Part shown: positions 1 through 64,000 of the stretch, in pieces
Numbering within the stretch: the first letter of the stretch is position 1
Layout of the letters: every line of letters starts with the position of its first letter
Assembly (NCBI GenBank): GCA_947468275.1
Contig: CANIKO010000001.1
Span: 124,001-188,000 of the forward strand
Direction: 5' to 3'
DNA: 64,000 nt
From: Bacteroidota bacterium
GTDB lineage: Bacteria; Bacteroidota; Bacteroidia; NS11-12g; UBA9320
The notes under the pieces: generated by a model
The model's database searches: none
The model's input: only the letters and a program-made list of their open reading frames with translations
What the model was told of the DNA's origin: nothing
Made by a program: the position numbers and the translations under genes

Positions 1-344
1 ATTTCTAAATCTCTTGTTAATGCATATGGCTCATAATCGTGGTTTGTGAAAACTTCCTTAATTGGATATTCTTTGGTTATTTCTTTCCAAATTGCCAAGG
101 GATCTCCATATTTAATCAAAAGACTAGACCCTGAATTTTCTAGCTTATTTTTAAGATTTTCAATTTCTTGATGAATAAATGTAACTCTCGCATCAGTTTT
201 ACTAGTTAATTTATTTAAAATTGAAGTGTCAAAAATAAAAAGGCATAATACCGGATGGCCGCTTTTCAAGGCATGATAAAGCGCGGTATTATCTTCGAGT
301 CTTAAATCACGGCGAAACCAATGAATAGATATTGTTTTATCCAT
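1..344 (-). CDS. Deoxyribodipyrimidine photolyase / cryptochrome family, N-terminal part (partial)
   Basis: Only the first ~114 codons lie in the window; the gene runs off the left edge. Translating the minus strand from the ATG at 344 gives a start MDKTISIHWFRRDLRLEDN, the hallmark N-terminus of the photolyase/cryptochrome alpha/beta domain, followed by an ALxxAL-like helix and a VLCLFIFD strand. Members bind FAD in the C-terminal domain (not visible here) and either repair UV pyrimidine dimers with blue light or act as photoreceptors. The start codon overlaps the stop of the upstream SDR gene by 8 nt, so the two are probably one operon, divergent from a CarH/LitR-like regulator. Repair enzyme versus cryptochrome cannot be told from this fragment. 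Confidence 0.88.
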   Translation of the reverse strand, partial: MDKTISIHWFRRDLRLEDNTALYHALKSGHPVLCLFIFDTSILNKLTSKTDARVTFIHQEIENLKNKLENSGSSLLIKYGDPLAIWKEITKEYPIKEVFTNHDYEPYALTRDLE

Positions 345-1242
345 ATGCTAAATCAGAAACTGCGTTTTCTAAATCAGAATATTGAAATTGAAACCCTTCC
401 TTTAAAAGTTTGGAATTTGAAACAATTGACCCTTTAATAAATAGCTCCATTTTTTTACCGTAGAGTATTTTTAATAAAGATGCGGGAACCGCCGGCAATA
501 GAATAGGTTGCCCATTTTTAGAAGCTATAAGTTTTGTAACTTCCTTATTGGTATTCGTATTAGCTACTGCATTATAAGTTCCGGGTGATATTTTGTTGTT
601 TAAAATATCAATAAATAAATTTATTAGATCATCTATATGAATCCAGCAAACTGGTTGTTGTCCTGATGCTAGTGGAGCGGCTATTTTATTTTTAGCCAAT
701 GTTTTCATTTTTTTATAAAAACCTCCTTTTTGCGCCAAAACAATTCCAATCCTAATAATTGTTAGTTGTGTCTCGATTGTTTTTAAATTGGACGCAGCTA
801 GCTCCCAATCGTGACAAACCACTGCAGCAAAATCATTGCCGCTACTGGAGTCTTCGGTTTTTATTTCATCATTTTCAAATCCATAATATCCGATGGCCGA
901 TGCAGAAATAAAGTGCTTTGGAGGATGAGGAAATGTATCGATTATTCTTTTTAAGTAAGTGGTTGAATCGATCCTGCTGAAACTTATTTGATCCTTACCT
1001 TCTTTATTCCATTTTGTATCGACGATGCTTGCCCCAGCCAAATTTATCACAGCATAATATTCAATATGGGGTAACATATCACAAATTTGTAGTTCAGGGT
1101 TCCATTTAAAGGTTTTTGGTCGGTCGTTTACAACAGATCGGGTGAGGGTAATACAATTAAATCCCTGTTCAGAAAGATTTTTAATTAATGCCGACCCTAT
1201 TAATCCGGTAGCGCCGGTAATTAGGATATTTTTTTTAGTCAC
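337..1242 (-). CDS. TIGR01777-type NAD-dependent epimerase/dehydratase family protein (SDR39U1/YfcH-like)
   Basis: A 301-residue atypical short-chain dehydrogenase. The Rossmann dinucleotide motif GATGLIGSAL lies near residues 9-18, and a serine/tyrosine motif HFISASAIGYYG near residue 110-121, as in the TIGR01777 (YfcH/SDR39U1) family. Length fits the family (about 300). The physiological substrate of this family is unknown. The start is a GTG at 1242; no better ATG precedes the Rossmann fold. It overlaps the photolyase start by 8 nt, so translation is likely coupled, and it is divergent from the MerR/B12 regulator 59 nt away. In other Bacteroidota this family is also seen beside photolyase genes, which suggests co-expression under light, but that is inference. 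Confidence 0.88.
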   Translation of the reverse strand: MTKKNILITGATGLIGSALIKNLSEQGFNCITLTRSVVNDRPKTFKWNPELQICDMLPHIEYYAVINLAGASIVDTKWNKEGKDQISFSRIDSTTYLKRIIDTFPHPPKHFISASAIGYYGFENDEIKTEDSSSGNDFAAVVCHDWELAASNLKTIETQLTIIRIGIVLAQKGGFYKKMKTLAKNKIAAPLASGQQPVCWIHIDDLINLFIDILNNKISPGTYNAVANTNTNKEVTKLIASKNGQPILLPAVPASLLKILYGKKMELFIKGSIVSNSKLLKEGFQFQYSDLENAVSDLAYG

Positions 1243-1301
1243 TGAATTTTAAAACAATTATTGATGCCCTTTGTTTTAATAGATAACGTAAATTTTTTTA
1301 G

Positions 1302-2198
1302 ATGGGGGCATATTACATAAAAGATCTTGAAAGCATCACTGGAATTAAGGCTCACACTATTCGTATATGGGAGCAAAGGTATAATTTGGTAATCCCAAAA
1401 CGTACAGCAACAAACATCCGATTTTATGATGATGATGATGTTAAGTTATTGTTAAATATTGCCTTGCTTAATAAAAAAGGTTTAAAAATTTCAAAAATTG
1501 CCAACCTGTCTATTTCTGAAATTCATTCGGAAGCTTTAGAAAAATGCAAAAAAAGAAATGACAATGACGACCTGATAAATTCATTGCTTCTTGCAACATA
1601 TAATTTAAGCGAAAAAGCATTTAATAAAGTGTTTTCAAGTTATATAATGAAAGTAGGGTTTGATAATGCTATTACAAAACTTGCATTTCCTTTTTTACAA
1701 AGGTTGGGTGATTTGTGGGTTTCCAATGCTTTGCATCCTGCTTTAGAGCATTTTGCAAGCAATATTATTAAGCAGAAATTGCAAATTGCCATTCTTGGAC
1801 AATCAAAGAAAGTGAGTAATTGTAAGAAATTTATTTTGTTTCTTCCTCCAGGTGAAATGCATGAATTTGGGTTATTGTATGCTAATTACGTTCTGAGAAG
1901 TTATGGGCACGATGTTATTTATTTAGGCCAAAATGTCCCAATTACTGACTTATATAAAACGTTTGAATCTGTAAATGCTGATTATATTCTTACAGTATTT
2001 TCAATTTGTAATTCAGACCTTGAACCTATAAAATTTGTGAATGATGTTCATTCTCAATTGCCGCATGTAAAAATTATTTTAGCTGGTGTTAAACTGAGAA
2101 ATAAAACTTCCCAAATTTTACATGCTCCCGAATTTATTAACAAAGTGATTATATTAAATGAGCCTAGCGAGTTAAATGGATATCTGGAGAAAATATGA
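1302..2198 (+). CDS. MerR-family regulator with B12-binding domain (CarH/LitR-like photoreceptor)
   Basis: A 298-residue protein with an N-terminal MerR winged helix (residues 3-70, containing AHTIRIWEQRYNL) and a C-terminal cobalamin-binding part. The helical cap motif W139-x9-E149-H150 and the ExHxxG motif (E185, H187, G190) are present; in CarH proteins this Trp packs on the adenosyl group and the ExHxxG His is the lower cobalt ligand. Known CarH/LitR proteins repress light-protection genes in the dark and release DNA when light breaks AdoCbl. The residue after W139 is Val140, where Thermus CarH has the His that forms the light-state bis-His adduct, so the photochemistry may differ. Probable targets are the divergent SDR/photolyase genes. 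Confidence 0.87.
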   Translation: MGAYYIKDLESITGIKAHTIRIWEQRYNLVIPKRTATNIRFYDDDDVKLLLNIALLNKKGLKISKIANLSISEIHSEALEKCKKRNDNDDLINSLLLATYNLSEKAFNKVFSSYIMKVGFDNAITKLAFPFLQRLGDLWVSNALHPALEHFASNIIKQKLQIAILGQSKKVSNCKKFILFLPPGEMHEFGLLYANYVLRSYGHDVIYLGQNVPITDLYKTFESVNADYILTVFSICNSDLEPIKFVNDVHSQLPHVKIILAGVKLRNKTSQILHAPEFINKVIILNEPSELNGYLEKI

Positions 2199-2236
2199 AA
2201 ATTTAGTTAAGGAAAGGATGCATTCAATATTGAAGA

Positions 2237-2280
2237 GCACAAAAAAAGCGAAATTTTAATTTCGCTTTTTTTGTGCTTTC
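2237..2280 (+). terminator. Strong hairpin terminator after the CarH-like regulator
   Basis: A nearly perfect inverted repeat spans 2237-2276: arms of about 18 bp (GCACAAAAAAAGCGAAAT and its complement) around a 4-base AT centre. T and A tracts occur on both sides within the arms, so it could work in both directions, ending the regulator and the small minus-strand gene that converges on it. Confidence 0.75.
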
Positions 2281-2345
2281 TATCTATAATTCAGGCTCAT
2301 TGACCGGAATTTTGAAAGTGATTTTAAAATACAAGTGGTAAAGGT

Positions 2346-2669
2346 TTATCCTACACTTACGGTTCCGAACATCAAACAAAGGATAACAAAAAAAGTGCCT
2401 CCCACAACAACTAGAATTTTCCCCCCGAGGGTTCTGTCTTGCCACTCTTTCTTTGGATGTCTAGGATTCTGTGATTTTTTGATTACGGAAGAATTGTCTG
2501 AAAATGTTGTAGTGGTCTCAACAGCTGAAGCGAGCAAATTGTCAGTTTTTGCGCTAACTTCTTCAGTTTGAGACGTTGGTGAAGAAGTGGAATTTGTTTG
2601 GGCTTTTGATCCATAGGATGCAAAAGTTAATCCTAAAAACATAAATACAAGTAAGTTGATTTTTTTCAT
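2346..2669 (-). CDS. Small exported or membrane protein of unknown function
   Basis: A 107-residue protein. Residues 1-23 form a signal peptide (MKKINLLVFMFLGLTFASYG, ending before KAQT). The middle is Ser/Thr-rich and low-complexity (about residues 25-65), followed by a charged stretch NPRHPKKEWQDRT and one hydrophobic C-terminal segment (GKILVVVGGTFFVILCLMFG), so the protein is probably anchored by its C-terminus with the Ser/Thr region outside the cytoplasm. No family was recognised. It has its own promoter with exact Bacteroidetes consensus just upstream, and the ORF on the opposite strand looks like a shadow, so I consider it a real gene. Confidence 0.72.
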   Translation of the reverse strand: MKKINLLVFMFLGLTFASYGSKAQTNSTSSPTSQTEEVSAKTDNLLASAVETTTTFSDNSSVIKKSQNPRHPKKEWQDRTLGGKILVVVGGTFFVILCLMFGTVSVG

Positions 2670-2689
2670 TTTTTTTTAATTAGTTATGA

Positions 2690-2719
2690 CAAAACTAGTA
2701 ATTAGTTTATAATATCCAA
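2690..2719 (-). promoter_or_regulatory. Bacteroidetes-type promoter of the small exported protein gene
   Basis: On the minus strand TTG (2719-2717) is followed after exactly 19 nt by TAGTTTTG (2697-2690), matching the -33/-7 consensus TTG-N19-TAnnTTTG of the Bacteroidetes primary sigma factor. The start codon at 2669 lies 20 nt downstream. Confidence 0.7.
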
Positions 2720-2853
2720 ATTATTTTTAATTTAAGTCTATATAAGAGAAATAGAGGGGCTAAGTGATATTTATTATAATTTTATTATCAATAAAAAGGC
2801 AAAGATTATTTTTAGATTAGTGGTGAAATAAATAAAAAAGCAAGGGGTAGATA

Positions 2854-4074
2854 TTAAAGATTCAAATCCTCAAGATTAGTTTCAATTACCCTTTCATAAT
2901 ACTTCACCAATTCATTCACCACAATTTCGGGTTTTAGTTTTTCAACACGTTCGATGGCTTTTTGGCCCATTATTTTCTTTTGCACTTCGGTCATTTGCAA
3001 TCCGTCATCAATAGATTTTATAAGACTTAGAGGATTGCTATGTTCACACAATAAGCCTGAAATATTAGGGTCAATGAGTTGCTCAAAACTGGTTTTGTAA
3101 GTTCCAATTACAATTTTACCTAAGGCCATAGCTTCAATGCATGTGTTAGGGAAATTGTCAAGGCGTGAGGGTAAAACCACCAGTTCGGCATTTTGAATTA
3201 CCGGATAAAGTAAGTTATGCGGTGTGCTTGAATACCAAATAATTCGATGGTTAAATTTTCCGGCTTTTTCTTTTAATATCTCAACAATTGGTTTGCCATT
3301 AATTGAAATATCTTTACCAATAAATACAAAGTAGTGTGACGGATGTTTTTCAAAAAGTTGTTCCAAAATATCTGCGATATCCTGCAATCCCTTAAGAAGT
3401 GATAATGTTCCAAAATACAGTAAGTAAGGATTATTATTAGTTTGAGTTAAAATTTCGTTAAGTCGTTCATTACTTAGATTTGAGTTTTCCAGCACAAACG
3501 GAGTTTCTATTAAAGTTATTTCCTTATTGAATTTTTCAGCAATATGGTTCCCGATTATTTTACTGGGGCCAAAAATATGCTTGGCCTGTTTTAGCATTAT
3601 ATCCTGTAAATACTGTTTTTGCCAAAGGCGAAAGGTTTGTTTATTGCCACTGGCGGCATCCAATAATTTTTGATAACTGGAAATACGAATGACAGAAGGA
3701 ATGTTTTTTGGTTTAAAAATAGCCAACGCCATTGAATTGGTATAATGGACAATATCAATAGGACAGGATTTGTGATACAATGAGATCCGCTTTTTGAACC
3801 GATAGCTTCTCACCATAAAAAGTAAGGCAGGATTTAATCGGAAAAGCGTAATGGCGTTTAACAACCAATACCACCATGTAAGTTGCTTTTCATTAATCCG
3901 GATAACCGTAATACCTTTATACTCTATATCTTCGTTAGTGGACGAAGCTACAAAAACTATCGGTTCATGGCCTAAGGATTGTAATGATTTACTCACCCTA
4001 TAAATATAATTTGACAAGCCGCCATCATAGGTTTTTTCAGTAAGAAACTCGGTGGTGGCTAGGGCTATTCGCAT
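2854..4074 (-). CDS. Glycosyltransferase family 4-type (GT-B fold)
   Basis: A 406-residue cytoplasmic GT-B glycosyltransferase. The N-terminal half has the GGLSNYIYRVSKSLQSLGH acceptor-side motif of glycogen-synthase-like and GT4 enzymes (residues 18-36); the C-terminal half has LLYFGTLSLLKG (about 221) and the nucleotide-sugar motif VVLPSRLDNFPNTCIEAMA (about residues 303-321), with the E-x7-E-type region close to it (IEAMALGKIV). Such enzymes transfer a sugar from a nucleotide donor to a lipid-linked or surface glycan; the sugar cannot be read from sequence. It is divergent from asnB and lies in a group of surface-carbohydrate genes. Confidence 0.88.
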   Translation of the reverse strand: MRIALATTEFLTEKTYDGGLSNYIYRVSKSLQSLGHEPIVFVASSTNEDIEYKGITVIRINEKQLTWWYWLLNAITLFRLNPALLFMVRSYRFKKRISLYHKSCPIDIVHYTNSMALAIFKPKNIPSVIRISSYQKLLDAASGNKQTFRLWQKQYLQDIMLKQAKHIFGPSKIIGNHIAEKFNKEITLIETPFVLENSNLSNERLNEILTQTNNNPYLLYFGTLSLLKGLQDIADILEQLFEKHPSHYFVFIGKDISINGKPIVEILKEKAGKFNHRIIWYSSTPHNLLYPVIQNAELVVLPSRLDNFPNTCIEAMALGKIVIGTYKTSFEQLIDPNISGLLCEHSNPLSLIKSIDDGLQMTEVQKKIMGQKAIERVEKLKPEIVVNELVKYYERVIETNLEDLNL

Positions 4075-4167
4075 TTGTGGTATAAGTTTTTAAAAATTAA
4101 ATGTTTTGATAATAAAAAAAGTAGTTCACTAAGAATTAATCGTTTTATTTTGAAGCAATATTAATTT

Positions 4168-6063
4168 ATGTGCGGCATAGCTGGAAAAATTTCTTTTAAC
4201 ACTTTTCAAAATTATGAACAAGAAGTGAAAAATGCCTGCGATGCAATGGCTTATCGCGGGCCTGATAATATTACTGTTAATACTATTGGTAATGCTACTT
4301 TAGGACATTGTCGATTAGCAATTATTGATTTAAGCCCTGAGGCCAATCAACCTTTCTATTCAGAAGATAACCGTTATAGTATTGTTTTTAATGGTGAAAT
4401 TTATAATTACAGAGAGGTAAGAAGCCAACTTGAAAAAGAATTTGGCTTAAAATTTAGAACTAATTCAGATACCGAAGTTTTATTAAAGGGTTTTATTGAG
4501 ATTGGCCCTAATATTTTGGAAAGACTTCGCGGAATGTGGGCTTTTGCAGTTTGGGATAATCAAAAGCAACAGTTGTTTATTGCCCGCGATAGATTTGGTG
4601 AAAAACCTTTGTTTTATTATTTTGACAATGGAGTATTTTTATTTGCTTCTAATTTATCTGGTGTATCAAATCTTATTACAGATAAGGAGTTGAATCCAAA
4701 GGCGATTTCTGAATTATTTGCCTACCAATATATCTCACAACAACAAAGTATTTATAAGGGGGTTAAAAAATTATTACCTGCTCAATATGGTTATGTTACC
4801 AAAGAAGAATTGAAATTATCAACCTATTGGGAAGTGAAATATGATGAAAAAATTGATATTTCATTTGAAGATGCTCAGGTAAAAGTTGAGGAAATAATGC
4901 ATAGCAGTATTCAGGAAAAATTAATTTCTGATGTTCCTTTGGGTTTATTTTTAAGTGGAGGAAATGACTCGGGGTTAGTTGCTGCTATTGCCTCACACTA
5001 TAAAAAAGGAATTACAAGTGTTACTTTGTCCACGCCTCAAAATCCAGAATTGGATGAGGCTGTGTATGCTAGGCAGATTGCCCAACTTCATGGACTCAAT
5101 TATAATCAGGTAGATTTAGAAATTGATTGTATTAACAAACTTCCTCAGTTACTTTCAATGATTGAGCCATTTGCAGATAGTTCAATTATACCAACTGCAG
5201 CAGTTTCAGAAAAAGCAAAACAGTTTTTAACTGTTGTATTAACAGGTGATGGAGGAGATGAAATTTTTGGAGGATATGGGATACCTGCATTACTTAATAA
5301 AATAAAACCAAGCTCCATGCCATTGGCTGCCATAATGGATGAATTATCCAACAGACGTTTTCAGCCGGGTTGGAAATATCCTCCCAAACTAGCCAATATA
5401 GAGCGTATGATACGCTATGGGGGATTGAATAGTTATTGCAACGCGATGGATTATGAACCATCTAACATTAGGAAATTACTTTTCAAATCCTCTTTTATAA
5501 ATGAACTAGAAACCGAGCAGGCTTATTTTCAAAAATCAATTATACGAAGTTATAAAGGCAATATCAGTAATCATGATATGATGTTTTTTCTTGGAGTTAA
5601 AGGCTATTTGCCGGATGATTTTTTAATGAAAGTAGATACTGGAACCATGTATGCTTCGATAGAATCAAGGGCTCCATTCTTAGATAACAGGCTAATAGAG
5701 TTTACTTCTAAGCTCAAACCGGAAGTGTTGATGCCTAATGGTCAAGAGAAATTATTGTTGAAGAAAATTTGTGAAAAGTATTTGCCTAAAGAAATTGTTT
5801 ATAAGAAAAAAACAGGTTTTAGAATACCTGTGAGAGATTATTTTAATGGCAAATGGACAGACTTACTTAGAGATTATATAAAAGAAGGAATTTCTGCCGA
5901 TTTGGGTATTATCAATATTGAAGGAAGTTTAAAATTAATTGACTGGTATCAAAAGGCTCGTCCTTCTCAAATGGAAAAGCTACTTTTCAGTATGTTAGTT
6001 TTTGAAATATGGTTACGTGTGTTTCATTTGAAACAGCAGTTTGGAAAAGCTGAATTATTATAA
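4168..6063 (+). CDS. asnB: Asparagine synthetase (glutamine-hydrolysing)
   Basis: A 631-residue class B asparagine synthetase-type amidotransferase. The N-terminal Ntn glutaminase domain starts MCGIAG with the Cys2 nucleophile and contains FNGEIYNYREV (about residue 73). The C-terminal synthetase domain has the PP-loop LFLSGGNDSG (about residues 261-270), where the usual SGGxDS is SGGNDS, and the later LTGDGGDEIFGGY. Length is typical. The reaction is ATP + aspartate + glutamine to asparagine; relatives within exopolysaccharide clusters amidate sugars or amino acids on glycans instead, and the context (glycosyltransferase, methyltransferases, flippase) leaves this open. Its 3' end overlaps the convergent methyltransferase gene by 6 nt. 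Confidence 0.92.
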   Translation: MCGIAGKISFNTFQNYEQEVKNACDAMAYRGPDNITVNTIGNATLGHCRLAIIDLSPEANQPFYSEDNRYSIVFNGEIYNYREVRSQLEKEFGLKFRTNSDTEVLLKGFIEIGPNILERLRGMWAFAVWDNQKQQLFIARDRFGEKPLFYYFDNGVFLFASNLSGVSNLITDKELNPKAISELFAYQYISQQQSIYKGVKKLLPAQYGYVTKEELKLSTYWEVKYDEKIDISFEDAQVKVEEIMHSSIQEKLISDVPLGLFLSGGNDSGLVAAIASHYKKGITSVTLSTPQNPELDEAVYARQIAQLHGLNYNQVDLEIDCINKLPQLLSMIEPFADSSIIPTAAVSEKAKQFLTVVLTGDGGDEIFGGYGIPALLNKIKPSSMPLAAIMDELSNRRFQPGWKYPPKLANIERMIRYGGLNSYCNAMDYEPSNIRKLLFKSSFINELETEQAYFQKSIIRSYKGNISNHDMMFFLGVKGYLPDDFLMKVDTGTMYASIESRAPFLDNRLIEFTSKLKPEVLMPNGQEKLLLKKICEKYLPKEIVYKKKTGFRIPVRDYFNGKWTDLLRDYIKEGISADLGIINIEGSLKLIDWYQKARPSQMEKLLFSMLVFEIWLRVFHLKQQFGKAELL

Positions 6064-6888
6064 TTTTTTGAAAACGTACTGGTTACATCCCAAGCCATTA
6101 TTGGTTCTTAACTTTTTTAAATAAAATCCTCGTTCATTAAAAAAATCTACAACTTTTTCGTTGGACGCAACCTCAAAAGGTAATCCTCCCAACCAATCGT
6201 GCCAATCGTGATAAACTGACATGCCTCGTTGTAGCTTATAGGCTTTCCATTGTTTAAATGGAGATTTGCCTTGTTTTAAACTATAAAAAATAAAATTGGC
6301 AAGAAAGTAAGTAATAAAAATAGAGCTGATAAATAGTTTGCCCCAAAATCCTTTGTTATAAATCTGTTTTACTTTTAACCATTTCTTTGATCTCGGCCCT
6401 TGGTCATTGTATAGTGCAATAAAAATTTCGCCATCTGGTTTTGCTAACGGAATTACATTTCCAATAGCTTCCCACATTGCACTTGTATGATGCAAAACCC
6501 CCCATGAATAAACAATATCATAAGTTCCAAGTGAATTAAGAAAATTTTTATCGAGTACTGAACCTTGTGTTATTTCCCAATGAGTGTCGGTTGGGTAATA
6601 TTTTTCTTTTAGTATTTGTGTGCTTTCGACCGAACTACCATCATAATCAAAAGAAAATACTTTTGCGCCTAAATTTTTTGCGGCAAGGCTAAACATTCCG
6701 CTGCCTGAGCCAATATCAATAAATTTTTTATTATTGAGTGATTCGCATTGTAAAAATTCTTTAAGTGAATTTTCAGCATTATTTATTCTTTCAACATTTA
6801 AAGTTTTAATGAATGACAGCCAGTTTTTACCAAACTTAAATCGTTTGCCTTCTAAAACCTCAATTTCATGTTGTGTAAATGTGCTCAT
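6058..6888 (-). CDS. Class I SAM-dependent methyltransferase
   Basis: A 276-residue methyltransferase with motif I FIDIGSGSGMFSLAA (about residues 56-70), an acidic strand end VFSFDYD (about 76-82), and a post-motif YSWGVLHHTSAMWEAI (about 127-142) like that of UbiE/Coq3-type enzymes. A hydrophobic segment FISSIFITYFLANFIFY (about residues 186-202) within the C-terminal half suggests membrane association or a lipid-linked substrate. The substrate is unknown; similar proteins occur in O-antigen and exopolysaccharide clusters. It converges on asnB (6-nt overlap) and lies downstream of the Kelch/Ig gene pair on the same strand, with about 105 nt between. Confidence 0.87.
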   Translation of the reverse strand: MSTFTQHEIEVLEGKRFKFGKNWLSFIKTLNVERINNAENSLKEFLQCESLNNKKFIDIGSGSGMFSLAAKNLGAKVFSFDYDGSSVESTQILKEKYYPTDTHWEITQGSVLDKNFLNSLGTYDIVYSWGVLHHTSAMWEAIGNVIPLAKPDGEIFIALYNDQGPRSKKWLKVKQIYNKGFWGKLFISSIFITYFLANFIFYSLKQGKSPFKQWKAYKLQRGMSVYHDWHDWLGGLPFEVASNEKVVDFFNERGFYLKKLRTNNGLGCNQYVFKKL

Positions 6889-6995
6889 TAATTACTTTTT
6901 TAAAATAAAATGCAATTATACAATAATTGAATACAGCTAAATTAATTAAAAAAGCCTTTTTTGAATTGAATTATAAGTCTAAAAAATAAAAAACT

Positions 6996-9917
6996 CTATT
7001 CTTTAATAATCAAAGTACGACTAATAAAAGGTTCGGTTTGCAAAATATAAAGTCCTTGGGCTATATTTTCAATATTTATCTTCATACTAGTTTCAGTTAA
7101 AATACCTGAGATTATCGTTTTACCTTGTTGGTCAATTATTTTGAAATTATTGAATAACAACTCTGGCGTTATTTTGAAATTAATCATAGAATTGGAAGGA
7201 TTCGGGTAAAGCTGAAGATTATTATTTCTGATTTTATAAATACCTCCTGATTTTAAAGTTAATGACGCACTTAGAGTGGTGTCAGCACATGAACCTTGGT
7301 TAAGTAAGCATCTAAAGGTTTGATTGTCATTGGCGGTAGTTAGATTGCTAATTATAAGTGTGTCTTTAGTCACTCCCTTAAACTGTCCTGCATTGCTCAA
7401 ATTTTGAAATCCTAATCCAATGTCCGTCTGCCATCTATAGGTGGTAATTCCGGGCAAGGTGGAGGTCACGTTAAAATAAGCAGAACTGGCGATAGCAGCC
7501 AATTTGTTTTTAGGTTGATCCACAATGATAGGCTTACAGGTAACAAATAGTGTTGCAATATTTGAAGTTTCTATGCATGCCCCTAAAGTTAATAGGCATC
7601 TAAATTTTTGATTATCGTTGCTGAAAGATAAATTCTTTATCGTTAGCGAGTCATTATTGACGCCACTGTATTGCCCGGCATTGCTGAGGTTTTGGTAGCC
7701 GAATCCAACATCCGATTGCCAGATAAATGAAACATTTGGTTCGGGTGAGTTCACAATCAAGATGGCGTTATCAGCTACAAAAGCAGTTTTATTTTTCGGT
7801 TGGTAATTAATTAAAGGTTTACAAGTTACTTTTAATGTGGCTGAGTTAGAGGTGTCATAGCAACCCTCTGAGGATAAAATACATCTGTAATTTTGGTTAT
7901 TATCGGCAAGTATCAGGTTTGAGATACTTAGTGTATCATTATTGACACCATTCACCCGTGATGAATTTGATAAATTTTGAAATCCGGTTCCCACATTGAA
8001 TTGCCATGAAAAACTAGAATTGGCATCAAAGGAAGTTACAATAAACAAAGCTTTTTCTCCCTCGTATTTATTTTGATTAGGGGGTTCTTTGGCTACAATG
8101 GGGTTACATAGGACATCAAGTGTTACAATTTTTGTTGAATCCTTGCATCCTTTGTAATTTAACATGCACTTGAATTGTTGATTTTTGTTCGACATATCTG
8201 TCGGATTGATAGTTAAAGAATCGGCAGTGGTGCCGTAATACTGACCGGCGGTATAAAGATTTTGAAATGCAGAACCAATTTTTGTTTTCCATTGAAATGT
8301 AGTGCCGGCATCAAGAACCGCAGATACAAAAATAGCCTTCGTCCCTTTAAATACAGTTGAGTTAGAAGGTTGATTCTTGATAATGGTTTTACAATTAACA
8401 GTAAGAGCGGCTATAGAAGAGGTTGAGGAGCATCCGTCGAAAGTGGCCAAACATCTGAATTTATAATTGTTATTGGAATACAAAAGATCCGACATTACCA
8501 AGGTGTCATTGCCAAAACCATTGTACTGGCCTGAATTGGTAAGGTTTTTAAATCCAGTTCCATCATCCTTTTGCCAAAGGAAAGTAGTGTTTGAATAAAG
8601 GGCCGTTACAATAAATTTAATATTTCCACCAACGGTTCCTGTTTGATTGGTGGCATCGTTTTTAAATATAGCAGTACAGGTAACGGATAAAGTAGCAGTT
8701 ATAGAAGTATCCGAACATGATTTTCCAATGGCAATGCATCTGAATTTGTGGCCATTATTGGTGGAATATTTTACATTAGAAATAGCTAGCTTTTTTGTTT
8801 TGGCACCTGAATATTGTCCACCATTAGAAATATCGGTAAAGGCACTTCCCGTATTAATCTGCCATTTATAGCTAGTGCCCGTATCATTGGATAAAGCGCT
8901 AAATTTAGCGGTGTCATATTGATTAACAGATTGGCTGTATGGTTCGGTAGATAATGCCGCTGAACAACTTGATTTAGGAGTGAATGACCATAAGTCTTTC
9001 AATGAAGCACCACCTACCGAGTATCCCGTGCCAATATAAATAGTTTTATTTATCAAAAAAGATACTGAACCGCCTCTAACGCTAATTGAACTTGGTATTG
9101 AATCTAATTTAGTCCAAGTATTCGCTGAGGCATCATATTGATAAATATCTTTAAAGTAATTAGTTAAATCATATCCGGTGCCTAAGTATCCTTTCTTGTC
9201 AATTTCAAAAGCAATGGCACCTGTAATAGCACCTATTGACACATCAGTAATCCTTGACCAAGTATCTTTCGCCTTATTATATTTCCAAACGTCTTTGGTT
9301 GGAGTGGCGGATGAGTTTATTCCTGTTCCAAAATAACCTACTCCATCCACAGTAAATCCTGCACCATGAGCTCTTGCGCCACCTGTAAAACCGGCTTTTT
9401 GTGTCCAAGCATTGGTGGCCGGAACATACATCCAAACATCAGATAAATAAGGAGTGCCACCAGGAGAACCAGTAATAACAAAGGCTGTATCATTTATAAC
9501 AAACCAACTAGCACCATATCTTGCCGCACCGGGAAATGTAGCTTTTGCCGCCCAAGAATTTGTACTTGGTGTATATTCCCATAAATCTTTTTGTGGAGTA
9601 CCTGCATTATTTGCACCCAAGCAAACATAGCCTTTGCCATTTATTACAAAGGCACTTGAAGCAAAACTTCCCCCTCCCGGGTAATTAGCTTTTTGTGTCC
9701 AAGTATTGCTTGACGGGTCATACTCATAAAAGTCATAAATTTTTGTGCTGCTCGAATTTTGGCCTAAACCCAAATACCCTTTTCCATTTATAGAAAATGC
9801 GATGCAACTATTTCTTGTAACGCCTGTTATATCTGTTTTTTGATTCCATACTTTTTGGGAAAAGGCTGAAATATTAATAATAAGGCTGAAACTAAGTAGA
9901 GATATTAAATTTTTCAT
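6996..9917 (-). CDS. Secreted Kelch / Ig-like repeat protein with T9SS type A sorting domain (copy 2 of tandem pair)
   Basis: A 973-residue exported protein. Signal peptide at residues 1-20 (ending SAFSQ); a Kelch beta-propeller of about six blades (residues 22-315), each with GKGYLGLG- or DLWEYTPSTNSW-like strands; six Ig-like repeats of about 95 residues (315-890), each with a Trp in FxWQ, the NLSNAGQY-type loop, a FRC Cys and a C-terminal TC or NC; and a C-terminal sorting domain beginning near LYPNPSNSMI. The tail marks it as a T9SS cargo, exported and usually cell-surface attached. Function is probably adhesion or glycan binding (inference). It lies 16 nt after its paralogue of exactly the same length; the pair is likely co-transcribed. 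Confidence 0.88.
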   Translation of the reverse strand: MKNLISLLSFSLIINISAFSQKVWNQKTDITGVTRNSCIAFSINGKGYLGLGQNSSSTKIYDFYEYDPSSNTWTQKANYPGGGSFASSAFVINGKGYVCLGANNAGTPQKDLWEYTPSTNSWAAKATFPGAARYGASWFVINDTAFVITGSPGGTPYLSDVWMYVPATNAWTQKAGFTGGARAHGAGFTVDGVGYFGTGINSSATPTKDVWKYNKAKDTWSRITDVSIGAITGAIAFEIDKKGYLGTGYDLTNYFKDIYQYDASANTWTKLDSIPSSISVRGGSVSFLINKTIYIGTGYSVGGASLKDLWSFTPKSSCSAALSTEPYSQSVNQYDTAKFSALSNDTGTSYKWQINTGSAFTDISNGGQYSGAKTKKLAISNVKYSTNNGHKFRCIAIGKSCSDTSITATLSVTCTAIFKNDATNQTGTVGGNIKFIVTALYSNTTFLWQKDDGTGFKNLTNSGQYNGFGNDTLVMSDLLYSNNNYKFRCLATFDGCSSTSSIAALTVNCKTIIKNQPSNSTVFKGTKAIFVSAVLDAGTTFQWKTKIGSAFQNLYTAGQYYGTTADSLTINPTDMSNKNQQFKCMLNYKGCKDSTKIVTLDVLCNPIVAKEPPNQNKYEGEKALFIVTSFDANSSFSWQFNVGTGFQNLSNSSRVNGVNNDTLSISNLILADNNQNYRCILSSEGCYDTSNSATLKVTCKPLINYQPKNKTAFVADNAILIVNSPEPNVSFIWQSDVGFGYQNLSNAGQYSGVNNDSLTIKNLSFSNDNQKFRCLLTLGACIETSNIATLFVTCKPIIVDQPKNKLAAIASSAYFNVTSTLPGITTYRWQTDIGLGFQNLSNAGQFKGVTKDTLIISNLTTANDNQTFRCLLNQGSCADTTLSASLTLKSGGIYKIRNNNLQLYPNPSNSMINFKITPELLFNNFKIIDQQGKTIISGILTETSMKINIENIAQGLYILQTEPFISRTLIIKE

Positions 9918-9933
9918 TTATTTTAAATAGATA

Positions 9934-12855
9934 CTAATTTTTAATTATTAAAGTTCTGGTTATAATCGGTTCGGTTTGTAATATGTAAACCCCGTTAGCC
10001 AAAGATTCAATTGTGATTTTGGTGTTATTATCTGTTAGGTTTCCTCCAACAATAATTCTTCCTTGCTGGTCGATTAATTTATAGGAGTTATTTGATAATT
10101 CGGAGGTGGTTTTAATATTAATAAAATGATTGCAAGGGTTAGGGAATACTATGATTCCTTTTTGCTCCAATGGAGCGATGCCAGTTGATTTTACAACTAA
10201 ACTTACACTATTAGAAGTATCGTTGCATGCCCCATTATTAATAACGCACCTAAAGGTTTGGTTATTATTACTATTTGTTAAATCATTAATAGTAAGTGTG
10301 TCTTTATTTACACCTTTGTATTGGCCTGCATTGCTAAGGTTTTGGAAGCCAAATCCAACATCTGATTGCCATTTAAAGGTGGATTTAGATTCTGTGACTG
10401 ATACATTGAAAAAGGCACTACCTCCAATGCTAGCTGATTTATTAATAGGTTGGCTAGATATTATGGTTCTACAAATAACCTGAAGGGTTGCAACCTCCGA
10501 AGTTTCTACGCAGGCTCCGAGGGTAAGGATACATCTGAATTTTTGGTTGTTATTTGAAATTGAGATATTGGAGATTGTTAATGAGTCATTGTTTACACCG
10601 TTATATTGCCCGGCATTACTTAGGTTTTGGTAGCCAAATCCAACATCGGACTGCCAAGCTAATGATGCATTAGGCTCAAGGCTAACTAGGCTTATAATCG
10701 AATTTTCAGATACAAAAGCCTTTATGTTTTTTGGTTGGGTATTGAGTAATGATTTACAACGCACAAGTAATGTCGCATTTTTGCTAGTATCAAAGCATCC
10801 GCCAGAGGATAAAATACATCTGTAAACCTTATTATTATCAGCTAAAATAAGATTTATAAGAGTAAGACTATCGTTGTTGGTACCTATAATATTGCCTGAA
10901 TTGCTTAGATTCTGGAAAGATATACCATTATTTATTTGCCATGAAAATGAAGTATTCGTTTCGTTTGACGAAACAATAAATAAGGCATTGGCTCCTTCAG
11001 TTTTATTCTGGTTTTGCGGATTTACTGAAACAAGCGGATTGCAGAAGACATCCAGTGAAATTATTTTTGTTGAATCGATGCATCCTTTATAATTTAAAAT
11101 GCACTTAAATTGTTGGTTTTTGTTTGACATATCTGTCGGATAGATAGATAGTGAATCAGTGGTAGTGCCTTTGTACTGGCCGGCGGTAAAAAGATTTTGA
11201 AAAGAGGATCCGATTTTTGTTTTCCATTGAAACGTGGTTCCAGCATCAAGAAAAGAAGTTACAAAAATGGCTTTCGCCCCTTTGTAGACACTCGCATTTG
11301 AGGGTTGGTTTTTAATAATTGTTTTACAATTAACAGTGAGGTTAGCAGTTGCTGAGGTGGAGGAGCATCCATCAAAAGTGACCAAACATCTGAATTTATA
11401 ATTGTTATTGGAATATAAAAGATCTGACATCGCCAAGGTGTCATTGTCAAAACCATAATACTGACCTGAATTGGTAAGGTTTTTAAATCCTGTTCCATCA
11501 TCCTTTTGCCAAAGGAAAGTAGTATTTGAATAAAGGGCCGTTACAATAAATTTAATATTTCCACCAACAGTTCCAGTTTGGTTGGTGGCGTCGGATTTAA
11601 ATATTGTAGGACATGTAACCGATAAAGTCGCAATAATAGAGGTGTCTGAACACGATTTTCCAATAGCGATGCACCTGAATTTATGGCCATTATTGGTAGT
11701 GGATTTTACATTTACTATGAAAAGTTTTTTTGTTTTGGCACCTGAATATTGGCCACCATTTGAAATATCAGTAAATGCACTTCCTGTGTTTATTTGCCAT
11801 TTATAAGAAGCCCCAGTATCCATTGAAGTTGCCATAAATTTGGCAGTATCATATTGATTAATCGATTGACTGTTAGGTTGTGTTAGTATATAGGCCGAGC
11901 AAATTGCTTTTGGTGTATACGACCAGAAGTCGTTTAATGACGTAGCGGAGGTGGTTCCGAAACCAGTACCATAATAGGCCGTTCTATTAATAACAAACCC
12001 AACTCCTGTTCCTCTTACACTTTGTGAACTCGGTATTGAATCTAATTTGGTCCAAGTATTGGCTGTAGGATCATACTGATACATATCTTTATAAAAATTA
12101 GTTAAATCTTGGCCAGTGCCAAGGTACCCCTTATTGTCAATTCCAAAGCCTATAGTTTGGCAAAAAGCACCTAATGGATAATCGGCAATACTTGACCAAG
12201 TATCTTTTGATTTATTATATTTCCATATATCTTTCCTAGCTGTGGTAGCACTTGTTATTCCTGTGCCAGCATAGCCAACACCACTCACCACAAAGCCAGT
12301 CGCATAGCACCGACTACCGCCTCCATAATTTGCTTTTTGAGTCCAAGTATTAGTGGCAGGTATATACATCCAAACATCCGAAAAATAAGGAGATCCTCCA
12401 GCATTTCCACCAATTAAAAAAGCGGTATCATTGATAACAAAACATCCACTACCATATCTGCCCGCACCCGGAAATGTGGCTTTTTGAGTCCACGTATTAG
12501 CGGTTGGATTATATTCCCAAAGGTCTTTTTGGTAAGTTCCAGTGCTTCCTACTCCAAAGCAAATATATCCTTTTCCATTTATAGCAAAACCTGTACAACC
12601 GGCGCTACCTGCTCCGGGATAATTAGCTTTTTGTGTCCATTGATTGGTCGATGGGTCGTACTCGTAAAAATCGTACAACTTTGCACCACTTGTGTTTTGT
12701 CCTAATCCCATATAGCCTTTGCCATTAACCGAAAATCCGGTGGCATTATTTCTTGCGCCACCTGGCACGTTAGTTTTCTGGTTCCATAGCTTTTGCGCAA
12801 AGCCGAATGGATTGAAAATTACACAAAAAATAAGAGAAAGGCAGGTCTTTTTCAT
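9934..12855 (-). CDS. Secreted Kelch / Ig-like repeat protein with T9SS type A sorting domain (copy 1 of tandem pair)
   Basis: Paralogue of the following gene with the same layout and length (973 residues): signal peptide (residues 1-20, ending FGFAQ), Kelch propeller of about six blades (22-318), six Ig-like repeats (about 320-890) with paired cysteines, and a C-terminal T9SS type A domain starting near VFPNPCNHFI and ending TRTLIIKN. The Kelch part and Ig repeats 1-3 are much more alike between the two copies than repeats 4-6, which looks like patchy gene conversion. A TACTTTG box, one base short of the -7 consensus, lies just before the ATG. Probable surface adhesin; ligand unknown. Confidence 0.88.
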   Translation of the reverse strand: MKKTCLSLIFCVIFNPFGFAQKLWNQKTNVPGGARNNATGFSVNGKGYMGLGQNTSGAKLYDFYEYDPSTNQWTQKANYPGAGSAGCTGFAINGKGYICFGVGSTGTYQKDLWEYNPTANTWTQKATFPGAGRYGSGCFVINDTAFLIGGNAGGSPYFSDVWMYIPATNTWTQKANYGGGSRCYATGFVVSGVGYAGTGITSATTARKDIWKYNKSKDTWSSIADYPLGAFCQTIGFGIDNKGYLGTGQDLTNFYKDMYQYDPTANTWTKLDSIPSSQSVRGTGVGFVINRTAYYGTGFGTTSATSLNDFWSYTPKAICSAYILTQPNSQSINQYDTAKFMATSMDTGASYKWQINTGSAFTDISNGGQYSGAKTKKLFIVNVKSTTNNGHKFRCIAIGKSCSDTSIIATLSVTCPTIFKSDATNQTGTVGGNIKFIVTALYSNTTFLWQKDDGTGFKNLTNSGQYYGFDNDTLAMSDLLYSNNNYKFRCLVTFDGCSSTSATANLTVNCKTIIKNQPSNASVYKGAKAIFVTSFLDAGTTFQWKTKIGSSFQNLFTAGQYKGTTTDSLSIYPTDMSNKNQQFKCILNYKGCIDSTKIISLDVFCNPLVSVNPQNQNKTEGANALFIVSSNETNTSFSWQINNGISFQNLSNSGNIIGTNNDSLTLINLILADNNKVYRCILSSGGCFDTSKNATLLVRCKSLLNTQPKNIKAFVSENSIISLVSLEPNASLAWQSDVGFGYQNLSNAGQYNGVNNDSLTISNISISNNNQKFRCILTLGACVETSEVATLQVICRTIISSQPINKSASIGGSAFFNVSVTESKSTFKWQSDVGFGFQNLSNAGQYKGVNKDTLTINDLTNSNNNQTFRCVINNGACNDTSNSVSLVVKSTGIAPLEQKGIIVFPNPCNHFINIKTTSELSNNSYKLIDQQGRIIVGGNLTDNNTKITIESLANGVYILQTEPIITRTLIIKN

Positions 12856-12948
12856 GCAACAAAGTAAAGTTTTTTTTTAAAATAAAACCAATAAAATAAT
12901 TATTGGAAGGCTCGCCTGTGGTTAAAATGTATTACTTAAATAAAATAG

Positions 12949-12956
12949 TAAATTTG
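12949..12956 (+). promoter_or_regulatory. Candidate -7 promoter element of the methyltransferase gene
   Basis: TAAATTTG matches the Bacteroidetes -7 consensus TAnnTTTG and lies 29 nt before the ATG at 12986. The -33 position has ATG (12927-12929) instead of TTG, so the call rests on the -7 box alone. Confidence 0.45.
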
Positions 12957-12985
12957 CCGCTTATTAAAACATCTGAAATAAAAGT

Positions 12986-13741
12986 ATGAAAGCAATGAAA
13001 TTTAAAGAAGAAGCTGACTGGACGGATGAGGTAACTCAGCGTTTTTGGGATAATATGGTAACAGAGGATGTTTTGTATTTTACCGAAGCAGTTGGTTTAG
13101 GGATTTTAAAATTGCTTAAACAGAAAATTGAATTGAAAGGGAAAATATTGGATTATGGCTGCGGAAACGGTACCATGATGGATTATTTATCCAAAGAAAA
13201 TCCAGATAATGAAATCTATGGTTTGGATTTTTCTCAAACTTCAGTTGAGACTTCCATTCGTAAAAATGCAGGTAATATCAATGTGAAAAAGATCATTCAT
13301 TTTTCGGAAATGGATAAAAATTTTACAGATAATTCGTTTGATGTTGTGTTACTAATTGAAACGATTGAGCATTTAAGAAGTGATTTATTAACCAATACTT
13401 TAAATATAATTCATCGGTTACTAAAGCCGGGAGGTTATATAGTGGTTACTACACCTTTTAATGAAGATTTAAAAGCCCATTCTATTTATTGTCCATTTTG
13501 TGACGCTGCTCATCACCATATGCAACATGTTCAGTCCTTTACAATCGATAGGCTTTCTTCAGTCTTGAAAGACCATCATTTTAATCCCAAAGATGTGAAT
13601 AATACTGATTTTTCATACTATCAGGATATAGTGGCATATTATAAATTGCATACGAAATGGTGGTTGAAAAACAAATTAGGAGTATCAAAACAATTGCCTT
13701 TTGAAAAAAAGCACTTGTATGGTATTGCACAAAAAAGTTAA
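12986..13741 (+). CDS. Class I SAM-dependent methyltransferase
   Basis: A 251-residue methyltransferase with motif I ILDYGCGNGTMMDYL (about residues 52-66), the SAM-binding IYGLDFSQTSVE (about 76-87) and the post-motif VVLLIETIEHLRSDLL, then LLKPGGYIVVTTPFNED (about 147-163). After this comes a Cys/His-rich stretch CPFCDAAHHHMQH (about residues 169-181), a feature seen in some glycan-modifying methyltransferases. It precedes a polysaccharide flippase by 63 nt on the same strand. Likely role is methylation of a surface-glycan sugar or lipid intermediate; the substrate is not readable. Confidence 0.87.
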   Translation: MKAMKFKEEADWTDEVTQRFWDNMVTEDVLYFTEAVGLGILKLLKQKIELKGKILDYGCGNGTMMDYLSKENPDNEIYGLDFSQTSVETSIRKNAGNINVKKIIHFSEMDKNFTDNSFDVVLLIETIEHLRSDLLTNTLNIIHRLLKPGGYIVVTTPFNEDLKAHSIYCPFCDAAHHHMQHVQSFTIDRLSSVLKDHHFNPKDVNNTDFSYYQDIVAYYKLHTKWWLKNKLGVSKQLPFEKKHLYGIAQKS

Positions 13742-13767
13742 AAAAAGTTGTTTAATAATCCATGATT

Positions 13768-13797
13768 TGAAGGTGAGCCTGAATAACTTTATTTTTG
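13768..13797 (+). promoter_or_regulatory. Candidate promoter immediately before the flippase gene
   Basis: TATTTTTG (13790-13797) fits the -7 consensus TAnnTTTG, and a TTG at 13767-13769 gives a spacing of 20 nt (consensus 19). The ATG at 13805 is only 7 nt after the box, so a transcript started here would have a leader of a few nucleotides. Confidence 0.45.
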
Positions 13798-13804
13798 ATA
13801 CTGT

Positions 13805-15304
13805 ATGGGCTTAATCATCCGGCAGTCTTTAAAGGCATCAATTAGTAACTATGTCGGGCTTGCTATAGGTTATATTAATATACTTATTTTAATGCCTAAA
13901 GTATTTCAACCGGCAGAGGTTGGAATAAGCAGATTTGTAATTGATATTTCTGGGGTTTTGGCGGGGTTTGCCAGTTTAGGGATTGCCTACAGCATGAGTC
14001 GTTTTTTTCCAAAGTTTCAGGATAAAAATAATTCTTATCATCATGGGTTTACATTTTGGGTTTATAGCATTCCTATACTTGGGTTGGTTTTGCTGTCGGT
14101 TGTTTTACTTATATCTGGGCCTTCTATACTTAATCTTTTAAAAGACGGAGGTTCCAACACCACTAATTACATTCACGTTATTTTGCCGTTGACAGTTATC
14201 ATGCTGTTTACAGTAGTCACCGAGCAGTATTGTGCCCAATTTGGTCGAATTGTGGTTGTTAATATTTTAAGAGAAAATGGCCTGCGACTTATTAATCTTA
14301 TATTGATTGTGTTGGCATGGAATGCTGTAATTTCATTTAATCAGTTTTTAGTTTGGTTACTTATATCTTATTTGGCCGTGCTGTTGGTGGATATTATGTA
14401 TTTGTTTAGCATAAATCCTTTATCATTCCGACCTGATTTTGGGTTTATAAAAAATCATAATTTCATAAAAAATGATTTTTTTGCGTTTAGCGGAATCACA
14501 ATTTTGGGAAGTTTTGGGCCACTTATTATTACCCGCTCCGATTATTTTTCGGTGAGTATAGCTGGGGGAGATAAACTTTTGGGTGTTTATTCTACTGCGT
14601 TAAGCATAGCTATTATGACTGAATTGCCCAAACGGGTTATTCTTCCTCTTTTGCAACCTATTATTTCAAAGCTCATTCACGAAGAAAAGTGGGCAGAATT
14701 AAAGGAGGTTGTAGGGAAGGGCAATATTAATCAGGTACTTATCGGGATGTTTATTTTATTAGGTCTTTGGTTTAATGCGGATAGTATTTATTCCTTAATG
14801 CCTAACGGCGAGCTATATAAGTCAGGTAAGTTTGTGATCTTGATACTCGGTATTGCTAAATTAATCGAGTTGTTTTCAATATTGCCAGGAATAGTTATTA
14901 ATAATTCACCCTATTATAGGTGGAATTTGGTGGTAATTGCGGTATGGCTTTTTGCTATTTTTATGACTTATCATTTAGCCGTGCCCATTTGGGGAATAAA
15001 TGGAACAGCCCTTGGAGTAGCCGCTGGTTATGCTTCATTTGCTGTGCTTAATACTATTATAGTTTATAAATATTATAAAATTCATTGGCTAGATATTAGC
15101 TGGATTAAAATCCTGATCCTTTTTCTAACTATGTTGGTAATACACCATTTTGTTCCTTATTTTGAAAATGTTTGGTTAAATATTTTTGTTCGATCCATAG
15201 CGTTAGTTTCTTTATTTGCGGGTTTGGTTTTTGGGTTAAAATTGTCCAAAGATTTAAATAATACTGCGATGCAATTAATTAAAGGGAAATTTAGATGGTT
15301 TTAA
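13805..15304 (+). CDS. Polysaccharide flippase (Wzx/MATE-like, MOP superfamily)
   Basis: A 499-residue polytopic inner-membrane protein with about 12-14 hydrophobic helices spread along the whole length. The N-terminal part, with [19 protein letters not shown] and later [20 protein letters not shown], is typical of oligosaccharide/polysaccharide flippases of the MOP superfamily. These move undecaprenyl-linked glycan units across the inner membrane. Location beside two methyltransferases, a glycosyltransferase and asnB supports a role in surface-glycan export. The 3' end overlaps the annotated queG reading frame by 10 nt if the first possible queG start is used. The exact glycan is unknown. 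Confidence 0.87.
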
Positions 15305-16239
15305 AAACCATGTCGGTTTCAATTACAAAAAACACATCGTTTGTCAAACAAATAGCCCTAGGTGCTGGGTTTAGCTATTGCGGTATTTCTAAAGCTGAGT
15401 TTTTGGAACTCGATGCTCCGCGACTTGAAAAATGGCTAAATGAAGGGAAGCATGGTACCATGCAATGGATGGAAAACCATTTTGATAAACGACTTAATCC
15501 TCAACTTTTGGTGCCAGGAGCAAAGTCTGTTATCAGTTTGATGTATAATTATTACACGCCCCAAAAACAGGTGGATCTTCAAGCGCCCATAATTTCAAAA
15601 TATGCCTTAGGCGAAGATTATCACACGGTTATTAAAGATAAATTATTTGACCTTGTAAGGAATTTGAAAGTTGAAATTGGGGATTTTGAAGGGAGGGTAT
15701 TTGTTGATTCAGCACCTGTAATGGAAAGGGCTTGGGCTGCCAAGAGTGGTTTGGGGTGGGTTGGAAAAAATAGTTTGCTAATCAATAAAAAAGCAGGAAG
15801 TTTTTATTTTTTGGCTCAAATTATTTGTGATCTAGAACTAACTCCAGATTTACCAATTAAGGATTATTGCGGAACTTGCACTGCTTGCTTGGATGCCTGC
15901 CCGACAGAAGCTATTTTGCCTAATAAGATTATCGATTCTAATAAATGCATTTCGTATCTTACCATTGAATTGCGAGATGAAATTCCTGCAGAATTTAAAA
16001 CTCAAATCGATAATAGAGCCTTTGGTTGCGATATTTGTCAAGATGTGTGCCCATGGAATCGGTTTTCAACCCCGCATTCCGAACCCCTATTTGAGCCCAA
16101 TCCCAAATTATTAAATATGAAAACCGAGGAGTGGTATGAAATAAATGAGTTGATTTTTGAAACGCTTTTTAAAAAATCGGCAGTAAAACGTACAAAGTTT
16201 AAAGGACTAAAGCGGAATATTGATTTTTTGAAATCTTAA
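15295..16239 (+). CDS. queG: Epoxyqueuosine reductase QueG
   Basis: A 314-residue iron-sulfur, cobalamin-dependent reductase that makes queuosine from epoxyqueuosine in tRNA. The N-terminal region has the [18 protein letters not shown] motif (about residues 50-67); the middle has [20 protein letters not shown] and WVGKNSLL (about 138-165), with the conserved Asp; and two 4Fe-4S motifs follow, [16 protein letters not shown] (about 190-205) and [11 protein letters not shown] (about 245-255). Two starts are possible: ATG 15295, overlapping the flippase by 10 nt, and ATG 15310 (Met6), which avoids overlap and is my slight preference. Length is normal for the family in Bacteroidota, which lacks the HEAT extension. 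Confidence 0.93.
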
Positions 16240-16254
16240 TTTTTTTTTAAAAAA

Positions 16255-17451
16255 CTATTTATCTGAAGGTTCATTAAACGTACTAACGGAATATCCCCAA
16301 GGACCAAGTTGGTACAAATGCTCACCGTCTGTTTTCATGTTTTTATGCAAGCGAAGGTTGTATTGCTCCAAACCTGGAATTTCTAAAGCATCCATTTTCA
16401 CTGTTTTACCTGAAAGATTGATAACGACTAAAACTTTGTTTTCGCCCGATTGGCGAATAAACGCATATACTTCTTTCTCGTTTTCAAATATACGGGTATT
16501 GGTTTGTTCATCTACGTTTGTCCATAAAGCCGGGTTCGTATGTCTTATGGAAATAAGAGTTTTATAAAATTCAATTTGTTTGGCAGCATTTGGTGGATTC
16601 CAGTTAATAGCTACTTGATTGGATGCTTTATTGTAACCAACCTCCATACCGTTATAAATTAAAGGAAGTCCGTTTATAGTGAAAGTTAATGCTGTGAAAG
16701 CGTCTTGTGCCTCCCCAAAAAACCCGGTGTTATTTAGGGAAAGGTGATTTATTTTCGGTTGACTGTATTCAGCTTTTCTTAAATATCTAACAAGGCTGTC
16801 TGCATTTTTTACGTTTTTATAAATTCCTTTTAGCAATTCATAATATTCGTTGCCATCACTGGCATTAAATGCGAGGCTTGTGTTTTTTTCTTCGGTGTTA
16901 GAAAACATAGCAATCTTTTTTGTTTGATTTAGATTACTAGATGCTTTTTGCCAAAAAATAGTATTGCCACCGGAAATATTGCAATGAAATCCATCAATAT
17001 CGCATTCGTTTATCCAACATTTCATGGTTTCTATCATGGAGTTCTCGGCATTTTTACCTGTAATATTTTGAACTTCCCAATTCAATATTACTTTAATCTT
17101 TTTTGTATGGCATTTTTCAACAAGGTTTCTAAAATCATCCAAACTGCCGAGTTCTTTTTTTACGGATTTCAAATTTGAATTAGTTGGAACAGATAAAAAA
17201 CACAGCATATCAACTCCCAAATTTTTAACAGAATCCAATCTGTCTTCAAATCCTTTAAAATTTCCAGCGTTTGAAAATGAAAGAAAATTTACCTGATAAA
17301 TAACAGCCTTTTGCAGCCAAGGGAAATCAGGCAGACGGAATGAATTGTCTGTTGCCGTTTCTTTAGTTTTTTGATTACAACTAAAGAATAACGAAGTTAG
17401 AATTATTAAATAGAAAGTGGATTTTATAATGGCTTTCATCTTAATTGGCAT
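16255..17451 (-). CDS. GH13 alpha-amylase-like lipoprotein with degenerate active site
   Basis: A 398-residue protein with a lipoprotein signal (LFFSC, Cys25) and a (beta/alpha)8 alpha-amylase fold: AVIYQVNFLSFSNAGNFKGF (49-68), DIDGFHC (151-157) and GLPLIYNGMEVGY (261-273). The four GH13 regions are altered. Region I reads NWEVQN instead of DxVxNH. Region II GFHCN has Asn158 where the Asp nucleophile belongs and His for Arg. Region III has Asn185 in place of the acid/base Glu. Region IV has NNT (240-242) in place of NHD. It is thus probably not a glycosidase and may bind glycan. It lies 11 nt after the BadF-type kinase gene. ATG 17439 (Met5) is an alternative start. Confidence 0.82.
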   Translation of the reverse strand: MPIKMKAIIKSTFYLIILTSLFFSCNQKTKETATDNSFRLPDFPWLQKAVIYQVNFLSFSNAGNFKGFEDRLDSVKNLGVDMLCFLSVPTNSNLKSVKKELGSLDDFRNLVEKCHTKKIKVILNWEVQNITGKNAENSMIETMKCWINECDIDGFHCNISGGNTIFWQKASSNLNQTKKIAMFSNTEEKNTSLAFNASDGNEYYELLKGIYKNVKNADSLVRYLRKAEYSQPKINHLSLNNTGFFGEAQDAFTALTFTINGLPLIYNGMEVGYNKASNQVAINWNPPNAAKQIEFYKTLISIRHTNPALWTNVDEQTNTRIFENEKEVYAFIRQSGENKVLVVINLSGKTVKMDALEIPGLEQYNLRLHKNMKTDGEHLYQLGPWGYSVSTFNEPSDK

Positions 17452-17462
17452 CCACTCATTTT

Positions 17463-18341
17463 TTATTCTTGATTATTTATAACAATCGGGTAATTAAGTT
17501 TTTTGCAATAATAATCGGCTAAAGGTGCCACAGGTTTTTTGACAATATTGCCAATTGTGAAACGGTAATTTTTAGCCACTTCTTCTAAGCAATCTTTAAA
17601 ATGATAGGCAATTGAGCCAACAAAATGTACGGGTACTTCTCTGAAATTTTCAAAGCACCAAACATGTATATCAATAAATTCGGAAAGTCCTTTATAAATT
17701 AATTCTTTAAAATAAGGATGGGATTGATTTTGGTGAGCAAATTTCATAAAAGAAGCTAAATAAACATTTGCATTGGGCTTATTATAAATACTTTCCAAAA
17801 TGGATTCTTTGGAAATGCTGTATTCTTTTTCAAGTGAATCGACCAATTCCATTGGCAATTTTTTATATAAATATTTACTTAATAATTTTTTTCCAAAATA
17901 GGAGCCACTTCCCTCATCCCCTAATATGTATCCTAGAGCGGGTATAATTTCGTTCACGTTAGTTCCATCAAAATAACATGAGTTGGAGCCTGTACCAAGG
18001 ATGCAGGTAATACCGGGATTATCTTGACAGGTGGCTATAACTGCAGCCTTCACATCATGGTCTACTTTTATTTCTACAGTATTTTTAAATAGGCTTCGCA
18101 AACCGGTTTCAACAATGGCAGTTCTTACATTGCTTGACGCCCCTGAACCATAAAAATAAATATGACTTATTTCGTTTGCATAAAGATTTAAGAGGTCGTT
18201 TTTTTTAATTTCGCTACTGATTAATTCTGCATTATGAAAAAAAGGATTGAAACCCATTGTAGAGGTTTCTATTCTTTCTCCTGTTGGTTTTACTATAATC
18301 CAGTCACATTTGGTTGATCCGCTGTCGGCTACTAAAAGCAT
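17463..18341 (-). CDS. BadF/BadG-type ATPase family, N-acetylglucosamine kinase-like
   Basis: A 292-residue sugar kinase of the ASKHA fold. The phosphate-1 loop is LLVADSGSTKCDWIIV (residues 2-17), the phosphate-2 region CILGTGSNSCYFDG (about residues 118-131), and the connecting motif GYILGDEGSGSYFGKKLL (about 142-159) is typical of BadF/BadG/BcrA-type N-acetylglucosamine kinases. Substrate is probably an amino sugar such as GlcNAc or MurNAc released in wall turnover (inference). It precedes the GH13-like lipoprotein gene by 11 nt, suggesting joint expression. A candidate promoter lies 26 nt upstream. Confidence 0.85.
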   Translation of the reverse strand: MLLVADSGSTKCDWIIVKPTGERIETSTMGFNPFFHNAELISSEIKKNDLLNLYANEISHIYFYGSGASSNVRTAIVETGLRSLFKNTVEIKVDHDVKAAVIATCQDNPGITCILGTGSNSCYFDGTNVNEIIPALGYILGDEGSGSYFGKKLLSKYLYKKLPMELVDSLEKEYSISKESILESIYNKPNANVYLASFMKFAHQNQSHPYFKELIYKGLSEFIDIHVWCFENFREVPVHFVGSIAYHFKDCLEEVAKNYRFTIGNIVKKPVAPLADYYCKKLNYPIVINNQE

Positions 18342-18367
18342 ATAAAAATATATTATTAAATGAGATG

Positions 18368-18399
18368 CAAACTTAAATAGAATTGGCCTTTAAAGTCAA
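18368..18399 (-). promoter_or_regulatory. Candidate promoter of the kinase / GH13-like pair
   Basis: On the minus strand TAAGTTTG (18375-18368) matches TAnnTTTG, with a TTG at 18399-18397 giving a 21-nt spacing, two longer than consensus. The ATG at 18341 lies 26 nt downstream. Confidence 0.5.
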
Positions 18400-18425
18400 T
18401 TATTAAAGAAGAAACTTACTTAAAA

Positions 18426-19127
18426 TTAAATTCCTGTCAAATCTTTGAGGTTTAAAGGTGTTTTAGATACAAAACCTTCGCCAAATTCTACACCAATTAA
18501 ACGACCCATCTCACGTGAACGGGCTTCTACAAATTTAAAGAAACTTGCGTTTGATATTGGGGTTTCGGGCTCAGTACTTTCTGGGTTATAAAACTGACTC
18601 GAAAAAGCCATGATACATGCTTTTTTCTTTTCAAACCAAGGGGTAATGTCAACTATAACATCGGGTTGCATAAAATAATCTTGAATATAATGCATTATTC
18701 GTTTTGGACGCCATGGTTTTAAATCACCAGTTTCTAATTTAACTAAGCCGGATAAAAAACATGCTTGGTGAACCAATTCTGCAGCCCGTCCATGATCGAT
18801 ATGGCGGTCGTTAATAGCATTTGCCAAAACTAATTCAGGCTGATATTTACGAATCAATTCAATTATTTTTAATTGATTTTCTTTATCTACTTCAAAAAAA
18901 CCATCGGCCATTCTCAAATTTTCACGGGCGTGTATGCCCATAATTTTTGATGCATTAGTGGCTTCTAAATCTCTCAGTTCATCTGAACCACGAGTCCCTA
19001 ATTCGCCGCGGGTTAAATCTACAATTCCCACCTTTTTGCCCATAGCTAAATGATGAAACAAGGTGCCTGAGCATGATAATTCCACATCATCAGGATGGGC
19101 GGCAAATGCCAATATATCTAATTTCAT
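18426..19127 (-). CDS. bshB1: Bacillithiol biosynthesis deacetylase BshB1
   Basis: A 233-residue PIG-L/LmbE-type zinc deacetylase. The zinc and catalytic motif AAHPDDVELSCSGT lies at residues 9-22, followed by VGIVDLTRGELGTRGS (33-48) and the third ligand region NDRHIDHGRAAELV (about 104-117). The LTRGELGTRG stretch is characteristic of BshB1, which removes the acetyl group of GlcNAc-malate in bacillithiol synthesis. Length is normal. The gene stands alone, 84 nt upstream of the kinase gene on the same strand; bshA and bshC are not in the window. Cytoplasmic. Confidence 0.93.
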   Translation of the reverse strand: MKLDILAFAAHPDDVELSCSGTLFHHLAMGKKVGIVDLTRGELGTRGSDELRDLEATNASKIMGIHARENLRMADGFFEVDKENQLKIIELIRKYQPELVLANAINDRHIDHGRAAELVHQACFLSGLVKLETGDLKPWRPKRIMHYIQDYFMQPDVIVDITPWFEKKKACIMAFSSQFYNPESTEPETPISNASFFKFVEARSREMGRLIGVEFGEGFVSKTPLNLKDLTGI

Positions 19128-19254
19128 ATGATAGTTAATCGATGTATTTAGTCTAATGTATTATCGAATCTTCGATTTGTGATTTTCTGTTTTATATCTT
19201 AACGTCATATGGATTATCCATGAATTAAATTGTCTCATGGGTATTTCAAAGTCA

Positions 19255-19881
19255 TTAATTGTCTTCTATTTCAAGTGATCGTATGATATGTTCAATTTGG
19301 TAATCTTCTACCGGGTCGTATGTGCCTTTGGTGTCGGAACCATATAGTTTTGCAAACGTTTGCCACATCATAGCTTTAGCGCTCCCTCTATATTTTTTCA
19401 AAATTTCATAAGTGGTGGAACCCGTTTCTCTATGAATGAGTTTCATTAATAATAACCCTTGGGTAACTGATAAATTTTCAAGTTGTTTTTCGAAATCCTC
19501 TTTTAAAGCTTTCTCATGTTGCTTAATGTATTTATCCTTTGCACGTTTAGTCTTTAATTGATTCAAATTGTCCTCAATCATTTGAAGTTTAAAGGCTGTT
19601 AACTTAGCATACGGCAACGTTTTTTTTACATTTCTAACGAGTCGTAAATATTTTTTATAAGCTTCGGGATCTCTTAAATCCCTTAAAATAACTTCATCAA
19701 AAGTATAAACAGGAAATGTATCACCATCTACTACCTCATATCTTACCAATCGGGTTCTTGGTTTTAGGGTATCTTGCGCAAATAAATTGGTGAACCCTAA
19801 AGTTACCAAAACGAATAATACAGCAATTTTAAGTTTACTCAATTTGATGTTTTTTAATTTATAGCATTCGTGAATCTTCAA
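19255..19881 (-). CDS. DUF4294 family exported protein
   Basis: Up to 208 residues, with a signal-peptide-like segment KIAVLFVLVTLGFTNLFAQ (about residues 18-36) followed by the DUF4294 domain: RYEVVDGDTFPVYTFDEVI (about 48-66), RDPEAYKKYLRLVRNVKK (about 71-88), and the C-terminal YRGSAKAMMWQTFAKLYG. It is helical, highly charged and found almost only in Bacteroidota; function unknown. No ATG exists upstream of the domain; TTG 19881 gives the longest form, and TTG 19842 (Leu14) would place the start just before the hydrophobic segment, which I find more likely. It is followed by bshB1 after 127 nt. Confidence 0.8.
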   Translation of the reverse strand: MKIHECYKLKNIKLSKLKIAVLFVLVTLGFTNLFAQDTLKPRTRLVRYEVVDGDTFPVYTFDEVILRDLRDPEAYKKYLRLVRNVKKTLPYAKLTAFKLQMIEDNLNQLKTKRAKDKYIKQHEKALKEDFEKQLENLSVTQGLLLMKLIHRETGSTTYEILKKYRGSAKAMMWQTFAKLYGSDTKGTYDPVEDYQIEHIIRSLEIEDN

Positions 19882-19964
19882 TTTTATGAATTTTTATTTT
19901 CTTCTAATTATTTTTGGCAAATGTCGTACCATTTGAAGGATAAATAGAAATGAATTTTAAGATT

Positions 19965-21128
19965 TTATTTCATCAATCCATCCGCTAACCAATTGGCCAA
20001 AGCCTGACGATTGTTGGGAATTAATATTCGGCGTTGGTCAAATTCATTGGTGATATTTCCTACTTCTATATAAATACAAAGTGGTAATGCATTGCGCAAA
20101 GAATAAAGATTTCTTTCTTCTACTACGCCTGTATAGCCCCGTTCTTTTTGATGAGTATTGTATTTTTCTTTTACTGTTTCCAACATTTTATCTGCTACTT
20201 TTTTTCCTGCCTCACTTCCTGGAAAATGATAAAAAAATAAATCAATTTTTTTGTCTTCACTTCGGCTATCAATGTGTAGTTCAATCAGTTTTTGCTTGTA
20301 TTCACTTTCATGCAGTTTGTAAAGTTTATTGATAAGGTCGGTTCTTTGTTTTAAACGTTTTACCTGATTTAGTGGGATTATTTTTCCGTCATAAGTTTTT
20401 TCATCATGGTCATGCTTTAAAAATTTAACTTCACGGATTCCATCATTTTCATCAACTACAATGACATATACTTGAGCACCATGCGATATTAAATTTCGGG
20501 CCAATCGCAATACTATATCGTAGGCATACTCATCTTCACACAATAGGTTTCCTTCTTTCATACAATTAGCACCTGGGTCGGGGCCACCATGTCCACTGAT
20601 TAAATAAAATAATTCTCCCTTAAGTTTATTATCAGTTACTTCCACTTTTTCATACTGTTTTCCCAGTATTGAATATTTGGTGGTGTATGGCTCAAATTCC
20701 TTTTTATTATCATCCATCAAACTTAATGGTACCCAAATTTCGTTTTTCTTAGATGGGTCTAACTTTTTGATAAATAATTCTTCTAGTAAAGTATTGAATT
20801 TTTGAATGCTTTTAGCTGTATTGTAATTTTCAATATTTAGCGAAGTCCTAATATTGTCGCCGTTAAAAGCATAAATCCGTATCGGCATTTTATACTTTTT
20901 CCCTTTATCCAGAAACGATGAAGTGTTTAGGTTATTAAATAACAATAATGAATCTTTATCCTCAGCATTTAAATGGTATTTTTTTACAGCATCATCAATT
21001 TTTATGGATATTGATGGTATATATTGGAGGTATCGATAGGATTGTGAGAAAGCGTTAATTGCCCCGAATAATAAAAGAGAAATGAAGCTAATTTTTTTAC
21101 CAACCATCTTTGCCAATGAGTGGTACAA
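19965..21128 (-). CDS. N-acetylmuramoyl-L-alanine amidase (Amidase_3 type)
   Basis: Up to 387 residues, exported by a signal peptide (SFISLLLFGAINAFSQ). After an N-terminal domain of about 145 residues, which has a short LysM-like look but was not identified, the zinc amidase domain starts at FYLISGHGGPDPGANC (first His ligand), with the Glu ligand in LLCEDEYAYDIVLRL, the second His in ELHIDSRS and the catalytic Glu in YIEVGNITN near the C-terminus. Such enzymes cut the amide between MurNAc and the stem peptide in the periplasm. The start at 21128 overlaps pcm by 32 nt; ATG 21107 (Met8), overlapping by 11 nt and directly before the signal peptide, seems more likely. Confidence 0.87.
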   Translation of the reverse strand: MYHSLAKMVGKKISFISLLLFGAINAFSQSYRYLQYIPSISIKIDDAVKKYHLNAEDKDSLLLFNNLNTSSFLDKGKKYKMPIRIYAFNGDNIRTSLNIENYNTAKSIQKFNTLLEELFIKKLDPSKKNEIWVPLSLMDDNKKEFEPYTTKYSILGKQYEKVEVTDNKLKGELFYLISGHGGPDPGANCMKEGNLLCEDEYAYDIVLRLARNLISHGAQVYVIVVDENDGIREVKFLKHDHDEKTYDGKIIPLNQVKRLKQRTDLINKLYKLHESEYKQKLIELHIDSRSEDKKIDLFFYHFPGSEAGKKVADKMLETVKEKYNTHQKERGYTGVVEERNLYSLRNALPLCIYIEVGNITNEFDQRRILIPNNRQALANWLADGLMK

Positions 21129-21750
21129 ATCTAAAGTCGCCTAATTCTTTTTGAGAAATATTATTGTCAACAGATTTTTTGATTAGTACCATTTTTTGGA
21201 TTTTCATACTACCAATAGGTATTATGGCTATGCCTCCGGGTTTTAATTGCTCTAATAGTTTTTCCGGTAGTTTTGGGGCAGCGGCAGTTACAATAATTTT
21301 GTCAAACGGGGCTTTTTCTGGCCAGCCCATGGTGCCATCACTTAATAATAAGCTAATGTTTTTTGAATACGCTTGAAGATTGTTTTTGGCCATTTTATAA
21401 AGTTTTTCAATCCGTTCAATGGAATACACCTCAGCTCCCATTTTAGCTAATATGGCAGCTTGATAACCTGAGCCAGTACCAATCTCCAAAATTTTATCTC
21501 CGTGCTTAATTTCTAAAGCCTGAGTTTGAAACGCGACTGTATATGGCTGCGAAATGGTTTGTTCTTCATCAATGGGTAGCGCTACATCATCGTAAGCTCG
21601 ATTTTCAAAATCCTTTGACAAGAAAAGGTGACGCGGCACTGCAGCCATTGCTAACAGTACATTTTTGTCAGTAATTTTATTGGAAGCTAACAGTTTAACA
21701 AGTTGCGCTCGTTGGCCTTGATGTTTGTATGAATCGTGTCGTGTGTTCAA
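21097..21750 (-). CDS. pcm: Protein-L-isoaspartate O-methyltransferase
   Basis: A 217-residue enzyme that methylates isoaspartyl residues of damaged proteins with SAM. It shows PRHLFLSKDFENRAYDD (about residues 39-55), ISQPYTVAFQTQAL (about 67-80), and the SAM motif ILEIGTGSGYQAAILA (about 89-104). Length is typical. The start is a TTG at 21750; the next Met lies beyond the conserved N-terminal region, so TTG is well supported. It overlaps the amidase gene downstream and is divergent from the Gfo/Idh/MocA-like gene. Cytoplasmic. Confidence 0.92.
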   Translation of the reverse strand: MNTRHDSYKHQGQRAQLVKLLASNKITDKNVLLAMAAVPRHLFLSKDFENRAYDDVALPIDEEQTISQPYTVAFQTQALEIKHGDKILEIGTGSGYQAAILAKMGAEVYSIERIEKLYKMAKNNLQAYSKNISLLLSDGTMGWPEKAPFDKIIVTAAAPKLPEKLLEQLKPGGIAIIPIGSMKIQKMVLIKKSVDNNISQKELGDFRFVPLIGKDGW

Positions 21751-21773
21751 ATTTTAGTACAGTAAAATGATAA

Positions 21774-21781
21774 TATTTTTG
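21774..21781 (+). promoter_or_regulatory. Candidate -7 element of the Gfo-like / sugar transferase operon
   Basis: TATTTTTG matches TAnnTTTG and lies 37 nt before the TTG start at 21819. No TTG is found at the -33 distance, so support is partial. Confidence 0.4.
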
Positions 21782-21818
21782 CGCTTGCTTGAGTAAATAG
21801 TCTTTTTTCGTGGTGTAA

Positions 21819-22802
21819 TTGTTACAAACATCCCGCAATATTATAAAAGTTGGTTTAGTTGGAAAGAGAAATTTTTTACCAATTGAAAAATTAGTTCAGC
21901 CAGATGGCGCTTTTTTAGGCCAGAGTAATCAAAGTTGGTTGCTCACAGGTGGCTTTGAAAGTGATATGGAAGGGCTCTATAATTTTGCATCTCTAAATGA
22001 ATTGTTATTAAACTGTGATGCCGTAATAATAAATGACCTGATGCATGCAGGTTTTTTAGAGTTACAACATATGGTAAGGCATTGCAAACATATTTTCATT
22101 AATCAATCATTTCCACTATCAACCTATGAACTAATTCTGTTGCATAAGTTGGCTGAAGAGGCCGAAGTTGTGATTCAGATGGGATTGCAACATAGATTTA
22201 GTGAGTTGTTTATTACTATTAAGGATAAAAAAATACTACCACGACTTATTGAAACTAATCACTTTTGCCAATACAAACGAAGGTCAACTCAACTATCTAT
22301 AATATCCGATGTGCTTTTAGAAGACATTGATATTATCATAAACAAAGTGAATTCTGAAATAAAAAGTATTAATGCCACTGGGGTTGGAGTAATTTACAAA
22401 GATCCTGATATAATAAATATCAGAATTGAATTTCAAAACGCCTGCATAGCCAATATTTCCGGTAGTAAAATAGCGATTAAAGATATTCATAAAACTCGTT
22501 TTTATCAAAATGATAGTTATTATACCCTCGATCATTTAGCCAATTCTATAAAGGTATTTAATACGAATAATGAGTCGTTTTGGGAAAATACCGACGAAAG
22601 TGATTCGTTGAGCGGAAGTATTGAAACATTCCAAAAATTTGATTTAAAAAATGCCGCAATTGCTGAGTTAGATGCCTTTTTTACAACAATAAATTTAAAA
22701 ACTAAATCAGCGGCTTCATTATATGACCACTTAGCCATTAAATTTGTAGCTGAAAAAATTTACGATCAGCTAGAAAGAAATTTTGTGGCCAAATGCGAAT
22801 AG
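21819..22802 (+). CDS. Degenerate Gfo/Idh/MocA-family oxidoreductase-like protein
   Basis: A 327-residue protein similar in layout to the Bacteroidota Gfo/Idh/MocA oxidoreductases: an N-terminal Rossmann-like half (KVGLVGKRNF at 10-19, CKHIFINQSFPLSTYE, VVIQMGLQHRFSELF) and a C-terminal half with ISDVLLEDIDIIINKV, INATGVGVIYKDPDIINIRI and DIHKTRFYQNDSYYTLD. The cofactor loop GxGxxG is missing (GLVGKRNF), and the usual HDID motif reads EDID, so dehydrogenase activity is doubtful. Start must be TTG 21819, because an in-frame stop lies directly upstream and no ATG follows within the fold. It overlaps the next gene by 10 nt. Role unknown; perhaps structural or regulatory. Confidence 0.78.
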   Translation: MLQTSRNIIKVGLVGKRNFLPIEKLVQPDGAFLGQSNQSWLLTGGFESDMEGLYNFASLNELLLNCDAVIINDLMHAGFLELQHMVRHCKHIFINQSFPLSTYELILLHKLAEEAEVVIQMGLQHRFSELFITIKDKKILPRLIETNHFCQYKRRSTQLSIISDVLLEDIDIIINKVNSEIKSINATGVGVIYKDPDIINIRIEFQNACIANISGSKIAIKDIHKTRFYQNDSYYTLDHLANSIKVFNTNNESFWENTDESDSLSGSIETFQKFDLKNAAIAELDAFFTTINLKTKSAASLYDHLAIKFVAEKIYDQLERNFVAKCE

Positions 22803-23683
22803 TAGTTTTATATAGTCTTTTTATTTACTCCCTTTTATTTAGTGGATGCAAGCCTTTTGATAATGCTGAACCTGTGCCTGCTTATGTTTATATCAAGTCT
22901 ATCGACTTAAAGGTGAAGCCAGATGGCTCACAAGGAAGCAATTCGAATGATATAAAAGATGCTTGGGTATTCGCCAATGGTAAATTTATAGGGGTTTTTG
23001 AATTGCCATGCATGGTGCCCGTTCTTGAAAAGGATTCAACTTTAATAACTGTTTTTGCAGGAATAAAAGTAAATGGACAGCGTAATAACCGAAAGTTTTA
23101 TCCATTTTATGATATTTATAAAAAAATGGTTTTTTTGCAACCAACAGTTATTGATACCCTGAAACCGGTCATTACTTATAAAGATGCGGTCAATTTCCCT
23201 TGGATTGAAGATTTTGAAGACTTGGCAGTTTCCTTAGAGAAAACTGGTATTACAAGTACAATAGATTCATTAAATATTACTAGCCTTCCAAGTGAAGTTT
23301 TCGAATTTGGTAAAGCAGGAAACCGTTTTAGTGGCAAGGTGGATTTTAGGAGTAAAATAGGAACCTTTGAAAATAGCAGCATTGGTATCTATGATCTTCC
23401 TCGAGCTACTTCTGATATTTATTTGGAAGTAAGTTATAAGTCTGATGTGCCCATTTCTTTTGGTATTTATCCAACAAGTGGAAGTACTTTAGATTTTGGA
23501 ATTCCCGTTTATTATAGCTTTGCTAATCCAACGGAGTGGAAAAAAGCGTATGTGCGATTGTCTGATGATGTAAACACAACCGCCAACATTGGAAAAAAAT
23601 TTAGAATATTTATCAACGCCGTCAATAAAGAGGCTAAACCCTCCGTTATACTTATTGATAATATTAAATTATTGCATTTTTGA
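22793..23683 (+). CDS. Lipoprotein of unknown function in a sugar-transferase operon
   Basis: A 296-residue protein with a lipoprotein signal (YSLLFSGC, Cys19), so it should be an envelope lipoprotein. The mature part is beta-rich: an N-terminal segment with VYIKSIDLKVKPDGSQGS and KDAWVFANGKFIGVFELPC, and a C-terminal jelly-roll-like part with DIYLEVSYKSDVPISFG, WKKAYVRLSDDVNTTANIG and a final VILIDNIKLLHF, the last pattern common in carbohydrate-binding-like modules. No specific family was recognised, although such lipoproteins recur in Bacteroidota beside this kind of Gfo-like gene. It overlaps both neighbours (10 nt and 4 nt), which implies coupled translation. Confidence 0.78.
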   Translation: MRIVVLYSLFIYSLLFSGCKPFDNAEPVPAYVYIKSIDLKVKPDGSQGSNSNDIKDAWVFANGKFIGVFELPCMVPVLEKDSTLITVFAGIKVNGQRNNRKFYPFYDIYKKMVFLQPTVIDTLKPVITYKDAVNFPWIEDFEDLAVSLEKTGITSTIDSLNITSLPSEVFEFGKAGNRFSGKVDFRSKIGTFENSSIGIYDLPRATSDIYLEVSYKSDVPISFGIYPTSGSTLDFGIPVYYSFANPTEWKKAYVRLSDDVNTTANIGKKFRIFINAVNKEAKPSVILIDNIKLLHF

Positions 23684-25086
23684 GCCGTACCCAATATAAA
23701 ATTCTTTACCTATTAGCCGATTTGTTGACGGCCGCCATTGCTTGGTTGGTTATTTTCGTGTTTAGAAAAGTACAACTAGAAGGGCAAGCGCTGGAGGTGG
23801 TTTTTACCGATTATAAATTTTATACGGGTGTTGTTTTTATACCACTTGCTTGGGTTTGTCTTTACGGGATATATGGATTGTATAATAATATACTCAAAAA
23901 ATCAAGGCTTAAAGAGCTTTCCGAATTGTTTTTGCTGTCTGTTATTGGAGTGATTTTTATTTTTTTCGGACTACTTTTGGACGATTATATTCAAGGTTAC
24001 AAATCCTATTATCGAACCGTAGGATTATTGTTTGTAACACATTTTACCGCAACAGCTTTACTAAGATTTATAATTTCAACGTCCATTCACCGGAAAATTA
24101 TTTCAGGAAAATTAGGGTTTAATACGGTATTGATTGGGAGTAATGAAAAAGCCGTTCAATTGTTTAATGAACTAACGGAGGCCAAAGAAAAGGAAGGATA
24201 TTATTTTAAAGGATTTGTGACTGTAAATGGCGAAAATACAGAACTCATAAATAATAAATTGCCAAAACTTGGTAATTATCATTCGCTTCCCGAAATTATT
24301 GAAACCCATAATATTGAAGAAGTTATTATTGCCATTGAAACGGTGGAGAATGATAAAATAAATAAAATATTGAATCTGCTTTCGTTAAAACATGTCGCTA
24401 TAAAAATCATACCTGATATTTATGATATTCTTTCCGGTTCGGTAAGAATGAGCAATATTTTAGGCGCGATTCTTATAGAAGTAAATACAGAGATAATGCC
24501 TTATTGGCAAAAATCAGTGAAGCGAATTTTTGATATAGTTTTTTCTTTATTGTTTTTAATTTTAGGATTGCCTTTTTATATCATAATTGGTTTAGGTGTA
24601 AAACTTACTACAAAAGGTCCTATGTTTTTTAGGCAGGAAAGAATTGGGATGGACGGGGGAGCATTTAAGATAATAAAATTTAGAACCATGAGAACGGATG
24701 CTGAACAGGCAGGTCCACAGCTATCCAAGGAGGATGATCCAAGAATTACAAAATTTGGGCGGTTTTTGCGGAAATCCCGAATGGATGAATTGCCTCAATT
24801 TTTTAATGTTTTAAAAGGGGATATGTCTGTGGTTGGACCTCGACCTGAGCGACAGTTTTTTATCGGCCAAATAGTTCAAAGAGCACCACATTATGTTCGG
24901 TTACATAAAATTCGCCCTGGCATTACTTCTTGGGGGCAAGTAAAATATGGTTATGCAGAAAACGTGGATGAAATGTTGCAACGCCTAAAATTTGATTTGC
25001 TTTACCTCGAAAATATGAGTCTGGCTTTGGACTTTAAAATCGTTATTTATACCGTTCTGATAATGGTACAAGGGAGAGGGAAGTAA
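23680..25086 (+). CDS. Polyprenyl glycosylphosphotransferase (exopolysaccharide initiating sugar transferase)
   Basis: A 468-residue integral membrane enzyme that starts surface-polysaccharide units by moving a sugar phosphate onto undecaprenyl phosphate. It has about four N-terminal helices (residues 8-125), a CoA-binding-like Rossmann part (residues 145-250, e.g. FNTVLIGSNEKAVQLFNEL), one more helix at about 287-310, and the catalytic bacterial sugar-transferase domain: KRIFDIVFS, FFRQERIG, FKIIKFRTMR, SRMDELPQFFNVLKGDMS and VVGPRPE. The TTG start overlaps the TGA of the lipoprotein gene as TTGA; no internal ATG occurs before residue 257, so the TTG is required. Sugar specificity cannot be read. 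Confidence 0.92.
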   Translation: MSRTQYKILYLLADLLTAAIAWLVIFVFRKVQLEGQALEVVFTDYKFYTGVVFIPLAWVCLYGIYGLYNNILKKSRLKELSELFLLSVIGVIFIFFGLLLDDYIQGYKSYYRTVGLLFVTHFTATALLRFIISTSIHRKIISGKLGFNTVLIGSNEKAVQLFNELTEAKEKEGYYFKGFVTVNGENTELINNKLPKLGNYHSLPEIIETHNIEEVIIAIETVENDKINKILNLLSLKHVAIKIIPDIYDILSGSVRMSNILGAILIEVNTEIMPYWQKSVKRIFDIVFSLLFLILGLPFYIIIGLGVKLTTKGPMFFRQERIGMDGGAFKIIKFRTMRTDAEQAGPQLSKEDDPRITKFGRFLRKSRMDELPQFFNVLKGDMSVVGPRPERQFFIGQIVQRAPHYVRLHKIRPGITSWGQVKYGYAENVDEMLQRLKFDLLYLENMSLALDFKIVIYTVLIMVQGRGK

Positions 25087-25145
25087 TTGATTTAATTAAG
25101 TTTTTGAATAGCATAATTTCTGCAAAAAATCCTCCCCTAAATTCC

Positions 25146-25153
25146 TATATTTG
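25146..25153 (+). promoter_or_regulatory. Candidate -7 element of lepA
   Basis: TATATTTG fits TAnnTTTG and ends 14 nt before the lepA ATG, predicting a short 5' leader of about 10 nt. No TTG occurs at the -33 distance. Confidence 0.42.
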
Positions 25154-25167
25154 CACTCTTTTTTTGA

Positions 25168-26958
25168 ATGGAAAACATCCGCAATTTCTGCATTATAGCC
25201 CATATTGATCATGGTAAAAGTACATTAGCCGACAGGCTTTTGGATGCCACCCACACTATTACATCACGCGAAAAACAAGCTCAGGTTTTGGATGATATGG
25301 ACATTGAACGTGAACGGGGAATCACCATTAAAAGTCACGCCATACAAATGGATTATACATTTGAAGGCAAAAAATATGTTCTTAATTTAATTGATACTCC
25401 TGGCCATGTTGATTTTTCGTATGAAGTGAGCCGTTCGATTGCGGCCTGTGAAGGAGCATTGCTCATTGTAGATGCTTCACAAGGAATTCAGGCTCAAACC
25501 ATTTCTAATCTATATTTGGCACTAAATAATAATTTGATAATTATTCCGGTGCTTAACAAAATGGATCTTCCAGGGGCAATGCCCGAAGAAGTGAAAGATC
25601 AGATTTGTGATTTGATAATGTGCGAACGAGATGAAATAATTCCAGCAAGTGGTAAAACCGGATTAGGTGTTGATGAAATTTTAAAGGCGATTATTGAAAG
25701 GGTTCCATCTCCAAAAGGAGATATAAAAGGCCCATTAAAAGCGTTAATTTTTGATTCAGTGTTTAATTCTTTCCGAGGAATTATTGCTTATTTCAGAATT
25801 TTAGATGGTTCATTAAAAAAAGGTGATAAAGTTAAATTTATTAATACAGGAAAAGAATATTTTGCAGACGAAGTAGGGATTTTGCGATTGAAACCTGAAC
25901 CTCGTCAAGAAGTATTTGCCGGGGATGTGGGGTATATTATTTCAGGTATTAAAGAAGCTAAGGAAGTAAAAGTTGGGGATACTTTAACTAATGTAGCCAA
26001 TCCTTGTGTGGAAGGTATTCAAGGGTTTGAAGATGTTAAACCTATGGTTTTTGCAGGTATTTATCCTGTGGAGACAGATGATTTTGAAGATTTACGCGAT
26101 TCCATGGGGAAACTTCAATTGAATGATGCATCTTTGGTTTTTGAGCCGGAATCATCAGTAGCCTTAGGTTTTGGATTTCGTTGTGGATTTTTAGGGATGC
26201 TTCACATGGAAATAATTGTGGAGCGATTGGAACGGGAATTTGATATGACCGTAATTACTACTGTACCCAACGTTTCATTTCATTGTTTCACTACTAAAGG
26301 TATAGAATTAGTGGTAAATAATCCTTCCGATTTGCCCGATCCATCCATCATAGATTACATAGAAGAGCCTTATATAAATGCCCAAGTAATTACAAGTAGC
26401 GATTATATTGGCCCTGTTATAAGTCTTTGTATCAATAAACGGGGGATGTTATTATCCCAAAATTTTTTAACAACCAACCGGGTTGAATTAGTATTTGAAA
26501 TGCCTATGGCCGAAGTGGTATTTGATTTTTATGATAAATTAAAAACCATTTCAAAAGGTTATGCTTCCTTCGATTATCATCCCATTGGATACCGAAAATC
26601 GGATTTGATTAAACTTGATATTTTGCTTAACTCTGAACAGGTGGATGCATTTTCATCCATCTTGCATAGAAGCAAAGCCTATGAATATGGAAAAAATATT
26701 TGTGAAAAATTAAGAGGTTTAATTCCGCGTCAGATGTTTGAAATTCCGATCCAGGCGGCAATAGGAGCAAAGATAATTGCCAGAGAAAGTATTAAAGCCA
26801 TGCGAAAAGATGTTACTGCCAAATGTTATGGAGGCGATATTAGTAGGAAAAGAAAGCTTTTAGAAAAGCAAAAAGAAGGTAAAAAACGAATGAAGCAGGT
26901 TGGAAGGGTTGAAATTCCACAATCGGCATTCATGGCGGTTTTAAAACTTGACAGTTAA
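25168..26958 (+). CDS. lepA: Elongation factor 4 (LepA)
   Basis: A 596-residue translational GTPase, normal length for LepA. G1 is [15 protein letters not shown] (about residues 11-25), G2 lies in [14 protein letters not shown]3 is [15 protein letters not shown]4 NKMD and G5 ASGKTG. Domains II-IV follow, then the LepA-specific C-terminal domain with [20 protein letters not shown], which marks it as EF4 and not EF-G or TypA. It acts on ribosomes, with roles in back-translocation or 30S maturation. It is a single-gene unit between the sugar transferase and the S46 peptidase. Confidence 0.97.
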
Positions 26959-27038
26959 ATATTAAAATTAATCGAATGCAACAATTTGTTTAAAAAACTT
27001 TTAGTTGCTTTGCCAAACATAAAAAACAAAATATAGAC

Positions 27039-29216
27039 ATGAAGAAAATCTACATCATTATTCTTTGCCTTTTTGTATCGGTATTTAGTGTAAAAGCCGA
27101 TGAAGGTATGTGGCCATTGACTCTCCTTAAACAATTGGAAAGTGATATGCAGGCCAAAGGGTTAAAACTAACCGCTGAGGACATATACAGTATTAACCAA
27201 TCGTGCCTGAAAGATGGTGTATTGAGATTAATGCAACGCGGAAGTAACCGTATGTTTTGCACCGGTGAAATTATTTCAAACGAAGGATTATTTTTAAGTA
27301 ATCACCATTGTGGTTACGGTGCAATTCAGGAATTAAGTACTCCTGAAGATAACATTCTTAAAAATGGTTTTTTTGCTAAAGACCGTGCTAGTGAACGTAA
27401 GGCTAATTTCAATATTGGAATATTAGTAAGAGTCGAAGACGTTTCTGAAATGGTTTTGAATGGTATAAATGTAAATGATGAAGAGGGGGCTAGAATGAAA
27501 GCTGTTTCAGCCGCATTGGCAAAAGCCAAAGAAGATTTGATGGCAAAGGATGACCGTAAATATTTGGTAGAAATTGTTCCGTTTTATAATGGTAATAAAT
27601 TTTTGGCCATGTATTACCAAGTCTATCGCGACATAAGATTGGTTGGTGCTCCACCTGAAAATGTTGGAAAATTTGGTGGTGAAACCGATAATTGGATGTG
27701 GCCACGTCACACCTGCGATTTCAGTATGTTTCGTATTTATTCAGGAAAGGATAATATGCCTGCCGATTATAATGCCGACAATCAGCCATACACCCCAAAA
27801 CATTTTTTTCCTATTTCATTGCAAGGAACTAAGCCTGGTGATTATGCTATGATTTTAGGTTATCCAGGTCGTACCTCACGTTATACATACAGCGATGGGA
27901 TTAATTATTATTCTACCAAAGAACGCCCTGCCCGCGTAAAAGTTCGCCGTGCCGTATTAGATATTTATGAAGAATCGATGCATGCTGATCCTAATATCAA
28001 ATTGATGTATTCCGACAAATATGCCGGATTGAGTAATTACTGGAAAAAATTTATGGGAGAAGTGGATGGTTTGAAAAAATTGAAACTTTATGAACGCCGC
28101 AAGGTAGCTGAAGATGAAATGGCTGCTTGGATAAAAACCAATCAAAAGGAAAGCACTTATGGAGAAGTATTTACCTTGTATAAGGATGCTTTTTCAAAAC
28201 TTAATCAATACGGTTTGTATCAAAGCTATTATTCCGATGGGCTCATGAATTCACAGCCGTTGTCTATTGCAGCAGGTTTTACACCATTCGAAAAACTACT
28301 TGCAACCGAAGTGCAGGATGATGAAACCAAAAAGAAAATTGTTGACTTTACAGCAGCCAATCTTAAATCGGTTCCTGAAACTTTTAAAGAATTTTACAAT
28401 CCTATTGAGGTAAAAGTATTGGCTAAAATATTACAATACCTTTATGAAGATATTGACCATGCTCAATTGCCTAAGGAAATTATAGCTATGGTAGATAAAT
28501 CAAAAAAGAATTATACCAAATTGGCTGAGTCGTTGTTCAAAAAATCAATGTTTGCCAACCAAGCCAAGTTAGAGAAATTTTTGAATAAGCCAAATTTAAA
28601 AGCATTAAAAAAAGACCCTATTTATATTATTTCCAGTTCATACATCAAAAAAATGACAGAGGAAATGAAGCCTGTTTATGATGATGTTAATAGCAAATTG
28701 AGTCGTGCTAACCGTTTGTTTCAAAGTGCAATGATGGAAATGCAGGTAGGAAAAACATTTAGCCCTGATGCTAATGGCACGATGCGCTTAACTTATGGAA
28801 CTGTAGAAAATTATGAAGCTCGCGATGCAGTTTTATACAAAGAATATACTACCGACCGAGGTGTTGTAGAAAAATACCAACCGGGCGATATTGAATTTGA
28901 CGCGCCTGCCAAATTAATTGACCTAATGAAAAAGAAAGACTTTGGCCAGTATGCTGATGCTCAGGGAAATTTACATACCTGTTTTTTAACCACTAATGAT
29001 ATTACCGGTGGTAATAGCGGTAGCCCTGTAATTAATGGCAAAGGTGAATTGATAGGAACCGCTTTTGACGGTAACTGGGAAGCCATAAGCAGTGATTTTG
29101 CTTTTGAACCTGCTTTGCAACGCACCATTTCATTAGATATCCGTTATACTTTATTTATCTTAGACAAATTTGCCGGAGCAGGCTATTTGTTAAATGAGAT
29201 GAAGATTGTAAAATAA
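27039..29216 (+). CDS. S46 family dipeptidyl-peptidase (DPP7/DPP11-like)
   Basis: A 725-residue exported serine peptidase with a signal peptide (residues 1-20, ending VKA) and the mature start DEGMWPLTLL that is typical of the family. The chymotrypsin-like triad is visible: His in NHHCGYGAI (His89/90), Asp in WPRHTCDFSMFRIY, and Ser660 in TGGNSGSPVIN. The S1-site position 18 residues after the Ser is Gly678 (AFDGNW); known DPP7 has Gly here and the acid-specific DPP11 has Arg, so a preference for hydrophobic P1 residues is predicted. It removes dipeptides from peptides in the periplasm for amino-acid nutrition. A strong terminator follows. Confidence 0.93.
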   Translation: MKKIYIIILCLFVSVFSVKADEGMWPLTLLKQLESDMQAKGLKLTAEDIYSINQSCLKDGVLRLMQRGSNRMFCTGEIISNEGLFLSNHHCGYGAIQELSTPEDNILKNGFFAKDRASERKANFNIGILVRVEDVSEMVLNGINVNDEEGARMKAVSAALAKAKEDLMAKDDRKYLVEIVPFYNGNKFLAMYYQVYRDIRLVGAPPENVGKFGGETDNWMWPRHTCDFSMFRIYSGKDNMPADYNADNQPYTPKHFFPISLQGTKPGDYAMILGYPGRTSRYTYSDGINYYSTKERPARVKVRRAVLDIYEESMHADPNIKLMYSDKYAGLSNYWKKFMGEVDGLKKLKLYERRKVAEDEMAAWIKTNQKESTYGEVFTLYKDAFSKLNQYGLYQSYYSDGLMNSQPLSIAAGFTPFEKLLATEVQDDETKKKIVDFTAANLKSVPETFKEFYNPIEVKVLAKILQYLYEDIDHAQLPKEIIAMVDKSKKNYTKLAESLFKKSMFANQAKLEKFLNKPNLKALKKDPIYIISSSYIKKMTEEMKPVYDDVNSKLSRANRLFQSAMMEMQVGKTFSPDANGTMRLTYGTVENYEARDAVLYKEYTTDRGVVEKYQPGDIEFDAPAKLIDLMKKKDFGQYADAQGNLHTCFLTTNDITGGNSGSPVINGKGELIGTAFDGNWEAISSDFAFEPALQRTISLDIRYTLFILDKFAGAGYLLNEMKIVK

Positions 29217-29239
29217 AAATTAGTTATAATTTTAAATAT

Positions 29240-29275
29240 AAAACAAGGCCATGATTTTCATGGCCTTGTTTTATT
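29240..29275 (+). terminator. Rho-independent terminator after the S46 peptidase gene
   Basis: A perfect 15-bp inverted repeat (AAAACAAGGCCATGA and its complement, 29240-29254 and 29258-29272) with a 3-nt TTT loop, ending in a T run. It lies 24 nt after the stop codon. Confidence 0.85.
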
Positions 29276-29415
29276 ATGGATAGTGGCTTACACATTTTAT
29301 CTGCTTTTTCTTCATAAATTAAAATATGACATTAATAACCTTGCCTATTTAAAAACTATAGCTAACATTTGAATAAATTTAATTAAAATGCTAAGCATTT
29401 AAAAATATTATTAAC

Positions 29416-30090
29416 ATGAAAATATTATCAATCATATTTAAAGCCTTGTTTCTTTTTATCATTCCTATTGTAAGTCTTCTGTTATTTCAAAACTGTGGTG
29501 ACAAACCTGTTCCAAAGATAGATTGTGATAGTACTAATACAGCATTCCTACCAAAGGATTTTTTAGACCGGTTTTATTTTAAAGAAGGAACTTGGTGGGT
29601 TTATAAAGATTCATTATCTGAAAATAGAGATAGTGTATGGCTAGGAACATCTTCAAATAATATTTCAATAGAACCTGAACTTAGGCAAAATTGTATTCAG
29701 GTAGCAAGCTATAATTATCGTACTAATTTAAACTATAATTGGCTGGTTCATCTCCAACCAGTAGGAATAGCCGGTAATAAAAAGCTATCCAATGTGCGTT
29801 ATGCTATCACCTATAGAAATACATCCAAAAATACCGATATTTTTCGTTTTGATTTTATAAATGGAAGCTATCAAAACCCTACAGAAGAGGGTGGCAAAAT
29901 TTCTTTTCAGGATTCAATAACGATACAAACTAAAGTATTTAAAGATATTCTTCATTTAGAGTATTTACAAAAACCTGTACCCGCCGAAATAATAAAACAG
30001 GCTTGGTATGCCAAAAATTACGGACTTGTAAAATATGAAAGCTGGGATGGCAGAATGTGGGAACTAATTAATTATCATATAAATCAATAA
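29416..30090 (+). CDS. Probable lipoprotein of unknown function
   Basis: A 224-residue protein with a long hydrophobic N-terminus ending in LLLFQNC (Cys27), a plausible if imperfect lipobox. The mature part contains FKEGTWWVYKDSLSENRDSV (residues 55-74), a pattern found in many Bacteroidota lipoproteins of unknown role, and ends AKNYGLVKYESWDGRMWEL, a layout often seen in beta-barrel-like lipocalin-type folds (inference). It stands alone after a terminator; a broken signal-peptide remnant follows 13 nt downstream. Confidence 0.72.
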   Translation: MKILSIIFKALFLFIIPIVSLLLFQNCGDKPVPKIDCDSTNTAFLPKDFLDRFYFKEGTWWVYKDSLSENRDSVWLGTSSNNISIEPELRQNCIQVASYNYRTNLNYNWLVHLQPVGIAGNKKLSNVRYAITYRNTSKNTDIFRFDFINGSYQNPTEEGGKISFQDSITIQTKVFKDILHLEYLQKPVPAEIIKQAWYAKNYGLVKYESWDGRMWELINYHINQ

Positions 30091-30103
30091 ATTAATATCA
30101 CGT

Positions 30104-30201
30104 ATGAAAAAACTATTTGTTATTTTAATCGCTGCAGCATCTTTTTTGTTTTTACAAGTAATTTTGCAAATGGTTTATCCTTAACCGGGGAACTACTTTA
30201 A
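30104..30201 (+). pseudogene. Broken 5' remnant of an exported-protein gene
   Basis: An ATG at 30104 opens a clear signal peptide MKKLFVILIAAASFLFLQ, but the frame ends after 26 codons at 30184. Moving frame by one base near 30157 continues it as SNFANGLSLTGELL to a stop at 30199, which looks like a natural signal-peptidase site and mature N-terminus. This suggests a frameshifted and truncated gene, cut where the 1844-residue minus-strand gene ends (30193). Confidence 0.45.
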
Positions 30202-33200
30202 CTTTAAGAGTTTTCCTCGGACTTCATGATTTTCGGAGCTTGCTAATAAGTTTGCCCTAATCTGGTAGAAGTAACAACCTGCTGCAAAGCGACCCCTTTC
30301 TTCCCAGGTTACATGATAGTCGCCTACCTTAGGCGACAGGTTGTTTATCTGGTCAACGAGCTTCCCTTGCGTGTCATATATGTTAATAACCACATCCGTC
30401 ATCTCAAGGTTTATATTGTAATTAAATTCGACCTTTTCGTTGAATGGATTCGGGTAAATGCTAACATCAGTAACCCACGGCACCTTACTCTTTACCTTGA
30501 GATTGATTCTTTTTATATTGTTATCTTTACAATCATCATATAGCGAATCTAAAGAGCTGAGTTCGGCCATAAATTCAAGATTTCTTCTCACCGCTACCGG
30601 AGCTGAATATTTGACCGTGTATTGAATCTCCTTGTTTTTAACCAGAGAATCGTAGACCTTGGTGGCGATCACTGATTCTTTTCCATCGCAAATAGCTTTA
30701 ATTTTTAGCATCACGTTTTTGCTTGTGTAAGGTCCACCATTCATCAACACGTTTATTGTAAGATTGCGGCTTGGATATTCGTAGGTTAGGTATCTTGCAT
30801 CCGCCGTCATGCTAACCAGTCGATAATCAGGTAAAGTAGCTGAAATAGAACTGTCATTGGTATAAACGAAATTTTCGCTTTTGGAGAAAATAATGCCGTC
30901 GTAGTTCATTTCGATTGAAGTGATTACTTTGCCTTTAGGTCCACTCGAATCGCAAGGGCCAGATGGTCGTTGGTAGTGAAAGTATAATTCAACAGATTGT
31001 CCCGGAATTATAGCCTTGATTATGGCCTCGATGCTGTTGCCCGAATAAGTGCACCCCAAAGGTAAACTGTCGAGAATAGGTTCAAACATTAGTCCATTCT
31101 CTATATTGAGTTTAACTCCTGTTGCCATCGTGCTGCCCAAATTACTTACCTGAACGAGAGCCACCAAATCAAGTTTGTCTGTTTTTGAGATGTGAATTAT
31201 ACCACTATCGTTTACAAGCTTTCCATTAATGCTGTAAATGGATTTGACAACCTTCAAATTCGGTCCGATTGGGATGACGTAAAGAGGGTTGTCCCGATAG
31301 CTGTATGCGGTATCTTGATACCTAAAATTTAAAATTTCAGAATTAGTAATCTGGGTTACAGGTGAATTACTATTGTTGGAATTTACCTGCCCCTGCTCGA
31401 GGATATATAATTTAGTGGTATCACTAGTTAAAAAACTTTTGAATTTCGACAGATCAATTATTTCCTGTTTTTTTGCGGGATTGTATTTTCCAGGCAGGGT
31501 ATTGACCATTGATTTAAAACTTGTGTTATTAACGTCTTGCATCGACCATTTTATATTTTGCAAAACAGTAAAATTATCGGTCATATTTACTTCTAAATTT
31601 TTTAAATCACTTTTACCGAGAACCAATTTTTGGAAATTGAGTATGTCGCCGTTGGGGCTGATATCACTTAAACTGAATTGAACCTTAGGTACCTTATATG
31701 CAAACGGTTGAAATTTGTTTTGACAATAGTGTTCACTCTTGCCATCCATGGAAAATCCGATGTCATAAACACCGTTTTTCAAGCTTTCATCAATACTGAA
31801 AAGGAAAACGAAATACCCTTTTCGCGAGGGTTGAATCAGGTTGAGTGTATCGCCCAATTTAATCAACACTTCGCCGTCGGGTTGATTAAATCGCCAACCC
31901 TGGAGAAAGGTTCCAATCTGGTCGCCAACATGGGTAACTGAGCCTGTTACAGGGTCGGCCTGCGCTGGAACAAGCGGTCGAGGATAGGCAACATAACTTA
32001 ATACAAGTTTGGTGTTTTTGAGGTTGGCTGAAATGATTGGCTTTACAGTTGTGTTGATGAAATTGGAATCGGTTCCGTTATTTAATTCTATGACTACTTC
32101 AAAAAATGTTCCGGTCAAGGTTTTTGGGAAATTTTTAAGATCCGGGTTCGATTTATCGGCTAATGGCAGGAGGGTTATCGTTTTGTGATGAAAACCCGGA
32201 TCGATAATTGCTGGCATATTTACAGGCGGATCAATCAGATTACAAGGGTCTTTTCCACCGGCAAAAGCCGATATACTTACATTGCCAAATCCATTGCTTA
32301 CATAATAAGGGTCAAAATCTGCATTGAAGTAATGCGGTTCGTTGGTATCTTCAATAACATGTTTGATATAGGCTGTGTCAACGCCGAATTTAACAAGAAG
32401 CGGACTGGGTGAGGACGATAGTTTTATATCCGTTCCCTGAGCAAATGCAGAGATGGTATGCGAAAAAATAACCCAGGGTGATCCCCCAAAAATTTCTTCA
32501 ACAACTAAAATTCCACCTTTGGAAATTGGGATATTTCCCTCTCTCCCTTTGCCTTTATATTTGGCATGTAATTTAAATTTCACCTTTCCAAGGTCTTCAA
32601 AATTATCATCTCCATTGGTATTATCGGCACCGGGATGCCAGCCTGAATAGACCATTCCGAAATCACCATCTTTGAACGGGGTCTTGGGAAAATTAGGATA
32701 TACTTCTCCATTTTGCGACATAAAGGGGTCATGCAGGTATCCCGTATTCGACTGGAATCGGTCACCACGATCATCCATCCAATCATCGATACCATCGCAA
32801 TTATCATCATCAATAGCTGGAGGTATTAATAGTTGAGGGATGTAAATAATATAGTTCAGAGGATCTTCCCATATTTCCACCGAATCTCGAGTATGCTTGT
32901 TTGCAATCCATCTTTGATACCCGTCAACAATGGCAGGAATATCAAACTTTCCATTCGCAAGTTTTGGCAGCGTGATCTGATAGCCACCCATTCCCTTTGG
33001 AATGGTGTACATCATATAGCCGAATACACCATCGCCAAGTTTATCGATTCCTTCCATTGCCAATGAGGGGTCGTTATAGTCCACATCATGACCTGCATTT
33101 CGTATCCAGTAATAGGAATACTCGGTAGAGGCTGTAACATTGAATGTGATATCCGCTTCACCTTTTTCCGGAAGTATATTTAATGTGTCGCCTGTTTTTG

Positions 33201-35727
33201 GATCGGTAATAGAATAGGTTGAAGACAAGTACTCGAACTGCAAAGGGTTAGGCAGTGGCGCATAAAAAGTATATGTCGACCGAATTGGTGTTTTTCTTGG
33301 TTCATTGAAAATCGTTTTATAATCGATGTTTGAATAATAAGATTTCTTAGGTATCGGATGGGTCATGTCTATTTCTTCACCACCGAGCGATAAAACGGCA
33401 ATAAATGCTTCTCGTGGCCTTGGAACTGTACCGATCAAAATATCGGAGGGTAAAAGTTTGTATGATGAGGTGTCGACAAATGCGTAACCCGAGTAATTAT
33501 TCTGCTTCTGAAGGATAAGTTGATTCCAAATTACCTTGTTATTCACGTCTCTTTCCATCCAATAAGTCCAGGAAGTGTCGGCCAAATTGGGTGATGAAAT
33601 GCTGGAGTAAGGGTAAAACATACCGGGAAAAGGTTTTGCAACTTTGCCATAAACATAGCCTATCCCTGCTGACATTGCAACCAAGTCGGGCGGATCCACC
33701 CATACCTCGAGCGAGCTGTAGGGGTCGAAAAACTGGTGCCCTCTAACCTCATCTATATTCCAAGTAATTTTCCAAACCCTCATTTTATCACCAGGTTCAG
33801 GAATGTCAACAACGCCATCACTGTCGTTATCATAAGCTATTTTCCTATCGTGATCAATATCCTCATATTTATGCGACCAAGGATTGAGCCAGAAGACTGA
33901 ATCTTCAGTAAGTTTATAACCTTTCGGATAAATGGATGCAGTGTCGAGCCAAGCATCCGGCTTACCGTCACCATCCATATCGTATACCGGTGATGACTGA
34001 TTATTACTTCCCTTGAGTACAGTTAAATACTTCCCTCCTGGTGTTCGGAGAATCGGAATATCAACTGTGTCATCCACCCAGTAAAATGGCACATCTTTTG
34101 GGATGAACTGTGTATAGGTGGTTTGCATTGCTGAGGTTCTCTCCTTGTTTTCCATTATCATAAACACCTTGAATGGTTGATAATAAAGACCAAGGAAGTT
34201 TTTCCAATTAAGGTCGGCATCTGCCATGATTTCGGCACTGAACATCATATCTGCATAATTTCGGTTTTTCTCCGTGAGGTGGAATCCCGCACTATCTGTA
34301 AATGTTGTGTAGTTATTACTCACATAGGCTAGGTTGTTATAGGCAATGTAATTGTCGATTTTTTCATGTATTGGATCACTAGGCAAAGGGGTACTTAGCC
34401 TATATACAATATGTATTTCAGAAAAAGGCATTATACTGATACCTGAGAACGCTATGGATTGTTTTGAAATCGCATATGTCAAACCGGGAGTAACGACATC
34501 TATAATGCTGAAAAAATTCTGGATGTATTCCGTTGTGCCAATATTATCAATTGTAACTGCGGAAAGATTCCTCAACGTCATCCTAATTTCAAAGGTATCC
34601 AAGCGGTCATAAGCAACGGCATTTTTGCCGGCAACTACTCCTGTTGGGAGGTTGTTGAATGAAGTTCTTGAAATGTCAATGTCACGTGTAAAAAAATACA
34701 TTAAACTGTTAAGGGTCCACTGAAGTTGCCTGCTGCCTTTGGCAAGCAGGTTGGTGCCTCCAACTGTCGGGAGACCTGTATTTATGATTATACGTCCACC
34801 GTTGGCATTTTTGCCTTTTAAGGATACAATTACTGGGTTCGCGTTTGATTTAAGCTCGGCAATAACTTCCCCTGAGCATGGGTTCAACTTGGGGACTGAA
34901 GCTCCATAAAGAAAGCTACCAGTCGCATTTTCAGTGAATGAAACTGGATTTGCTGTTGACTTGATGTTAATGTCGAAATGCAAGTTGGAAGGCGCTGTAA
35001 CCAAGTTGTTGAAATCGACAGCACCAGGAGAAAGATATCCGAGTTTCTCTATAAAATAGGCGGCATTCCCCTCCGCATATATACAACCACCACCTGCAAG
35101 AAATGCATCAATTTTAGTTTTCAATATTTTATTGGTCGAAAATATTTTGTCAATATAGTACTTGTTGCTCAATCCATTCATGCTAAATGAGGGGATGATC
35201 AACACCTTTGTTTGTGCCGAAATTCCCAGACTGTCAATCTCACCATCCGAAACAAAATATGAAATATTTTGAAGATAGGTGGAAATCATGTTCTTGAAAT
35301 AGGTTGCTTCCCACGAAACGCTGTTGCCATTCTTTATAAGATTACTTCTCAGAATGCCGATGGTTTTAGCATTATATTTTGTCTGTATTGAATAATGTTT
35401 TTCATTCTTCCACTTGTAACTGGCATAAGGAGCATGTGTTAATGCAGAATAATTCGTTGGCAGCGAATCGGGGTAGAAAACTTTCGATTTTTGAGACCCG
35501 GATGCAATCCAATACAACGAATATTCTCCATACCTTGGAAATAAAACGGTGTCCATCGTAGTATTTGTGGATCGGTAATCATTATTGGCCGATTCAAAAA
35601 TAAATTTATACGAGTTGAGAAAGTCTGATTGATTGGAATCAAGAGGGAGGAGTACACCTTGACTCTGTGCATGATTTATGCATGTGAATACGCCTAAAAC
35701 AACACTTAATAGTATAGATTTTTTCAT
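30193..35727 (-). CDS. Giant secreted protein with T9SS type A sorting domain
   Basis: A 1844-residue exported protein of unknown function. Residues 1-22 are a signal peptide. Residues ~130-240 (TKVLIIPSFSM, KIDAFLAGGGCIYAEGNAAY) look like a glutamine-amidotransferase-like fold. A DUF11-like beta segment follows at about 370-460. Acidic repeats of the thrombospondin type 3/calcium-binding kind occur (DMDGDGKPDAWLD, DNDSDGVVDIPEPGD, DDDNCDGIDDWMDDRGD). Further beta-rich repeats lead to a C-terminal sorting domain starting at VSIYPNPFNEKVEF, with GKLVDQINNL and CYFYQIRA. T9SS export and surface attachment are expected. The gene appears richer in G+C than its surroundings and carries its own exact-consensus promoter. 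Confidence 0.88.
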   Translation of the reverse strand: MKKSILLSVVLGVFTCINHAQSQGVLLPLDSNQSDFLNSYKFIFESANNDYRSTNTTMDTVLFPRYGEYSLYWIASGSQKSKVFYPDSLPTNYSALTHAPYASYKWKNEKHYSIQTKYNAKTIGILRSNLIKNGNSVSWEATYFKNMISTYLQNISYFVSDGEIDSLGISAQTKVLIIPSFSMNGLSNKYYIDKIFSTNKILKTKIDAFLAGGGCIYAEGNAAYFIEKLGYLSPGAVDFNNLVTAPSNLHFDINIKSTANPVSFTENATGSFLYGASVPKLNPCSGEVIAELKSNANPVIVSLKGKNANGGRIIINTGLPTVGGTNLLAKGSRQLQWTLNSLMYFFTRDIDISRTSFNNLPTGVVAGKNAVAYDRLDTFEIRMTLRNLSAVTIDNIGTTEYIQNFFSIIDVVTPGLTYAISKQSIAFSGISIMPFSEIHIVYRLSTPLPSDPIHEKIDNYIAYNNLAYVSNNYTTFTDSAGFHLTEKNRNYADMMFSAEIMADADLNWKNFLGLYYQPFKVFMIMENKERTSAMQTTYTQFIPKDVPFYWVDDTVDIPILRTPGGKYLTVLKGSNNQSSPVYDMDGDGKPDAWLDTASIYPKGYKLTEDSVFWLNPWSHKYEDIDHDRKIAYDNDSDGVVDIPEPGDKMRVWKITWNIDEVRGHQFFDPYSSLEVWVDPPDLVAMSAGIGYVYGKVAKPFPGMFYPYSSISSPNLADTSWTYWMERDVNNKVIWNQLILQKQNNYSGYAFVDTSSYKLLPSDILIGTVPRPREAFIAVLSLGGEEIDMTHPIPKKSYYSNIDYKTIFNEPRKTPIRSTYTFYAPLPNPLQFEYLSSTYSITDPKTGDTLNILPEKGEADITFNVTASTEYSYYWIRNAGHDVDYNDPSLAMEGIDKLGDGVFGYMMYTIPKGMGGYQITLPKLANGKFDIPAIVDGYQRWIANKHTRDSVEIWEDPLNYIIYIPQLLIPPAIDDDNCDGIDDWMDDRGDRFQSNTGYLHDPFMSQNGEVYPNFPKTPFKDGDFGMVYSGWHPGADNTNGDDNFEDLGKVKFKLHAKYKGKGREGNIPISKGGILVVEEIFGGSPWVIFSHTISAFAQGTDIKLSSSPSPLLVKFGVDTAYIKHVIEDTNEPHYFNADFDPYYVSNGFGNVSISAFAGGKDPCNLIDPPVNMPAIIDPGFHHKTITLLPLADKSNPDLKNFPKTLTGTFFEVVIELNNGTDSNFINTTVKPIISANLKNTKLVLSYVAYPRPLVPAQADPVTGSVTHVGDQIGTFLQGWRFNQPDGEVLIKLGDTLNLIQPSRKGYFVFLFSIDESLKNGVYDIGFSMDGKSEHYCQNKFQPFAYKVPKVQFSLSDISPNGDILNFQKLVLGKSDLKNLEVNMTDNFTVLQNIKWSMQDVNNTSFKSMVNTLPGKYNPAKKQEIIDLSKFKSFLTSDTTKLYILEQGQVNSNNSNSPVTQITNSEILNFRYQDTAYSYRDNPLYVIPIGPNLKVVKSIYSINGKLVNDSGIIHISKTDKLDLVALVQVSNLGSTMATGVKLNIENGLMFEPILDSLPLGCTYSGNSIEAIIKAIIPGQSVELYFHYQRPSGPCDSSGPKGKVITSIEMNYDGIIFSKSENFVYTNDSSISATLPDYRLVSMTADARYLTYEYPSRNLTINVLMNGGPYTSKNVMLKIKAICDGKESVIATKVYDSLVKNKEIQYTVKYSAPVAVRRNLEFMAELSSLDSLYDDCKDNNIKRINLKVKSKVPWVTDVSIYPNPFNEKVEFNYNINLEMTDVVINIYDTQGKLVDQINNLSPKVGDYHVTWEERGRFAAGCYFYQIRANLLASSENHEVRGKLLKLK

Positions 35728-35754
35728 ATCACTAATAATTAAGAACTAGATGGG

Positions 35755-35784
35755 CAAACGTACTAATTTTTATAAAATAAACAA
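35755..35784 (-). promoter_or_regulatory. Bacteroidetes-type promoter of the 1844-residue protein gene
   Basis: On the minus strand TTG (35784-35782) and TACGTTTG (35762-35755) are separated by exactly 19 nt, an exact TTG-N19-TAnnTTTG match. The start codon at 35727 lies 27 nt downstream. Confidence 0.72.
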
Positions 35785-36073
35785 TAAAGATAAAAAGATA
35801 TTTAAATTGTTTAAATAAAGTAGAATACTTTTATGCCTTGACTATGAATAGAATCGGTTTAATTTATTTATAACTTCAGGTGAATTTAGCGGCACTGTGG
35901 CCATATGTAAATAAAGAATTATAAACACTGACTACACTTTTTCGTAACTTTTTACGCACCAATTGAGCCTTTCATTTGCTATGGCATAGCATTGCGGGAC
36001 TTGGCCATACTAAGCTAACGAGGCAATTCACCTTGATAGTGCTATTTAAGTTAGTCTTAGATCGGAAAAGTAG
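35785..36073. other. Intergenic region without recognised gene
   Basis: The gap between the divergent T9SS gene and the small lipoprotein gene is 416 nt and carries one promoter at each end. The remaining middle part has no convincing ORF; the only structure seen is a short near-palindrome GCTATGGCATAGC at 35978-35990. Confidence 0.5.
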
Positions 36074-36103
36074 TTGTTTTTTTTACCTAAAGCCCTAACT
36101 TTG
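36074..36103 (+). promoter_or_regulatory. Bacteroidetes-type promoter of the small lipoprotein gene
   Basis: TTG (36074-36076) and TAACTTTG (36096-36103) are separated by exactly 19 nt, an exact TTG-N19-TAnnTTTG match, 40 nt before the ATG at 36144. Confidence 0.72.
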
Positions 36104-36143
36104 TTCACTAATCAAAAACTATTTTTAACTTTTAAAATTACAA

Positions 36144-36824
36144 ATGAAATATATATACATTGCAATTATTGGTAGTTTATTTTTTTTAGGTTCATGCACT
36201 GATACATACAAAGGGCCTTATCCTTCTGAGCCTACTTGTGTTGAATATCCTTCAAATGATACGGTAGAAAATATCAATGGAATTGTTAAATTGATAGATA
36301 CAACGTTTTACATTTCAAATTATGTAAACGAAACTACAACCACAAAATATTATCCCTGCGCTATCAGTCCATCACAAAAAAAGGATGGTTTTCCCATTCG
36401 CTACTCAGGATATTTAAGAAAAAAGGAAGGTGTTGCTAAGCAATACATCGAGCTAACGGCTGCTGAACCCATTATTGGTGAAACTATTATTACTAATTAT
36501 TATGGTTTTGTAACCAATCGAGATAGTATAGCCATTAACATTAATGAAAGAACCTGTGTTATAAAAGATTCTAAATTAGAGAAGGATAAACTGAAATTAT
36601 TTATAACTTATAGTGGCTGCACCCAAGGACGCAAAATTTATTTATCTCTTTATAAAACAACCCAAGTTTTAGGCGCAATCAAATCTTATGGATTTATAAC
36701 AAGTCCGTTTGAAGCATGTCTGACCGTGTTTAATGTTTGGTATGAAGTTGATGTGAGCAGCTATAAAAACAGTACTTTGTTTATTTATGACGGTGTAAAG
36801 ACACATCAATTTATTATACCTTAA
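36144..36824 (+). CDS. Lipoprotein of unknown function
   Basis: A 226-residue protein with a clear lipobox (FFLGSC, Cys18). The mature part starts TDTYKGPYPSEPTC and contains several Cys residues (for example ERTCVIKD, YSGCTQGRKIYLSLYKT, FEACLTVFNVWYEVDVS). The YSGCTQGRKI segment resembles a motif seen in small orphan lipoproteins of Bacteroidota, but no named family was recognised. A single transcription unit driven by the promoter above; it converges on the aminotransferase gene, 54 nt away. Confidence 0.75.
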   Translation: MKYIYIAIIGSLFFLGSCTDTYKGPYPSEPTCVEYPSNDTVENINGIVKLIDTTFYISNYVNETTTTKYYPCAISPSQKKDGFPIRYSGYLRKKEGVAKQYIELTAAEPIIGETIITNYYGFVTNRDSIAININERTCVIKDSKLEKDKLKLFITYSGCTQGRKIYLSLYKTTQVLGAIKSYGFITSPFEACLTVFNVWYEVDVSSYKNSTLFIYDGVKTHQFIIP

Positions 36825-36878
36825 TAATGAATATTGGAAAATTATTAACTAAGTAATTCCTTCTTTACAAATTCAAAT

Positions 36879-37583
36879 TTAAACAATACGTTTTCCTGCA
36901 ATCATTCCTCGGACTGCATTACTAAAGTAGATTTCATGGTTTTTCAATTCTTCCAATTCAATTGGACGTTCAATAGTGTTTTCATTTTCTTGTAAAAAAG
37001 CCTTTCGGTTTACCCCGTCAATACACCCTTCACTCAATGGTGGCGTGCAAAAAATACTATTCTTTTTTAGGAAAATATTGGAGGTTAACCCCTCGCAAAC
37101 GCGGCCATGTTCATTAAGTATAATAATTTCATCCCAACCATTTGCTTTCATAAATTTACCTGCCATTACGAATAATAAACATGAAGTTGATTTAATATTA
37201 GATAGAAAATTGCATGGTTTTTTAGCTAGGGTATAAATGCCTACATTTAAATTGGATTTGTTAAACGAAATATAAGGTTCCAATCGGATATAAAAATCGG
37301 TGCTGTCTGTTTCTGGAACATAAGTCCCCTTGGCATTTCGATAAAATATGATTCGCACTTTTAAAATTTGGTCTTCAAAATTTTTGCTTTCAGCTAAGAG
37401 TTTAGTTTCAAAAAAAGATTGAGTCCATTGTGCATCCCAATCCATTTGAAGGGTTTCAGCAGATTTTATCATTCGCATATAATGCAAAGTAAAGTTCTCG
37501 CATTTACCTCCAATTAATTTAAAGGTTTCAAAAAAACCGTCGCCGTATAAAAAGGAGCGATTGGTATCAAGGGATGAGTTCAT
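36879..37583 (-). CDS. Aminotransferase class IV (aminodeoxychorismate lyase / BCAT-like)
   Basis: A 234-residue PLP enzyme of fold type IV. It begins near the conserved RSFLYGDGFFETFK (residues 9-22), shows the probable PLP lysine in SNIKSTSCLLF (about residues 132-142), and the phosphate-binding part EHGRVCEGLTSNIFLKK followed by PPLSEGCIDGVNRKAFL, with an ending NAVRGMIAGKRI typical of the family. It is shorter than branched-chain aminotransferases, and its size and DGFFET motif fit 4-amino-4-deoxychorismate lyase (PabC, folate synthesis) better, but the exact substrate remains uncertain. folB lies elsewhere in the window, so there is no local folate operon. Confidence 0.82.
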   Translation of the reverse strand: MNSSLDTNRSFLYGDGFFETFKLIGGKCENFTLHYMRMIKSAETLQMDWDAQWTQSFFETKLLAESKNFEDQILKVRIIFYRNAKGTYVPETDSTDFYIRLEPYISFNKSNLNVGIYTLAKKPCNFLSNIKSTSCLLFVMAGKFMKANGWDEIIILNEHGRVCEGLTSNIFLKKNSIFCTPPLSEGCIDGVNRKAFLQENENTIERPIELEELKNHEIYFSNAVRGMIAGKRIV

Positions 37584-37716
37584 TTTATGAATTAGGAATT
37601 AAAAATTACGAATTACGTTTATCTGGCAGTATTGCCGGTAAAAATTTTAAATAAATTTAAACAGATAAGAATGGGATAACAACTTAAGCTGGTCGCATCA
37701 TTTCCGAATTTAAAAT

Positions 37717-37724
37717 TATCTTTG
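37717..37724 (+). promoter_or_regulatory. Candidate -7 element of icmF
   Basis: TATCTTTG matches TAnnTTTG and ends 17 nt before the icmF ATG. No TTG lies at the -33 distance. Confidence 0.42.
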
Positions 37725-37741
37725 CCAAGTATTAAAAATCT

Positions 37742-40700
37742 ATGATTACAGAGGTTTATAAACCAATTAATAAAGTTCGTATAGTTACGGCAGCTTCTTT
37801 GTTCGACGGGCACGATGCCGCCATTAATGTAATGCGACGAATAATTCAGGCTACAGGATGTGAAGTGATTCATTTGGGCCACGACAGAAGTGCTGAGGAA
37901 GTTGTGGATACTGCTATTCAGGAAGATGCAAATGCCATTGCTATGACTAGCTATCAGGGTGGTCATAATGAATATTTTAAATACATGCACGACCTTTTAA
38001 AACAAAAAGGAGCCGGACATATCAAAATATTTGGTGGTGGTGGTGGTACCATTTTGCCTGAAGAAATTAATGATTTAATGAACTATGGCATTACCCGATT
38101 GTATCATCCAGATGATGGACGAGAAATGGGTTTACAAGGAATGATCAATGATTTGGTAATTCAATCCGATTATCCGACAGGGATAAATTTGAATGGAGAA
38201 GTAAATCAGGTAAAAGAAAAAAATCCAATGGCAATTGCCCGTTTGATTTCTGCGGCTGAAAATTTTCCGGAAGAATTTGATAAACATATTGACTTAATAA
38301 GGGAGAAGGTTTCAAAAACCAAATCAACACCGGTGCTTGGTATTACAGGAACGGGTGGTGCAGGAAAATCCAGTTTGGTGGATGAATTAGTTCGTCGTTT
38401 TTTAATTGATTTTCCTAAAAAAACTATTGGAATAATTTCCGTTGACCCCTCCAAACGCAAAACAGGAGGAGCCTTGTTAGGCGATAGAATTCGTATGAAC
38501 TCTATTAAAAATTCACGGGTGTTTATGCGAAGTTTGGCTACCCGTCAGGCAAATTTGGCACTAAGCAAACACGTGGACGATGCCGTTTTAATTTTAAAAG
38601 CTGCTGGATACGATTTAATAATTTTAGAAACTTCGGGCATCGGACAAAGTGATACAGAAATAACCGACCACAGCACAGTGAGTTTGTATGTAATGACACC
38701 GGAATACGGGGCTGCATCGCAATTAGAAAAAATTGATATGCTGGATTTTGCCGACCTTATTGCTTTAAATAAATTTGATAAACGCGGTTCATTGGATGCT
38801 TTACGTGATGTGAGAAAACAGTTTCAACGCAACCACCAGTTGTTTGATAAAAATGTAGATTCTATGCCTGTTTTCGGAACCATTGCTTCACAATTTAACG
38901 ATCCGGGAATGAATAGTTTATACCGGGCCATTATGGATGCTTTGGTTGAAAAAGGAGGATTCCCGGAGAAGTCAACCTTTGCTTTTTCGGGCGAAATGAG
39001 TGAGAAAATTTTTATCATTCCACCAAGCCGTACCCGTTATTTGGCCGAGATTTCGGAAGACAATCACAAATACAATCAATGGGTAATTGAGCAAAGTGCC
39101 ATTGCACAAAAATTGTATGCGCTTCAAACTTCTGTTGAAACTTTAAAGCAATCAAAGCTTGAAGATAAAGACAGGTTGGTCAAAGGATTGGAAGAAACTT
39201 TTGAAACGTTGAGTCTTGATTTTGACCTTAAAAATAAAAAGGCCATTGAAGAGTGGCCGAAAAAGGTAGAACTTTATAAAAATCCGGAATATAAATTCAA
39301 GGTTCGTGGAAAAGAACTTACGATTTTAACACATACCGAAAGCCTTAGTCATATGCAGATTCCTAAAATTGCCTTGCCAAAATATGAGGCTTGGGGCGAT
39401 CTGCTGAAATGGCAATTGCAGGAAAATGTACCAGGAGAATTTCCATACACCAGTGGTTTGTATCCTTTTAAGCGCGAAGGAGAAGACCCTACTCGCATGT
39501 TTGCAGGTGAAGGTGGACCCGAACGAACCAATAAACGGTTTCATTATGTAAGTATGGGATTGCCAGCCAAGCGACTTTCAACTGCCTTTGACAGTGTAAC
39601 CCTTTATGGCCGCGATCCGGATCTTCGCCCTGATATTTATGGGAAAATTGGTAATTCGGGAGTAAGCATTTGCTGCCTGGATGATGCCAAAAAATTATAC
39701 AGCGGTTTTGATTTAGCCAATCCTAAAACATCGGTTTCCATGACCATCAATGGCCCGGCACCAATGCTTTTGGCGTATTTTATGAATGCTGCCATCGATC
39801 AACAATGCGAAATGTACATTCATAAACAGGGTTTGGAAAAAGAAGTGAAACAAAAAATAGCTGACCTTTATAAATCGAAAGGTCAAACGCCGCCTCAATA
39901 TAATGGCGATTTGCCAGAAGGAAATGATGGCTTGGGAACTCTTTTATTAGGAGTTACCGGCGATCAGGTTTTGCCAAAAGAAGTTTACGAAGAAATTAAA
40001 ACCTACACCTTATCACAAGTAAGAGGAACCGTTCAGGCGGATATTTTAAAAGAAGATCAGGCACAGAATACCTGTATTTTTAGTACTGAGTTTGCCCTTC
40101 GTTTAATGGGAGATGTGCAGGAATATTTTATTGATAAAAAGGTTCGAAATTTCTATTCGGTTTCCATTTCAGGCTACCATATAGCCGAGGCCGGAGCCAA
40201 CCCTATTTCCCAATTGGCATTTACTTTGGCCAACGGATTTACATTTGTTGAATATTACCTAAGTCGAGGAATGAGCATCAACGATTTTGGGCCTAACTTG
40301 TCGTTCTTTTTTAGTAATGGTATTGACCCTGAATATGCAGTAATAGGTCGTGTAGCCCGCCGCATTTGGGCCAAGGCTATGAAAACAAAATACCATGCCG
40401 ACGAACGTAGCCAAATGTTAAAATACCATATTCAAACCAGTGGCCGTAGTTTGCACGCCCAGGAAATAGACTTTAATGATATCAGAACGACGCTTCAGGC
40501 ATTGTATGCCATTTATGATAATTGCAACAGTTTACATACCAATGCCTACGATGAAGCCATTACTACACCAACGGAAGAAAGTGTTCGAAGAGCAATGGCC
40601 ATTCAACTTATTATTAACCGGGAGTTAGGTTTGGCTAAAAACGAAAATCCTTTACAAGGCTCGTTTATCATTGAAGAATTAACGGATTTAGTAGAGGAAG

Positions 40701-41122
40701 CAGTGTTGTTGGAATTTGAACGAATATCAGAACGAGGCGGGGTGCTTGGAGCCATGGAAACCATGTATCAGCGTGGGAAAATACAGGAAGAAAGCCTGTA
40801 TTACGAAACCTTAAAACACAATGGCGAGTATCCTTTAATTGGGGTTAATACGTTTTTGAGCAGCAAGGGTTCACCAACTATTTTGCCCAAGGAAGTTATC
40901 CGTGCTACAGAGGAAGAGAAGGAATTCCAGATACAAACCCTAACTAATCTTCATGCCCATTACGAAGATAAAAGTGTAGAAAGCTTGAAAAAAGTGCAGT
41001 TAGCCGCCATTCAAAACAAAAATATTTTTGAAGAACTGATGGAAGCTGGTAAATACTGTTCATTAGGACAGATAACGGATGCTTTGTTTGAAGTGGGGGG
41101 ACAGTATAGGAGGAATATGTAA
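37742..41122 (+). CDS. icmF: Fused isobutyryl-CoA mutase IcmF (B12 domain, G-protein chaperone, mutase)
   Basis: A 1126-residue AdoCbl enzyme that interconverts isobutyryl-CoA and n-butyryl-CoA. Order of domains: B12-binding domain (residues 1-135; base-off ligand motif [12 protein letters not shown], with [13 protein letters not shown]); MeaB-like GTPase (about 190-410; P-loop [17 protein letters not shown], then LGDRIRMN and [13 protein letters not shown]); linker; and a TIM-barrel mutase (about 540-1126; LPYT-like motif [40 protein letters not shown]). This fusion order is diagnostic of IcmF and differs from methylmalonyl-CoA mutase MutAB. The built-in GTPase loads and protects cobalamin. 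A single-gene unit; cytoplasmic. Confidence 0.95.
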
Positions 41123-41189
41123 GTGAATAGTTGAAAACTAAAAGTTAAAAGTTTTTTTTATAATACATCTGCTAACTTCAAGTAAATTA

Positions 41190-41684
41190 ATGAAAAATTC
41201 TTTTCAACAGAAATACATATTGGAAAAGAGTCTTTGGACTGAAGATGATTTTAAAACTATGGGTTGGCATGATAATAGGATACATGCTATTTCTTTTGGT
41301 GAAAATTATGAATTACTTTTTGATATTGATTACATATTCGATTGGATATTGAAAGGTAATTACTACAAATTTCAGGTATCTCCTTGCACTTTGATATTTG
41401 AAAATGTTTACGATATAAAATTTGACTTGGATTCTTCAGGAAGTGAACTCGAAATAGTAGATATATTCTATGAAAACCCTAGACGTCCTAATAATGCTGA
41501 TTATACAAAACGAGAGATTGAATTTGACTGGATAATTGAGACACAACAGGGCAACATTTCATTTACCGCAGTCGGATATAAGCAGTATGTCAGACAATTG
41601 CCAAAGTTTTTATCCAGTCAAACGATAGAATTAAATGAAAGGGGAGGTGTTTCATTTGAGAGAATAGCTATTGAAACACAATAA
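41190..41684 (+). CDS. Hypothetical protein (164 aa)
   Basis: No family recognised. The protein has no signal peptide and is acidic and aromatic-rich, with SLWTEDDFKTMGWHDNRIH near the N-terminus (residues 14-32) and repeated beta strands after it (ELLFDIDYIFDWILKGNYY, CTLIFENVYDIKFDLD, IEFDWIIETQQGNISF). The WHDNxIH opening followed by LxFDIDYI is a pattern I associate with small cytoplasmic orphan proteins of unknown role. It sits 67 nt after icmF and before a transposon, so it may be accessory. Confidence 0.62.
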   Translation: MKNSFQQKYILEKSLWTEDDFKTMGWHDNRIHAISFGENYELLFDIDYIFDWILKGNYYKFQVSPCTLIFENVYDIKFDLDSSGSELEIVDIFYENPRRPNNADYTKREIEFDWIIETQQGNISFTAVGYKQYVRQLPKFLSSQTIELNERGGVSFERIAIETQ

Positions 41685-41867
41685 ATACCGCCGATTAAAT
41701 TAAGTACCGATTATACTCTTCTATTACTTTATTTAAAGATAAAACTCTTCTTGTGACAATTTTCCAGAAGTTTACTAGATTGACTTTAAAAGTTTTATTT
41801 AGCTAGATGCGACACCGGCCGATAAATCAAATAGGTATGGGTATGTTCAACTGATATGTACTTATTT

Positions 41868-41942
41868 AATTGGTAGCCCCTGCGGGGCAATAAACTATTA
41901 AAACAATATGGTTCTAAAAACAGGTAGTCGCTATGCGACATG
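41868..41942 (+). repeat. REP-like two-hairpin element, copy A
   Basis: The element has two palindromes, GTAGCCCCTGCGGGGC (41873-41888) and GTCGCTATGCGAC (41927-41939), about 38 nt apart. The outer sequence reads AATTGG then CAGGTAGTCG. It is in the same orientation as copy C downstream of the transposase and inverted relative to copy B; the spacer between hairpins differs from the other copies. It may be a solo or non-autonomous element mobilised by the transposase. Confidence 0.72.
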
Positions 41943-42040
41943 TTTTCAGCAAAATATATGGGTGGTTTAATAGAACAACGAAATAAATCAAAATGTAAGT
42001 CAAGAAATTTATCTATAAATTAAATTCAAAAACAATTTAA

Positions 42041-42113
42041 AATGTCGCATAGCGACTACCTGTTTGTAGAATAAAAAATCAGAATTATTGTGCCCCGTAG
42101 GGGCTACCCAATT
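42041..42113 (-). repeat. REP-like two-hairpin element, copy B (5' flank of transposase)
   Basis: An inverted copy of the element: AATGTCGCATAGCGACTACC, then CTGTTTGTAG, a ~22-nt AT-rich spacer, and TGCCCCGTAGGGGCTACCCA. It ends 37 nt before the transposase ATG. Its outer ~50 nt are almost the exact reverse complement of copy C on the other side of the gene. Confidence 0.78.
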
Positions 42114-42149
42114 AAAAAATAATTATATAGATTTGAAAATAAATTAAAA

Positions 42150-42614
42150 ATGCCCAATACGTATACTCAACTTTATGTTCATTTTGTATTTGCGGTAAAA
42201 TACCGACAGGCCTTAATTTCAGAAGTATGGGAAGAAAGACTTCACATGTATATTACTGGCATAGTTCAAAACAATGGGCATAAACTAATGGCTATAAACT
42301 CTGCAGTTGACCATTTGCATATGTTTGTAGGATTGAACCCTAAACAATCTATTTCTGAGATGATGCAACTGGTAAAAGGAGATAGTTCGGAATTTATTAA
42401 TAAGGAAAAATTAACCAAAGAAAAATTCCATTGGCAAAGTGGCTATGGAGCTTTCAGCAATAGTCGTTCGCAAATTGATGCCGTTTGTACTTATGTACAA
42501 AATCAAAAAATGCACCACAGTAAAAAATCATTTAAGGAAGAATATCTTGAAATATTAAAGGATTATAAGGTGGATTTTGAGGAAAAATATATTTTTACCG
42601 ATTTAATAGGATAA
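42150..42614 (+). CDS. tnpA: IS200/IS605-family Y1 transposase (TnpA)
   Basis: A 154-residue single-domain HUH transposase, normal size for IS200 TnpA. It opens YTQLYVHFVFAVKYRQALI, carries the metal-binding HUH motif DHLHMFVGL (about residues 61-69), and has the conserved Tyr nucleophile region in DAVCTYVQNQKMHHSKKSF (Tyr about residue 115). It cuts and rejoins single-stranded DNA at hairpins, fitting the palindromic elements on both sides. It seems intact, with no frameshift. No TnpB gene is present. Confidence 0.9.
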   Translation: MPNTYTQLYVHFVFAVKYRQALISEVWEERLHMYITGIVQNNGHKLMAINSAVDHLHMFVGLNPKQSISEMMQLVKGDSSEFINKEKLTKEKFHWQSGYGAFSNSRSQIDAVCTYVQNQKMHHSKKSFKEEYLEILKDYKVDFEEKYIFTDLIG

Positions 42615-42687
42615 TTGGGTAGCCCCTACGGGGCAAAAAGATATCGTATTTATTTAGTCCTACAAACAGGAAGTCTCTATGCGACAT
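42613..42687 (+). repeat. REP-like two-hairpin element, copy C (3' flank of transposase)
   Basis: Reads AATTGGGTAGCCCCTACGGG with a GTAGCCCCTACGGGGC-type palindrome (42619-42634), a ~27-nt spacer, CTACAAACAGG and a slightly decayed second hairpin GTCTCTATGCGAC (42673-42685). It starts inside the transposase stop codon region and is inverted relative to copy B. Confidence 0.78.
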
Positions 42688-42769
42688 TGATTCAATAAGA
42701 AATGGTGTTGTTTAAATTTGCATTAGGTGTATGCTCGGAGAATTTTTTTTTGAAATTTACTTTTTAAAA

Positions 42770-43627
42770 CTAAACCACAACCCCAACCACCATCTCCAAC
42801 ATTTTTACCTCAAACCGCTCTGCTTCAAAATACTCCCCATCTAAATGGGCAGGCAGGTTTTTATAACATTGAATGGTGATTTCTTTAAGGGTTTTGTGGC
42901 TGTATGGCCCGGGAATATTGACATGTCTTCCCTTTTTTATAAGACTTAAAAAATACAGGCGTTTGGTTACGGCTATGGGTTTTATTTGCCAAAGGTCGAG
43001 CAACCCATCTGTTGGGTCAGCTTGCGGAGCTATCCGAAAACCACCACCATAAGTAGGTCCGTTGGCTATAGCAATAATAAGAGACTGGCCAATATTTGTA
43101 TAAAAACTTCTATAGGTGAAAAGACCTCGCAAAATGGCGAGATTGTATTTTAAAAGAACAGGAATCCAGGCCGCTCCGGCATTGGCTTTTTTGGCTACCA
43201 AGCCGTCAAACCCGATTCCCAGTCCATTTATAAACTTTTGGCCGTTGCATTCCCCAATGTTTATTTGAATGGTTTCGTTTCTCAGCAACCCGTTTAAAAT
43301 TTCGGGGATTGATTTTTTACCATAGAGGCAGGTGGCAAAATCATTTCCTGAACCGCAAGGCAAAACGATTAGGGGTGTTTTAAAATCCTCAGGAATGGAA
43401 TTTATAACATCGTTCAATGTTCCATCGCCACCAATAACAGCAAGGCAATCCAATTTTTTTATAACATTTATGGCATTTTGAATTCCTGCGTAATCTGTGG
43501 TGTTTTGTGTGTAATATATTTCTGAAGTATAGCCGATGCTTTGAAGGTGATTTTGTACCTCAGGTAGTTTTTTTAAAGGTTTTCCCTTTCCCGCTTTTGG
43601 GTTAGCTATGATGAGAACCCTTTTCAA
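42770..43627 (-). CDS. Diacylglycerol/lipid kinase family protein (YegS/DgkB-like)
   Basis: A 285-residue kinase of the DAGK catalytic domain family. The N-terminus shows VLIIANPKAGKGKPLKKLPE (residues 4-23), the nucleotide motif CLAVIGGDGTLNDVINSI (about residues 56-73) and LIVLPCGSGNDFATCL (about 82-97); the C-terminal beta domain has ANGPTYGGGFRIAPQADPTDG. Such enzymes phosphorylate diacylglycerol or related lipids at the inner membrane. The start is a TTG at 43627, one base beyond the mazG stop, so the two are translationally linked. Confidence 0.9.
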   Translation of the reverse strand: MKRVLIIANPKAGKGKPLKKLPEVQNHLQSIGYTSEIYYTQNTTDYAGIQNAINVIKKLDCLAVIGGDGTLNDVINSIPEDFKTPLIVLPCGSGNDFATCLYGKKSIPEILNGLLRNETIQINIGECNGQKFINGLGIGFDGLVAKKANAGAAWIPVLLKYNLAILRGLFTYRSFYTNIGQSLIIAIANGPTYGGGFRIAPQADPTDGLLDLWQIKPIAVTKRLYFLSLIKKGRHVNIPGPYSHKTLKEITIQCYKNLPAHLDGEYFEAERFEVKMLEMVVGVVV

Positions 43628-43628
43628 A

Positions 43629-44393
43629 TTAGGCTAATTTTTTAGCTTCTTCCCAAATTACATCCATTTCATCCAAGGTCATATCATTCATTTTTTTGCC
43701 TTGATTTTTAGCATATTCTTCAATGGCTTCAAACCGTTTTTTAAATTTGATATTAGTACGTTCCAAGGCATCATCCGGGTTTATTTTAAGCCATCGGGCA
43801 TAGTTTACCAATGAAAATAAAAGGTCGCCAAACTCAGCTTCTTTATCCTTTCCTTCGGCTTCTTTAAATTCCTGCATTTCCTCTTCTACCTTCTCCCACA
43901 CCTGATTTATTTCGGGCCAGTCAAAACCAACCTGTGCGGCTTTATCCTGCATCCGGCTTGCTTTTACAAGGGAAGGCATAGAAGCCGGAACACCGCCCAA
44001 AACAGATTTATTTCCTTCTTTCAGTTTGAGTTGTTCCCAATTTTGTTTAACATCTTCTTCATTTTCTACCACCACATCGCCATAAATATGCGGATGGCGT
44101 GAAATCAATTTTTCACAAATGCTATTCATCACATCGGTAATGTCAAATGAATTGGTTTCACTTCCTATTTTGGCATAAAAAACCATGTGAAGCATCAGGT
44201 CGCCGAGTTCTTTTTTTATTTCGGGTAAATCATTTTTGAGGATGGCATCACTCAATTCGTATGTTTCTTCAATGGTAAGGTGGCGAAGGCTTTCAAACGT
44301 TTGTTTGCGGTCCCATGGGCATTTATCCCTAAGGTCGTCCATAATATCTAAAAGGCGCTCAAAAGCTAAAAGGCGGGGGTCGGTTGTGTTCAA
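43629..44393 (-). CDS. mazG: Nucleoside triphosphate pyrophosphohydrolase MazG
   Basis: A 254-residue all-alpha NTP pyrophosphatase with two MazG repeats. The first has CPWDRKQTFESLRHLTIEE (about residues 25-43) and the metal-binding EExxE region TIEETYELSDAI with KKELGDLMLHMVFYAKIG; the second has KVEEEMQEFKEAEG and EAEFGDLLFSLVNYARW. It hydrolyses non-canonical and damage-prone NTPs and may modulate ppGpp. The start is TTG 44393, which fits the family N-terminus; Met17 is too far inside. Its -7 element TAGGTTTG (44405-44398) abuts the start, predicting an almost leaderless transcript. Confidence 0.92.
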   Translation of the reverse strand: MNTTDPRLLAFERLLDIMDDLRDKCPWDRKQTFESLRHLTIEETYELSDAILKNDLPEIKKELGDLMLHMVFYAKIGSETNSFDITDVMNSICEKLISRHPHIYGDVVVENEEDVKQNWEQLKLKEGNKSVLGGVPASMPSLVKASRMQDKAAQVGFDWPEINQVWEKVEEEMQEFKEAEGKDKEAEFGDLLFSLVNYARWLKINPDDALERTNIKFKKRFEAIEEYAKNQGKKMNDMTLDEMDVIWEEAKKLA

Positions 44394-44397
44394 GTTG

Positions 44398-44405
44398 CAA
44401 ACCTA
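44398..44405 (-). promoter_or_regulatory. Candidate -7 element directly before mazG
   Basis: On the minus strand TAGGTTTG matches TAnnTTTG and lies only 4 nt before the TTG start at 44393. No TTG is found at the -33 spacing. Confidence 0.4.
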
Positions 44406-44420
44406 ATTTATTTTACGTAA

Positions 44421-44556
44421 TTAGTTAATGGGTTATTCGTTATTAAGTTATTAGTAAGTAGGGCATTTATTTAAAGGTTTCTTACAAATTACGTTTTTAA
44501 TAGTCAACTTAATAACCCATTAACCAATAACGATTAACCAAATAACTTAATAACCA
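44421..44556. repeat. AT-rich repeats between mazG and a methyltransferase gene
   Basis: AACTTAATAACC occurs twice in direct orientation (44506-44517 and 44545-44556) and once inverted (GTTATTAAGTT, 44439-44449); the inverse copy is preceded by GTTAATGGGTTATT, which matches the complement of AATAACCCATTAAC at 44511-44524. The pattern can form imperfect hairpins between the divergent promoters and may bind a regulator, or be a decayed repeat. Confidence 0.5.
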
Positions 44557-44569
44557 GCAACAATTAACT

Positions 44570-44577
44570 AATTTTGC
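44570..44577 (+). promoter_or_regulatory. Candidate -7 element directly before the methyltransferase
   Basis: TAATTTTG matches TAnnTTTG, 4 nt before the ATG at 44582. A transcript started from it would have hardly any leader. Confidence 0.4.
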
Positions 44578-44581
44578 ATTA

Positions 44582-45319
44582 ATGTCAGTTAACGAAAACG
44601 AGTGGTTTAAAAATTGGTTCGACACCGCCTATTATCATATCCTTTACAAAAAGCGGGATCATTCTGAAGCCTCTCTATTTATTGATGAATTAGTTGATTA
44701 TTTAGCACCACCAAAAGATTCAGAATTTTTAGACTTAGCTTGCGGTAAGGGCCGTCATAGTATCTATTTAAACCAAAAAGGTTTTGATGTTACGGGTTTA
44801 GATTTAAGTGCCAATAGCATTCAATGCGCTAAGCAGTTGGAGTCTAAATCCTTGCGATTTTTGGAACATGATATGAGGATACCTCTTGATAATTTTAAAT
44901 TTGATTACATCCTCAACTTGTTTACTTCCTTTGGATATTTTGATGAGATTGCCGATGATAAAGCGGTTATAAGCAATGTCAAGAAAAGCTTGAAAAAAGG
45001 TGGAATGTTCGTGCTTGATTATTTTAATGCATCTAAACCCAATACCAATTTTGATGTTTTATTTAAAAAAACTATTGACAATATTGATTTTGAAATAATA
45101 AAGCACATAAAAGATGGTAGGATTATAAAAGAAATTACAGTGAATGATTCTGGCCATATTTCAAAGTATGCCGAGCAGGTGAGACTTTATGATTTGGACC
45201 AATTCAAACAAATAGTCTCCGATGAGGGTTTAACTTTAATACAAACGTTTGGTAGCTATAATTTGGAACCCTATAATAAGACAACCTCAGAACGCTTGAT
45301 ACTCGTAGTTAAGAATTAA
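44582..45319 (+). CDS. Class I SAM-dependent methyltransferase
   Basis: A 245-residue methyltransferase. Motif I is FLDLACGKGRHSIYLNQKG (about residues 49-67), motif II VTGLDLSANSIQCAKQL, and the later motif YILNLFTSFGYFDEIADD and KKGGMFVLDYFNA. The DLACGKGRHSI form with an FTSFGYF post-motif is common in an uncharacterised Bacteroidota group near PAP2 or lipid genes. The substrate is unknown. It is followed after 2 nt by the PAP2 phosphatase gene, so they form an operon divergent from mazG. Confidence 0.86.
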   Translation: MSVNENEWFKNWFDTAYYHILYKKRDHSEASLFIDELVDYLAPPKDSEFLDLACGKGRHSIYLNQKGFDVTGLDLSANSIQCAKQLESKSLRFLEHDMRIPLDNFKFDYILNLFTSFGYFDEIADDKAVISNVKKSLKKGGMFVLDYFNASKPNTNFDVLFKKTIDNIDFEIIKHIKDGRIIKEITVNDSGHISKYAEQVRLYDLDQFKQIVSDEGLTLIQTFGSYNLEPYNKTTSERLILVVKN

Positions 45320-45321
45320 TC

Positions 45322-45906
45322 ATGTTGGAGTTTTTTTATGCTTTGGATTTAAAGGTCCTTTATTTTATCAATTATACCCTTAGCAATTCGGTATTTGATT
45401 TGATAATGCCTGTAATAAGAGGCAAACTCACATGGGTACCACTTTATATATTCATTATTTATTTGATTTCTAAAAAATATGGATATAAAAGTATTTGGGT
45501 TGTTTTATTTGCCTTAATTAGTGTTTTAATGGCAGACCAATTGAGTTCAGGATTAATAAAACCTTACTTTCACCGTTTGCGCCCATGCAATAATCCTGAG
45601 ATTGCAAGTTGGCTGAATTTACCCAATGGCAAAGGCAGTGGATGGGGTTTTGTTTCCTCTCATGCTGCCAATCATTTTGCTTTGGCGGTTTATTTTAGCA
45701 TGGTATTAATCGGTTACCGAAAACAGTACAATATTGTAATTCCTTTTTTGACTTGGGCTTTTTTAATAGCTTTTGCACAGGTTTACATAGGATTTCATTA
45801 TCCATCCGATGTTATTATTGGTGGCGTTTTGGGCTCAGCAATTGGTTATGCGATGGCCAAGTTAAATTGTTTGGTGCTTTGCTATAGGAGCGGGGAGAGG
45901 ATTTAG
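45322..45906 (+). CDS. PAP2-family membrane phosphatase
   Basis: A 194-residue membrane phosphatase with about five to six hydrophobic helices. The three PAP2 motifs are present: KPYFHRLRP (about residues 76-84, K-x6-RP), SSHAANHFAL (about 112-121, in place of PSGH) and YIGFHYPSDVIIGGVLG (about 154-170, with His and Asp). Typical substrates are undecaprenyl pyrophosphate or lipid phosphates at the periplasmic face. It follows the methyltransferase gene by 2 nt and overlaps the convergent priA by 4 nt. Confidence 0.9.
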   Translation: MLEFFYALDLKVLYFINYTLSNSVFDLIMPVIRGKLTWVPLYIFIIYLISKKYGYKSIWVVLFALISVLMADQLSSGLIKPYFHRLRPCNNPEIASWLNLPNGKGSGWGFVSSHAANHFALAVYFSMVLIGYRKQYNIVIPFLTWAFLIAFAQVYIGFHYPSDVIIGGVLGSAIGYAMAKLNCLVLCYRSGERI

Positions 45907-48359
45907 AAATAAGCATCCACATCTACAGTCACCCATATCTGTTTAAAGTCTTTTGAAATTCGGATTTGGTTAATCAATTTCATTACCAAGTCTTTAAGTT
46001 TTTGGGAAGAAACTTTAGATGGGACGTATTTAATAATAATTTGTTGAATGTATTGGTTGCGTATTTTTGCCACAAAAGGACTCTCGGGTCCTAATATATT
46101 ATCGCCTAAAGATGTTTTAAGCCATTCGGATAAGGTAAATGCAGCCTGCTCAGCAATTGGGGCTTTTGGGTGCTTGACGGTTAATTTTATAATTCGCGTA
46201 AACGGTGGATAATGGTATTTCAAACGTTCTTGCAACTCCCAGTCATAAAGGGTTGAAATGTCAGAAGTTTTGAGTGCTTCAATTACTTTGTGCCACGGCT
46301 GATAGGTTTGAACCATTACTGTTCCTGGTTTATCTCGGCGGCCTGCACGACCCGATACCTGAACTAGCATTTGAAAACTTCGTTCTACGGACCTAAAGTC
46401 AGGGAAATTGATGAGATGGTCCGCATTTATTACCCCTACAAAATCTAGATTTTCAAAATCTAACCCTTTGCTCAGCATTTGAGTTCCTACTAAAATATCC
46501 AGTTCACCGGTTTCAAAATCTTTGATTAGCTTTTCCATTTGCTTTCTGTTTCGGGTTGATTCCGAATCAAAACGGGCAATACGAGCTGTAGGTAAATGTA
46601 TTTTTAATTCTTCTTCCAATCGCTCCGTTCCATAGCCAATAAGTTTTAATCGGGTGCTTGAACAGGCCCCACATTTAGTAATCAATTCATTTTTAAAACC
46701 ACAAAAATTGCAGCGGTAATTTTGGGACGAATTGTAATAGGTAAGTGAAACATCACAGTTTACGCATTTCGGAGTCCAGCCGCATACTCCGCATTCTGTA
46801 ACAGGTACATACCCTCTGCGATTTTGAAAAATAATGGCTTGTTTTTTATTTTTAAGGACTATTTCCAAGGCATCCAACATATCGGATGAATAGGGACCTT
46901 TCATTCGGCTTCCTTTTTGGGCTTCTGTAATATTTACAACTTCTATTGCAGGTGCAGCCACCCCGCCAAAGCGCTCCATTAGGTTCACCAAACCATATTT
47001 ACCGGTTTGGGCATTGTACCAACTTTCAACCGCTGGTGTGGCACTGCCTAAAAGTACTTTGGCCCCAAATTGTTTGGCTAAAACCACCGCACTTTCACGG
47101 GCATGATACCGTGGAGCTGGGTCTTGCTGTTTCAGTGTAGTTTCATGTTCCTCGTCTATAATTACCAATCCCAAATTTTGGAATGGCATAAATAAGGACG
47201 ACCGAACCCCAAGGATTATTTTTGTCTTTTGAACAGCTACATTATTCCAAGTTTCCAGTCGTTCATTTTGGCTAAATCCGGAATGGGTTACTTCAATTAA
47301 ATTGCCAAAGTATTTTTTAAACCGCTCTACTAATTGGGCTGTTAAAGCCATTTCGGGAACAATGAAAAGAACTTGTTTGTCAGCCTTTAAAATTTCTTCT
47401 ATCAGATGAAAATAAACATGCGTTTTGCCAGAGGAAGTAACCCCGTGAAGCAAACAAATTTCTTGGTTGGTCCATTTTGTTTTTATTTCTTCAAAAGCCT
47501 TCTGCTGTGCAGGTGAAAGTTGAGGCAAATCCTCGTTTTGGGTATTTTGAAGACTTTGCTTATCCTCTTCGTATTCCTCCAAAATTCCTTTTTCAATTAA
47601 GGCGTTTAAGGGAGTGGAGCCAAAGCTATTTTCCTTTATAAAAAAGGATTTTTCAATAAAACCTTTTTTGGATTGATAGCTGTAAAATGCCATCAAAACA
47701 TCCAATTGTTTTCGGGCCTTCTTTTCAAGCTGGTTAAAAATCTCTCTTAACTCAATTTCAGTTATATCCGGATTTATTCGAATGCATTTTATCCGTCGTG
47801 GTTTGTAATTATCCGTTAAATCCTCTTTTAGTAAAATAGCTCCTTTTTGATATAGCGATTTTACCAGTTTATAAATGTTGTGTTTTTTTACAATTGCCGA
47901 AGCGGAACTTATTGATATTTCCCCTGCTTTTTCCAGATAATTTATAATAATTTCTTCATCGGAATCTAGCATCGAAACTTTATCGTATCCATCTGCCAGA
48001 GTAAGCATGGCCTCACTTTCCAGTTTTAAAGCAGCCGGCAAAGCAGCTTTCATTACCTCTCCAAGAGTACACATGTAATAGGAGGCAATCCACTTCCAAA
48101 ATTCAAGTTGTTGCGACGAAACGATGGGCATATCATCCAAAACCGACATAATATATTTCACTTCATATCCCTGAGGAACCTCTTCACTCACAGAGATAAT
48201 TATTCCTGTATAAAGCTTGCGTTTACCAACCTGTACCACCACTCGTTTTCCTTCTGTCACAAATTCGTTTAACTCCTCTGGCACACGATAGGTAAGGCCT
48301 TGGGGCAAAGCCAAAGGAAGTAATACCTGCGCAAAAAGGGTAAGACGTTCGGAATTCAA
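45903..48359 (-). CDS. priA: Primosomal protein N' (replication restart helicase PriA)
   Basis: An 818-residue 3'-5' DNA helicase. N-terminal 3'BD (residues 5-105, LTLFAQVLLPLALPQGLTYR), a winged-helix part, then the DEAH helicase core: Walker A LLHGVTSSGKTHVYF (about residues 297-311), DEEH in LVIIDEEHETTLKQQDPAP, GSATPAVES, and the motif VQVSGRAGRRDKPG. Between helicase halves lie paired CxxC zinc motifs (CGVCGWTPKCVNC, CNFCGF, CGAC). It reloads the replisome at stalled forks. The start is TTG 48359; length is usual. Confidence 0.95.
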   Translation of the reverse strand: MNSERLTLFAQVLLPLALPQGLTYRVPEELNEFVTEGKRVVVQVGKRKLYTGIIISVSEEVPQGYEVKYIMSVLDDMPIVSSQQLEFWKWIASYYMCTLGEVMKAALPAALKLESEAMLTLADGYDKVSMLDSDEEIIINYLEKAGEISISSASAIVKKHNIYKLVKSLYQKGAILLKEDLTDNYKPRRIKCIRINPDITEIELREIFNQLEKKARKQLDVLMAFYSYQSKKGFIEKSFFIKENSFGSTPLNALIEKGILEEYEEDKQSLQNTQNEDLPQLSPAQQKAFEEIKTKWTNQEICLLHGVTSSGKTHVYFHLIEEILKADKQVLFIVPEMALTAQLVERFKKYFGNLIEVTHSGFSQNERLETWNNVAVQKTKIILGVRSSLFMPFQNLGLVIIDEEHETTLKQQDPAPRYHARESAVVLAKQFGAKVLLGSATPAVESWYNAQTGKYGLVNLMERFGGVAAPAIEVVNITEAQKGSRMKGPYSSDMLDALEIVLKNKKQAIIFQNRRGYVPVTECGVCGWTPKCVNCDVSLTYYNSSQNYRCNFCGFKNELITKCGACSSTRLKLIGYGTERLEEELKIHLPTARIARFDSESTRNRKQMEKLIKDFETGELDILVGTQMLSKGLDFENLDFVGVINADHLINFPDFRSVERSFQMLVQVSGRAGRRDKPGTVMVQTYQPWHKVIEALKTSDISTLYDWELQERLKYHYPPFTRIIKLTVKHPKAPIAEQAAFTLSEWLKTSLGDNILGPESPFVAKIRNQYIQQIIIKYVPSKVSSQKLKDLVMKLINQIRISKDFKQIWVTVDVDAYF

Positions 48360-48574
48360 ATTGAAATTTTAAACTGTGATTTAGGCCAGTCTGCTAAAAA
48401 AGATGGCAGTGGATGACCTTAAATAGGATTCGAAAATAGGTATTAAAAATAATAATAGAGAAGCAATCTTAAACTTAGGTTAGATTCTTTTTTGCCATTC
48501 ATACTGGCTTTTTATGACATAGGTTTGCCCAATGCGGTCGTGCAATGAGCGTTAACTTAGATATTTTATTGTAA

Positions 48575-49051
48575 TTATTTTAAAAGATAATTGAAATTTT
48601 TCTTAATATAAGTTTCTTCAAAAATATCATCATAATGAAACAAGCTATATAATTTAGTTTTGGGTGTGTAATAAATCATACAGGGCATTTTCTTTGAGTT
48701 GAGATTTAGGATATTAAATGGTTTATCCTTAGCAGGTAAAAAATAGATATGTTTTGCATTGGGAAATACTCCTAAAAAATATTTTTGAGATATTTTTCTA
48801 TCCTCTATATATGTATAATAATTTGTAATAATAATCAGATTCTTTTTTTTATTTAAAAATTTCGCAAGATTATCTTTACATCCAGTGCATGATGGTTCTA
48901 TTATAAAAACATAGAATGTTTCTTTTACTTCATTTTCAAACAAAATGGCAGTATCTCCTATTGCATTGATAACAATAAATTTTTCCATTTTATCTCTCTT
49001 ATCGAAAGAGGATAAAAAAATAATCAAAATAATTAATTTAATAAATTTCAT
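48575..49051 (-). CDS. Exported thioredoxin-like protein with CxxC motif
   Basis: A 158-residue protein with an N-terminal hydrophobic segment (KFIKLIILIIFLSSF). A beta strand FYVFIIEPSCTGCKDNLAKFL (about residues 47-67) holds a CTGC motif followed by a helix, as in the thioredoxin fold, then NLIIITNYYTYIEDRK and PNAKHIYFLPA as probable next strands, and MPCMIYYTPK at a position where thioredoxin-like proteins carry the cis-Pro loop. A role in thiol-disulfide chemistry in the periplasm is inferred; no named family is certain. It overlaps the preceding propeller-like gene by 14 nt and is the last gene of a four-gene unit. Confidence 0.68.
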   Translation of the reverse strand: MKFIKLIILIIFLSSFDKRDKMEKFIVINAIGDTAILFENEVKETFYVFIIEPSCTGCKDNLAKFLNKKKNLIIITNYYTYIEDRKISQKYFLGVFPNAKHIYFLPAKDKPFNILNLNSKKMPCMIYYTPKTKLYSLFHYDDIFEETYIKKNFNYLLK

Positions 49052-50231
49052 TAATTTTGTACTTTGAAATTACAGGTATTGGATCATTTTTCTTTAACCA
49101 GGCTTCTTTTTCAATCATCCATTCTTTTAAAGTGAATCCCATTGGATTAATTGGGGCTGAAAGTTCAAGTTTAATTAAATAATTTTTATTAAAAAAATGA
49201 TAACAATTATCACTAAAAATAAGGCAAAATGTACTGTCAGTTTTTCGGTTCATTTGAAGTGGGGTATTATCTTCTTTAATTGACTGACTAAATTCCCATT
49301 TACCATTACTTTTCCTTTTAAAAATATCAAAATAGTAGTTCATGAAATTCATATTATCAATTATTCTCTCCCTTCTCTTAATAAATAGACTTGAATCATT
49401 TATGAAATTAACACCTTCTAGTCTAGAAATTTTATAGTATGCAATGCTGTCTAACATTTTGTAATTAAAAAATCCATTATGCAAAGTCCTCTTGAAGGAA
49501 CCTGGTGGATTAATCCAATTTAGAGTAGGATGAATAACCTTATTTACGATTTGTAAATTAAAATTAACTTCATAAAAAATATAAGGAGTTTGAATAGCTA
49601 CCAAAATAGTTTTATTACTAAATGAAAAGGGGCTGAAAGGTAAATAGGAGGTATACTCAGGGTATGGAACGGGGAATTCTATGGTTTTGATTAGCTTTCC
49701 TTTTAGGTCATATTTGTCAATATAACATATTCTTGTTTCTTGTTTTGGGTGTGAAAAGTAATAATGACAACAAAAAAGAAATGAATCAGTAAGTAGAATC
49801 TGTATAGGGCTGACCTTTAAAGGGATAAATGTGTTTTTGCGATAATCTTTTTTGCTTTTTGTAAATAGTGCTACACCGTCCCAGGTTACTATTGCAATTT
49901 TATTCTTATTAATTGCATAGCAAATAAATTTTCTTTCCTTTAAATTCCTATCCTTTCTATACAATATTTCTGATTTCATTACTTCGGCATCGTTCTGTAA
50001 ATTTAGGTTTTTTAAAAAAAGTTTATTATTGTTTTGATAATAGAGTAATGAATAGGTATCGTCATTTGCTTGAATTAATACTTCTGATTTAATTCTTTTA
50101 TTAATATTTATTTCAGTGCTAACCCTTAATGATTCGAATTTGAATAATTGACTTTGACAAAATGAGTTTAATCGTATAAATAAAAAAGCAGAGCTAATAA
50201 CAACTCTGCTTTTAAAAAATAAAGATAACAT
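49038..50231 (-). CDS. Propeller-like exported protein (unknown, possibly 6-bladed beta-propeller)
   Basis: A 397-residue protein with an N-terminal hydrophobic stretch (VVISSAFLFIRLNSFCQS) that looks like a signal peptide with a Cys near its end. The remainder is a run of short beta repeats with aromatic endings (KIAIVTWDGVALFTKSKKD, ICYIDKYDLKGKLIKTIEF, TILVAIQTPYIFYEVNFN, YHFFNKNYLIKLELSAP), similar in look to the DUF4221 and 6-bladed beta-propeller families of Bacteroidota, though I cannot assign it firmly. It lies 11 nt after a small secreted protein gene and overlaps the CxxC gene, so the three are one unit. Confidence 0.65.
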   Translation of the reverse strand: MLSLFFKSRVVISSAFLFIRLNSFCQSQLFKFESLRVSTEININKRIKSEVLIQANDDTYSLLYYQNNNKLFLKNLNLQNDAEVMKSEILYRKDRNLKERKFICYAINKNKIAIVTWDGVALFTKSKKDYRKNTFIPLKVSPIQILLTDSFLFCCHYYFSHPKQETRICYIDKYDLKGKLIKTIEFPVPYPEYTSYLPFSPFSFSNKTILVAIQTPYIFYEVNFNLQIVNKVIHPTLNWINPPGSFKRTLHNGFFNYKMLDSIAYYKISRLEGVNFINDSSLFIKRRERIIDNMNFMNYYFDIFKRKSNGKWEFSQSIKEDNTPLQMNRKTDSTFCLIFSDNCYHFFNKNYLIKLELSAPINPMGFTLKEWMIEKEAWLKKNDPIPVISKYKINEIY

Positions 50232-50242
50232 TACTATTATAA

Positions 50243-50686
50243 TTAATTGGAGTAAATCATTAGATTATACTTTTTCCCTCCTTCTATTTCAGTTATCGTA
50301 GCTGTGATATAATATACAATATTATCAGAACCAAGTACACTAATAGTGGCAGGAAATAAGTTATCATCCACACCATCGCATAAATTACCGAATAATTGAT
50401 CACAATATAAAAATATATTTGACGGCAAATCTCCTGAATTTCCGCCACCTGGAGGTTCTATTGTTGTAGGACAAGTGAAACTCCCGTTCCCATAACAATT
50501 TATTGTAACATCTTGGCCAATCAATTTGCCGTTTAGGTCAAAATGGTCTTCCACGTTTCTTGGTGCTGCCGCATAATTGCCACCTCCATTATCTAGAACA
50601 ATTCTACAAACGTTATAGAAAAATTCAGCATTTGAATTATATGAGAAGGAAAATATAAGTCCTAAAAAAAATATTACTTTTTTCAT
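50243..50686 (-). CDS. Small secreted Cys-containing protein (NVEALA-like context)
   Basis: A longer frame opens at 50848, but the natural start is ATG 50686, directly before a signal peptide (MKKVIFFLGLIFSFSYNSNA). The mature part of about 127 residues is rich in Gly, Asn and Asp and has Cys residues in VTINCYGNGSFTCPTTIEPP and FLYCDQLFGNLCDGVDD. The CYGNGSFTC loop and the gene position before a propeller-like gene recall the small NVEALA-type peptides of Bacteroides, but this is larger and the signature itself was not seen. Possibly a paralogue of the next upstream gene. Confidence 0.62.
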   Translation of the reverse strand: MKKVIFFLGLIFSFSYNSNAEFFYNVCRIVLDNGGGNYAAAPRNVEDHFDLNGKLIGQDVTINCYGNGSFTCPTTIEPPGGGNSGDLPSNIFLYCDQLFGNLCDGVDDNLFPATISVLGSDNIVYYITATITEIEGGKKYNLMIYSN

Positions 50687-50753
50687 ACGCTTAATTATTA
50701 ATAGGGTCTGAAATAGTAAAAGTTGAGTCAACACTACCATCTTCATTTGTACT

Positions 50754-51170
50754 CTAGTTAATGCTAAAAGTTCTATAATAACTTTGCTCCGAAGTAGATA
50801 TAAATGTAATAGTCTGAGTGTTAAGTCCATTTGCTTGACCAGATTCAATAGTCACTTCAGCGTTATATATCATGTTATTTCCTGATGTTCTCTCTGCAGA
50901 TGTAAGTTGAGGGAAATTGTCCAAATCACCTGAGGGTGGTGCAACATTACTAGCTCCCTGTCTGCAGTGCAAGTCACCTGATTCTCTACATGTGATACTA
51001 GATCCAGTCAATACCAAACTTCCGTCAGAATTGATTGTGTAAGTATTGCATTCCTGCACAAGCCCATAGCCAAACCTAAGCTGGTCTCTGTGTTTTTTAA
51101 CTTCAATGGCGGAACTACTTATGCTGAACAGCAAAAGCATTAAAGAGATAGAAATTTTTGTTTTTTTCAT
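50754..51170 (-). CDS. Small secreted Cys-containing protein
   Basis: The start is set at ATG 51170 because a typical signal peptide follows (MKKTKISISLMLLLFSISSS); the upstream 23 codons of the open frame lack it. The mature part of about 118 residues has an early Cys (LVQECNTYTINSDGSLVLTG), then SITCRESGDLHCRQGAS and PPSGDLDNFPQLTSAERT. Its Cys-x(n)-SGDLHC and PP-SGDL order mirrors the CYGNGSFTC and PPGGGNSGDLP order of the next gene 67 nt downstream, so they may be distant paralogues. Function unknown. Confidence 0.6.
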   Translation of the reverse strand: MKKTKISISLMLLLFSISSSAIEVKKHRDQLRFGYGLVQECNTYTINSDGSLVLTGSSITCRESGDLHCRQGASNVAPPSGDLDNFPQLTSAERTSGNNMIYNAEVTIESGQANGLNTQTITFISTSEQSYYRTFSIN

Positions 51171-51364
51171 TTTATATGTATTTGTTTTTGAATACTTTTT
51201 TTGGCGATTCAAGTGAAACCAGTTATTTAAACAATACACAACATTGCAAGTGTAGGTCTTAATTGCTAAATTATTTCAGTTGAAGAATAATAATTTAATT
51301 AAATTCTCAATTTTGATTTAGTATCTGTTGAAATTGGCATATTCATCGAGGCTAACTATGAAAT

Positions 51365-52315
51365 CTAAAACTTTAATGGTTCAAATTTAAATCCAACCCC
51401 TTGAGTATAATTGAGCGCCGGTAAAGGAAATTTTAAGGTATTCAAAATTTTAAGAGAATATTTTAACCACTTTTTTTTAACCTTTAATTTTTCAAGGTTT
51501 ATATCAGGTGCTAAATAAAACTTCATCCGGCGAGGCGTTGAGGAATAGTCATAGCGAATGAGCCAAGTACCATCACTTTCCCAAATATTATCTTCACCAC
51601 CATACATTCCTGTAGCTCCGTAGCCTAATGAAATATCTAACCAACTCGGCCAATTGCTTTTAGGGGCAAATGATTTTGGATTTACACACAACCAATACGT
51701 TTGGCCGTTGTAATCCTTAAATAAATTTTCAACTAAATTTCTTCCCAAAACATCCGTTCGCGCTTTAGAAAAGGAGGTGGGCAAAAAAGATAATTTTACA
51801 GAAATTCGTTGTTCGTTCCAGGCCAAAGCTTGCCCCATAACCAAACCTGTTCCAATAGTATTGGCCAGTATATCACCTTTTGAAAACCCCCAACCTGCTG
51901 AAAAGCCGTCAAAAACTTCAATAGTGGATTGGTATAAATAACCATATAATGGCCCTGCTATGGCAGCTTGTCTATTCGTATATCCAGCCCATTTTAGCAT
52001 ATCAATACTATATTTTCCGGCATTATAAGCACTATAAGCATGGCCGGCTTTATCCATGTGAAGCCATTCTTTATTGTCATTAAAAAAATGAAATTTGGAA
52101 CGATTATAGTCAGCATACCAAAGTAAATAAAGTCCTTGCATACTTGCTAAATAAGCTCCGCCCAAAGATGCAGTTACAATAGTTTTCCGATTAGAAGGCT
52201 TCTTTGAACTATTGGATTGAGAAAAAGAAACATGTGAGAAAAACAAAGGAATTGAAACTACAAAAAATCGCAACCAACCATAAAGTTTGTAATTTAGGAT
52301 GGACGCAGTTGTCAT
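51365..52315 (-). CDS. DUF2279 family exported protein
   Basis: A 316-residue protein with an N-terminal hydrophobic segment (WLRFFVVSIPLFFSHVSFSQ, residues 14-33). The DUF2279 core includes LYLLWYADYNRSKFHFFNDN (about 62-81), EWLHMDKAGHAYSAYNAGKY (about 83-102) with conserved His residues, and IEVFDGFSAGWGFSKGDILAN. Such proteins are likely outer-membrane or periplasmic and are almost restricted to Bacteroidota; the function is not known. It lies 7 nt after the phosphohexomutase gene, so the two are probably co-transcribed. Confidence 0.82.
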   Translation of the reverse strand: MTTASILNYKLYGWLRFFVVSIPLFFSHVSFSQSNSSKKPSNRKTIVTASLGGAYLASMQGLYLLWYADYNRSKFHFFNDNKEWLHMDKAGHAYSAYNAGKYSIDMLKWAGYTNRQAAIAGPLYGYLYQSTIEVFDGFSAGWGFSKGDILANTIGTGLVMGQALAWNEQRISVKLSFLPTSFSKARTDVLGRNLVENLFKDYNGQTYWLCVNPKSFAPKSNWPSWLDISLGYGATGMYGGEDNIWESDGTWLIRYDYSSTPRRMKFYLAPDINLEKLKVKKKWLKYSLKILNTLKFPLPALNYTQGVGFKFEPLKF

Positions 52316-52322
52316 AACCCTT

Positions 52323-53726
52323 TTAACTTAAAATAACCTTTTTGGTGGCTTCCAATATTTCAAAAGCTTTTTCAGAAGTAGCTGACTCGGCATAAACTCT
52401 CAATACCGGCTCAGTTCCTGAAGGGCGAATCATCACCCATTGGTCGTTTCCTAGATGGTATTTATAACCATCCATGTCTTCTTCCGATTCAATCACAAAA
52501 TTTCCAAATGAGGTAAAGGCTTTACTTTTACAATTAGCAATTACCTTTTGTTTAGTAGCTTCATCAATATGCAAATCATAACGTTCTACTGCAAATGAAC
52601 CGGTGATTTTATAAACTTCTTCAATTAGTTCATCCAAACTTTTTCCGGTTGCTGCCATAAATTCAAGAATTGTTAAACCAATCCAAAGCCCGTCACGTTC
52701 AGGAATATGGCCTTTTATAGCAATTCCCCCCGATTCTTCACCTCCAATTAAAACATCCTCGGTAATGATGGTATCGCAAATATATTTAAACCCAATTTTG
52801 GTAACTTCCTGCTCCAAACCATAATGTTTGCAAAGGTTTTTAATTTTTCCGGTACAGCTAAAACTGTTAACCACTTTGCCACTCAAACCTTTGTATTTAT
52901 GTAAATATTGAATCAATAAAAGTATGATATGATGCGAATCGATAAATTTTCCGGTGGAATTATACAAACCAATTCTATCGGCATCGCCATCCGTAGCTAT
53001 TCCTAAATCTATGTCTTCAGCTATACTTATAAGTTCTGATAATTCAGAAAGGTTTTTGTGAATTGGTTCAGGGGCTTGTCCGTCAAACCAAGGATTGTAT
53101 TCGCAGTGCAAAAAGGTGGTTTCAGGCAATAAATTTCGCATGGCACTTTGGCCGGCACCATACATGGCATCGTAAGCCAGTTCTTTGTTTGCTTTATTTA
53201 TTAAGTTAAAATCAATACCTTTTTTTATGGTTTCCAGATACATTCCTTCAAGGTCTTCATAAATTATTAAACCATTGGAAACATAACTTTCGAAAGATTC
53301 GTAACTGGTGGTAATAGTTTCAGGAATCAACGCTTCTACTTTAGCTATTTCAGCAGGAACCGCTGGTCCGCCAAAGGAATCTTTAATTTTAAACCCATTA
53401 TAGGATGGCGGGTTGTGACTTGCGGTAATAACAATTCCTGCTGCTGCTTTTAATTTTAAAGTAGCCAATGAAACCATTGGTGTGCTTATAAAATTATGAG
53501 CCACTACACAAGTGATTCCATGCGCTGCAAAAACACGAGCCGTGGCTTGCATAAACATTTCGCCACCAAAGCGGCAGTCGTATCCAATTACTGATTTTGG
53601 GTTAGCTCCAGATTTTTCATTAATCCATTTAGCGGTAGCTTCGGCTACCCGCATCACGTTGGTTTCGGTATAATCGCGGGCTATTATTGCCCTCCATCCG
53701 TCAGTTCCAAATTTTATTTGAGTCAT
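52323..53726 (-). CDS. Phosphoglucomutase/phosphomannomutase family protein
   Basis: A 467-residue alpha-D-phosphohexomutase. The catalytic phosphoserine loop is GIVITASHNPPSYNGFKIK (about residues 95-113), the metal-binding loop IATDGDADRIGLY (about 241-253), the sugar-binding loop GGEESGGIAIKGHIPERDG (about 324-342), and the phosphate-binding loop RPSGTEPVLRVYAES near the C-terminus. It interconverts sugar 1- and 6-phosphates for polysaccharide precursors; glucose versus mannose versus glucosamine preference cannot be settled here. It precedes the DUF2279 gene by 7 nt. Confidence 0.92.
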   Translation of the reverse strand: MTQIKFGTDGWRAIIARDYTETNVMRVAEATAKWINEKSGANPKSVIGYDCRFGGEMFMQATARVFAAHGITCVVAHNFISTPMVSLATLKLKAAAGIVITASHNPPSYNGFKIKDSFGGPAVPAEIAKVEALIPETITTSYESFESYVSNGLIIYEDLEGMYLETIKKGIDFNLINKANKELAYDAMYGAGQSAMRNLLPETTFLHCEYNPWFDGQAPEPIHKNLSELSELISIAEDIDLGIATDGDADRIGLYNSTGKFIDSHHIILLLIQYLHKYKGLSGKVVNSFSCTGKIKNLCKHYGLEQEVTKIGFKYICDTIITEDVLIGGEESGGIAIKGHIPERDGLWIGLTILEFMAATGKSLDELIEEVYKITGSFAVERYDLHIDEATKQKVIANCKSKAFTSFGNFVIESEEDMDGYKYHLGNDQWVMIRPSGTEPVLRVYAESATSEKAFEILEATKKVILS

Positions 53727-53815
53727 TCTTATTTTGTAATGTTTTATTTTTAAATTGTTATTGTGATGCAGAGGAACGAATCATCTCAAATACTATTCCT
53801 TCGTTGGAATAAAGG

Positions 53816-54904
53816 CTAATGTTTTACTAACTGTTTCCAGCTCCCTTCATTTAATTTTTTAATAATTGCTAAACTATTTTTATTATTTATTTCTTCTGCA
53901 TTGATTGAAGTTATATTTAAATCATAATTTTTATCATGAATAAAATTTTCCAAAGGTTGGGATTTAATATTAACCTCAGTTTTCCTTAAAGTTGCCAAAT
54001 CATTAGGCGGTAAATATTTTCCATTAACATAAAATTGTATCGAAGTTATTTCTGAAGTTACTTGTCCCTTAAGGGTTTTATAAAGTTCGTTCACTTTTAA
54101 TTTTGTGATATTTATTTCAGGTTCTTTATTTATAAATGAAACACTTTGGTCGCCACCTAAGTTAAAAAACTGTTCAAGATTATTTCTAAAATAGGAACTT
54201 AATGCGAAGAACAACGAGTCATTATTTTCGGTACCATTTTTTAAAACTTCATAGGTTAGCGTTTTATACCTTACAGCATCTTTTGATGGTGTATAAATCT
54301 TTATAGTAGGATTATTGAATAGCTGGTTTTGTATTTCAAAGGCTTTACTTGGGTCAGCTTTAAAATCATCTGAACCAAACTGAGTTATTAAAAAATTGAA
54401 TTCTTTATTTTGAATCGTTTCCCTAAAGGTGGTATTAAAAAAACCATTGGCATTAGCAGGAATAAAATTATTATCCAGCAAAACCATAATATCTTTATAA
54501 TCTAAATACCCATATACAACTTTACCAAATTCGTTACTTGTTAGAAACGTAAAGCCAATAGTTTTGGTGTCAAGATTTCTTTTTGCTAAAGTCCAAATTT
54601 CATGCATTAACAAATTATCACCTGACGAAAAACTAGTATGACTTGAAATCTCTATTTCTTTTAAAGCATCCGCGGTAATCCGTATTTCTTTTAAAGGGCC
54701 ATCCCACAAATTAATGGTTCCATCCATAATTTTAGGATACAAAAGCTTTGCAAATTCTGAAGGTAAATTATAACCTACCGAATCCGCTTGAGATGTTTTC
54801 TTTAAGCTTATTTCAACATTGGTAGGTTCAAAAGAAGCCACGCCAAAAGATAATACCTTATTGCCTAATACAATAAATAAGAATATGAAGCGAATCGTTT
54901 TCAA
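53816..54904 (-). CDS. Exported protein of unknown function
   Basis: A 362-residue protein starting with a TTG at 54904 and a signal peptide (TIRFIFLFIVLGNKVLSFGVA). The mature N-terminal part reads YPKIMDGTINLWDGPLKEI followed by a helix-turn stretch, then GFTFLTSNEFGKVVYGYLDY and DIMVLLDNNFIPANANGFF; the middle has FFALSSYFRNNLEQFFNLGG. The INLWDGPLKE and YGYLDYKD parts faintly recall the GldN/PorN T9SS-gliding family, but I do not claim membership. It abuts the acyl-CoA dehydrogenase gene with no gap, so it is likely translated in the same operon. Confidence 0.68.
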   Translation of the reverse strand: MKTIRFIFLFIVLGNKVLSFGVASFEPTNVEISLKKTSQADSVGYNLPSEFAKLLYPKIMDGTINLWDGPLKEIRITADALKEIEISSHTSFSSGDNLLMHEIWTLAKRNLDTKTIGFTFLTSNEFGKVVYGYLDYKDIMVLLDNNFIPANANGFFNTTFRETIQNKEFNFLITQFGSDDFKADPSKAFEIQNQLFNNPTIKIYTPSKDAVRYKTLTYEVLKNGTENNDSLFFALSSYFRNNLEQFFNLGGDQSVSFINKEPEINITKLKVNELYKTLKGQVTSEITSIQFYVNGKYLPPNDLATLRKTEVNIKSQPLENFIHDKNYDLNITSINAEEINNKNSLAIIKKLNEGSWKQLVKH

Positions 54905-56122
54905 TTAAGTAAAAGCGTTTTCTCCGGTTATCTCCATTCCTAAAATTAATAAATGGATATCATGAGTGCCTTCGTAAGTTACAACTGATTCCAAATTCAT
55001 GCTGTGACGCATTATCGGGTAATCACCAGTGATTCCCATGCCACCAAGCATCTGGCGAGCCGTTCTGGCAACTGTTAATGCCATATCTACATTATTTCGT
55101 TTGGCCAAACTAATTTGAGCAGGAGTTGCTTTTCCTTGGTCCATAAGGTTTCCCAATCTCCAACAAAGCAATTGTGCTTTGGTTATTTCGGTCAGCATTT
55201 CGGCCAATTTTTTTTGTTGCAATTGAAATCCTCCAATCGGGCGGCCAAACTGTTTGCGTTCTTTGCAATAACGAACCGCTGTGTCATAGCAATCCATGGC
55301 TGCACCAACAGCTCCCCAGCTAATGCCGTATCTGGCAGAGTTAAGGCAAGTTAAAGGCCCTTTCAAACCTCTAACATTGGGTAAAATATTTTCTTTAGGA
55401 ACTTTTACATTGTCAAAAACCAACTCGCCGGTAGCCGAAGCCCTGAGGCTCCATTTTTTATGGGTTTCAGGAGTTGATAAACCTTCCATTCCCCGTTCCA
55501 AAATCATTCCGTGAACAATTCCTTCTTCGTTTTTGGCCCAAACTACTGCCACATCTGCAAACGGAGAGTTTGAAATCCACATTTTAGCACCATTTAATAA
55601 ATAATAGTCGCCTTTATCTTCAATTTTTGAAGTCATGCTGCTTGGGTCACTGCCATGGTTTGGCTCGGTTAATCCAAAACAGCCCATCCATTCGCCGGTA
55701 GCCAGTTTTGGTAAATATTTACGGCGTTGCTCTTCGCTTCCAAATTTATAAATCGGATACATAACCAATGATCCCTGTACTGAAGCTGTGGAACGAACTC
55801 CACTGTCGCCACGTTCCAATTCCTGCATAGCCAAGCCATAAGAAATATAATCCAATCCGCCGCAGCCATATTCGGCAGGCAATTGTGGAGCATAACAACC
55901 AATATCACCCAATCCGCGTTTTATGTAATCGGGAAAAATGGCGTGTTGGCAGCATTCATCTATTACCGGTGAAATTTCACGTTTCACCCAATCTCTCACG
56001 GTGTCGCGAATAAGTTTGTGTTCTTCGGTTAATAAATCGTCGATGGCATAAAAATCAGGTTGCTGATAATGGTCTCTGCCGGCTTGTTTTTCTTTTAATT
56101 CGAGTAATTCAGCTTGTGTCAT
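54905..56122 (-). CDS. gcdH: Glutaryl-CoA dehydrogenase-like acyl-CoA dehydrogenase
   Basis: A 405-residue flavoprotein with start set at ATG 56122 (MTQAELLELKEKQ); an upstream TTG at 56170 would add a non-conserved 16 residues. It has the GECF-type FAD-binding motif WMGCFGLTEPNHGSDPSSM, the catalytic Glu in VVTYEGTHDIHLLILGMEIT, and the glutaryl-CoA-specific Glu/Arg pair in ELERGDSGVRSTASVQGSLV, equivalent to human Glu87/Arg94. This supports oxidation and decarboxylation of glutaryl-CoA to crotonyl-CoA in lysine/tryptophan breakdown. Length is normal; it is divergent from folB, 54 nt away. Confidence 0.9.
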   Translation of the reverse strand: MTQAELLELKEKQAGRDHYQQPDFYAIDDLLTEEHKLIRDTVRDWVKREISPVIDECCQHAIFPDYIKRGLGDIGCYAPQLPAEYGCGGLDYISYGLAMQELERGDSGVRSTASVQGSLVMYPIYKFGSEEQRRKYLPKLATGEWMGCFGLTEPNHGSDPSSMTSKIEDKGDYYLLNGAKMWISNSPFADVAVVWAKNEEGIVHGMILERGMEGLSTPETHKKWSLRASATGELVFDNVKVPKENILPNVRGLKGPLTCLNSARYGISWGAVGAAMDCYDTAVRYCKERKQFGRPIGGFQLQQKKLAEMLTEITKAQLLCWRLGNLMDQGKATPAQISLAKRNNVDMALTVARTARQMLGGMGITGDYPIMRHSMNLESVVTYEGTHDIHLLILGMEITGENAFT

Positions 56123-56134
56123 ACGTTGAGATGG

Positions 56135-56142
56135 CAAAAATA
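56135..56142 (-). promoter_or_regulatory. Candidate -7 element of the acyl-CoA dehydrogenase operon
   Basis: On the minus strand TATTTTTG matches TAnnTTTG, 12 nt before the ATG at 56122. No TTG occurs at the expected -33 distance, so support is limited. Confidence 0.38.
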
Positions 56143-56176
56143 AAGTTTTAATTTGCAAGGTAATAAACAAAATTAA

Positions 56177-56527
56177 ATGACGGGCACACTCGTAATCAAT
56201 AATATTAAGTTATACGGCTATCACGGATTGCATAAGGGAGAAGCCAATATAGGAACTCATTATGTCATTAATATTAAGGCGGTGTTAAAAGTAGATTTTG
56301 AAACCGAAAATCCAACGCTTAAAAATTCGGTGGATTATGAAATTTTATATAAGGTTTTAAAAAATGCCTTTAACCAGCGGGAAGACCTTATAGAAACTGT
56401 GGCTATGAATATTTATAAAGCTTTAAAAAATCAATTTCAGCAAGTGGACAGATGGAGTGTAGGTATTGGAAAACAAAATCCATTGGGAGTAGGAAGTTTT
56501 AATCCGGAGTTTACCATTGAAGATTAA
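56177..56527 (+). CDS. folB: Dihydroneopterin aldolase
   Basis: A 116-residue small enzyme of folate synthesis (splits 7,8-dihydroneopterin into 6-hydroxymethyl-dihydropterin and glycolaldehyde). It has the family opening VINNIKLYGYHGLHKGEANI (residues 5-24, with the catalytic Tyr/His loop), the middle NSVDYEILYKVLKNAF, and the ending WSVGIGKQNPLGVGSF with the conserved Lys near residue 101. Length is typical; an octamer in the cytoplasm. A lone gene divergent from gcdH. Confidence 0.92.
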   Translation: MTGTLVINNIKLYGYHGLHKGEANIGTHYVINIKAVLKVDFETENPTLKNSVDYEILYKVLKNAFNQREDLIETVAMNIYKALKNQFQQVDRWSVGIGKQNPLGVGSFNPEFTIED

Positions 56528-56532
56528 GTTCA

Positions 56533-56658
56533 TTATTTAAACAAGCGTTGAAACCAATTTCCTTTTTCGGTATCCTGATAGGTTATGGTGGCATTAAATC
56601 CAATAACTACAGCTTTTGTTTTAGCCCATTTATCATAAATATTCCTCCTAGTAATCAT
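56533..56658 (-). CDS. Possible small protein (41 aa) after the copper receptor operon
   Basis: A short frame on the minus strand from ATG 56658 to a TAA at 56533, reading MITRRNIYDKWAKTKAVVIG, then FNATITYQDTEKGNWFQRLF plus a final Lys. The composition is protein-like and the frame opens 13 codons further upstream, but there is no homologue I recognise, and it may be the remnant 3' end of a lost gene. It lies 39 nt after the TonB receptor stop. Confidence 0.3.
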   Translation of the reverse strand: MITRRNIYDKWAKTKAVVIGFNATITYQDTEKGNWFQRLFK

Positions 56659-56697
56659 ATTATAGCAGCTGAAATTGCCACAAAAACTAAAAAAGCA

Positions 56698-58704
56698 CTA
56701 AAATAAATAATTAAGATTAATAGTAAAGTTGCGTCCAAAACGAGGAATATTGCCTATATCCAAATGTTCGCGGTAGGTTTTGTCCCATATATTTTCGCAT
56801 GAAACCAGTGCCTGTAATTTAGCCTTTCCGATATCAAATTTTTTAGAAGCCCGCGCGTTAAATAAATTAAAATGAGGGGTAACACGGTCGCCATAATCCT
56901 GGTTTACTCTGGATTGTTTGGCAGCAAAATCGTGTTCAAGTTGAAATTGAAATTGTTTGATTTGATAGCGAATGGCCTGTTGAATTTTTAAAGGTGCAAT
57001 TAAGGGTAAAGGCATGCCTTTGTTAGTTTTGGCATAAATATATTTAATAGTACCCAAGTAATTTAGATTAGAAAATGGTTCTATTTTCAGGCTTCCTTCA
57101 AAACCTTTGCTAATAGCAAAGTCAATATTTTTATAGGTTTTTAAACCAAAGGCACCAATTGTCATGGGACTTAGCCCCATCATTTGATACGAATAAATGT
57201 AATTATTAATATGGCTATAGAAAATAGTGGCTGTGTATTCAATTTTTTTAAAGGTTTGCTTTAGGATTAACTCCGTTTGGTATGAATTTTCTGGTTTAAG
57301 ATTAAGATTTCCGACATAATCAAATTGGTCCTGACGATTAAAAAGATAATAACCATAGCGTTCGTTGGAGGTTGGAATTCTTTCGCCATATCCAATATTT
57401 ACCTGAATTTGCGAGTTTTTTATAATTTTAATTAAGTATGCTATGTTAAGGTTTTTTAAAAATTTATTTTGAACCTTGGTTACATCTGTATTAAAGGCTT
57501 CCCATTGTTTGGCACCAAAACCCTTAGCTGTAGATTGTGCAAAATAATCAAGCCTTCCATTAATGTTAAGTTCTTGGTTTTTATAAAAACTAAACATGCG
57601 ACTGCCGGCCAATCCAATATCATTTAGATTGTTTTCGGGCAAAGTTTGCATATACATTATCGGTTCACCAGCAGGGTACATGGTCATATCGGCCCTGGTA
57701 TTCGCATGGTGGTAATCCAATCTTAGTTTTAAATTCTTTTTACCTGATAAATTATTGTAAAACCCAATGGTTCGGCTCCAACCTGGCATATCCATGTGCA
57801 TGGGTACATCCTTTCGATGCGTATCGTCCATATAATGTACCACATTATTCATGTACACTTTAAATTCATTTTCGGTAAATAGTTTTTTGGGGTTAAGAAC
57901 AGTTCGGTGGGTTAGTGAAATTATATTAGCGGTAGCTTTTCCCACATCCATGGGCAATGCAGGGTAACCAATATTTTTTCCCCAATCGCCTAGGTAGTCA
58001 AATTTTAGCTGCTGAACCGAGTCAATTTTGTAAATGGCCGATGCGGAGGTATTTATCTTTTGAAAACCAGAGTATGGGATGATGACTTTGGACCCAGCCC
58101 TGTAATCACTAGCGGTGCGAAATGTTCCGCTTATCCGGTAAGCCAATTTCTTAAAGGATTGCTGAATAATAGCCGAACTGTTTGAACCCTTATTGACAGA
58201 CGAAAATGACTGAGAAAATTGACCGCTAATGGAAGAATGGCAATTAAATAAAGGTTCATTAAGTTTTAGACCGATTTGCCCACCAATAGTGCTGCCTTCA
58301 ATGGCTCCAGCTGCACCATGGGTTACCTGTATTGCTTTTAAATTTAGAGGTTCAATATATATGGAAACAGGATCCATTTTGTCGGTACAAGCTCCGTACA
58401 TCCTCATTCCGTCAATGGTTAAATTGGTTTGCCCGGAACTGAAATTTCTAAGGGTAGGTTCCAAACCGTAGGCCCCTCGTTTAATTAAATTTACACCTTG
58501 CATTCGAGCGAGAATTTCATCAATACTTGCTAATTTATTGCTCCTGTAAAAATTAAAGGTTTGCGTGTTTTCAGTAGTTTTATCACAAACACACACTTCA
58601 TTTAGGTTGTATGTTTTCAAAATTGAGTCTCCGGATATTTGCCCCCGGAGACTCGTTAATGAAAATAAACCAATAAATAATATGAATATTTTTAAACGTA
58701 ACAC
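56698..58704 (-). CDS. TonB-dependent receptor, OprC-like copper type
   Basis: A 668-residue outer-membrane receptor. A signal peptide (residues 1-22) is followed by the plug: SIDEILARMQGVNLIKRGAY, TNLTIDGMRMYGACTDKMDP and VTHGAAGAIEGSTIGGQIGL; the rest is a 22-strand barrel ending RNFTINLNYLF. C106 and M110 form a CxxxM motif in GACTDKM, and H290-Y-M292 gives an HxM; OprC of Pseudomonas, a copper importer, binds copper with CxxxM and HxM. No N-terminal carboxypeptidase-like domain is seen. GTG start at 58704 shares one base with the TAG of the lipoprotein gene. Copper is inferred, not proven. Confidence 0.88.
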   Translation of the reverse strand: MLRLKIFILFIGLFSLTSLRGQISGDSILKTYNLNEVCVCDKTTENTQTFNFYRSNKLASIDEILARMQGVNLIKRGAYGLEPTLRNFSSGQTNLTIDGMRMYGACTDKMDPVSIYIEPLNLKAIQVTHGAAGAIEGSTIGGQIGLKLNEPLFNCHSSISGQFSQSFSSVNKGSNSSAIIQQSFKKLAYRISGTFRTASDYRAGSKVIIPYSGFQKINTSASAIYKIDSVQQLKFDYLGDWGKNIGYPALPMDVGKATANIISLTHRTVLNPKKLFTENEFKVYMNNVVHYMDDTHRKDVPMHMDMPGWSRTIGFYNNLSGKKNLKLRLDYHHANTRADMTMYPAGEPIMYMQTLPENNLNDIGLAGSRMFSFYKNQELNINGRLDYFAQSTAKGFGAKQWEAFNTDVTKVQNKFLKNLNIAYLIKIIKNSQIQVNIGYGERIPTSNERYGYYLFNRQDQFDYVGNLNLKPENSYQTELILKQTFKKIEYTATIFYSHINNYIYSYQMMGLSPMTIGAFGLKTYKNIDFAISKGFEGSLKIEPFSNLNYLGTIKYIYAKTNKGMPLPLIAPLKIQQAIRYQIKQFQFQLEHDFAAKQSRVNQDYGDRVTPHFNLFNARASKKFDIGKAKLQALVSCENIWDKTYREHLDIGNIPRFGRNFTINLNYLF

Positions 58705-59525
58705 TAGTGCAGAGTTATTTCAAAGAATTGATCATCACTTATAAGAGTTCCGTTTTTGTAAAGTTTTAATTTTATCTTCCATAATCCTGTCATTGTAAAA
58801 TTTACTTTTCCAACATAATGGCCATTTGCCAAATGGATAGGATTCACATTGTTGGGCGAACCATGCCCCATGCTTGGCATTTCAGGAACAATTTCTATCG
58901 TATAATTTTCAATAGCCGGAAAATCCATCATGGAAACTTTTTTATGAAGCACAATTTCAAAATCATTCATCCCAACTACAGGTTTTTTAGGGGTAATTAA
59001 ACTTATAAAAACCTTAGCATTGCTATCAAGAGCAATTGTGGTGTTTGTGATTTTTGTTGGAGAGCTGTTAATTACTTCTACCCCAAGGTTTCCTTCACCT
59101 TCCATATCATTTTTATGGTTGTGAAAAGAAAGTCCTAATGACCATTGGCTAGAGTTTCCTGCCATAATAAACACTACCGGAACTTTATAATATCCATTTG
59201 ACGGTGTAGAATCCCCTGTATTTTCAATTGGGGTACTATGTTTCATCATACCCATGTCCATCATAGGATTTATATGTAAATGCCCTTTTGTTAATGGGCT
59301 GCCATCTGTTGAGTCTGTTAAGGCTACAAAAAGTTCATTGTAGCCGGTTTCTAATGCTTTTTCGGCATAAACTGTAGCTTTGGCATTAGCACCTGAAATA
59401 TAGGTTTCACCTATTTTAATTAAATTAGAGGCGGTTGGTTTAGGCTCTGTTTTATCTTCATCTTTGCAACCTAGTGCAAATAGGGTTATTGCCACTATTA
59501 AAAGTGGTTTAAATAATTTTTTCAT
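58704..59525 (-). CDS. Met/His-rich lipoprotein with FixH/YtkA-like domain
   Basis: A 273-residue lipoprotein (lipobox ALGC, Cys20). The mature part has Met/His-rich clusters HLHINPMMDMGMMKHST (about residues 81-97) and PEMPSMGHGSPNN (about residues 214-226), of the sort that bind Cu(I), and two beta-rich halves; the second resembles the YtkA/FixH domain (NPIHLANGHYVGKVNFTMTG, TGLWKIKLKLYKNG). It is directly upstream of the OprC-like receptor, sharing one base, so the two act together. It may deliver or hold copper at the outer membrane or periplasm (inference). Confidence 0.83.
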   Translation of the reverse strand: MKKLFKPLLIVAITLFALGCKDEDKTEPKPTASNLIKIGETYISGANAKATVYAEKALETGYNELFVALTDSTDGSPLTKGHLHINPMMDMGMMKHSTPIENTGDSTPSNGYYKVPVVFIMAGNSSQWSLGLSFHNHKNDMEGEGNLGVEVINSSPTKITNTTIALDSNAKVFISLITPKKPVVGMNDFEIVLHKKVSMMDFPAIENYTIEIVPEMPSMGHGSPNNVNPIHLANGHYVGKVNFTMTGLWKIKLKLYKNGTLISDDQFFEITLH

Positions 59526-59624
59526 ATTTTTTTTGAATAATGTGTTGTGAGTAATTTAAAATTTTAATAAAGCTTATAAAGCAAATGATTATTTCAAATG
59601 CTAAATGGAAACAGAAATTTTAAA

Positions 59625-59993
59625 TTAGCAGGTTGGAGGATGAAAGATTGATGCAGAAATCAACTTGATTTTTTGAACCTTGTGTGGAACATAATTGATA
59701 GTTCCTGTAACATAATTATTTGAAAGGTTTCGTTCTTTTGAAAATGAATTAATTTGCCATTCACTTTTTTCTTTTAAACCAAATTTTGATGAATCCTCTT
59801 GCTTGTCTTCTTTCTCAAGTTGTTTTTTTAGCTGACATTTACCATCACAATGCATCTTTGGTTTGCTTCGGTTTTCACAAAGATTTTTTGCTATATACCC
59901 TTTGTTTAATTCGTAATTGATACAAATAATTAACTTCCCTGAAACTTGAAATGCAAATGTAAAAAGCAGAATGTATGAAAAAAATCTTATCAA
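59625..59993 (-). CDS. Small Cys-rich exported protein of a metal operon
   Basis: A 122-residue protein with a signal peptide (SYILLFTFAFQVSGKL). The mature part carries Cys in LIICINYELNKGYIAKNLCE, and the cluster PKMHCDGKCQLKKQLEKE (residues 45-62), with an MHCDGKC motif of the type expected for metal binding, then a charged and variable tail ending FHPPTC. It belongs to a small family seen next to copper or heavy-metal genes in Bacteroidota. The start is TTG 59993. It is the first gene of the putative operon with the lipoprotein and the TonB receptor, 99 nt upstream of the former. Confidence 0.72.
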   Translation of the reverse strand: MIRFFSYILLFTFAFQVSGKLIICINYELNKGYIAKNLCENRSKPKMHCDGKCQLKKQLEKEDKQEDSSKFGLKEKSEWQINSFSKERNLSNNYVTGTINYVPHKVQKIKLISASIFHPPTC

Positions 59994-60010
59994 GCCGTTT
60001 TAATGTCGGG

Positions 60011-60018
60011 CAAAATTA
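60011..60018 (-). promoter_or_regulatory. Candidate -7 element of the copper-type operon
   Basis: TAATTTTG on the minus strand (60018-60011) matches TAnnTTTG and lies 17 nt before the TTG start at 59993. No TTG occurs at the right -33 distance. Direct regulation by copper cannot be read here. Confidence 0.4.
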
Positions 60019-60172
60019 ATGCAAATATGTAAACCGTTATTTATGATTTCAATCAGTTTTAAAAAGTTAATGCTTGTATCAAAAAAATAAACAATGAAGT
60101 AACAAACAAATGTCTTTATGGCACGTTAATAATTTTGGTATAACCTTTGAAATCATTAAATACAAAACACTC

Positions 60173-60180
60173 TATTTTTG
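60173..60180 (+). promoter_or_regulatory. Candidate -7 element of trxA
   Basis: TATTTTTG matches TAnnTTTG, 25 nt before the ATG at 60206. A TTG at 60147-60149 leaves 23 nt between, four more than consensus. Confidence 0.42.
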
Positions 60181-60205
60181 AACTAATATAAAACAAACAA
60201 TAAAA

Positions 60206-60526
60206 ATGGCAAAACAATTCACAGACAGTAATTTTGATGCAGAGGTATTGAAATCAGACAAACCGGTATTGGTAGATTTATGGGCAGAATGGTGCGGACC
60301 ATGCCGTATGTTAACCCCAATTATTGAAGAACTTCATACCGAATATGATGGTAAAGCGGTAATTGGTAAACTTAATGTTGACGAAAATCCTGAAGTATCA
60401 GCAAAATATGGTGTTAGAAGTATTCCAACACTTTTAATATTTAAAAATGGTGAACTTGTAGATAAGCAAGTAGGAGTAGTTCCAAAATCAGCATTGGCTA
60501 AAAAGCTTGATGCGCAAATGGCTTAG
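60206..60526 (+). CDS. trxA: Thioredoxin
   Basis: A 106-residue cytoplasmic thioredoxin. The active site [11 protein letters not shown] lies at residues 29-39 with the classical WCGPC, Asp25 is in VLVDLWAEW, and the cis-Pro loop is [13 protein letters not shown] (about residues 72-84). No signal peptide. It serves as a general disulfide reductant with thioredoxin reductase (not in the window). The length and motifs are canonical. Confidence 0.97.
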
Positions 60527-60533
60527 GTAGATT

Positions 60534-60607
60534 TGAGATTATGAGTGCAGAGTACAGAGAAATAATACTCTAAATTAATTCCTCTGTACTCATAATCTCT
60601 GTACTCA
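60534..60607. repeat. Imperfect inverted repeat between trxA and a DUF58 gene
   Basis: GAGATTATGAGTGCAGAGTA on the left pairs imperfectly with TACTCATAATCTCTGTACTC on the right, and the unit GAGTACAGAG is repeated in each arm. The resulting hairpin lies right after the trxA stop and could be a terminator or a small repeat. Confidence 0.5.
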
Positions 60608-60618
60608 CATCTAAAAAA

Positions 60619-61524
60619 ATGATAAACAACGAAGACCTTCTAAAACCTGGAAATCTTGAACTGCTTGCCAAGCAAGTGGTTGAGGGATTTATAACAGGTC
60701 TTCACAAAAGCCCGTTTCACGGGTTTTCAGTTGAATTTGCCGAGCATAGAATTTACAATGCCGGTGAATCGGTAAAAAATATAGATTGGAAACTTTTTGC
60801 ACGAAGTGATAAATTGTTTACCAAGCGCTATGAGGAAGAAACCAACCTTAGATGCCAGTTGGTAATTGATACATCTTCCTCAATGTATTATCCCGAAAAG
60901 GGATGGAACAAAATTAAGTTTGCATCCTTAGCGGCAGCCTCCATCATGAATTTGTTAAAAAAACAGCGCGATGCCGTTGGGTTAAAATTTTTTTCAGATG
61001 CCGTTGATTTTAGTACCGAAATGAAATCAACCGATAGTCATCACCGCATGTTAATTGCCAATTTAGAAAAGCAATTGCAAACCCCTTCGGTAAAAAAAAC
61101 AAGTAATATTATTCCTGTATTGCACCAAATAGCTGAACAGCTGCACAAACGCAGTTTGGTAATTATTTTTAGTGATATGATGGAATCATACGGTTCGCAG
61201 GAAGATTTATTTTCGGCATTGCAACATCTTAAATTTAATAAACATGAGGTGGTTTTGTTTCATACCTTAGACAAATCTTTGGAGATAGAATTTAACTTTG
61301 ATAACCGTCCCTATATTTTTGAAGATATAGAATCCGGCGAAAAATTGAAGCTTTTTCCATCAGAAGTAAAGGAGCATTACGAAAGGGAAACCGCTGCTTT
61401 TATCACAGAATTAACCAATAGATGCCGTCAATACAAAATTGATTTTACCCCAGCCGATGTGGCATTGCCTATTGATCAAATTCTAATGCCCTTTTTGGTG
61501 AAACGCCAAAAAATGAGAGGGTAA
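60619..61524 (+). CDS. DUF58 domain-containing protein
   Basis: A 301-residue protein of the DUF58/vWA-like family. The DUF58 signature is YNAGESVKNIDWKLFARSDK (about residues 49-68), and the MIDAS-like segment LVIDTSSSMYYP (about 84-95, DxSxS) follows, with LVIIFSDMMESYG later. In other bacteria such proteins are linked to MoxR AAA+ ATPases and the Bat aerotolerance genes, but neither moxR nor bat genes are next to this one. No membrane segment is seen. It may act as a chaperone or assembly factor (family inference). Confidence 0.88.
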   Translation: MINNEDLLKPGNLELLAKQVVEGFITGLHKSPFHGFSVEFAEHRIYNAGESVKNIDWKLFARSDKLFTKRYEEETNLRCQLVIDTSSSMYYPEKGWNKIKFASLAAASIMNLLKKQRDAVGLKFFSDAVDFSTEMKSTDSHHRMLIANLEKQLQTPSVKKTSNIIPVLHQIAEQLHKRSLVIIFSDMMESYGSQEDLFSALQHLKFNKHEVVLFHTLDKSLEIEFNFDNRPYIFEDIESGEKLKLFPSEVKEHYERETAAFITELTNRCRQYKIDFTPADVALPIDQILMPFLVKRQKMRG

Positions 61525-61672
61525 AAGCCTTTTTTTAAATGGTTGAAAGCATAATTTTATTCAAAATTGCCTTAAAAGATATTAAGACAAACTTTTTTTG
61601 CATTTAGTCTAAAAACTAAAAAGTAATTTTCAAACCATTCTAACTTCGTTACCATTAAATAGTATTCAAAAA

Positions 61673-62461
61673 ATGAAAATTCAGAAGTTAATATCCGTTG
61701 CAACTTTTTTAGTGTTTTTAATTTTAGCTACGGGTTGTTCCGTAATTCGCCCAGGTTCAATCGCGTTTAAGCAGAAATTGGGGAAATTGAAACTAGAACA
61801 TTTAGTTCCCGGCCCCCATCTTTATAATCCTTTTGTTACTAGAATATTGAAAATAAATATAAGAACCGTGGAAATTTTTGAAACACTTCCTTTGCCAACA
61901 AAAGAAGGGTTGAGCGTGAATACAGAAATTACTCTACTTTATCATGTTGATCCTAAAAGTGCGTCGAGTGTTTATATTAATTTTGGTACAAATTATGAGG
62001 AAATTATAGTAAAGAGTAATTTTTTGGCAACTGCCAGGGAAGTGAGTTCGCGTTATTATGCAAAAGAATTATATGCTATTGAACGTGAAAAAGTGGAAAA
62101 GGTGATTGCCAAAGAATTGTCTGATCACATTGCTGCCAAAGGGTTTATTGTGGACGCTGTTTTATTAAAAGATATCATACTTCCACCCGCCATGTCGCAG
62201 GCTATTCAGGATAAAGTAAATGCTGAGCAATCAGCTTTGCAAATGGAATTTGTGATTCAAAAGGCAAAGAAAGAAGCCGAAAGATTAAGTATTGAAGCCG
62301 AAGGTATCAAGAAATCTCAAGCTATAATAGATTCTTCTTTAACTACACCACTTTTGCAGTATTACCAAATTCAAGTATTAAAAGAATTGGTAAAATCTCC
62401 TAATGCTAAAGTTATTATCAGCGATGGAAAACTTCCAGTTATTGTAGGTTCTGATAAATAA
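61673..62461 (+). CDS. SPFH/prohibitin-like lipoprotein
   Basis: A 262-residue protein with an N-terminal hydrophobic segment ending in ILATGC (Cys22), which is a good lipobox; then the SPFH (prohibitin/band 7) domain: GSIAFKQKLGKLKLEHLVPG (about 28-47), LPTKEGLSVNTEITLLYHVD (about 76-95), VSSRYYAKELYAIEREKVEK, and LLKDIILPPAMSQAIQDKV, followed by a charged coiled coil EQSALQMEFVIQKAKKEAER. Prohibitins usually have a transmembrane anchor; a lipid anchor would place the ring outside the cytoplasm. Function is unknown, perhaps a membrane scaffold. Confidence 0.85.
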   Translation: MKIQKLISVATFLVFLILATGCSVIRPGSIAFKQKLGKLKLEHLVPGPHLYNPFVTRILKINIRTVEIFETLPLPTKEGLSVNTEITLLYHVDPKSASSVYINFGTNYEEIIVKSNFLATAREVSSRYYAKELYAIEREKVEKVIAKELSDHIAAKGFIVDAVLLKDIILPPAMSQAIQDKVNAEQSALQMEFVIQKAKKEAERLSIEAEGIKKSQAIIDSSLTTPLLQYYQIQVLKELVKSPNAKVIISDGKLPVIVGSDK

Positions 62462-62570
62462 TATCAAATTCATGGATTTAACCTTAAAAGGTGTTCCATA
62501 AAATAGTACACTCTTTTTTTAAGTTATTTTTTGGTAATCAAATAAGGTCTATTTTAGCTGCAAAATTGTA

Positions 62571-64000
62571 ATGATTGATGATATCAAACATTACAAAAAT
62601 CGGTTGATATATTACATGAGGTTAAGAAGTACATTTTTCAATAATTACCAGATAATAAAGACGTGTTGGGTTGTGTTATTATTCAATTTTATTGGATATT
62701 TAATGTTTGCCGAACTCCAGCAAGGGCAAGATGTAATTAGGTCGCTTGGGTTTCAAAGCAATGGAAATGTTTTTAATTCAAGGCACACATTTATGCTTTG
62801 CATTTTAATGATTTATTGGGGATGGCAAAATTTTCGTTCCGCTCGTATCATTACGCACTTTAAATCATTTCATTTTTCTGAGTTTTATAAACCCTATGCC
62901 ACTCGAACCATTGTTATAATTCCTAGGATTTTTTCTTCATTACCGTTTTTAATTATTTCCTATGCTACCTTTAAAGCAAATGATGGCTTTGTTTCTTTAA
63001 TTTTATTATACCTAACAATGGCTATATGGCTATATGTTTTTTTGATCTATCGCCGAAAAATAATGGTATTTTTAATGGCCAAAAACTTTCCTTTTCGCTT
63101 TTTACTCGACTACATTCCTGTAAAAAATGATGGGTACCCCGTTGCTTTTATAATTTATAAACAACGGTGGTGGATTATTCAAAGGTTTTTAATTTTAGCA
63201 CTTACATTCGCTTTAGTATTGGCCTTTCCTATTCGTTTTTCAAGATTTATCGGAGTGTGCGGGATTGTTATTTTAGCCCTTAGCAGTTGGATGATGTTTT
63301 TCACTTTACTTGCACTCTTCGAGCATCGATATAAAACACCATTTGTTTTTCTTTTTTTCTTGTGCTTTTTTCTATTTAGTTTTTTTAATAATAATCATGA
63401 AATAAGAAATCTAAACAAAGAAAAACCTGATAAAAGAATGTATATTGATACATATATTAATCATTGGTTACAGAAAAAAAATGAATTAGAAGATACGGTA
63501 AAAGTGTGTCTTGTAGCCTGTGAAGGAGGAGGAATACGGTCAGCTTATTGGTCAAATGAGGTGTTAAGTGAATTGAATTTAAAAGTAGCTGATTTTAATA
63601 ACCACATTTTGGCATATAGTTCTGTATCTGGCGGTACATTGGGGACCGTGTGTTATAATTTGGCTGGCCAATGCAGTTCAAATCCTGTTCAGGCCAGAAA
63701 TATTGGACGTGATTTTTTAAAGAAAGATTTTCTTTCGCCAATTATGGGATATGCCATGTTTCCGGATGCCCTTCAACGATTTTTGCCTTTTCCTATAGCC
63801 AAATTTGATAGGGCAGCCATTCTCGAGAAAACATGGGAAGGCAGCTGGGAAGGGACTTGTTTGGATCAACCCTCACTATTAAAAAAAGGATATCTCGAAA
63901 ATAAATTTACGGGTAGAGATGATCAAGGTCCATTGCTCTTTTTTAATGCTACACAAATTGAAACTGGAAAGAGAGTATTAATTAGCCCAGTAAAATTTGG
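62571..64000 (+). CDS. Patatin-like phospholipase with N-terminal membrane domain (partial)
   Basis: The 3' end is cut by the window edge; at least 476 residues are open. ATG 62571 and in-frame ATG 62616 are both possible. About six hydrophobic segments occur in the first ~285 residues (for example VVLLFNFIGYLMFAELQQ, FLILALTFALVLAFPIRF, TPFVFLFFLCFFLFSFF). Then a cytoplasmic or periplasmic domain has VKVCLVACEGGGIRSAYWSN (oxyanion-type motif) and LAYSSVSGGTLGTVC, a patatin-like nucleophile loop where the first Gly of GxSxG is Ser. Lipid acyl hydrolase activity is likely. The downstream catalytic Asp is not visible. Confidence 0.82.
   Translation, partial: MIDDIKHYKNRLIYYMRLRSTFFNNYQIIKTCWVVLLFNFIGYLMFAELQQGQDVIRSLGFQSNGNVFNSRHTFMLCILMIYWGWQNFRSARIITHFKSFHFSEFYKPYATRTIVIIPRIFSSLPFLIISYATFKANDGFVSLILLYLTMAIWLYVFLIYRRKIMVFLMAKNFPFRFLLDYIPVKNDGYPVAFIIYKQRWWIIQRFLILALTFALVLAFPIRFSRFIGVCGIVILALSSWMMFFTLLALFEHRYKTPFVFLFFLCFFLFSFFNNNHEIRNLNKEKPDKRMYIDTYINHWLQKKNELEDTVKVCLVACEGGGIRSAYWSNEVLSELNLKVADFNNHILAYSSVSGGTLGTVCYNLAGQCSSNPVQARNIGRDFLKKDFLSPIMGYAMFPDALQRFLPFPIAKFDRAAILEKTWEGSWEGTCLDQPSLLKKGYLENKFTGRDDQGPLLFFNATQIETGKRVLISPVKF

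Follow-up and report, generated by a model that had tools for sequence, protein, structure and literature searches.

Two small exported proteins with cysteine pairs, a propeller-like protein and a CxxC protein are encoded one after the other in the genome of a member of the Bacteroidota, which raises the question of what kind of system this gene set represents. The genes are located in the window analysed here, i.e. the whole stretch of 64,000 nucleotides at positions 124,001 to 188,000 of contig CANIKO010000001.1, where they span 51170-48575 in the order S1-S2-B-T. A preliminary description of this DNA compared them with NVEALA peptide sets in Bacteroides. Here, the coding status of the genes, the recurrence of their order, the properties of the encoded proteins and the relation to NVEALA modules and other known systems were analysed.

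Coding status of the locus

As had been described, all four ORFs are closely spaced or overlapping on the minus strand, and the reading frames of B and T share 14 bases (Table 1). Signal peptides of the four proteins were judged by eye. No match above the cut-off was obtained for S1, S2, B or T in Pfam or NCBIfam, and the cassette had no match among the PADLOC anti-phage defence models, so that the earlier statement that no standard annotation fits holds for these three resources.

Table 1. Features of the cassette in window coordinates
Feature	Position	Strand	Description
S1	51170-50754	(-)	small exported protein, ends early at in-frame TAG; L003 paralogue with 36% identity
S1 in-frame continuation past TAG	50753-50691	(-)	20 codons (STNEDGSVDSTFTISDPINN) then TAA; matches C-terminus of intact relatives
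S2	50686-50243	(-)	small exported protein, intact; homologue of S1
B	50231-49038	(-)	exported, ~400 aa, probably beta-propeller
T	49051-48575	(-)	exported thioredoxin-like protein; motif EPSCTGCK
Terminator-like hairpin, S-B junction	50213-50184	(-)	12-13 pairs, T-rich tail; covers B codons 7-16

Comparison with the cassette of a congener (G003:C14, matching MAG SJ44) yielded dN/dS values of 0.12 for S1, 0.14 for S2, 0.17 for B and 0.14 for T. All four genes are thus under purifying selection at the protein level, including the two small ORFs, for which selection for coding had been a point to be checked. The low dN/dS values, together with a gene order that recurs in the own genome and in many others, place the cassette beyond chance.

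In the window copy, a TAG at 50756-50754 terminates S1 where relatives have TGG, and the homology runs past this codon as STNEDGSVDSTFTISDPINN up to a TAA at 50693-50691. The congener S1 also has an in-frame TAG, at another position. Recoding of UAG was rejected because TAG is an ordinary stop codon here, terminating 12 of the 45 long ORFs of the window; the search of the window for a suppressor tRNA found no tRNA there. The TAG of S1 may be an assembly error. Due to the truncation of S1, the functional product of the window cassette is probably S2. Alternatively, the window copy could be decaying in the course of a loss of the cassette, as the differing positions of the TAG codons in the two species and the frameshifted B in G003:C5 would suggest. 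However, intact and constrained genes for S2, B and T are retained in the window as well as in the congener cassette, the second cassette of the own genome is also intact, and assembly errors are possible; decay is regarded as rather unlikely.

Properties of the encoded proteins

S1 and S2 are homologous (phmmer ~1e-6), and both contain a cysteine pair in a C-x7-C loop, CRESGDLHC at 50990-50964 in S1 and CYGNGSFTC at 50497-50471 in S2. The cysteine pairs of the preliminary description were therefore recovered in both proteins, whereas its spacing range of C-x(5-7)-C is to be narrowed, since 34 of 40 proteins of the S family have C-x7-C; 33 of the 40 have C-x3-G-x3-C with a central glycine. In the S1 of L074 the second cysteine of the loop is lost. 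Downstream of the signal peptide of S1, the segment KKHRDQLRFGYGLV (51098-51057) is identical in the window cassette and in its paralogue L003, and the related KVIKHRDHWGIWGGY was found in a different family at L134. The structure model of S consists of strands, loop, helix and strands at poor confidence (pLDDT 60), and the fold search with this model gave no match.

For B, a poor structure model (pLDDT 54) had 106 PDB fold hits at E<=0.001 with TM values of 0.3-0.47. The top hits of this low-confidence model were nearly all beta-propellers, among them envelope propellers in the form of BamB-containing complexes and BtuG. B is thus probably a beta-propeller, in line with its first description as a propeller-like exported protein. 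Membership of the TolB_like/DUF5128 propeller families was not borne out, as nine B proteins had neither a TolB_like nor a 6-bladed propeller match in Pfam (PF15869, PF17170), and the DUF4221 family, which had been proposed for comparison, was not matched either.

The motif CTGC of T is located at 48889-48878, and both cysteines of the CxxC are invariant across 21 aligned T proteins. The earlier assignment as thioredoxin-like agrees with the best PDB profile hits, which include several thioredoxins at weak significance (E 0.07-0.9), and with weak alignments around the CxxC to thioredoxins, StoA (3erw) and 3tdg. The T of the window has no clear lipobox. A scan of contigs with the T alignment detected 5 loci, all of them in Bacteroidota genomes.

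Recurrence of the gene order and the hairpin at the S-B junction

The co-occurrence of the genes elsewhere, on which the preliminary description had made its proposal depend, was observed across Bacteroidota. The own genome contains a second, intact S-S-B-T cassette (L003, contig C4), whose identities to the window copy are 31% for S2, 24% for B and 32% for T (S1, see Table 1), as well as an S-B pair (L073, contig C11); an apparent further copy at C15 turned out to be spurious. A serine-recombinase-like gene is located immediately upstream of the second cassette (L003 6515-8164), which might reflect mobility. Of 108 genomes from the order, 14 contained S, which was also present in phylum genomes outside the class. 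Within the class, hits were obtained in 12 of 395 genomes; no fewer than two of these hits (L142, L143) are false positives that match in the signal peptide and have no loop.

The neighbourhoods of the S loci were read, two of the loci (L076, L083) being located at contig ends. In 37 of the 38 loci that could be assessed, the last S is succeeded by an exported ORF of 360-460 aa; S occurs without B at L195, and one other ORF stands between S and B at L201. The iterated B profile, which recruited no unrelated ORF among 536, supports 31 of the 37 B-sized ORFs. Of the remainder, the partners at L032, L133, L138 and L144 were assigned from size and position alone, and those at L078 and L079 from size and position plus further comparison. 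A CxxC protein is next in 23 loci, including 8 of the 10 outside the class (L196-L203). T is absent beside 14 S-B pairs and is consequently dispensable at these loci, where its role could be taken by a different oxidase. The S gene has an XRE regulator as its neighbour at six loci (L075, L076, L085, L137, L139, L140) and a LytTR regulator at one (L134), which suggests a regulated output. The cassette G003:C14 is adjoined by a Cas9-like protein of 1483 aa with a Cas1-like neighbour (L028 2007-6458). In the cassette at L029, the B gene (3023-4245) is interrupted by an assembly frameshift.

The stretch with the window hairpin has an MFE of -18.8 kcal/mol (z -3.9). Terminator-like hairpins near or in the B start were identified at 17 of 37 S-B junctions, compared with 1 of 10 S1-S2 junctions, 1 of 25 B-T junctions, 1 of 18 T ends and 39 of 1140 random segments (3%). 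The enrichment is significant against random segments (Fisher, 2e-14) and against the other junctions (1e-4), both P values being optimistic because the loci are partly related and thus not fully independent. Most simply, many transcripts would stop after S, and the position of the hairpin suggests that S is produced in excess over B and T.

Relation to NVEALA modules and candidate function

NVEALA neighbourhoods comprise a peptide, a TolB_like propeller (PF15869) of ~350 aa and a thioredoxin-like lipoprotein with CTSC, often with DUF1573, and the modules of Bacteroidales thus have the same order of peptide, propeller and CxxC protein as the cassette. Of 120 genomes from a single family of the class, 59 had matches to the NVEALA profile PF14055; one 2.5 Mb genome (G579) contained 24 matches. 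The motif C-x-G-x-G-x3-C was present in 17 of 53 sampled NVEALA peptides, related sequences included, against a mean of 0.17 and a maximum of 3 in 5000 shuffles; the loop of S2 fits this motif, while that of S1 fits C-x3-G-x3-C only. A profile built from T proteins of S-B-T loci alone matched three thiol proteins of NVEALA modules at ~1e-5, with one unrelated ORF at 1.8e-4, in a single round.

On the other hand, PF14055 had no match in the own genome, nor did S1 or S2 match it in Pfam. S lacks the NVEALA leader and is larger (120-165 aa versus 70-110 aa), no TolB_like match was obtained for B, T is without DUF1573, and hairpins occur at 5 of 49 NVEALA junctions versus 17 of 37 S-B junctions. 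HMM-HMM comparison of B with NVEALA propellers gave weak similarity (12-55% probability, decoys <1%), and the iterated B profile did not recruit them. The likeness to NVEALA sets proposed in the preliminary description thus extends to gene order, a related T and, for about a third of the sampled peptides, the loop, but not to PF14055 membership. Judged from these comparisons of sequence and gene order, the cassette is the same kind of system as the NVEALA modules but falls outside the NVEALA family. Tentatively, and with rather low confidence, both could have branched from a single ancient system of secreted disulfide-loop ligands that extends across Bacteroidota, with their own propeller receptors and a common type of oxidoreductase; if true, this would be an undescribed route of cell-cell signalling or competition in a major phylum of gut and environmental bacteria. 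A search of the open-access literature found no paper on NVEALA or DUF6520.

The reading that we favour, and to which we give about an even chance, is that S1-S2-B-T is one copy of a Bacteroidota-wide secreted disulfide-loop cassette in which T oxidises the loop of S, B binds S and the attenuator favours S. S would be exported via Sec, and T would act as an envelope thiol-disulfide oxidoreductase responsible for formation or proofreading of the single C-x3-G-x3-C loop of S. A precedent is the CxxC accessory protein PedC, which increases the potency of co-expressed pediocin, presumably via disulfide formation (PMC4919988). B would be an exported beta-propeller binding S at the envelope, and the attenuator at the S-B junction would render S abundant and B and T scarce. 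The S-B complex could serve as signal, in antagonism or in capture; our preference is for a ligand with action between cells or on them. Three uncatalogued protein families form a conserved unit across a phylum and are linked to the NVEALA peptides common in Bacteroidales. Testable claims on disulfide formation, binding and expression ratio follow from the shared loop, from the hairpin and from the relatedness of the CxxC proteins.

Antagonism in the strict sense, with S as a secreted antibacterial protein matured by T and B protecting the producer, appears unlikely. To our knowledge, a propeller of 400 aa is unlike known immunity proteins; moreover, the cassette has no dedicated exporter and no PADLOC match, and selection is purifying gene-wide, not positive. 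The patchy distribution within the order and the several diverged cassettes per genome are compatible with antagonism, as is the layout, in which the product gene is first, followed by an attenuator, partners and a CxxC accessory, as in bacteriocin operons (PedC, PMC4919988). Pediocin-type operons likewise pair a small secreted product containing Cys with a CxxC helper of its own. However, they include an ABC transporter, which is absent from the cassette, and an immunity protein, in place of which the cassette has the propeller. Envelope housekeeping, in which S would be a structural protein or cargo in the periplasm or outer membrane, B and T assembly factors, and no intercellular role would exist, is considered just as improbable, as the strong purifying selection and the BamB-containing complexes and BtuG among the fold hits of B are opposed by the patchy presence, the rapid divergence and the XRE or LytTR regulators beside S in 7 loci.

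Small exported Bacteroidota proteins are also found in DUF6520 (PF20130), to which S1 was not assigned because its score of 19.4 bits is below the cut-off of 25.4. Unlike in S, no C-x3-G-x3-C was seen in the DUF6520 proteins listed. Their genes (L145-L154) adjoin a membrane protein that by eye resembles the redox-type MauE/DoxX, and these neighbourhoods are possibly a third peptide-plus-redox arrangement. At L149, a DUF6520 gene is located beside that of an exported protein of 360 aa.
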